Positions 1 through 37,543 of a stretch of DNA of 37,543 nucleotides are shown here, piece by piece. Numbering within the stretch: position 1 is the first letter of the stretch; the number at the start of each line of letters is the position of its first letter. The translations under genes were made by a program, and so were the position numbers. The stretch covers positions 1 through 37,543 of the forward strand of contig CAMCDO010000004.1 in NCBI GenBank assembly GCA_945873585.1. Direction: 5' to 3'. Source of the DNA: Verrucomicrobia subdivision 6 bacterium (GTDB taxonomy: Bacteria > Verrucomicrobiota > Verrucomicrobiia > Methylacidiphilales > Verrucolacustridaceae). The notes under the pieces are model-generated. The model made no database searches. It saw nothing but the letters and a program-made list of their open reading frames with translations, and was not told where the DNA came from.

Positions 1-76
1 TCGGGACTAGAGCAAGCGCGAGGATGAGTGCGATCGCTGTGAGGCGATGAACTTGGCTATAATTTTTTAAATTCAT
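1..76 (-). CDS. Partial CDS running off the left edge; only a signal-peptide-like N-terminus is visible (MNLKNYSQVHRLTAIALILALALVP...)
   Basis: Reverse complement of 1-76 is open from an ATG at 76 and encodes a basic then hydrophobic segment. Not in the ORF track because there is no stop in the window. Confidence 0.5.
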   Translation of the reverse strand, partial: MNLKNYSQVHRLTAIALILALALVP

Positions 77-249
77 AATTAGTTTTGTTATTTATGTTAC
101 TTTGGTTCATTGGGGAATGTACGTAGAGGTTACTATTTTCAGCCACAGGAGCGGTTTATGACGAAAAAAGTGCCACCTCCCCCTGCCCCCTAGGGCGACC
201 GCGAGCCCTCTACCCCCAAGGGGGCTATGCCCAAAAACCCCGCTGATGA

Positions 250-1644
250 CTAGAGCGGCTTCACGGCTATGCCATACATGGCGTAGCGATATTTCTCGCT
301 TACAATTGTAGGCGCACCGAGTGTCACCGTCGCAGAGCCCGGCACGTCCTTGCGCCAGACAGAATGCTCGACGTAGAGCTCACCATTCGCATCCGGCATA
401 AGCTTTTTCGTTTCAAACAGGTCCGGCCACCACGGACCACTACGCAAACGCAGCCCGGTGTCCCGAAAACCCTGCCGCAACCACTCGGGCGGCTCCGCCC
501 GACTATCGAATAAAACGTAAACCGCACAGGGTCGAGACAGTTCGAGATTAATGTCGGGCAGTGGTTGGTGGATCGATTGACGTTGAAAGGTTCCGATCAC
601 ATCGGCTCCCTCCAATTCTGCCGGGAAAAGCTGGTCGGGCATGGCGCGCCAAGTGAGGTTGCGGTGCCCGCGATGAACGAGGGAAGCCAGCGCCCCCTCC
701 CCCATACCACCCGGCGTGATCGTATAGCAGCGGTAAAAGTTTGCTTTCTTGATGTTGTCCGTGACGCCTGTGATGACCTCCGAATCAGGGGCGTTCAAGC
801 CCCGAATCGCCAAGCGATCGCCCTGTAACGCCAACGCTTGCAAGCGCTGGATTTTAGCTTCCCGATTCGCCAATCGCGCCGCCTCCCCCTCATGAAGACT
901 CGCGAGTCGGCTTTTCTGTGTAGGTAGTTCCCCAGCCCGGTAAACTTCAACCTCACCTTCAAGCACTAGAACATCGGTGCTGCCGTCATTGCCCACTGAT
1001 GCGCCGAAGCGAGTACCAATATCCATCAAGAGGGCGCTCGCCGTATCGAGCACAAACCCCTTGGCTTCCGAACCCACATCGATGGTGATGTTGCCCAGCA
1101 ATAGCCGCAAGCGCATCGGATTCACAAATTCCAAGATCACGGGCCCTTCTAGGTCGACCACCGCCCCCGAGGAGATTCGGAACCGTAAAGAACCCCTATC
1201 CATCCGTAATTTCTCCAGCACCACCCGCTCACCCACCTGATACGGCGAGCCCTCTGAGGCAAGGATATCAACGGATACCCCTCTCGCCACGGTCACGGAG
1301 TCGGATTTGCGTCCGTGATCAGCGAATTGCCAAAAGGCGGATCCCACCATGAGCAGGACTGCCGCTGCGAGTGCCGCCTGAAGGAGGGGGGATCCCATGC
1401 GGGAGCGGAAGGTGCGAATCTTCGGTTGGGGAGTGACATCCGTCGGAGAGAGAAGAGTGCGCACAGGAATGGCCGCGCGCCCCTGCTGCCAAGTGAGCAA
1501 GGCATGCATCTGTGCTTGGTCGGCGTAGGCCCGGCGCTGCTCCGCATCGGCGCGCAAGTGCGCGCGGAACTGTTCGAGTTGCACCTCGTCGGCCGTGCCC
1601 TCCAGGACTGCATGGCACAGGTGCTCGAATGACTCCTTACTCAT
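250..1644 (-). CDS. FecR-family anti-sigma/regulatory protein with one central TM segment and a large C-terminal extracytoplasmic domain
   Basis: N-terminal cytoplasmic region, TM (LLQAALAAAVLLMVGSAFW), FecR-like core (VDLEGPVILEFVNPMRLRLLLGNITIDVGSEAKGFVLDTASALLMDIGTRFG...VLEGEVEVY). ATG overlaps the stop of the sigma factor gene (ATGA). Confidence 0.85.
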   Translation of the reverse strand: MSKESFEHLCHAVLEGTADEVQLEQFRAHLRADAEQRRAYADQAQMHALLTWQQGRAAIPVRTLLSPTDVTPQPKIRTFRSRMGSPLLQAALAAAVLLMVGSAFWQFADHGRKSDSVTVARGVSVDILASEGSPYQVGERVVLEKLRMDRGSLRFRISSGAVVDLEGPVILEFVNPMRLRLLLGNITIDVGSEAKGFVLDTASALLMDIGTRFGASVGNDGSTDVLVLEGEVEVYRAGELPTQKSRLASLHEGEAARLANREAKIQRLQALALQGDRLAIRGLNAPDSEVITGVTDNIKKANFYRCYTITPGGMGEGALASLVHRGHRNLTWRAMPDQLFPAELEGADVIGTFQRQSIHQPLPDINLELSRPCAVYVLFDSRAEPPEWLRQGFRDTGLRLRSGPWWPDLFETKKLMPDANGELYVEHSVWRKDVPGSATVTLGAPTIVSEKYRYAMYGIAVKPL

Positions 1645-2183
1645 GCCCTCACCTCGTTCCCGATCACTGACTGCACGCAGTCGGCCAGCAGTTTGCGCAA
1701 CCGGTAAAAGAGGGCAGCCATCGCATTCTCCGAGCGGGAAAGCCGGCTCGCGATATCCTGCACCGCCTCACCCCGACCGTAACGCGCAGCGATGAGTTCG
1801 CGCTGGCGAGGGGTCATGCGCTCCATGCAGGTTTCCAGCACTTTCAACCGCTGATCCGCGTCTTCGGAGGTTCCCTCGAGTTCGTCGGCAAAGGTAGCCA
1901 ACAAGGCATCGTCCAGAACCAGGCGCGACCGCTGGTTGCGCTTCCGGCACGCCATGACCTCAAAACGGGCAAATGCGTAGGCCCAGCGCAGAAAAGGCTG
2001 GTTCGGATCATACTCGGCACATTTCCGACATAGTTTCATGTTTGCTTCTTGAAGCACGTCATGGGCGTCGTTCACTCCACCCAAAAGCGACACGATGAAG
2101 GCGTACAAAGCGCTTTGCGATGCCGTCAAGAGCTGGACGAACTCGGGCGTCGGGCCACTTGCATCGTTTATATTATTCTCCAT
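1641..2183 (-). CDS. ECF RNA polymerase sigma factor, Rhodopirellula/Verrucomicrobium-type
   Basis: Region 2 (DVLQEANMKL...FLRWAYAFARFEVMACRKR) and region 4 (MTPRQRELIAARYGRGEAVQDIASRLSRSENAMAALFYRLRKLL). Confidence 0.88.
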   Translation of the reverse strand: MENNINDASGPTPEFVQLLTASQSALYAFIVSLLGGVNDAHDVLQEANMKLCRKCAEYDPNQPFLRWAYAFARFEVMACRKRNQRSRLVLDDALLATFADELEGTSEDADQRLKVLETCMERMTPRQRELIAARYGRGEAVQDIASRLSRSENAMAALFYRLRKLLADCVQSVIGNEVRA

Positions 2184-2399
2184 AGAGTCTTCAGCTGAAC
2201 CTCACAAGTTATGACGGAGCACCAGAGACATACTCAACATACGTGTAAATCATTCATCGACAAGAAGTGTCAGCCTTAATCGTGCACTCTTTTCCTTTCA
2301 ATTCAGGAGGACTTCGACGCCTTTGAAACGATCCGTCATAAAACCGGTTGAAATGCTATATATCTAGGGGCAGAACTGTCGCCTCCCCTGCCTACCTCC

Positions 2400-3548
2400 A
2401 TGTATTATCTCTTCCGCCCGAAACTTCCGACTCGTCCCACGGGGCGTCACGTAGGGTTACTCGCCTGTCTGCTCGTCTGGACAGCCCTGACGCCAGGCCA
2501 TTCGGGGCCCCAGGTGGTCCATGACCCGGATGCTCAATTTAACCTAAAAAACGCCCACGGAATGGAGGTGCGACTGGCCTCCTACGGCGCGCGGATCACC
2601 TCGATCAAAGTGCCAGACCGCAACGGCGTAATGACAGACATCGTCCTCGGCTTCGACACCGTCGAACCCTATCGGTCATCAGTCAAGAAGCCCTACCTCG
2701 GGGTGACCCTCGGCCGATATGCCGGGCGCATCGCCAACGGACGCTTCACCCTGGACGGCGTCGAACATGTGCTCGCGAAGAACAACGGTCCGAATCACAA
2801 CCATGGTGGGGTCACCGGGTTTGACAAGGTTGTGTGGGAGGCGAAGCAGCTCCGTAACGGTGTTCAATTCAGTTATACCTCTCCGGATGGAGAAGAGGGC
2901 TACCCCGGAACGCTCAAGGCCCGAGTGACCTACACCCTGACCGATGCCAACGAGCTCATCATCGATTACCGAGCCACGACCGACCGCGCGACGCCGGTCA
3001 ACTTATCCAATCACACCTATTTCAATCTGGCGGGTGAAGGTTCGGACACCGTGCTTGATCACGAACTGATGATTGATGCGGAGGAGATGCTTGCGATCGA
3101 CAAAACTTCTGTCCCCACCGGGAAGATTGCATTCGTCGCGGGCACACCGTTCGACTTTCGTCACCCCAAGCCGGTCGGGCGGGATATCGATCAGACGAAT
3201 GAGCAACTGGCCAATGGGAGCGGGTATGACCACACTTTTGTTCTGAATCCGAAAAAAGGGGTTAAGAATCCTGCCGCGACCCTTTATGAAAAAACCAGCG
3301 GTCGAAAAATGCAGGTTTTCACCGATCAACCGGGTCTACAGCTCTACACCGCGAATTTTCTCGATGGATCGCTCAACGGGAAATCCGGAAAACCCTACAT
3401 GAAGCGCAGTTCACTGTGCTTAGAAACCCAGCATTTTCCCGACAGTCCGAATCAACCGCGTTTTCCCAGCACAATCCTCCGGCCCGGTGAAACCTACCAG
3501 ACCCGGACGATCTACCAATTCAGCGTGAGCGATTCCATTGGGGAATGA
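2400..3548 (+). CDS. galM: Aldose 1-epimerase (galactose mutarotase), probably exported
   Basis: Motifs LGRYAGRIANGRFTLDG, NNGPNHNHGG, NLSNHTYFNLAG, GYDHTFVL, LCLETQHFPDSPNQPRFPSTILRPGETY; hydrophobic N-terminal leader. Confidence 0.93.
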   Translation: MYYLFRPKLPTRPTGRHVGLLACLLVWTALTPGHSGPQVVHDPDAQFNLKNAHGMEVRLASYGARITSIKVPDRNGVMTDIVLGFDTVEPYRSSVKKPYLGVTLGRYAGRIANGRFTLDGVEHVLAKNNGPNHNHGGVTGFDKVVWEAKQLRNGVQFSYTSPDGEEGYPGTLKARVTYTLTDANELIIDYRATTDRATPVNLSNHTYFNLAGEGSDTVLDHELMIDAEEMLAIDKTSVPTGKIAFVAGTPFDFRHPKPVGRDIDQTNEQLANGSGYDHTFVLNPKKGVKNPAATLYEKTSGRKMQVFTDQPGLQLYTANFLDGSLNGKSGKPYMKRSSLCLETQHFPDSPNQPRFPSTILRPGETYQTRTIYQFSVSDSIGE

Positions 3549-3604
3549 TCCACAGTGCTCATGCTCCCTACGGTGCTGGACCAGCCGGTTGTTAAAGACC
3601 TCCC

Positions 3605-4537
3605 ATGAAATTTCTTCCCCTCAGTGTCGCCGTTCTAACTTTCATGCTGGCACACTTTGCCCGCGCAGAATCAAACCCTGTCTCGTTCGCCTACATCCTG
3701 CAGGCCGATTCCTTCGCTAAAACAAAACCTTCGGCGGTTGCAAAACTCAAGGAGAGTGGACGCGATTGGATCGTGCTCGACGCGACCTTCGCTGGCAAGA
3801 CGCCGTGGGAGCAAGCAGACCTCGACACAATCTGCAGCGGCAAAGCAGGGCGGAAAGTGGTCGCTTACCTTTCTATCGGTGAGGCTGAGGACTACCGTCC
3901 CTATTGGCAGTCCGAGTGGGGCAGTAATGGCAATCGGACTACCTCAGCACCGGCCTGGCTCGGGATCGAAAATCCGGATTGGAAAGGAAATTATCAGGTC
4001 AAATATTGGAACGCAGAATGGCAAAAGCTGATGCTAGCCGCGATTGACGACGCCATGGCACACGGTTTCGACGGCGTCTATCTGGACATCGTAGATGGCT
4101 TCGAGACGTTTGAGCAGGGCGCCAATCGTTACCTCGTCGACCGCATTAACCCAGAGACAAAGCAGACCTATCGCCGCGACATGGTGGACTGGGTGAAAAC
4201 GATCGCTGCTCGCGCCCGCGCAAAAAATCCCGCGGCACTCGTCATCCCGCAAAACGGCTCCCAACTGGCCGAACAAAAGGACTTCGTTGAGGTCATCAAC
4301 GCCCAAGGCATCGAGGATTTGTTCACTGACGGGAACAAACTACAGCCCGCCTCGCACGCGGATGAAATCCTCAGCCATTTGAAATTATTGGCTTCGGCAG
4401 AGAAGCCCGTGTTGCTCATCGAGTATCCAAAGACGCCAGAACGACAGGCGCTATCCAAAAAATTGGCCAAGGAGAACGGCCTCGTTTGGCTGGTGACGGA
4501 TCGTCAACTCAAGACGCTTGGTGAATCGGGCAAATAG
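3605..4537 (+). CDS. Secreted GH114/TM1410-like (endo-alpha-1,4-polygalactosaminidase-related) glycoside hydrolase
   Basis: Signal peptide; YLSIGEAEDYRPYWQSEW, YWNAEWQKLM, GFDGVYLDIVDGFE, VIPQNGSQL motifs of the TM1410/GH114 fold. Confidence 0.75.
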   Translation: MKFLPLSVAVLTFMLAHFARAESNPVSFAYILQADSFAKTKPSAVAKLKESGRDWIVLDATFAGKTPWEQADLDTICSGKAGRKVVAYLSIGEAEDYRPYWQSEWGSNGNRTTSAPAWLGIENPDWKGNYQVKYWNAEWQKLMLAAIDDAMAHGFDGVYLDIVDGFETFEQGANRYLVDRINPETKQTYRRDMVDWVKTIAARARAKNPAALVIPQNGSQLAEQKDFVEVINAQGIEDLFTDGNKLQPASHADEILSHLKLLASAEKPVLLIEYPKTPERQALSKKLAKENGLVWLVTDRQLKTLGESGK

Positions 4538-4591
4538 CCTCTGCCATAGCTTTCTTTACGCACGAGAGTCCCATTTAGGGCGGGATCGGAT

Positions 4592-4617
4592 TTTCTCAAC
4601 GGGCTTTTTTCGAGAAA
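4592..4617. terminator. Candidate stem-loop/terminator between convergent genes
   Basis: Inverted repeat TTTCTC-N14-GAGAAA including a T6 tract, lying between convergent CDSs ending at 4537 and 4693. Short, AT-rich stem, so weak. Confidence 0.3.
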
Positions 4618-4692
4618 GAATCCTCCGCCACCATTCCAATGGGACCAGCCCCAGCATAACCCCAGGCGAAAAAGTATCTTGGTCATGAGCCT

Positions 4693-5487
4693 TTAGCCGA
4701 TAGGCACCGCGCTCCGCTGTCGCTGGTGGAAGGCACTGAGTTCCTTGTAGCCAACCTCCCGAACCAGAGAGATCGCCCGATCAAACTCATAACCCACTTC
4801 AGCTGGTGCATGCGCATCAGAGGAGATTAGTACCGGTATATTACGTCGGAATGCTTCTTCTAGGAATACCTTGGAGGGATAAATCTCCATCACCTCCTTC
4901 CGCAAGCCGGCCGTGCTCACCTCCATGGCGATTCCAGCCGCCTCAATCGCATCGAGAGTCTCTTTGTAGTAAGTGCGGAGATCTCCTTTGGGGCGATGAC
5001 CGAATTTTTTCACTAAATCAGGGTGAGCCATGAAATCAAAAAGGCCACTTTGCGCGGCTTGAGTCATCGCTTTGAAGTATTTTGTCCAGACTTCTTCAAC
5101 GGGTTGATCCTTCCATCGGGCTAACTTCAGCGGATTGTCCACATCCCAATCGGGAGTGATGTAGTGGACCGCCCCGATGAAATAGTCGAACTGGGCCTTT
5201 GTCGCTAATTCTCGAATCCACCCCTCTTTCCCAGGAATAAAGTCACACTCCAGACCTAATCGGATCGGAAGTTGAGGAAACTCTAGACGCGCCTCCTCCA
5301 CAAGACGTAGGTACTCAGGAAAATCAGCTAAATCCATCCTCCAATCATCGAATTTTGAGGGCATGGGATTATGTTCTGAAAAACCAATTTCTTTCAGACC
5401 TTTCCGCACCGCCTCAGCCGCGTATTCGCGCGGATGCCCTATGGCATGCCCACAAAGGGGCGTGTGCATGTGGTAATCGAAGCGCAT
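4693..5487 (-). CDS. hisJ: PHP-domain histidinol-phosphatase (HisJ/HisK type)
   Basis: MRFDYHMHTPLCGHA..., GFSEHNPMP, LGLECDFIPG, FDYFIGAVHYI, FDFMAHPDLVKKFGH, PVLISSDAHAPAEVGYEF. Confidence 0.85.
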   Translation of the reverse strand: MRFDYHMHTPLCGHAIGHPREYAAEAVRKGLKEIGFSEHNPMPSKFDDWRMDLADFPEYLRLVEEARLEFPQLPIRLGLECDFIPGKEGWIRELATKAQFDYFIGAVHYITPDWDVDNPLKLARWKDQPVEEVWTKYFKAMTQAAQSGLFDFMAHPDLVKKFGHRPKGDLRTYYKETLDAIEAAGIAMEVSTAGLRKEVMEIYPSKVFLEEAFRRNIPVLISSDAHAPAEVGYEFDRAISLVREVGYKELSAFHQRQRSAVPIG

Positions 5488-5572
5488 TACCAGACTTTAC
5501 CTATCCCAAGGCCCTTTTCCAAGGGCATAGGGGAGCGTTGCCCAGTGCCCTACTTTTCGGCATCATCCAGAG

Positions 5573-6583
5573 ATGGCATCCCTACCTTATCTTCATCTTT
5601 CCCCTGCCCGCCTCCGATCAACTCTAACCCGCTTCCGCAACCTACGCGCTCTCATTGTGGGCGACCTGATGCTGGACGAGTTTATTTATGGTCGCGTCTC
5701 AAGGATTTCTCCCGAAGCGCCTGTACCCGTTGTTCATGTCGAACGCGAACAGTCCTACCCAGGTGGCGCAGCGAATGTCGCAAGAAATCTAGCGGCTCTA
5801 GGAATTCATGCCGAGTTAAGCGGCGGCATCGGTCAAGATGCCACGGGACAACACCTCCTGACTCTTCTCCGCCATACCAAGATTGGAACTTCAGGCGTCT
5901 GTCGCTCTGCCAAGTTCCCCACCATTCGGAAAACCAGAATCCTGGCTCGTCACCAGCAAGTCGTTCGGGTGGATCGGGAAGAACCCAGCAATCTTTCTCC
6001 AAAAGAGAGAGGCGCCGTCCTCAAAAAAGCCTTACAAGTTCTCCCCCGCTGCCATGCCCTCATCTTGGAAGATTACGGCAAAGGCCTCTTCGATCAGTCA
6101 TTCGTCGACTCCCTCCTGGAAGCCGCCCGCAAACACAAGATTCCTTCCGCCGTCGATCCCAACGTCCACAACCCCCTTCATTGGCATGGAGCGACTTTAG
6201 TAAAACCAAACCGAGCAGAAGCTTTTGGAGCTTTAGGGCAACCCGACTCTTCCAACCCGAAAGATTGGATCGCAGCGGGCGAAGAGCTCCTCATCCGTTG
6301 GAACTGCCAAAATCTTCTTCTGACACTTGGTGAAAATGGCATGATTCTTTTCCAGCATAATGAAAAGCCCTACTCCATTCCTAGCCGAGCTCGCGAGGTC
6401 TACGACGTATCCGGTGCAGGCGACACTGTAATTTCTGTCTTAGCTGCGGGACTGGCCGCGGGCTTAAGCGGGCAGATTTCCGCCGAACTAGCCAACTTGG
6501 CCGCGGGGATTGTTGTTGGGAAACTCGGCACCGCCACGGTTACGCCAGAAGAAATTATGGAAGTAGCCCGGAACCATGGCTAA
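5573..6583 (+). CDS. hldA: D-glycero-beta-D-manno-heptose-7-phosphate kinase (HldE kinase domain alone; PfkB/ribokinase family)
   Basis: VGDLMLDEFIYGRVSRISPEAPVPVVHVEREQSYPGGAANVARNLAALG; C-terminal DVSGAGDTVISVLAAGLAAG. Confidence 0.9.
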   Translation: MASLPYLHLSPARLRSTLTRFRNLRALIVGDLMLDEFIYGRVSRISPEAPVPVVHVEREQSYPGGAANVARNLAALGIHAELSGGIGQDATGQHLLTLLRHTKIGTSGVCRSAKFPTIRKTRILARHQQVVRVDREEPSNLSPKERGAVLKKALQVLPRCHALILEDYGKGLFDQSFVDSLLEAARKHKIPSAVDPNVHNPLHWHGATLVKPNRAEAFGALGQPDSSNPKDWIAAGEELLIRWNCQNLLLTLGENGMILFQHNEKPYSIPSRAREVYDVSGAGDTVISVLAAGLAAGLSGQISAELANLAAGIVVGKLGTATVTPEEIMEVARNHG

Positions 6584-7123
6584 GGCAGCCGTCTTCCTCG
6601 ACCGCGACGATACGCTCATCGAGAACGTTCCCTACCTCGGCGACCCTACTCAGGTTCAACTTCTTCCGGGCGCAAAGGAAGCCATCACCCGACTTCACCA
6701 AGCGGGTCTGCTCTTAATTGTAGTTTCTAATCAATCTGGAGTGGGTCGCGGACTCATCAGTAAAGCGCAAGTCCGCTCGGTCGATGCGAAAATGGAGGAA
6801 CTTCTCGGGAGTAAAGGGATCATCACCGCCTTTTCCCACTGCTACGCCGCCCCAGGCGATCCGTACGATGAAAGAAGAAAACCTTCGCCACTCATGTTGC
6901 AAGAGGCTGCACTCGAGCACGGCTTGTCTTTAAATGACTCTTTTATGGTTGGGAACCGACTTAGCGACATTCAGTCAGGGCACGCCGCGGGTTGTCGTAC
7001 AATTATTCTGAAACTTCGGATTGAACCAGGAGATGAAAAAGCATGCGCCGAGCTCGCTACCTTTTCCGCTAAAGACTGGCCCGCTGCATCCGCTTGGATT
7101 TTAAAATCGAAAGAGTCGCCTCT

Positions 7124-7127
<4 letters not shown>
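6576..7127 (+). CDS. gmhB: HAD-IIIA phosphatase, heptose-1,7-bisphosphate 7-phosphatase-like
   Basis: FLDRDDTLIENVPYLGDP, VVSNQSGVGRG, RRKPSPLM, VGNRLSDIQSGHAAGCRTI; overlaps hldA by 8 nt. Confidence 0.82.
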
Positions 7128-10223
<3,096 letters not shown>

Positions 10224-10237
<14 letters not shown>

Positions 10238-10652
10238 AGCTATCTTTTTCTACATCTTTATCAGTGGAATCCTGCCCCTTTTTGCAGCCAATGGACCCGA
10301 GTTCCCTATTGGATCAGTCATTCAGAACTTCGCCCTCCCACAGACCGATGCCAGCGGCCGGAAGACAGCAGTCGTCCATGGGAAACGCGCCACCGTTGTC
10401 AGCCCAAATCAGCTTAAAATCGAGGACCTAAAAGTGGAACTCTTTAACTCGGAGGGATCCATCGAGACCACCATCACTGCTACCCGAAGCGATTTTTGGC
10501 GTAAGGAGAACCGCCTGACGACCGACAGCGGCATTATAGTCAAACGCCCGACTCTCCTCATCTCCTCCAATGGGATCGATTGGAACGTCGCCGAATCGAA
10601 TGGAACCCTTTATAATCGTGTCCGGGTGGTTCTCTCAAGTTCAGCTCCATGA
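10224..10652 (+). CDS. LptC-like LPS export protein (DUF1239-like)
   Basis: 142 aa, hydrophobic N-terminus then LptC-like beta-jellyroll pattern (FALPQTDASGRKTAVVHGKRATVVSPNQLKIEDLKVELFNSEG...ITATRSDFW...SGIIVKRP). Identification rests largely on position between kdsA and lptA. Confidence 0.6.
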
Positions 10653-11146
10653 AATTCTTCTTTCTTACTCTTCTTCTAGCGGGACCGTGGCTCTACAGCG
10701 AAGAGGCCAATCCAGCCCCTGCGAGTCCTGCCCCCACAACCAGTGGACTAACCACAATCACGAGCGATTCCCTCGATCTTAATCTTGGCAAAGAGAAGGG
10801 CAAAAAACAGGGGCTTTTCCGTGGTAATGTGACTGTCGACGAACCGCGCTTTACCATGACCGCAAAAGAAATGACGGTTCTCTTCGCCGATAACGACGCG
10901 GTTCAATCGCTCGAGGCAAGGGATGATGTCATCATCAAGCGGAAAGATGGTTCCTCGGAAACCTCGAGCGAAAAGGCCATCTACGAGGTGGCAGACAAAA
11001 AGCTCATCCTCCTCAAAGTTACCCGCCAACCCAAGGTCACCACCAGTGACAAGAAAGTCGTCAAAGCTGATAAAATTATCATCTATCCAGAAGATGATAA
11101 GATGACTACCGAAGGGAAAAGCTCGGTCGAGCTTAAGGCCCCCTGA
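10649..11146 (+). CDS. lptA: LptA/OstA-like periplasmic LPS transport protein
   Basis: Signal peptide; OstA-like repeats (ITSDSLDLNL...GLFRGNVTVDEPRFTMTAKEMTVLF...VKADKIIIYPEDDKMTTEGKSSVEL). Confidence 0.82.
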   Translation: MKFFFLTLLLAGPWLYSEEANPAPASPAPTTSGLTTITSDSLDLNLGKEKGKKQGLFRGNVTVDEPRFTMTAKEMTVLFADNDAVQSLEARDDVIIKRKDGSSETSSEKAIYEVADKKLILLKVTRQPKVTTSDKKVVKADKIIIYPEDDKMTTEGKSSVELKAP

Positions 11147-11904
11147 ACACACCCCTTCCCACCGCGGAGCCACTTACTGGGGAACCCATCCTTTCTTGCG
11201 ATGGCCTAGTCAAACGATATGGGGATCGGAATGTGGTCAATGGAGTAAATCTAAATATTCGCGCAGGCGAAGTCGTCGGACTTCTTGGCCCGAACGGTGC
11301 CGGAAAAACCACCAGTTTCTATATGCTAGTAGGTCTTGTTCGGCCTACCGCGGGTTCAATTACCTTTGCGGGGGAAGATGTCACTGGCATGCCGATGTAC
11401 CGCCGCGCCCGACGTGGGATCGGTTACCTTCCTCAGGAAGAGTCAATTTTTCGGCGTCTAACCGTAGAGGAAAACCTCATGGCAATTCTTGAAACACTTC
11501 CGATCACTGATCAGGAGAGAAAAGAACGTTGCCAAGAGCTTCTGGTCGAACTGGGACTTGATGCCTTAGTCAAAAGTCTCGCCATCCAGCTTTCGGGTGG
11601 TGAGAAGCGCCGCCTAGCTATTGCCCGTTGTCTCGTTACCCGCCCGAGCGTTCTACTTCTCGATGAGCCTTTTAGCGGCGTCGATCCGCTCGCCGTATAC
11701 GATATTCAGCAAATCATCCTCACCATGCGGAGGAAAGGAATCGCAGTGCTCATTACCGACCATAATGTACGTGAGACTCTGTCCATCGTCAGTCGTGCCT
11801 ACTTAATTTGTGAAGGCAAGGTGGAGAGCGAGGGAAATGCGGAGTTTCTAATCAATGATCCTGTGGCCCGCGGTCTTTACCTTGGACCACGGTTTTCCAT
11901 GTAA
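11143..11904 (+). CDS. lptB: LPS export ABC transporter ATP-binding protein; probable CTG start at 11143 (ORF track begins at GTG 11233)
   Basis: GLLGPNGAGKTTSFYMLVGLV, Q-loop YLPQEESIFRRLTVEENL, LSGGEKRRLAIARCL, LLLDEPFSGVDP, LITDHNVRETL. In-frame upstream codons encode the conserved LptB N-terminus (ILSCDGLVKRYGDRNVVNGV) with no ATG/GTG/TTG between the stop at 11134 and 11233. Confidence 0.9.
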   Translation: MNTPLPTAEPLTGEPILSCDGLVKRYGDRNVVNGVNLNIRAGEVVGLLGPNGAGKTTSFYMLVGLVRPTAGSITFAGEDVTGMPMYRRARRGIGYLPQEESIFRRLTVEENLMAILETLPITDQERKERCQELLVELGLDALVKSLAIQLSGGEKRRLAIARCLVTRPSVLLLDEPFSGVDPLAVYDIQQIILTMRRKGIAVLITDHNVRETLSIVSRAYLICEGKVESEGNAEFLINDPVARGLYLGPRFSM

Positions 11905-11928
11905 CCGATCGAATCTACTTCCAAATCC

Positions 11929-12618
11929 CTATCCCTTTCCTTCCAAGATGAGATCAAGGACTTCTTCTGGATTTGCCGCGCGAAGAACAGGCCTACCTAC
12001 CACCACACGACTAGCTCCCTCGCCAAGTGCTTCGCCTACTGTTTTCGATCGCGCCTGGTCATCGGCCTTTGTCCCAGGAGGCCGAACCCCTGGTGTGACA
12101 ATCTCACCAAATTTGCCCCATGCTGCCCGCTCCTTTTTTGCCTCGTGGGGACTACAGACGATTCCCGCTAACCCAGCTTCCTTAGCCGACCCCGATAAAC
12201 GCTCAACCGTTTCAGCCACCCCGCCCGTCCATCCCGCAGCGCTGACATCCTCCTCCGTTAAACTGGTTAGAAGGGTGATCCCAAGTACCTTCGTCTCAGT
12301 CGGAGCTGCCGCCACCGCTGCCTGCATCATCCCCTGCCCACCAGAAGCATGGACGGTAAGGAACCGAGGGCGCCAGTGTGCCACTGCCGCTACTGCCTGT
12401 CCCACCGTATTAGGAATATCGTGAAACTTAAGATCCAAGAAAATGGGGACTTCCAGTTTTTGCAACCCAGACAAAACTTCGCTCCCTCCTCGCAGGTAAA
12501 GCTGCAGTCCAACTTTAAATGTTCCGACACGACTTTTCAGGCGATGCGCCCACTGCAGCGCCTCTTTGGCCGTATCCACGTCCAAGGCAAGGATCAGCTG
12601 ATCGGGCGTCATCCTCAC
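11929..12618 (-). CDS. pyrF: Orotidine 5'-phosphate decarboxylase
   Basis: LILALDVDTAKEAL, FKVGLQLYL, IFLDLKFHDIPNTV, VTPGVRPPGTKADDQAR, VVGRPVLRAANPEEV. Confidence 0.96.
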   Translation of the reverse strand: MRMTPDQLILALDVDTAKEALQWAHRLKSRVGTFKVGLQLYLRGGSEVLSGLQKLEVPIFLDLKFHDIPNTVGQAVAAVAHWRPRFLTVHASGGQGMMQAAVAAAPTETKVLGITLLTSLTEEDVSAAGWTGGVAETVERLSGSAKEAGLAGIVCSPHEAKKERAAWGKFGEIVTPGVRPPGTKADDQARSKTVGEALGEGASRVVVGRPVLRAANPEEVLDLILEGKG

Positions 12619-12641
12619 TATCTAATCGAGATCACTCACCC

Positions 12642-13502
12642 ATGACAATCCGCGCCTACGCTAAAATTAACCTAGACCTTCGACTCCAGAAACGGCGTCC
12701 CGACGGCTTTCACCCCATCGATACTTTTTTTATTCGCGTCGACGTCGCCGACAATCTGAATGCGGAGATAACCACCGACGCAAAACTGTCCCTACAAATC
12801 GAGGGAGACAACCAGCTCTCCACAGGAGCAGATAACCTTGTTTTACGTGCCGCCCGAGCCTTGCAATCCCACGCGCCCACTCTCGGAGCCCACCTCCGAC
12901 TCAAAAAAGTCATTCCCCAAGGGGCAGGACTAGGAGGTGGAAGTAGTGACGCCGCCGCCGCCCTCTGCCTTCTTCGAAAACTTTGGTCGCTTCCACTCCC
13001 CGATGCCGAACTGAGCAAGATCGGAGCAGAGTTAGGGAGTGACGTACCCTTTTTTTTACAACCCTATGCAGCGCGCGCTACAGGTCGGGGCGAAATCCTT
13101 CAACCTGTCCACTTGACCGGCCTCCCTTGGGCTGTCCTTCTTCATCCTGGCTTCGCTTCCCCCACCGCACTTGCTTACGCCCGCTACGCCCAAAATCCTC
13201 AATCTGGATCCGAAGGCCCAATCCTACGTTTACAATCGCTCGACGGTAAAAATTACGAAATTCGTCCGCGGAACGATCTCGAACCTGCGGTCGAAGGAAA
13301 GTTCCTCTGGATATCCTCTGCTCGCGAATGGCTAGAGAAACAGCCCTCGGTCCTCGCCGCTCGGATGAGTGGTAGTGGATCGACCGTCTTTGGTCTGTTT
13401 TCTACAAAAGAAGAGGCCGAGCAAGTTGGGAAGGAGGCCCGTGAGTTTTTCGGGACAGAAACGTGGATTCAAGTCACCCGCCTTCTAGGCGGTCACGAAT
13501 GA
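12642..13502 (+). CDS. ispE: 4-diphosphocytidyl-2-C-methyl-D-erythritol kinase
   Basis: MTIRAYAKINLDLRLQKRRPDGFHPIDTFF; GHMP motif VIPQGAGLGGGSSDAAAAL; RMSGSGSTVFGLF. Start moved from 12519 to ATG 12642. Confidence 0.95.
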   Translation: MTIRAYAKINLDLRLQKRRPDGFHPIDTFFIRVDVADNLNAEITTDAKLSLQIEGDNQLSTGADNLVLRAARALQSHAPTLGAHLRLKKVIPQGAGLGGGSSDAAAALCLLRKLWSLPLPDAELSKIGAELGSDVPFFLQPYAARATGRGEILQPVHLTGLPWAVLLHPGFASPTALAYARYAQNPQSGSEGPILRLQSLDGKNYEIRPRNDLEPAVEGKFLWISSAREWLEKQPSVLAARMSGSGSTVFGLFSTKEEAEQVGKEAREFFGTETWIQVTRLLGGHE

Positions 13503-13504
13503 GA

Positions 13505-13759
13505 TTAGCGAAGCTTGAGCGAGATCCGGGATTTAATCCGCGCGGAACGATTCCGATGGATGGCCTTCCCTTTTGCCGCCCGATCCAAGCAACGTTGCAG
13601 TTCAGGGAAAAGTTTCAGCGCTTCATCCTTCTTCCCAGCGGTGATCAACGAAAGAACCTTCTTCTGCGCCAGTCGAGCATTATCCAAAAGACGACGATTC
13701 ACCACCCGACGCCGAAGGGAGGCTCGGGCTTGTTTTGCAGCAGAAGCAGTGTTGGCCAT
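13505..13759 (-). CDS. rpsT: 30S ribosomal protein S20
   Basis: MANTASAAKQARASLRRRVVNRRLLDNARLAQKK...LDRAAKGKAIHRNRSARIKSRISLKL. Confidence 0.95.
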   Translation of the reverse strand: MANTASAAKQARASLRRRVVNRRLLDNARLAQKKVLSLITAGKKDEALKLFPELQRCLDRAAKGKAIHRNRSARIKSRISLKLR

Positions 13760-13782
13760 AACCTCAAATCCTGCCCGAACCC

Positions 13783-13791
13783 GGGGGGGGG
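13783..13791. repeat. Homopolymeric G9 tract in the 41-bp divergent intergenic region
   Basis: Direct reading: cccgaacccGGGGGGGGGcgtcaatcc, immediately preceding the ATG at 13801. Confidence 0.9.
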
Positions 13792-13800
13792 CGTCAATCC

Positions 13801-14502
13801 ATGAACTTACTTCGCCTCTTCCTTTCCCTCATGCTCTGGCCAGGGATTTTCGCAACCGCGCTTTTCCTCCACCGATTGATCCTTGGGGCTTGGGCAAATC
13901 CCAGCTTCCCTTGGATGGGTTCAGCTGCTTTCGCCTCGGGCCTGCTTGTGGCTTGGGCAGCATTTTTCTTTCTTCCTCGCCCGCGGGGTCTTTACGTCCT
14001 CGGACATGAACTTACCCACGCTCTCGCCGTCTGGTGTAGCGGAGGGCGGGTTCACTCCCTCCATGTAGGCAACCAAGGGGGCAAAGTCGTTGCCGACCGC
14101 GTTTCCCCCTGGATTAGTCTGGCCCCCTACATTTTTCCCTTTTATCCATTGGCAGCGGGAATTCTATGGCTGGCAGGGACACGCTGCTGGCCCAATGCCG
14201 CTCACTACCCCATGCCCTTTTTGGGAATTTGGGGGGCAATCTGGGGCTACCACTATGCCTTTACCTTGGCTCTTATCCCCACCCGCCAACCCGATTTCCT
14301 CGTCTACGGCCGAATCTTTTCTTTAACCCTCGTTGCCCTAGGTAACCTTCTTGTGGCCGCCCTGCTCACTTGGGCCGCTTTTCGACCCACCCCCGCTAGC
14401 CAAACCCTCATTCTGCTCGGCTCGGAATGGGCATGGACCTATACGCAAATCGTTCATTGGCTCTCAGGGCTACTCTTGCGCTACCTACCCCATCCCGCTT
14501 AA
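13801..14502 (+). CDS. Multi-pass membrane protein with HExxH zinc motif, putative M50B-like metallopeptidase
   Basis: LYVLGHELTHALAVWCSGGRVHSLHVGNQGGKVV in a hydrophobic multi-TM protein; HE(L)(T)H plus GGRV(H)S(L) resembles the M50B-like family. Confidence 0.65.
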   Translation: MNLLRLFLSLMLWPGIFATALFLHRLILGAWANPSFPWMGSAAFASGLLVAWAAFFFLPRPRGLYVLGHELTHALAVWCSGGRVHSLHVGNQGGKVVADRVSPWISLAPYIFPFYPLAAGILWLAGTRCWPNAAHYPMPFLGIWGAIWGYHYAFTLALIPTRQPDFLVYGRIFSLTLVALGNLLVAALLTWAAFRPTPASQTLILLGSEWAWTYTQIVHWLSGLLLRYLPHPA

Positions 14503-14514
14503 ATTCACCTGCTC

Positions 14515-14970
14515 GTGCTCGTCTCCGATCTCATCTCTGAAGGCAATCTGATGCCCAACCTCGAAGCAGCGGACAAGAAAAGCGCTTATTCTCTTATGCT
14601 TCAACATCTTGCAGATAAAGGAATTATCTCTAAAGACCTCATTCCGTCCAGTCTACAGGCGTTGCAGGTTCGTGAAGATAAAATGACCACCGCCATGGGT
14701 GGAGGGTTTGCTTTGCCCCACGCCACCATTCCTAAACTGCCCTCTCTCTGCACTCTTCTCGCACGTAGCCCCAAGGGGGTCCCATGCGATGCAATGGACG
14801 GCAAGCTCGTTACTATTTTTTTTCTTATTCTCGTCCCGCCCGATCAAAATCAGACTCACTTACAAACTCTCGCCACCATGGCCAAATTCTTTAATCGGCG
14901 CGGTATTAAATCAAAGATCCTCCAGGCCCTCGGCTCAGCAGAAATTCTCGATCTCCTCCGAGCTCCCTAA
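14515..14970 (+). CDS. PTS EIIA(Ntr)-like domain protein
   Basis: GTG start; REDKMTTAMGGGFALPHATIP (EIIA phospho-His motif), FFLILVPPDQNQTHLQTLATMAKFF. Confidence 0.8.
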   Translation: MLVSDLISEGNLMPNLEAADKKSAYSLMLQHLADKGIISKDLIPSSLQALQVREDKMTTAMGGGFALPHATIPKLPSLCTLLARSPKGVPCDAMDGKLVTIFFLILVPPDQNQTHLQTLATMAKFFNRRGIKSKILQALGSAEILDLLRAP

Positions 14971-16673
14971 TGTCCCTACGTGCTGAACTCGAAACGCGGG
15001 TCCAATCCTGGGCCGGCGCGAACTTTCCCACTATTGGTCAAGGACCTTGGATCCGAACGTGTGCCGATGCCCGCCATGGCCACTTTCAAACTCACCTGCC
15101 CATGGTTGCGGCAAAGCAGACGGGTGGGAATCCACGTGAAATCGCCGCCCGCCTCGCTGAAGAGTGCTTACCCCCTAGCGATTGGGAAAAGCCCAGCGTC
15201 GCAGGATCTGGTTTCGTCAACTATCGGGCTACACCCCAAGCCGTTGCCCAAGCCGCGCAAAACCTTCGCGCGAATCAATCCCTAGGAGTCGAGCCTGATC
15301 CTCAACCTGAAACCATCGTGGTCGACTTCAGCTCTCCCAATATCGCTAAATCCATGCACGTCGGACATATTCGCTCTACCCTCCTTGGAGATACTCTCGC
15401 CCGTCTGCTCAAACGACTAGGGCATCGGGTCATCCGCATCAATCACCTCGGGGATTGGGGCACTCAATTCGGTAAACTCCTCCTCGCTTACAGGGCCGCA
15501 GGTCGCCCCGAAATCTCCTCCACCAACGCCATCCAACAGCTGGAAGAGTTTTATAAACAAGGTCACCAGGAAGCAGAATCTGACCCCGTAAAAATGGATC
15601 AAGCCCGCGCTGAACTCGCCGCCCTGCAGTCAGGAGACCCAGAACGAATGCGTGATTGGGAACTCTTTTGTGCGCGCTCCTCCGAGCATTTCCGCGAGGT
15701 CTACCAGCGCCTCGGGGTAATCTTCGACCTTGAAAAAGGAGAAAGCTCCTACCACGAGGAGCTTCCTGGCATTGTCGAAGAACTTCTCCGCCTCAAAATC
15801 GCCGAAAATAGTCAGGGTGCTGTGGTTATTTCTAACCCTTCTGTAGCCGAAGAGCCTTTTCTTATCCGAAAATCAGATGGGGCGTTTCTTTATGGTACAA
15901 CCGATTTAGCCGCCCTGCGCTCTCGCCTTCGCGATCTTCATGCCGACCGAATTCTCTATGTTACCGATGGTCGACAGCAACTCCACTTTCGTTGGCTATT
16001 CGACACAGCACAGCGCTGGGCCCAGAAAGTCGCCCTAGAACACGTTTGGTTCGGAACCATTCTTGGCCCCGACCGAAAGCCACTTAAAAGCCGCGATGGC
16101 ACGCCCCTCAAACTCGTCGATCTCCTGGCTGAAGCAAAAGAACGAGCCAAAAAGATTCTCTTAGAAAAGAGACCCGACCTCGCTCCAGACCTTCTCGAAT
16201 CCAAAGCTGAGCTCCTAGGCATCGCCAGCCTTAAATATGCAGATCAGCTACCCGGGCGTAACTTGGACTATGTTTTCACTTGGGAAAAGCTCCTGGCCTT
16301 TGATGGAAACACTGCTCCCTACATCCTCAATGCTTACGTGCGCACTCGAGCGATTTTGCGCAAAGCAGAGATCACCACCACTCCAGTCCACCCGATCAAG
16401 CTAGAGGAAAAGGCGGAAGAAGAGTTGGCTCGCCAACTTCTACTTTACGGGGATGCAGTTGCCCTTGCTGCTAGTGATCGCCGCCCACACCATCTCTGTG
16501 GTTATCTCTTCGAAACCGCCAGCATGTACCATCGGTTTTATGAGGCCTGCCCGGTTCTTAAGGCCTCCTCCCCTACCCTGCGCAATTCACGCCTAACCCT
16601 TGCTGGGCTTACTGGCGATATTCTCAAAGATGGCCTTGGTTTGCTTGGCATTCCCACTCTCGAAGAAATGTGA
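14970..16673 (+). CDS. argS: Arginyl-tRNA synthetase
   Basis: VDFSSPNIAKSMHVGHIRSTLLGDTLARLLKRLGHRVIRINHLGDWGTQFG; class I HIGH motif; DALR-like C-terminus. Confidence 0.97.
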   Translation: MSLRAELETRVQSWAGANFPTIGQGPWIRTCADARHGHFQTHLPMVAAKQTGGNPREIAARLAEECLPPSDWEKPSVAGSGFVNYRATPQAVAQAAQNLRANQSLGVEPDPQPETIVVDFSSPNIAKSMHVGHIRSTLLGDTLARLLKRLGHRVIRINHLGDWGTQFGKLLLAYRAAGRPEISSTNAIQQLEEFYKQGHQEAESDPVKMDQARAELAALQSGDPERMRDWELFCARSSEHFREVYQRLGVIFDLEKGESSYHEELPGIVEELLRLKIAENSQGAVVISNPSVAEEPFLIRKSDGAFLYGTTDLAALRSRLRDLHADRILYVTDGRQQLHFRWLFDTAQRWAQKVALEHVWFGTILGPDRKPLKSRDGTPLKLVDLLAEAKERAKKILLEKRPDLAPDLLESKAELLGIASLKYADQLPGRNLDYVFTWEKLLAFDGNTAPYILNAYVRTRAILRKAEITTTPVHPIKLEEKAEEELARQLLLYGDAVALAASDRRPHHLCGYLFETASMYHRFYEACPVLKASSPTLRNSRLTLAGLTGDILKDGLGLLGIPTLEEM

Positions 16674-16733
16674 CCTTCAGATCTAACTCTCCGCCATTCC
16701 CTGAAAGGCTGAACCTTTCGCCAACGAAATGGC

Positions 16734-17081
16734 CTACTTATCGATCCGGTCCGCATCGCCCCAGAGATTTTCTAGACGATAAAAGTTACGCCGTGCCGAA
16801 TGCATTACATGAACCAAGACATCCCCATAATCCAAAATAATCCACTGACTAGCGGAGTTTCCTGAGATTCGATACGGCTTGCGGCCACCCGCTTCCTCTA
16901 CCCCGCGATCAATTTCACCCGCAATTGCCTTGAGATGAGGCTCATTATCCCCAGAAACAACCAAAAAGAAATCGGCGGGACCACCCACTTTGCGTAGATC
17001 AAGAATTACAGGATCTTTTGCCTTCTTCTCGGCGGAGGACTCACGACAAAGACGGGCCAACTCCACCCCGCCTACACTCAT
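16734..17081 (-). CDS. rsfS: Ribosome silencing factor RsfS/Iojap
   Basis: DPVILDLRKVGGPADFFLVVSGDNEPHLKAIAGEI...SASQWIILDYGDVLVHVMHSARRNFYRLENLWGDA; ATGA overlap with nadD. Confidence 0.93.
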   Translation of the reverse strand: MSVGGVELARLCRESSAEKKAKDPVILDLRKVGGPADFFLVVSGDNEPHLKAIAGEIDRGVEEAGGRKPYRISGNSASQWIILDYGDVLVHVMHSARRNFYRLENLWGDADRIDK

Positions 17082-17647
17082 CGGTAAACCCTACTTCGTC
17101 GCAAGGCTTTCTCCACGGAAGGCAAAAGCAAGCCCTTCACCGAAAGCCCTCTCTGCAAACGCCCGCGGATATCCGTAGCCGAGATATCAAGGCGAAGAGG
17201 AATCGACTTCATTTTCATACGAGCAAGAGGTTGGGCTATTTCGGGCCGGGGAAACACAAGAAACTTCACCAGACCGCCTAACTCCTCGTAGTTCTTCCAA
17301 CGTGGCAATGTGGACCATTGATCAGAACCTAATATCCAGTACAGCTCCCCTCGAGGTTCTAAGGTTTTCCAGTGGCGAGCAGCCTCAACTGAATAGGAAG
17401 GCCCCTGCCGGTCGACCTCCCATGTAGAGACCTTAGCCCAACTCTCCCCCTTCAACCCCGAACGCAACCAGCGCAGCCGCGCTCGATCAGACGCAATCGG
17501 ACGAGCCGATTTCAAGGGCGATTGAGAACAAGGTAGAAAGATGACTTGATCCAGAGAGAACAGCTCGCGAGCCGCGAGGGCGATGAGATAGTGACCGACA
17601 TGAAACGGGTCAAACGTCCCGCCGAACAGAGCCGTCTTCCGCCTCAG
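17078..17647 (-). CDS. nadD: Nicotinate-nucleotide adenylyltransferase; probable CTG start at 17647 (ORF track begins at internal TTG 17515)
   Basis: Extending upstream in frame gives (L)RRKTALFGGTFDPFHVGHYLIALAARELFSLDQVIFLPCSQSP, the canonical GGTFDPxHxGH nucleotidyltransferase motif. CTG overlaps the SLBB gene stop (CTGA) and is preceded by GGAG with 6-nt spacing. Confidence 0.9.
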   Translation of the reverse strand: MRRKTALFGGTFDPFHVGHYLIALAARELFSLDQVIFLPCSQSPLKSARPIASDRARLRWLRSGLKGESWAKVSTWEVDRQGPSYSVEAARHWKTLEPRGELYWILGSDQWSTLPRWKNYEELGGLVKFLVFPRPEIAQPLARMKMKSIPLRLDISATDIRGRLQRGLSVKGLLLPSVEKALRRSRVYR

Positions 17648-18348
17648 AAAATACTCCGATCCACATGAATTTTGTCGTTCGGGCGCAACCGAATGTCGCG
17701 CCCCTGATCAATCTGAATCTCCTTCGCATTAAACTCCTGCGTAACTCCATTTTGGGTCAACCGTACCTTCCTTCGATTAGCAAAGTCAGTAAAGCCCCCG
17801 CAAGCTGCCACCGCACCCATTGCGGTAAGATCTTTGGTATAAGGAACCCGCATGGGAGACCGGACCTCGCCCGTCACGTCGACAAACCTCTGTTCTTTCA
17901 AATCCACCGTTACGTTTGGATTAGTAAATATCTCATCCTTGATATAGGTCGATTCAATTAACTTTTTCAAAGTAACTGTGGTGTTATTGGCGGCCGCCAG
18001 ACTTCCTATGTGGGGCATGGATATTTTGCCTGCTTCATCAATTTTTACCTCAAAAATACCCTGATCCGCACTCGGCACACCCGTAAGGCGAATAATCAGA
18101 GTGTCACCTCCTCGCAAAAGATCGCTAATATCATCCGAAGAAGTACCCGAGATTGCGCTGGGCGGAACGATTCCCGACATCGGATCAGGGAGAACGACAA
18201 CTGGTGCTCCGGTTGGTGCCGCTGGATTCTCGATCGGACCTTTTGTAGAAAATGCCGATCCCGTACCTTCCCCTAAATGAAGCGATTGCCCAATGACGAC
18301 GTTGCATAGCGTAATCACCGCAAGGAGCGGTCCGAAAATCCGTTTCAT
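17644..18348 (-). CDS. Polysaccharide export (Wza-like) protein with Poly_export/SLBB domains
   Basis: Signal peptide; LLRGGDTLIIRLTGVPSADQGIFEVKIDEAGKISMPHIGSLAAANNTTVTLKKLIESTYI...NPNVTVDLKEQRFVDVTGEVRSPMRVPYTKDLTAMGAVAACGGFTDFANRRKVRLTQ. Confidence 0.9.
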   Translation of the reverse strand: MKRIFGPLLAVITLCNVVIGQSLHLGEGTGSAFSTKGPIENPAAPTGAPVVVLPDPMSGIVPPSAISGTSSDDISDLLRGGDTLIIRLTGVPSADQGIFEVKIDEAGKISMPHIGSLAAANNTTVTLKKLIESTYIKDEIFTNPNVTVDLKEQRFVDVTGEVRSPMRVPYTKDLTAMGAVAACGGFTDFANRRKVRLTQNGVTQEFNAKEIQIDQGRDIRLRPNDKIHVDRSIF

Positions 18349-18354
18349 AGAAAA

Positions 18355-20688
18355 CTAAAAAAGATCCTCGTCTTTTGGCGGACGCACGTAAGTGACCCGA
18401 GGAGCCGGAACGACAGGGTCATCAATCCCCTCGCTCGGAGCGGCTTCAGATTCGGCGACGGTAATATCTTCCGCTAGGTCAAGATGCACGCCATTGGCTG
18501 GAACGACTTCAGCGACAACCTTCGGTTCTTCCACCGCCTTTTTCCGGGCCCTCGGGGCACGCTTCTTGTAGCCATACTGCGTCGAGTATCCCGCATAGTA
18601 GTAGTAATTATCATCGGTCTTGATATTTACATTGTTCAAGATAACTCCGAAAAGTTTTCCACCCACTTCTTCGATAACCCGCTTAGCTCGCTGAGAAACA
18701 TTTCGAGGATAGCGCCGATGCTGAATCAGGAGAAGAGTCACATCGACCTCCTGGCTAATGACCGAGGCATCACTAATTCCGAGCACGGGTGGCGAATCCA
18801 CTACAATGACATCGTAATTAACCCGACATATCTCCAAAAGGGAGGCAAAGCGGGCGCGACTAAATCCCCCCAAGTCTTCCGGACCGAGGCTTCCCGCAGT
18901 CAGCATCTCCAAGTTGGGCACCGAGGTGGCTTGAATCAGCTCATCCAGAGAAGCCTGACCCGCCAGAAATTCCCCTAGCCCAAGGGTATTCTCCAAATCG
19001 ACTGACCCATGCATGGAAGGTCGCCGTATATCACCGTCAATAACAAGTACCTTCATCCCGCTCTGAGCGCACACCCAAGCTAAATTAAATGCGGTGGTTG
19101 ATTTTCCTTCTCCAGGCCCACCACTAAGCACAGTAATCGAGCGAGCAATTTCCCGCGAACCCGTAAGATTTAATTTCGCACAAAGGATCCTATATCCTTC
19201 GGTAAAGCGAGAATTAGGATCATCTTTCGTTAAGAATTTCGCCCCCTTAGGAATAACTGCCAGGACGCTGATACCTAAATGACGCTCGACGTCATCCATC
19301 GTCTTAATACTCGTGTCCAAATACTCAATGAAAAAGGCCAAGCTCAATCCAAGGACAAGTCCCACCACCAAACTCAGAGAAAGATTCAGCTTTATGTTTG
19401 GCTTGATCGGCTTCACCCCAGGCTCGGCTCGGTTGATGATTTGCACCGGTCGAGTCTCAATTCTGGACTCCACCGACTGCTGGCGATAGCGGGAGGTTAA
19501 GACTTCCAAGAGCTGGCTCTGTGTTTCGAAATCACGTCGCGCCTCGTTATAGGGGGCTAACCGGTCGGTGCGATCCTCCCGCAGTTGCCCCCTCAGATCA
19601 GTAACTTCTTTCTCCAACCCCTCTACTTTCGCCTGGGCCACACTCAAATCGATAGCCAGAGCACGGCGAATTCCTGTAACCAGTTTGTTCAACTGGTCTC
19701 GACGTTCACTCACCACCCGGACCGCTCCTTGCATCTCGGGGTGCTTCTTGCCGTACCCCATCTTCTGCATTGAGGCGACATTTTGTAGGGCTTGCAGATA
19801 CTGCTGCTTGGTCGAAGCGGTGGTCGAGTCCTCTAACTGCAAGGCAGGCAAAGTCGACTCCAGTTGCTCAATACTTAAATCGGCGACCTTCTCCAGACGG
19901 ACCTTTCGCGAGATCATGTCGGCCCGTAACTCACTCAGCATCGATTCCTTCCTCTGGATTTCCATATCCGACAAGGTGGTTGATTGAACCTGGGACGAAG
20001 CGCCAGGCAACTCATCAATTTTCAAATCTCGCCGTAGGGTCTCAATCCTCGCCGCCGCCTCTTGTACGAGCTTCTTCTGCTTTTGCACTTCCCCATCCAA
20101 CGCCTTAAGCCCCGAATCGCTCCGCCCTGTGATTTCGCTCCGCCGAAACTCTTCATACGAATCAGTAATCGTGTTGGCATACAAAGCCGCCTCTTCAGGC
20201 TTTACGCTAGTGCAAACAACCTCGATCAGCTTGGTGTTTCGAAAGGGTCTCACCTCAAGATAACTTTTTCGAAAAATCATGAACGCCTGATCATCGTTAA
20301 GCGAACCATCCGGCAGCTCCATCGCTTTCGCAAGACGATTGGCTACCCCAAGTTTCGTGATCACTGGATAGAGAACCTTTTTGCTCTGGATCATCTCGAA
20401 CTCCGTTTGAAAGAAAACCGGATCAAATCCCTCAAAACTGCTCGAAAATACTTGAAGATCCTTGTTCTCTTTTTCCACCCGAAGAACGGCGGAAGACTCG
20501 TAAATCTTTGGCTGCAGTTTGGTCACCACGAAACCTGTGCCCATTACCAAAACAATAATTGTAACGGAGGTCGGCCATCGGTTTTTAATTACCCGCCAAA
20601 GATCGTTAACATGAAAAGCAGCCTCACTTGCATTCGCTACACCTGCCCCATACCCGTAGGCTGGCGGGGTCGATGGCATCTCGTTCAC
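18355..20688 (-). CDS. Wzz-domain plus BY-kinase (Wzc-like) exopolysaccharide tyrosine autokinase
   Basis: Wzz domain with TM helices, GNVR-like RYRQQSVESRIETRPVQIINRAEPG, Walker A LSGGPGEGKSTTAFNLA, Walker A' VLVIDGDIRRPSMH, Tyr cluster NYYYYAGYSTQYGY. Confidence 0.93.
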   Translation of the reverse strand: MNEMPSTPPAYGYGAGVANASEAAFHVNDLWRVIKNRWPTSVTIIVLVMGTGFVVTKLQPKIYESSAVLRVEKENKDLQVFSSSFEGFDPVFFQTEFEMIQSKKVLYPVITKLGVANRLAKAMELPDGSLNDDQAFMIFRKSYLEVRPFRNTKLIEVVCTSVKPEEAALYANTITDSYEEFRRSEITGRSDSGLKALDGEVQKQKKLVQEAAARIETLRRDLKIDELPGASSQVQSTTLSDMEIQRKESMLSELRADMISRKVRLEKVADLSIEQLESTLPALQLEDSTTASTKQQYLQALQNVASMQKMGYGKKHPEMQGAVRVVSERRDQLNKLVTGIRRALAIDLSVAQAKVEGLEKEVTDLRGQLREDRTDRLAPYNEARRDFETQSQLLEVLTSRYRQQSVESRIETRPVQIINRAEPGVKPIKPNIKLNLSLSLVVGLVLGLSLAFFIEYLDTSIKTMDDVERHLGISVLAVIPKGAKFLTKDDPNSRFTEGYRILCAKLNLTGSREIARSITVLSGGPGEGKSTTAFNLAWVCAQSGMKVLVIDGDIRRPSMHGSVDLENTLGLGEFLAGQASLDELIQATSVPNLEMLTAGSLGPEDLGGFSRARFASLLEICRVNYDVIVVDSPPVLGISDASVISQEVDVTLLLIQHRRYPRNVSQRAKRVIEEVGGKLFGVILNNVNIKTDDNYYYYAGYSTQYGYKKRAPRARKKAVEEPKVVAEVVPANGVHLDLAEDITVAESEAAPSEGIDDPVVPAPRVTYVRPPKDEDLF

Positions 20689-20723
20689 TAAGCCAAATTA
20701 CTTGTAGTTAGGCGATTATGCAA

Positions 20724-22085
20724 TCAGTAGGTTCCTCGAACCCCCAAGTAAACTTGATTCCTAGTATAACTCCCTCCATTCCCATTATTTACATCAAAGT
20801 AGGATCCGTAGTTTGTATAGCTCCAACCCAGCTCCGCCGATAGATAAGGGAAAATTTCATAAGCGAACTTACACTGGTAGGTAAGAGTCGTTTGCTGACC
20901 ACTTCCTTGGTATGAGCCAGAGACGGCTATACTTTGTGCCTCAGTTAGTTGAGGCGTGAAGACAGCAACATTGAGAAACAAGCTCTGAATCACCGAAAGC
21001 CTCTCAGTGAAGTAGTGATCCCAATTCGCGTTAATCGTGTAGGCCTCAGAATCGGAGGATGTGGCTAGATTGGACTGTTGGACTGCGACTGAAAGTCCAC
21101 CCGAAACAAAGCTTCTTTGATCATAGTTCCAAGTCGAACTAAGAGAGGCAAAAGGAAAGGCCCCAATTTCCAACTCGCCACTCCCCAGCCCTCCCGCAGA
21201 AATTGTCGAACTACTATCGGACAAACCATAATTGTCGTTCAACTGAATACCCGCGCGCCCACTGAAGGTTATCGTCGGAGTAAACGTCTGGTCTGCACCG
21301 AAAGAGAACGAAACCTGCTGATTGTCACGATAGTTCTGATCATTCTCGTAATCGTAGAGCTGATAATCAAAGGTGAATGTTCCCACCGTTTCGGGTGTAA
21401 AATCTAATCGGAACTGCTGGAAGGCTCCATTATTCATATAATTACTTGTACCCGCGCTTCCCGAGGTAATTCCACCCGCATTATTATAAGTAGCCGCTCC
21501 ATCGGAATTTAAAATCGAGTTGTTCCAGCGTGTGATCATCGCCAAACGGTCCGTGACTCGATAATCAGCTTGGATCGTTCCTAAATTATTAATGAATCCT
21601 TGCGTATTCGTGACAGGCGCTAAACCGACTGTGACTAGGCTCGCTATGGGCTGTTCACTATAAACAAAATTATCCGAAATCGTCAGGCTGGTTCGCGGAT
21701 CAAAGGCATAGGTGTAGCGTCCAATAAAAGCCTGACTGTACTGCAGGTCATAAGACTGATTGATACTAGGAAAATAGGTGCCAGTGAAATCATATCGCAA
21801 AGCCAGGTCTGCCTGGAGTCCAGTATAGTTATATCCAAGCGAAGGCTGGACGCTGGAATAAGTTGAAGAGGAGACATCCGAAGTTGACTGGTAAGTTTGG
21901 GTTAGCGGATTACTGTCATACCCCTCGCGCAAAGCAACCGTCGCCGTAAACGGCTTGGTCCCCTGCTGCCCAGCGGATCCCTGAATTTGTGCTGATAATT
22001 TTCCAGCCGAAAATAAAGCTACGCCAAGAAAGAGAAGCTTAAAAATAAACCGTGTCTGATGTGGAGGAGCTTGGCCGTCTGCCAT
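20724..22085 (-). CDS. Outer-membrane beta-barrel protein associated with exopolysaccharide export
   Basis: Signal peptide; alternating beta-strand pattern (GYDSNPLTQTYQSTS..., LRYDFTGTYFP, WSYTNYGSYFDV), ends ...QVYLGVRGTY with terminal aromatic residue. Confidence 0.75.
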   Translation of the reverse strand: MADGQAPPHQTRFIFKLLFLGVALFSAGKLSAQIQGSAGQQGTKPFTATVALREGYDSNPLTQTYQSTSDVSSSTYSSVQPSLGYNYTGLQADLALRYDFTGTYFPSINQSYDLQYSQAFIGRYTYAFDPRTSLTISDNFVYSEQPIASLVTVGLAPVTNTQGFINNLGTIQADYRVTDRLAMITRWNNSILNSDGAATYNNAGGITSGSAGTSNYMNNGAFQQFRLDFTPETVGTFTFDYQLYDYENDQNYRDNQQVSFSFGADQTFTPTITFSGRAGIQLNDNYGLSDSSSTISAGGLGSGELEIGAFPFASLSSTWNYDQRSFVSGGLSVAVQQSNLATSSDSEAYTINANWDHYFTERLSVIQSLFLNVAVFTPQLTEAQSIAVSGSYQGSGQQTTLTYQCKFAYEIFPYLSAELGWSYTNYGSYFDVNNGNGGSYTRNQVYLGVRGTY

Positions 22086-22213
22086 CTACCAATTCTTGTG
22101 CTTCTCAAAATTATTTCAATGTAAACACACTATATGTTGTGCAATTTTGCCGAAGACTATCCAATAACTTGTGCTCAATTTCCTTTACAATAATCCAAAA
22201 CCATAAGCCACAG

Positions 22214-23962
22214 TTAGTTCCACCTTTTCTGAATTGAAAGAAGTAAATATTCGTTGTTTGGAGGTAAAGAGGTGGCAAATGCCTGGGGTAAGTCGGGTGC
22301 TTTTTGGCGACGAATCAAGTCAGCCCATGCGCTCCACTCGGAATTTTCTGCCAACATTTGGCTATACATCCTCACATCCGAACTTGCTGGCGTGAAAAGT
22401 ATACTAAAAACAGGGGTCACCCGATCATGGATCTTGAGAAAATCCTCGCGTGTAGAGGGTATCCACAAAGTAGGTCGATCAGTATACCACGCTTCAGCCG
22501 CAGGAAGATCAGAAGCCTGCAACTCCCCAGGCTCAAACCATGAGCGAATATACAAAAAAATAGGCGGATAAATGGGGGGATAGTTAAAAGGAGCAGGTTC
22601 AGGTAGCGCCAAACGAGAAAGCGTAGGCCAGCACGCCAAGATGGCGACAATCATGGCAAATAACTTCCCCAATAAATCAATCTGCAACCTCCACCGTTCG
22701 ATAATAATCCAAAGATAAGCTGAACCGTAAACACAAGCCACCGGCAGCAGAACCAAAAGCAAGGAATTCTCCTTCGAGTCATTCCCCCGATAGATAAACG
22801 CCGCAGCTAAAACGAGAGTTAAAAGAGTTACCCCCCAAACATTTCTTCCCTGTGCGGCTGAACTTTTTCGAAATCCATGCATCATTGCGATCAAGGCCAA
22901 TGTTCCTGCTACCGCACTACCGCAAAGTGCCGGTCCTTGCGAAACAAGGGAAGTAAGCCCGCGCAGGACTGATCCCCCGACTCGCCGCCAAACGTCCGTT
23001 TTATCTACGTCGAAGCTATACGTCCTCCAAACCAAGTTACCTGGGTAGTTCCCCGAATCCGCGAGGAAATAAGCCCAGTTCAACCCCAAGGGATTCCCCG
23101 TGATCAACCATAACCTTCCCATCCAAGCTAGAAAAAGGGCAAGTCCGATTGACACTCCTAGCAAAAGCCAGCCCCGACCCTGTTTCAAAAAGTAGAAACC
23201 AAAACAGGTGAAAGCCAGCACAGGCCAAATTTGAATCATCTGCACCAGAGGGGTTAAGCCGAAAACCAAACCAGCCAATCCAACCCATAAACCTCCCCCT
23301 TCTCCGGTTCCACCCTCCTCAAGGCTCTCTCCCTGCTGACAACCGCGAAATAAAAGATATCCCGAAAGCGCATAGAGAAAGATGACAAAACACGATAATC
23401 CACCTCCTACCGTCTGGTCCCATACCGATGCACTCCCCGTAAAGAAAACCACCGCTAAGACCCCTGTGCCGATATCGAATTGACGCGCCGCCCAACTGTA
23501 AATAGAAAAGCTCGCGCCCAGCAAAAAGAGCACATTCAAAGCCAGCACCATATAGTCGGGAGGATAAATCCGGAAACCCTTCACATTATCTGGTGAAAGA
23601 TCAAATTTAACCAAAGAGGTTAACTGCCCGATTTTAAAAAGAGACCCTAGAACCAGCGGGTAAAGTGGAGGATTTAAAGTTTCAGGAAAAGCGCTTACTG
23701 AAGGTGCATCATTCCCCATCTTTGCTCGGATCTGCCAGAGCGACAAGGGGCGAATGAACTTTGTTGTAAAACCATTTGCCGTCGAAAGTTGACGAGCCTG
23801 CTGAGCAAGATCCATTGCCTCAGCCGTCCTCAATCCATTAAATTCCCGAATTCCTATCCAACCCGCCAACCCCGCTAAAATTAAAAATAATGCGATCCGC
23901 ACCAGCCAAAGCCGAATTGGACCCGCCTCCACATTATAAACCCAATCTTGTAAGTTGCTCAT
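22214..23962 (-). CDS. Multi-pass membrane protein, GT39/PMT-like putative glycosyltransferase
   Basis: Many hydrophobic helices with a GT-C-like layout (FNGLRTAEAMDLAQQARQLSTANGFTTKFIRPLSLWQ...NPPLYPLVLGSLFKI); ATGA overlap with the response regulator gene. Confidence 0.5.
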   Translation of the reverse strand: MSNLQDWVYNVEAGPIRLWLVRIALFLILAGLAGWIGIREFNGLRTAEAMDLAQQARQLSTANGFTTKFIRPLSLWQIRAKMGNDAPSVSAFPETLNPPLYPLVLGSLFKIGQLTSLVKFDLSPDNVKGFRIYPPDYMVLALNVLFLLGASFSIYSWAARQFDIGTGVLAVVFFTGSASVWDQTVGGGLSCFVIFLYALSGYLLFRGCQQGESLEEGGTGEGGGLWVGLAGLVFGLTPLVQMIQIWPVLAFTCFGFYFLKQGRGWLLLGVSIGLALFLAWMGRLWLITGNPLGLNWAYFLADSGNYPGNLVWRTYSFDVDKTDVWRRVGGSVLRGLTSLVSQGPALCGSAVAGTLALIAMMHGFRKSSAAQGRNVWGVTLLTLVLAAAFIYRGNDSKENSLLLVLLPVACVYGSAYLWIIIERWRLQIDLLGKLFAMIVAILACWPTLSRLALPEPAPFNYPPIYPPIFLYIRSWFEPGELQASDLPAAEAWYTDRPTLWIPSTREDFLKIHDRVTPVFSILFTPASSDVRMYSQMLAENSEWSAWADLIRRQKAPDLPQAFATSLPPNNEYLLLSIQKRWN

Positions 23963-25329
23963 TTCTTCTTCTCTTTGCGAGGTTTCGAGTCTGCAAGCTT
24001 CCGATGGAGTGTGCGACGATGAATTCCAAGCTGTTTCGCCGCCGCCGTCACATTCTGCCCTGTCTGATTTAAGGCCACTTGGATTGCCTCAAGTTCTAAT
24101 TTTTCCAGTTCGCCCCCAGGAGCAAGCATCCGAAGAGTCGAGCCCCGCCCCAATTGCCTCAGCGAGGCAGGTAGATCACCCGCCTCGATCTTCAACCCTT
24201 GAGCTAGAACCACTCCATGCTCCACCGCCGTCCGCAACTCACGCACGTTCCCAGGCCAGCGATAATCACAAAGTAGCCCCAAACTCTGTCGGCTAAACTC
24301 CAGACTGGGTTTCCCGTTTTCTAGAGCATACTCCTTGCGAAAATGCTCGGCCAAAATCGGAATATCCTCCGCTCGGTCTCGCAGAGGTGGCAGCAAAATC
24401 TGCACCACTCGAATCCGAAAAAATAGATCCTCTCGAAAAGTTCCTTTTTCTACCAGCGTCTCCAAATTGCGATTCGTCGCCGCGACCAGACGCACATCCA
24501 CCTCCATTAACTTATTCCCTCCCACCCTTTCCATTGTGCGCTCTCCGAGAACACGCAGAAGTTTGACCTGAGTCGAAGCATCGATCTCCCCAATCTCATC
24601 CAAGAAAATCGTTCCTCCCTGAGCCTGTTCAAACCGCCCGATTCGACGCTCCACCGCTCCGGTAAATGCTCCTTTTTCATGACCAAAAAGTTCACTCTCC
24701 AAAAGTTGCGGGGAAAGCGCCGCACAATGCACTGCTACGAAGGGGGCGTTTTTCCTCGAGCTCAGGCCATGAAGTGCCCGCGCGACCAACTCCTTTCCCG
24801 TCCCACTCTCCCCTTCGATTAAAACACTCGCCTTTGAGTCCGCGACTTGCCGAATTCGCTCGAGCACATCCTTCATTCCGGCCGAACCCCCCAAAATCCG
24901 CTCCAAGCCAAAGGACCGCTTCAGCTCCGCTCGTAACTGGACATTTTCTTTTTCCACCTGGACCGTTCGCACCGCTCGCCGCAATAACACCTCCACCCGC
25001 TCTAAATCCAATGGCTTGGTCACATAGTCAAAGGCGCCTTGCCTCATCGCCTCGACTGCACTTTCCACTGAGCCATACGCCGTCATCACAACACAGACCG
25101 GTGGAGGTCGTTGGGCCCGGCACAACTCCAATATCCCTAATCCACTTTCATGTCCCAAACGCAAATCGGTTAACACCGCATCCATCGGCTCAGCCAAGAA
25201 AAGAGCTTTGGCCGAACTTAGATCCGCCGCCACGTAGACTTCAAACTTATCCGCCAACCCACGACGCAAGGCATCTCGTGTATTTTTTTCGTCATCCACC
25301 ACCAACAAGTTAGGCTTCTTCTCCGTCAC
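23959..25329 (-). CDS. NtrC-family sigma-54-dependent response regulator
   Basis: Receiver (LLVVDDEKNTRDAL...DAVLTDLRLG), AAA+ GESGTGKELVARALH, GAFTGA motif, Fis-type HTH (VTAAAKQLGIHRRTLHRKL). Confidence 0.96.
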   Translation of the reverse strand: MTEKKPNLLVVDDEKNTRDALRRGLADKFEVYVAADLSSAKALFLAEPMDAVLTDLRLGHESGLGILELCRAQRPPPVCVVMTAYGSVESAVEAMRQGAFDYVTKPLDLERVEVLLRRAVRTVQVEKENVQLRAELKRSFGLERILGGSAGMKDVLERIRQVADSKASVLIEGESGTGKELVARALHGLSSRKNAPFVAVHCAALSPQLLESELFGHEKGAFTGAVERRIGRFEQAQGGTIFLDEIGEIDASTQVKLLRVLGERTMERVGGNKLMEVDVRLVAATNRNLETLVEKGTFREDLFFRIRVVQILLPPLRDRAEDIPILAEHFRKEYALENGKPSLEFSRQSLGLLCDYRWPGNVRELRTAVEHGVVLAQGLKIEAGDLPASLRQLGRGSTLRMLAPGGELEKLELEAIQVALNQTGQNVTAAAKQLGIHRRTLHRKLADSKPRKEKKK

Positions 25330-26501
25330 AGAACCTTGTTCCTTTCCTCAACAACACCCTCCTCAAGCAAATGAACACGGCGCTCATGCAAAGGAATGCG
25401 CAAAGTAACCACCGTACCTTTTCCCACCGAACTCTCTAGCTGCAGGCTCCCGCCATGCTCCCGCGCAATCCGTTGGACAATCATCAACCCTAGACCCGTA
25501 CCGCCGTGGCGTGTCGTGAAAAACGGCTTACCCAAATGCGGCAGATCGTCAGCCTGAATTCCTGGTCCATAGTCTTGGCATGCCCAAACTAAAAACCCAG
25601 ATTCCCTTTTCACCGTGAAACAAATCATTCCCTTTTCCGCCGAGGCCTGCATCGCATTGCGCAAAATATTATAAATAGCCTGCTTCATCTGCTCTCGATC
25701 CATGGGAACCGTTCCCACATCCTTGGCTACCACCTTTTCCAAAAAGATCTCCCGGTCTTCTAACTCCACCTGCAATGGCTCCAATGCCTCTTCCAATACC
25801 TTCGCAGGATCCTCCACTGTCTTCCGCAAGGGTTGTGGTCGCATCGCCCGCAAGAATTGGGTAATCAGGCCGTCCAATCTTCGAATCTCCTGCTGGCAGA
25901 CATGAAGTGACTCTTTGATTTTTCCTGCGGGAGACGCCTCGAGGCCTTTTAAATCTTTCTCCATAATCTGCAGATGAAGGTGAAGGCTATTTAAAGGATT
26001 GCCGATTTCATGAGCCACCCCCGCCGCCAAAAGAGTCAATGCCTCTAATTGCCCCGCCTCCAATGCCTGCTTAGTTTCTGCTCGGCTCTGGGTCACATCA
26101 TGAAAAATAACCGCGTGAAAAACCCCGTCCCTTCCTCCGATCTTCACGGGCACAAGATAATAGTCCAAAACTCTTGCTTCCGGATAGTCCACCTCAAGAG
26201 TCCCTGAAGAAACTTGGTGATTTTGCAGAAGTGCAATCCAGTCCACCCCGCGCAAACTACGCTGCAAGCTCCAGCCGCCCGCTTCTGCATTCTCTGGAAG
26301 CGCTAAGAGTTGGCCCGCCGCCCGATTCCAGTAGGTCAACCTCCCCTCATCATCCACGACCGCAACTCCTTCCTGCAACGTGTTGAAAATCGTCTCTAAG
26401 AAACCCTTGTCCTCCGCCAGTCGGGTCAGTTGGGTTTGCAAAGCCTCAGGCGTAACCCGATTCGCCCGCTCAATCACCTTCTCTAAAAAGGATGACCTCA
26501 T
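25326..26501 (-). CDS. Soluble PAS-domain histidine kinase
   Basis: PAS region (TIFNTLQEGVAVVDDEGRLTYWNRAAGQLL), H-box GVAHEIGNPLNSLHLHLQ, N-box ILRNAMQAS, G-boxes DYGPGIQ / GGTGLGLMIVQRI; no TM segment. Confidence 0.93.
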   Translation of the reverse strand: MRSSFLEKVIERANRVTPEALQTQLTRLAEDKGFLETIFNTLQEGVAVVDDEGRLTYWNRAAGQLLALPENAEAGGWSLQRSLRGVDWIALLQNHQVSSGTLEVDYPEARVLDYYLVPVKIGGRDGVFHAVIFHDVTQSRAETKQALEAGQLEALTLLAAGVAHEIGNPLNSLHLHLQIMEKDLKGLEASPAGKIKESLHVCQQEIRRLDGLITQFLRAMRPQPLRKTVEDPAKVLEEALEPLQVELEDREIFLEKVVAKDVGTVPMDREQMKQAIYNILRNAMQASAEKGMICFTVKRESGFLVWACQDYGPGIQADDLPHLGKPFFTTRHGGTGLGLMIVQRIAREHGGSLQLESSVGKGTVVTLRIPLHERRVHLLEEGVVEERNKVL

Positions 26502-26520
26502 ACCAGTCTGCTCTCCTAAC

Positions 26521-27528
26521 TCAAAACCAACGCTTCGATTTCAGCCATGCCCCTGTGCCAATCATCAGAGCCAGAGTTACCGCAATTAAAATAAAATAAG
26601 CGTGTGGATGATCGAGTTCAGGCATGGCACGAATATTCATGCCATACCAAGAACCTAAGACTACAGGTGGAATAGTAATAGCCGTCAAAGCCGTCAGCAC
26701 TTTAATTCCCTCATTCGCTTCGTGGGCCGATCGGTTGGTGTAGACATCAAATGCTACCATCATTCGGTCATTACAGCCTTGCAGACGCTCGTCCACCCGA
26801 GTCAAGGCGTCCTGCACATCCCGAAAATAGGGCAACATCAAGGCACGCACTAACTTTGACTCCCCTCGCGATAACCGCGAGATCACTTCACGTTGCGGAC
26901 GCAACGTTTGCCGCAAAATCGAAAGCCGGCGACGCGCTCTGAGAATTCGGTTGGAAAGATCTTCGCGCCGCCCACCGGCCAAAGCCTTGTCTTCCACATC
27001 CTCCATCTCTCCCGTCAGGGCCTCGACCACTGGCAAATACGAATCCGCTACATAATCCAAGACCTGATGAGCTAAACGATCCGCCCCACGGGCCTGTGGG
27101 GCGGTTCCCTTAATCAATCGATCCTGAAGCAAAGTAATCCCCGGGATTTTATCGAGGTGGTAGGTCACCAGAAACTCTTTTCCCAGAAAAAGATTGAGCT
27201 CAGAGATTTTTAAAGTCTTTTCTGTAGTCAGCCCGACACTGTGCATGATCATATAAAGATAATCTTCATAATCCTCAATCTTAGGAAGCTCACTCAGAGT
27301 CAAACAGTCTTCAATCGCTAAAGGATGAAACTCAAACAAACTCTCCAGAACCCCCTTCGTTTCCTCAGGAGTGGGAGCGGTCAGGTCGATCCAAAGAATT
27401 AGCCCCTTATCCGCCCGGGCTAAGCGTAAAGCTTCCAGCTCAAGGTTATGACTAACCAGGCGGCCCTCACTAAAAACAAAGGATTCAATCACTGCCATAT
27501 CTTCGCTCGATTCATGACTTTCGTCCAA
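26521..27528 (-). CDS. corA: CorA-family Mg2+/Co2+ transporter
   Basis: YGMNIRAMPELDHPHAYF (GMN motif) between two C-terminal TM helices. Confidence 0.93.
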   Translation of the reverse strand: MDESHESSEDMAVIESFVFSEGRLVSHNLELEALRLARADKGLILWIDLTAPTPEETKGVLESLFEFHPLAIEDCLTLSELPKIEDYEDYLYMIMHSVGLTTEKTLKISELNLFLGKEFLVTYHLDKIPGITLLQDRLIKGTAPQARGADRLAHQVLDYVADSYLPVVEALTGEMEDVEDKALAGGRREDLSNRILRARRRLSILRQTLRPQREVISRLSRGESKLVRALMLPYFRDVQDALTRVDERLQGCNDRMMVAFDVYTNRSAHEANEGIKVLTALTAITIPPVVLGSWYGMNIRAMPELDHPHAYFILIAVTLALMIGTGAWLKSKRWF

Positions 27529-27592
27529 AGTTTTCCGCTCCGCCCAACATCCGCGCTAGATTCTATGAATTGCCTTGGTAGGATCAATTCTC

Positions 27593-29143
27593 GTGAAAAA
27601 GCCTGTTCTACTTCTCATTCGTGACGGCTGGGGGATCAATCCGGCAGGCAGGCAGGGCGCCGCCCTCCAAGGAGATGCCACCCTTCTGGCCTCAACCCCA
27701 GTGCATGATCAGCTCTACGCTACTTACCCCCAATCCCGACTCCAAGCGAGCGGACTCCAAGTCGGCTTGCCCGAGGGCCAAATGGGAAATTCCGAGGTGG
27801 GACATCTCAACCTCGGCGCAGGTCGCATCGTCTATCAAGAACTCACCCGCATCAATCTCGCCATTCAAGATGGCACTCTCAACCGTAACCCTGTCCTTCA
27901 GGAAGTTCTCCAAGCCTCTCATGGCCACCGCCTCCACTTGATCGGACTCGTCTCTGATGGCGGTGTTCACTCCCATATCGAACACCTTCTGGCTCTTCTC
28001 ACCATCGCTTCTAAGGCAGGAATAAAAGAAATATACGTTCACGCCATCACGGATGGGCGCGACTGCTCGCCCACCTCAGGCCGCGAGTTTATGCAAACCT
28101 TGGAAGCAAAAATCGCCCTTCTCCCAGGTTGCCACCTCGCCACCATTATCGGTCGCTACTACGCTATGGACCGCGACAAACGTTGGGAACGTGTCCAACT
28201 CGCCCACGACCTCTTTCTTGATGGAAAAGGCACCCCCGCTTCTTCAGGACAAGCTGGCCTCCAAACCTCTTACGAAGCGGGAATCACCGACGAATTCGTT
28301 CTCCCCATCAAGGTTACCCCGCAGGCTGGACCTCTGATTCGCGATCAAGATGTTCTCTTCTTTTTTAACTTCCGTGCCGATCGTATGCGCCAAATTGTCC
28401 GCTCCCTCAGCGACCCAGATTTCAACCTATTCCCCTGTCCTCATCGTCCCAAGATCAAAACTTACACCATGACCCCATATGAGAATGACTTCGCCCGCCT
28501 CGGGATTCGCCATCTTTTCACACCCGTCGAAATGAAAGATCTTCTCGGCGAGGTCGTTGCCGCTCACGGCCTCTCACAATCGCGAATGGCCGAAACCGAA
28601 AAATATCCGCACGTGACCTACTTCTTTAACGGCGGCAAAGAAACCCCTAACCCAAACGAAGAACGAATCCTCGCCCCATCTCCTAAAGTTGCCACCTACG
28701 ATCTTCAACCGGAAATGAGCGCCGTAGAATTAACCGATAAAGTAGTCGATCGTATCGAACGCGGGCTCGATGATCTCATCATACTCAATTTCGCCAACCC
28801 CGACATGGTCGGTCACACTGGAGTTCTCGCCGCTGGTATTCGTGCAGTCGAAACCATCGATCGCTCCGTCGGTCGGGTTGTTCAAGCTATACTTGAAAGA
28901 GGTGGCAAAGCGCTCATCACCGCCGACCACGGAAACTGCGAACAAATGCTCGAAGCCGACGGCTCCCCTCACACCGCCCACACAACTAATCTCGTCCACC
29001 TGCTCTATGTCGCACCTGATTCAGCTAAGTACACTTTAGCCGATGGTATTCTTGCAGATATCGCCCCCACTCTCCTTACCATGCTCGGCCTGCCCAAACC
29101 CGCCGCCATGACCGGCAAGTCTCTTCTGCGACCTAAAAAGTAG
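27593..29143 (+). CDS. gpmI: 2,3-bisphosphoglycerate-independent phosphoglycerate mutase
   Basis: VLLLIRDGWGINP, MGNSEVGHLNLGAGR, ITDGRDCSPTSG, FNFRADRMRQI, NFANPDMVGHTG, ADHGNCEQM. Start uncertain: GTG 27593 preferred, TTG 27575 in the ORF track. Confidence 0.96.
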   Translation: MKKPVLLLIRDGWGINPAGRQGAALQGDATLLASTPVHDQLYATYPQSRLQASGLQVGLPEGQMGNSEVGHLNLGAGRIVYQELTRINLAIQDGTLNRNPVLQEVLQASHGHRLHLIGLVSDGGVHSHIEHLLALLTIASKAGIKEIYVHAITDGRDCSPTSGREFMQTLEAKIALLPGCHLATIIGRYYAMDRDKRWERVQLAHDLFLDGKGTPASSGQAGLQTSYEAGITDEFVLPIKVTPQAGPLIRDQDVLFFFNFRADRMRQIVRSLSDPDFNLFPCPHRPKIKTYTMTPYENDFARLGIRHLFTPVEMKDLLGEVVAAHGLSQSRMAETEKYPHVTYFFNGGKETPNPNEERILAPSPKVATYDLQPEMSAVELTDKVVDRIERGLDDLIILNFANPDMVGHTGVLAAGIRAVETIDRSVGRVVQAILERGGKALITADHGNCEQMLEADGSPHTAHTTNLVHLLYVAPDSAKYTLADGILADIAPTLLTMLGLPKPAAMTGKSLLRPKK

Positions 29144-29146
29144 ATA

Positions 29147-29617
29147 CTAATTCTGCCCTGGTACCGCCGTCTCCGTATGGAGAACCGATCCCCAAACTTT
29201 GACTAACTCACAAACATCCACCGTTTTGGCCTGCTCCCCAGGGAATTGTACCACCGCCGATCCGTATTCTGGATGCGCCGACTCCTTTTCAATCGTCACA
29301 ATCGTCCCCTCTTGCATTTTCGTGTCGTAGGCCGAGACCACGCGATCTCCTGGTTCTAAGGGCCCAAGGAACTGCCAAAAACAGTCGTCCAACATCCCAT
29401 TCGTCTCCTTTAAGTTCTTTTCCATGTCCTCTTCCAGATCGCTTACCGCAATTGACTTCGTTAAGCCCTCGATGAGCCGCGTGTGCCGATCGAGAATCGC
29501 ATATAAACGGCGCTCCGCCTGTTCGATCCTAATCTCATTGGCCGTCATCGCCAAAGCCCGCAAGCTTGCTCCTGAGCTTTCTAAGCCTTTTACCTTTTTC
29601 CCACTGCTTTTCTTCAT
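29147..29617 (-). CDS. Hypothetical protein, helical N-terminal part and small beta-rich C-terminal part
   Basis: ATG at 29617 preceded by GGAG with 8-nt spacing; no recognised family. ORF track start 29671 is a weaker GTG. Confidence 0.6.
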   Translation of the reverse strand: MKKSSGKKVKGLESSGASLRALAMTANEIRIEQAERRLYAILDRHTRLIEGLTKSIAVSDLEEDMEKNLKETNGMLDDCFWQFLGPLEPGDRVVSAYDTKMQEGTIVTIEKESAHPEYGSAVVQFPGEQAKTVDVCELVKVWGSVLHTETAVPGQN

Positions 29618-29674
29618 CGCGCTAGCTCCAATCCTCCCTGCGCTCCTCGACACCTTCCAGCATGAATTCACAGC

Positions 29675-30349
29675 TCACGGTCCCGCTCTCCCCATCCAAG
29701 ATAGAAGCTCAACTGCAGCCCCAAAGTACCTCTCCTCTGTCCCGTCCCGCTCGCCATATCCATAACCCACAAACACACCCTCAACCCCAGCCCTCCTTGC
29801 CGTCTCCCTATCCACACCGCTGTCCCCCACAAAAAGATGCCTCCCCCTACCTGCTTTTAAACGACTCAACGCTAAACGTAGTGGCCTCGCATCGGGTTTA
29901 CGCACGCTATCCTCTCCACTGACAACCACTCGAATCCACCGATCCCAACCCAATTTCTTCACCAACTTCCTCACCGTGGCTCCATCCTTATTCGTACATA
30001 TTCCCAGCCTCCAGCCACGCTGTACCAAACGCCGCAAACCATCGTCGACCCCGGCATAAGGCCGACTCATCCCACTATTACTCCGCCCATACTCCGCAAA
30101 ATACTCTTCAGTCAAACCCTCGACCTCCTTCCCCGCCGCACTTTTCCCCGTCGCTCCCCAAGCTCTATGCAATAAAGTTTGCGGCCCCCTCCCTACAAGG
30201 ATCTTCACCTCCGCCTCCGACAAACTTCGCCGCCCATGCTTAGCAAGCACTCGATTCAGAGCGCTGGAAATCTCCCCCAATGTATCAACCAAGGTCCCAT
30301 CAAAATCAAAAACCCCCACCCCACTCAAGCGACCAGCTCCCATACTCAT
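29675..30349 (-). CDS. HAD-superfamily phosphatase, phosphoglycolate phosphatase-like
   Basis: VFDFDGTLVDTLGEI, GICTNKDG, RKPDARPL, LFVGDSGVDRETARRAG. Confidence 0.87.
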   Translation of the reverse strand: MSMGAGRLSGVGVFDFDGTLVDTLGEISSALNRVLAKHGRRSLSEAEVKILVGRGPQTLLHRAWGATGKSAAGKEVEGLTEEYFAEYGRSNSGMSRPYAGVDDGLRRLVQRGWRLGICTNKDGATVRKLVKKLGWDRWIRVVVSGEDSVRKPDARPLRLALSRLKAGRGRHLFVGDSGVDRETARRAGVEGVFVGYGYGERDGTEERYFGAAVELLSWMGRAGP

Positions 30350-30364
30350 CGTTTACCCAATTGC

Positions 30365-31831
30365 CTACAAACGCCGCAAAGCAGGCAAACCATAATCTTT
30401 CCCTATCTTATCCCCCATCGCCTTCACCTCCGCTGCATCTAAAACAATTCGCCGGGGATTATCCGTAAATTCAAAAACCAGATTCCCCTCTTCCGCCCCA
30501 TCCGCCAACTCCGCCAAGCTTTTCAAACCATCAATCTCCTGCCCATTGAGTTTCGATAAAACCAGCCCCGAAAGCTGTAAATATCCCATCGTGATCGAGG
30601 AAGGCAGTACCTGACTCAGAAAGACTATTTTTTTTGCTGGATCTAGATTCATCTCCTGCTGAAAACTAAAAAGTTGCACTAACCTCTGCGGAGCCCTCTC
30701 CGACCACTTATCTCCCCACTCCTGCAGATAGGCCCCGGTCAGCTCTTGAAAAACTAAGCCCCCAATCACCACATAACGGGGAGCCACATCAAATTGTAAG
30801 GTGGGAATCGCAATTTCATCCCGGGCTCGGCGATCATAAGTTCCCGTCAGATCCATCTCCTTACCATCTCTCGAAAGATGAAACTTTGCGGGCGACCCCA
30901 CAATCGGCCGCGTCCGAATCAGATTCCCTACGGAAGTCGGGCCATACAACGAGTCTTGATAATTTCCATCCTCATCCAAAACAAACCCATCTACCGAGAG
31001 CAGCACATCTCCTTCTTTCAATCCCGCTCTCCCAGCCGTCCCCCTCGCGTTGACCCTCGTCAGCAAAATACCTCCACTCTTCGGAGCTCGAAATTCCTCA
31101 CGCAGATTGGGATCACGCAAACTCGTCCAGCTCACCCCCAACGTTGGAAATCCCTCGTACTTCCCATCCAGAGCATCCTTCAGAAAATGCTCGATCATCG
31201 GCACAGGAATCACCGTCCCCTCCTGCGAATCCCGATCGTATCCCATCATCATCCCAACCAGCATCCCATCCCTCATCATTGGCAAAGTATAACTATCATC
31301 CCTCTTCGGCAGAGAAACCCGCACTCCATAAAGTAGAAAGCCCGCTTCATCCGCAGGATACCTACCCACCCCGGCTGAAAGCACCTCCGCCTGATTCCGC
31401 AGCATTTCTCCGTTCTTATCTAACTGCCAAACCTGCGCCGTATCTCCCGCACGCAACGCCGGCCCCATCTTGACCCCCGCAAATCCCTGCAGAAACTTTG
31501 TATCCGTCGGCCTCAATAGCGCTAAGTTCGCCTCATAATCAATCGCCTCCACTTCTGCTGCACACTTCTCCGCCGAGCCAGGTCTTTCCAGTCCCACCTC
31601 CGTTCGGTTTTCCACTAAGGCCGCCGTCGCTAAAACCTTGCCTCCAGGCAAAACTACCCCCGTTCCATTCAGCCCGAAGGGAGCCTTCTTTTGCCAAGGC
31701 CGAAACTGATCATACGGTTGTATCGATGCACGCACTCTGACTAGCGAGCCCCGCGATTCGTCGACTGAGGCCGCCCAAAGACAACTGCCCATCAACAAAG
31801 TTGCCGTCCCTAGTCTTATTAAGTTTTTCAT
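30365..31831 (-). CDS. DEG9-like trypsin-fold/PDZ protein with degenerate catalytic triad (putative pseudoprotease), exported
   Basis: Colinear with the upstream DegP/DEG9-like protein, but the His position reads VLATAALVE, the Asp position EANLALL and the Ser position DSYTLPM; PDZ segment SGGILLTRVNARGTAGRAGLKEGDVLLSVDG. Confidence 0.8.
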   Translation of the reverse strand: MKNLIRLGTATLLMGSCLWAASVDESRGSLVRVRASIQPYDQFRPWQKKAPFGLNGTGVVLPGGKVLATAALVENRTEVGLERPGSAEKCAAEVEAIDYEANLALLRPTDTKFLQGFAGVKMGPALRAGDTAQVWQLDKNGEMLRNQAEVLSAGVGRYPADEAGFLLYGVRVSLPKRDDSYTLPMMRDGMLVGMMMGYDRDSQEGTVIPVPMIEHFLKDALDGKYEGFPTLGVSWTSLRDPNLREEFRAPKSGGILLTRVNARGTAGRAGLKEGDVLLSVDGFVLDEDGNYQDSLYGPTSVGNLIRTRPIVGSPAKFHLSRDGKEMDLTGTYDRRARDEIAIPTLQFDVAPRYVVIGGLVFQELTGAYLQEWGDKWSERAPQRLVQLFSFQQEMNLDPAKKIVFLSQVLPSSITMGYLQLSGLVLSKLNGQEIDGLKSLAELADGAEEGNLVFEFTDNPRRIVLDAAEVKAMGDKIGKDYGLPALRRL

Positions 31832-33342
31832 TTCGAATCCGCCTTTTGGAGGGAACCTTTCGCTAATCTCCGGTTCCCCAATTCTGTCCGGCTAACCTCC
31901 GCGATTCCGTACTGAGCCATCAAACGCGGCGTGGCGTTATCCACATCACGATTTTTCAGAACCGCAGGCCGCTGATCCCCTTGAAACAAGATCACCGTTC
32001 GCTCTTTCCCTGCCTCCAATGCAGGCAAGACATCTGCCAAGGTCCGGATCTTTCGTCCATTGATCTCCCGCACCACCTGACCCGCTAGTCCTCGCAAGTA
32101 AACATTCAACGGATCAGGTAAAATCGACGTCAAGACCACTGGCTCTGGCGTCTCTTGATAGAGCTGATCCTGCCCGAACATCGAATAAATCTGCCGTAGA
32201 CGCAAATCAGATGAACCCATCAAAACCGCCATAAGATTCGCCGTCAAAGGCTGGAAGACCAGCCCTCCATACAAAACATACCTCGGCGCTTCCTCATAAA
32301 GACTCTCATACATCGAGAACATTTCCGCAGGACGCAACCTAAGGCTCAACTTCTCCAGTTTTTCCTGCCGCCATACCTCCAGCAGCACCGTATCCCCCGC
32401 AAATTTTCGCTCCACAATTTCCTCCATCTGCACGGGTTGACCTTCCAAACGAACCGAACCATCACTCTCGATCGGATGCCCATCAATCGATAGAAGTACA
32501 TCCCCATTCTTTAAGACTCCATCTGAGGATCCTTCCGAAAATATATCGGTCACCACCACGCCTAACCCATCGTCAGGACGCTTCAAATATTTTCGCATGG
32601 CGTGGTTTTCTAGTGTCATCCAGCGAATCGCAATGTCCACATAGTGATCATAGTGCCCATCCTCCACGTCCTTTAGAAACCGTCGGATCACTGGAGTCGG
32701 AATCATGTACCCAACATTTTGCGCCACATCCCCGCGAAACCCTTGGAAGGCGACCCCTACCACTTTGTCATCCTGCATCACTGGGCCTCCGCTATTCCCT
32801 GGATTGATCGCCGCATCGATCTGAATCGCCAAGTGGGATTCCCGACCCGAGTGGGTGTACGAGTTATAGTCAATCCGACTCACCACCCCACGGGTCACTG
32901 AGAGACGATCCCCCCCGATCGGAAACCCATACACGCTCACCACCGACTCCAATTCGGGAATATCCCCTATTGGCAGTACGGTTGTACCCTTGAAAAATTC
33001 AGGATCCTCAACCTCCAATAACGCCAAGTCACAATCATGAGCCACATAGAGAACCTTTCCAGGATACTTCCGTGGGTCCGCTTCCCGTTGCACCGTAATG
33101 TTCCGCGCCCCACTAATCACATGGGCATTAGTTAGGATGCGCTTCCCCTCGATCACAAAACCCGCTCCGCGCGCCGAACTCACGGTTCCAGGATTCCACG
33201 GTAATCGATAATCCCAAGTTTGTGAAGTTACCTCGACCATCACCACATTTCGCCTCGCCTCTCGGAGCTGCTCATCCCTTCCGCATCCAGCTAAGCCCAA
33301 GCCCATCACGGCCAGAGTGAAAAGCTTGATCCGAAATGTCAT
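31828..33342 (-). CDS. DEG9-like serine protease with PDZ domain(s), probable lipoprotein
   Basis: Intact triad context ILTNAHVI / DCDLALLEV / NPGNSGGPV; C-terminal YVLYGGLVFQPLTANLM...VVLTSILPDPLNVYL typical of the DEG9-like PDZ tail. Start reassigned to ATG 33342 giving MTFRIKLFTLAVMGLGLAGCG (lipobox LAGC). Confidence 0.88.
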   Translation of the reverse strand: MTFRIKLFTLAVMGLGLAGCGRDEQLREARRNVVMVEVTSQTWDYRLPWNPGTVSSARGAGFVIEGKRILTNAHVISGARNITVQREADPRKYPGKVLYVAHDCDLALLEVEDPEFFKGTTVLPIGDIPELESVVSVYGFPIGGDRLSVTRGVVSRIDYNSYTHSGRESHLAIQIDAAINPGNSGGPVMQDDKVVGVAFQGFRGDVAQNVGYMIPTPVIRRFLKDVEDGHYDHYVDIAIRWMTLENHAMRKYLKRPDDGLGVVVTDIFSEGSSDGVLKNGDVLLSIDGHPIESDGSVRLEGQPVQMEEIVERKFAGDTVLLEVWRQEKLEKLSLRLRPAEMFSMYESLYEEAPRYVLYGGLVFQPLTANLMAVLMGSSDLRLRQIYSMFGQDQLYQETPEPVVLTSILPDPLNVYLRGLAGQVVREINGRKIRTLADVLPALEAGKERTVILFQGDQRPAVLKNRDVDNATPRLMAQYGIAEVSRTELGNRRLAKGSLQKADSK

Positions 33343-33526
33343 CCAATCATCTTTAACCATAAACAAAACCCAAACCAACCCTATCTTCTGCCGGTCTTCC
33401 TTGCCGCCTGAAACCCGCCCAAACTTCGGAAAGCCGCTGCTTGTTATCATCGGCGGCGTTATCCTCCTCCGACAAACCTCCTCCTAACCCCAAAGCGCAA
33501 AGATGACCCCGTTGGGGCTTCACCTT

Positions 33527-34159
33527 TTAAATCGTTCCAAATATCCGATCTCCTGCATCACCTAACCCAGGCAGAATATATCCGCGCGAGTTTAGTTTCT
33601 TGTCCAAAGCGGCCGCATAAATTGCTACCTCCGGGTGCCTTTTCTGAAAACATTTCAGGCCTTCAGGCGCCGCCACCAGACACATGAATCGAATCGAACG
33701 CGGTTGGGCCCCCTTCAGTCGATCGACAGCCGCCACAGCAGAGTTCCCCGTCGCCAACATCGGATCTAACAAAATCAGATCCCGCCCGCGCAAAGTCTTC
33801 GACGCCTTAAAATAGTACTCCACTGGCTCCAAAGTGCGCTCGTTGCGATAGATTCCAATATGCGCCACCCGTGCTGAGGGAAATATTTGCAACATGCCAT
33901 CCAGCAACCCCATACCTGCACGCAAAATAGGAACCAATACCATCTTTTCCCCCTTCAAAACGGGCGCCCGCATTCTTTCCATCGGTGTGACAATCGATTC
34001 GGTGGTCATCGGTAAATTGCGGGTGACCTCGTAGGCCATCAACATCGCTACTTCGCTGACCAAGGCCCGAAACTCCGTCACACTCGTCGTCTTCTTTCGC
34101 ATTAAAGTCAGCTTGTGCTGCACCAACGGATGACGAACGAGATGAAAGTTTTTCTTCAA
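33527..34159 (-). CDS. upp: Uracil phosphoribosyltransferase
   Basis: [72 protein letters not shown]. Confidence 0.97.
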
Positions 34160-34172
34160 ATCGACAAGATTC

Positions 34173-35297
34173 CTAAACGTTAAAGCGGAAATCCATCACA
34201 TCTCCATCGGCCACCACATATTCCTTACCCTCGATTCGCAGTTTTCCAGCCTCCTTGACCTTGGCCATCGTTCCCGCCGCTTGCAGATCGGCGTAGCCCA
34301 CAGTCTCGGCCGCGATAAATCCTCGCTCAAAGTCGGTATGGATCACCCCTGCGGCTTGCGGGGCGCGGTCACCCGCATGAATCGTCCAAGCCCTCGTCTC
34401 TTTCGGCCCTGTCGTTAAATAGGTTCGTAATCCTAATAAATCATAGGCCGCTCGGATTAAGGCACCCACCCCCGACTCACTAACTCCCAAGCTTGCCAAA
34501 TAATCCTTCCCCTCCTGCTCGGGTAGATCAACCAACTCCGACTCGATCTGCGCACTTACGATAACCGACTTACTCGACAAATGGCTTTGGCAATAGTCTT
34601 CCACTTTTTTAACCTGCTCCCCGGTTTTGCCTGATCTCTCCCCCTTGCTCAGCGCCCCAAGCTCTTCCTCCTTCACATTGCAGGCAAAAAGGGTTGGTTT
34701 GGAGGTCAGAAGAAAGAATCCATGGATCAACTTCTTTTCATCGTCCGACATCTCCAACGTCAATGCGGGACGTCCCTGATCCAAATGTGGCTTCAGCTTA
34801 GTTAAAAGAGCCAGTTCCGCCTTAGCCTGAGCATCCCCTTGCTTGGCCGCTTTTCCCGGTTTATCCAGTCGCTTAGTCACCGTCGCAAGATCGGCCAGAA
34901 CCAGCTCGGTGATAATTGTTTCAATATCACGCAGTGGATCCACCGTCCCAGCCACATGATGAATATCCGCGTCTTCAAAACAGCGCACCACTTGAATAAT
35001 CGCGTCCACTTCCCGAATATGGGTGAGAAACTGGTTTCCCAATCCCTCTCCTTGGCTTGCTCCTTTGACCAGTCCCGCGATATCCACCAGTTCGATGGAA
35101 GCGGGTAGAATCTTTTCACTTCCCGAAAGTTTGGCCAACCAGTCCAATCGGGCATCAGGCACCGTCACCATCCCTACATTGGGTTCGATGGTGCAAAAAG
35201 GATAGTTCGCCGCCTGCGCTTTGCGTGTGCGGGTGACCGCATTAAAAAGAGTGCTCTTCCCTACGTTTGGAAGACCGACGATGCCAGCTCGTACCAT
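34173..35297 (-). CDS. ychF: Redox-regulated ATPase/GTPase YchF
   Basis: [57 protein letters not shown]-terminal TGS-like [28 protein letters not shown]. Confidence 0.97.
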
Positions 35298-35367
35298 TCC
35301 GCACCCTACACACTACCCCCGTACCCATCAACGCCCCTCTCTCGCTCCCCACCAAAAGACCTTATTT

Positions 35368-36447
35368 CTACCAGATCCCGCGGTCGCCACTCTTTAGGCC
35401 ACGCACAAATTCTACCAACAACTGCACGCACCTCTCCACATCCTTCAGGTCCACCACCTCACTCGGGGTATGCATATAACGCAAAGGAATGCTGACCAAC
35501 CCCGTCGCCACCCCACCGCGCACCATTTGAATTGCTCGCGCATCCGTTCCCGTCGGACGTGGTTCCGCTTCCACTTGATAGGGAATTTTTAACCTCTCCG
35601 CCGCCTTCTTTAACCGCGCGAAAATCTCATGGTTAATATTCGCCCCTCGACAAAGAATCGGTCCACCACCCAGTTTCGTCTCCCCAACTTTGCGAGGATC
35701 GCAATCCGGATGATCCGTCGCATGCCCCACATCCACCGCCACCGCCAAATGCGGATGGATGGTGTACGCCGAAGTCGTTGCTCCACGCACCCCAATCTCC
35801 TCTTGGACTGTCGCGACACTGACCACCTTAGCCGCAATTTTCTTTTCTTTCGACAACCTCACCAAAGTCTCACCCACCACATACGCCCCCACTTTATTAT
35901 CAAACGCCCGAGCCGTCGCCAGGCTACCACCCAATCGCTGAAACTCGTGATCGTACGTCGCCACATCCCCAATCGCCACCCGCTGCAACGCCTCCTCCTT
36001 GTTCTTCGCTCCAATATCGATCCACATCTCGTGCTTCTTCGGAACTCTTTTCCTCTCATCTTCCTCCATCAAATGAATCGCCCGCTTCCCCGTCACCCCT
36101 ACCACCGGTCCCTTCGCCGTCTGAATCACCACTCGCCGACCCGAAATCACCGAAAGGTCATGACCCCCAATCGTGTCAAAATAAAGAAAACCCTCTTTAT
36201 TAATGTAGATCACCATAAAACCCAACTCATCCATATGCCCCGCCAGCATCACCGTCGGATCTCCTTTTAAATTTAAGGTGGCAATTCGATTACCCAGAGG
36301 ATCTTTTTCATACTGATCCGCCCGCCCTTTGACATGCCGATCAAAAACTTCCTGCGCCTCGGTTTCATACCCCGAAGGGGAACGAGCATGAAGCAATTCG
36401 GTCAGAAAAGCCGGCGCAGGGTATGAATCCATCGGACTATCCTCCAC
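35368..36447 (-). CDS. M42-family metallo-aminopeptidase/endoglucanase-like protein
   Basis: LAGHMDELGFMV, ARAFDNKVGAYV, TVQEEIGVRGA, AVDVGHATDHPDCD, IPLRYMHTPSEVVDL. Confidence 0.92.
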   Translation of the reverse strand: MEDSPMDSYPAPAFLTELLHARSPSGYETEAQEVFDRHVKGRADQYEKDPLGNRIATLNLKGDPTVMLAGHMDELGFMVIYINKEGFLYFDTIGGHDLSVISGRRVVIQTAKGPVVGVTGKRAIHLMEEDERKRVPKKHEMWIDIGAKNKEEALQRVAIGDVATYDHEFQRLGGSLATARAFDNKVGAYVVGETLVRLSKEKKIAAKVVSVATVQEEIGVRGATTSAYTIHPHLAVAVDVGHATDHPDCDPRKVGETKLGGGPILCRGANINHEIFARLKKAAERLKIPYQVEAEPRPTGTDARAIQMVRGGVATGLVSIPLRYMHTPSEVVDLKDVERCVQLLVEFVRGLKSGDRGIW

Positions 36448-36533
36448 ATCCCTTACTTGGTTTCCATCTCAAATTACCCGCCGACCCATTTCCCGTGCTT
36501 GAGAATGGGCCTCTCCTTAGGTTGAATCAGAGG

Positions 36534-37543
36534 ATGAACAAGTTCGGTATTGGCCTCATCGGTTGCGGTACGGTCGGATCAGGACTGATCCGGAACCTTG
36601 CCAAGGCTAATCCCCTTTTGCGCGAACGCCTCGACATCCATCTCGAGATCGTCGCCGCCGCAGTCAAGGACATCACCAAAGTACGCGACGGCTTGCCCGT
36701 AAAGCCGATCGCCGATTGGCGAAAAGTGATCGCTGATCCCGCCGCACAAATCGTGGTCGAACTCGTCGGTGGCGTGGAAGATTCATTTCAAATTGCCCAA
36801 GCCTGTCTTCAAGCAGGAAAACCCCTCGTCACTGCCAATAAAGCCCTCCTCGCCGAACGCGGACACGAACTCATCGCCCAAGCTAACCAATCCAATGCCC
36901 CAATCTATTTCGAAGCTAGCGTCGCGGGCGGTATTCCCGTTATCAAGGTCCTCCGCGAAGGTCTCGTCGCCAACCAACTTCTCGGTCTTCACGGCATTAT
37001 CAACGGAACATCGAACTACATCCTCACACAAATGGCCGAAGCTGGCTCCGATTTCGCCACCGCTCTCCAGCAAGCCAAGGACCTCGGCTACGCTGAAGCC
37101 GATGACCGCCTCGATGTTGACGGAATCGATGCCGCCCATAAGGCCGCCATCCTCTGCCTCCTCGCCTATGGTTTTCTGCCGAAATTCTCCGAGGTTCCAG
37201 TCCAAGGCATTCGTAAGATTTCTTCGCAAGATGTCTCCTTTGCCGCCCAACTCGGCTACATCATTAAACTCCTAGCCCTCGTCCGGCCCCACGGTTCCGA
37301 CCAAGTCGAAGTCCGGGTAGCCCCCACCCTTCTCCCTATCCGCCATCCCATGGCCTCGGTTCATGGTGCTTTTAACGCCATCGGCCTCCTCGGCAATCTC
37401 TCTGGACCAGTCCAGCTGACGGGCCGAGGCGCAGGTCCCGATGCCACCTCCAGCGCCCTGCTCGCCGACCTGGCAGAAGCCGCGAAAAATCTTCGCGACA
37501 AATCTCCTGGCCCCCAAATCCCTCAGCCCGACGGCAAACTCCG
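36534..37543 (+). CDS. hom: Homoserine dehydrogenase, 3'-truncated by the window edge
   Basis: Own translation from ATG 36534: MNKFGIGLIGCGTVGSGLIRNLAKANPLLRERLDIHLEIVAAAVKD...VVELVGGVEDSFQIAQACLQAGKPLVTANKALLAERG...FEASVAGGIPVIKVLREGL...GIINGTSNYILTQM...GYAEADDRLDVDGIDAAHKAAIL. Not in the ORF track because no stop occurs before 37543. Confidence 0.95.
   Translation, partial: MNKFGIGLIGCGTVGSGLIRNLAKANPLLRERLDIHLEIVAAAVKDITKVRDGLPVKPIADWRKVIADPAAQIVVELVGGVEDSFQIAQACLQAGKPLVTANKALLAERGHELIAQANQSNAPIYFEASVAGGIPVIKVLREGLVANQLLGLHGIINGTSNYILTQMAEAGSDFATALQQAKDLGYAEADDRLDVDGIDAAHKAAILCLLAYGFLPKFSEVPVQGIRKISSQDVSFAAQLGYIIKLLALVRPHGSDQVEVRVAPTLLPIRHPMASVHGAFNAIGLLGNLSGPVQLTGRGAGPDATSSALLADLAEAAKNLRDKSPGPQIPQPDGKL

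Follow-up and report, generated by a model that had tools for sequence, protein, structure and literature searches.

Where does translation of nadD begin when its reading frame offers none of the standard start codons ahead of the catalytic motif? The question arises in a 37,543-nucleotide stretch of DNA (the window) from a MAG of 1.41 Mb that belongs to a genus of freshwater Verrucomicrobia. A sequence-only reading of this stretch had proposed that nadD starts at a CTG codon overlapping the stop codon of an upstream polysaccharide export gene. The features concerned, with positions in the window, are the following.

17644 to 18348, minus strand: SLBB / Poly_export (Wza-like) polysaccharide export gene, with VDRSIF-TGA at its end (PF02563, PF10531; TIGR03027 under its cut-off).
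17654 to 17657, minus strand: GGAG Shine-Dalgarno, formed by the SLBB codons CGG AGT, with a 6-nt spacer to the CTG.
17645 to 17647, minus strand: inferred nadD start codon CTG, overlapping the upstream TGA as CTGA; all 17 genomes that keep the overlap have CTG or TTG here.
17078 to 17647, minus strand: nadD (nicotinate-nucleotide adenylyltransferase), 189 aa if read from the predicted CTG start to a TGA stop (TIGR00482, PF01467, comparative evidence for the start).
17513 to 17515, minus strand: TTG at which the program-made ORF list starts the gene; inside NadD it encodes a Leu (SQSP-L-KSAR), and the TTG is not conserved.
16734 to 17081, minus strand: rsfS (ribosome silencing factor), whose ATG start overlaps the nadD stop as ATGA (TIGR00090 above cut-off).
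11143 to 11904, plus strand: lptB, whose putative CTG start (11143-11145) overlaps the end of lptA as CTGA (TIGR04406 above cut-off).

Judged by its sequence, the product of the nadD frame is NadD, with the enzyme function of a nicotinate-nucleotide adenylyltransferase predicted. Its stop-to-stop translation matches TIGR00482 with 140.8 bits (cut-off 112.45, E = 5e-41) and spans the full profile (1-194 of 194), with the N-terminal GGTFDPxHxGH motif inside the match. This match begins at residue 27, a few residues past the CTG. On the minus strand the SLBB gene ends in GTG GAT CGG AGT ATT TTC TGA, and the nadD frame reads TTT CTG AGG CGG AAG ACG GCT CTG TTC GGC GGG ACG TTT GAC CCG TTT CAT. The SLBB stop (TGA, 17646-17644) and the candidate start share the letters CTGA (17647-17644) on the same strand, and the spacer between GGAG and CTG is TATTTT. 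The frame is open from 17707 to 17078, and from 17707 to the GGTFDPFHVGH motif we count zero ATG, GTG or TTG codons; the conserved NadD N-terminus is thus not preceded by any canonical start within the open frame. The overlap, the six-nucleotide spacing behind GGAG and the missing canonical codons had all been described correctly from the letters. A second in-frame CTG encodes the L of ALFGG, and at this position relatives vary freely (CTC, CTT, TTA, TTG). The predicted local RNA fold of 17605-17690 is much like that of its shuffles, and structure adds nothing to the evidence for the start.

The first canonical codon in the nadD frame is TTG 17515, and one could imagine that the gene is truncated or starts there, with the similarity further upstream being residual. 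The ORF list does place the start at this codon, as had been pointed out. It lies 36 codons 3′ of the first Gly of the motif, so that a protein starting there would lose the N-terminal part of the TIGR00482 match, catalytic motif included. Against such a start, this Leu codon varies among relatives (TTG, TTA, CTC, CTG or CTA), the GG[TS]FDPFH motif is kept at 18 of 18 NadD loci of the genus, and the profile match runs from end to end. We consider the chance of a truncated NadD to be negligible.

NadD was found in 18 of the 21 genomes of the genus (MAGs in all cases whose record was seen); completeness is 80% or less in the three genomes that gave no match. The SLBB gene ends in VDRSIF-TGA and overlaps nadD by four nucleotides in 17 of the 18, the window's genome included. 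The codon at exactly this site is CTG in 11 genomes (L001-L006, L008, L009, L012, L013, L017) and TTG in the remaining six (L007, L010, L011, L014, L015, L019), and GGAG is present in all 17. An alignment of this junction had been named as a check on the proposed start, and it came out in its favor. Upstream of the CTG or TTG, the nadD frame is interrupted at different positions in different species. Since L003 has an in-frame stop just four codons before its CTG, the start in this species cannot be further upstream.

The same comparison bears on whether assembly or base calling might have turned TTG or another canonical start into the CTG. Such an error is conceivable in a MAG contig like this one, and six relatives do have TTG, but CTG occupies the identical site in ten other genomes, four close sisters among them, from several isolates and projects. 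Because separately assembled sister species share this codon, an error, which the sequence-only reading had listed as grounds for abandoning its proposal, is extremely unlikely.

In L016 (genome G018) the overlap is lost: the SLBB gene stops with TAA, a TTG start of nadD follows three nucleotides later (TAA GTT TTG), and the Shine-Dalgarno codon is CGA. In L018, from another family, the overlap is also lost (TAG CGC ATG), and the Shine-Dalgarno codon is CGC. In L021, from a third family, a TTGA overlap is kept with CGC TCG in place of the Shine-Dalgarno codons. Within the genus, the bin G011 contains two differing nadD junctions, L014 and, on another contig, L115, an 18th locus, which has CTG at the junction and TTG two codons on. 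Such a pair of junctions suggests that the bin holds two species of the genus. Having both the CTG and the L016-type TTG, L115 is a possible intermediate toward L016. In yet another family (L096, genome G045), a VDRSIF-type SLBB gene is followed directly by an rsfS-like frame with no nadD between them; the SLBB-rsfS neighborhood may therefore be older than, or independent of, the place of nadD in it.

To assess the ribosome binding site, codon usage was counted per column in the SLBB protein alignment of the 17 species, at columns with one invariant, degenerate amino acid. Among 83 such columns, 82 use two to six codons. The sole column with a single codon is an Arg (CGG in 17 of 17) that supplies the GG of GGAG; CGG makes up 24% of the Arg codons in the window. 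With the motif, its 6-nt spacer and this conservation at the codon level, we conclude that the predicted GGAG Shine-Dalgarno of nadD is under selection. The three loci without GGAG (L016, L018, L021) have a codon other than CGG, so that GGAG and the overlap occur together in the genus. Across this genome, a Shine-Dalgarno 4-mer stands in the right place at 26 of 71 ATGA or GTGA overlaps, compared to 16% of control positions. A pattern search for the 16S 3′ end, which carries the anti-Shine-Dalgarno, gave no match in this genome or in the MAGs of the genus.

This conservation pattern also speaks to the idea that NadD has no initiation of its own and is made by ribosomes that shift frame in the SLBB gene or read through its stop. 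The two frames do overlap by four nucleotides. Yet the end of the SLBB product, VDRSIF, is invariant, the element conserved at the nucleotide level is the Shine-Dalgarno, and in L016 and L018 the overlap gives way to an ordinary in-frame stop followed by an independent start codon, TTG or ATG. We therefore hold this route to be very unlikely.

Why should the start alternate between CTG and TTG? The first base of the nadD start codon is the third base of the terminal SLBB Phe codon: TTC-TGA gives CTG, and TTT-TGA gives TTG. As long as Phe-TGA is kept, the start is limited to these two codons; ATG or GTG could arise only if the SLBB protein ended in a different residue. The sequence-only proposal for nadD mentioned neither this tie to the Phe codon nor the lptB case described below. 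In L018, which has given up the overlap, ATG is available for nadD. The terminal Phe is encoded by TTC in 11 and TTT in 6 genomes, inside the range of other Phe columns, and this typical ratio gives no sign of a preference for TTG over CTG. Accordingly, no selection against CTG relative to TTG at the nadD start was seen in the Phe codon counts of the 17 genomes. We infer that the CTG arose and persists owing to the overlap, not to CUG being a good start. On the NadD tree, the CTG/TTG label changes at least five times, as expected if the start base belongs to a Phe wobble position; well supported branches force three of these changes. Belinky et al. (PMC5622118) likewise observed that start codons interchange among close relatives, but counted one UUG-to-CUG switch among 2,468 ancestral UUG starts. 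Measured against such annotation-based counts, a junction with this many CTG/TTG changes in one genus is exceptional.

The comparison supports initiation of nadD at the CTG. From the conserved overlap, GGAG and codon position, and from the switching, all read directly in the genomes, we infer CUG initiation, coupling and low efficiency: very probably, NadD is translated from CTG 17647-17645 by termination-reinitiation at the 4-nt overlap, with the start base tied to the wobble position of the SLBB Phe. A ribosome finishing the SLBB gene at the overlapping UGA would stay held by the GGAG six nucleotides upstream, and this post-termination ribosome would re-initiate with fMet-tRNA at the CUG one base back. 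The predicted N-terminus of NadD is then (f)MRRKTALFGGTFDPFHVGH..., with (M)RRKTALFGGTFDPFHVGHYL as the predicted N-terminal peptide of the CTG-started protein, and the start would drift between CTG and TTG as TTC and TTT interchange in the SLBB gene. NadD is probably needed in small amounts, which makes a weak, coupled start plausible. Counted against a CTG start is the low yield of CUG in E. coli: according to figures that PMC11497404 cites from Hecht 2017, CUG initiates at 0.86% of the AUG level, and 0.024% of bacterial start codons are CUG.

A start at a near-cognate codon a few residues further on, such as the ACG of RRK-T-ALFGG, would also keep the catalytic motif. This column is ATT or ATC in most relatives, and ATT seemingly serves as the start of rnhB in the same genus (see below). 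In the window's own clade the codon is ACG, about 18 nt from the conserved GGAG as opposed to 6 nt for CTG/TTG, and a start there would leave the conservation of the overlap without a reason. We regard initiation at this codon as improbable, and retain reinitiation at the CTG.

Termination-reinitiation at 4-nt overlaps is well documented (PMC10666635). The SLBB-nadD pair resembles these systems in that two genes on the same strand overlap by four nucleotides, the start lies one base before the stop, and the Shine-Dalgarno is within the upstream gene. In contrast to the ATGA and GTGA forms listed there for the -4 class, the overlap is CTGA or TTGA. A second precedent comes from Staphylococcus, in which conserved non-canonical starts (infC AUA, cvfC1 AUU, ccpN AUA) occur with strong Shine-Dalgarno sequences (PMC13009471). 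As in these cases, a weak start is kept across a genus, with a conserved Shine-Dalgarno thought to compensate. The Staphylococcus starts are AUA or AUU and were demonstrated by Ribo-Ret and reporters, whereas nadD alternates between CTG and TTG and is known here from comparison alone. CUG starts and 4-nt overlaps are each already known; the alternation of CTG and TTG throughout a genus, tied to the Phe codon of the gene upstream, is a new instance.

Other genes of the genus appear to use non-canonical starts as well. The survey covered 437 kb of this genome (the window and 20 further stretches, about 31% of the genome). Shadow ORFs swamped a blastp comparison of every stop-to-stop ORF with stretches from two relatives, and the survey relied on a coding-score filter. 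With this filter, which missed nadD itself, the overlaps comprise 39 ATGA, 20 GTGA, 6 TTGA and 4 CTGA. A second screen checked 377 genes for coding signal preceding the first canonical codon. Two further conserved non-canonical starts emerged from the sample, lptB and rnhB; both are by-products of the analysis and less well supported than nadD. A CTGA overlap of infB (L135:1968) with its upstream gene is not claimed as a CTG start, as an ATG lies 8 codons downstream.

The lptB product matches TIGR04406 with 332.6 bits. The next canonical codon is GTG 11233, and starting there would remove the conserved N-terminus of LptB. We take the probable start to be the CTG in the overlap with lptA. Among 16 genomes (L136-L151) the codon is CTG in 12, TTG in 3 and ATG in one (L145), where the overlap with lptA is lost. 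The lptA residue before the overlap is Pro (CCC or CCT), so that the CTG of lptB is not forced: ATG (CCA-TGA) and GTG would be synonymous for lptA, yet neither is seen in the overlap. The rnhB gene, encoding RNase HII (L120:17807-18427, plus strand), appears to start at ATT. This codon is present in 17 of 17 members of the genus with a readable junction (L246-L263), and in most species an in-frame stop lies shortly before it. The ATT is followed by a conserved IPPxWKxE, and mostly no canonical codon precedes the GVDExGRG motif.

Taken together, nadD (CTG/TTG), lptB (CTG/TTG) and rnhB (ATT) raise the possibility, which we put forward tentatively and consider rather doubtful, that this genus tolerates and long keeps non-canonical starts more than model bacteria do, with a less strict initiation machinery. 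In this genome, the initiator tRNA (L176:1501-1575, plus strand) carries A29-U41 where the first of three anticodon-stem G-C pairs would stand; these three pairs are highly conserved in all domains (PMC7949028). As read from the sequence, it also has T1-A72, a position at which E. coli shows a C1xA72 mismatch. In E. coli, a change of the neighboring pair 30-40 removes discrimination against CUG (PMC11497404). Every one of the order's 45 matching genomes has A29-U41, and these include families in which nadD shows an ATG close to its expected start; being order-wide, the pair cannot alone explain the genus and was rejected as the specific cause. As a candidate cause of CUG tolerance, it is a lead and not an explanation. 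A weak start codon of the IF3 gene was ruled out as well, since infC starts with ATG in the genus.

These observations have consequences for how start codons are counted. Gene finders restricted to ATG, GTG and TTG cut off the active site of NadD, and database models of NadD, LptB and RNase HII from this clade are likely truncated. Annotation surveys limited to the same three codons miss such starts, which bears on the apparent rarity of CUG. The nadD junction offers a natural, replicated case of a putative CUG start kept in a presumably essential gene, and shows how such a start may persist: its first base is locked into the last codon of the upstream gene. With lptB and rnhB, the start-codon question becomes testable at the level of the genus.
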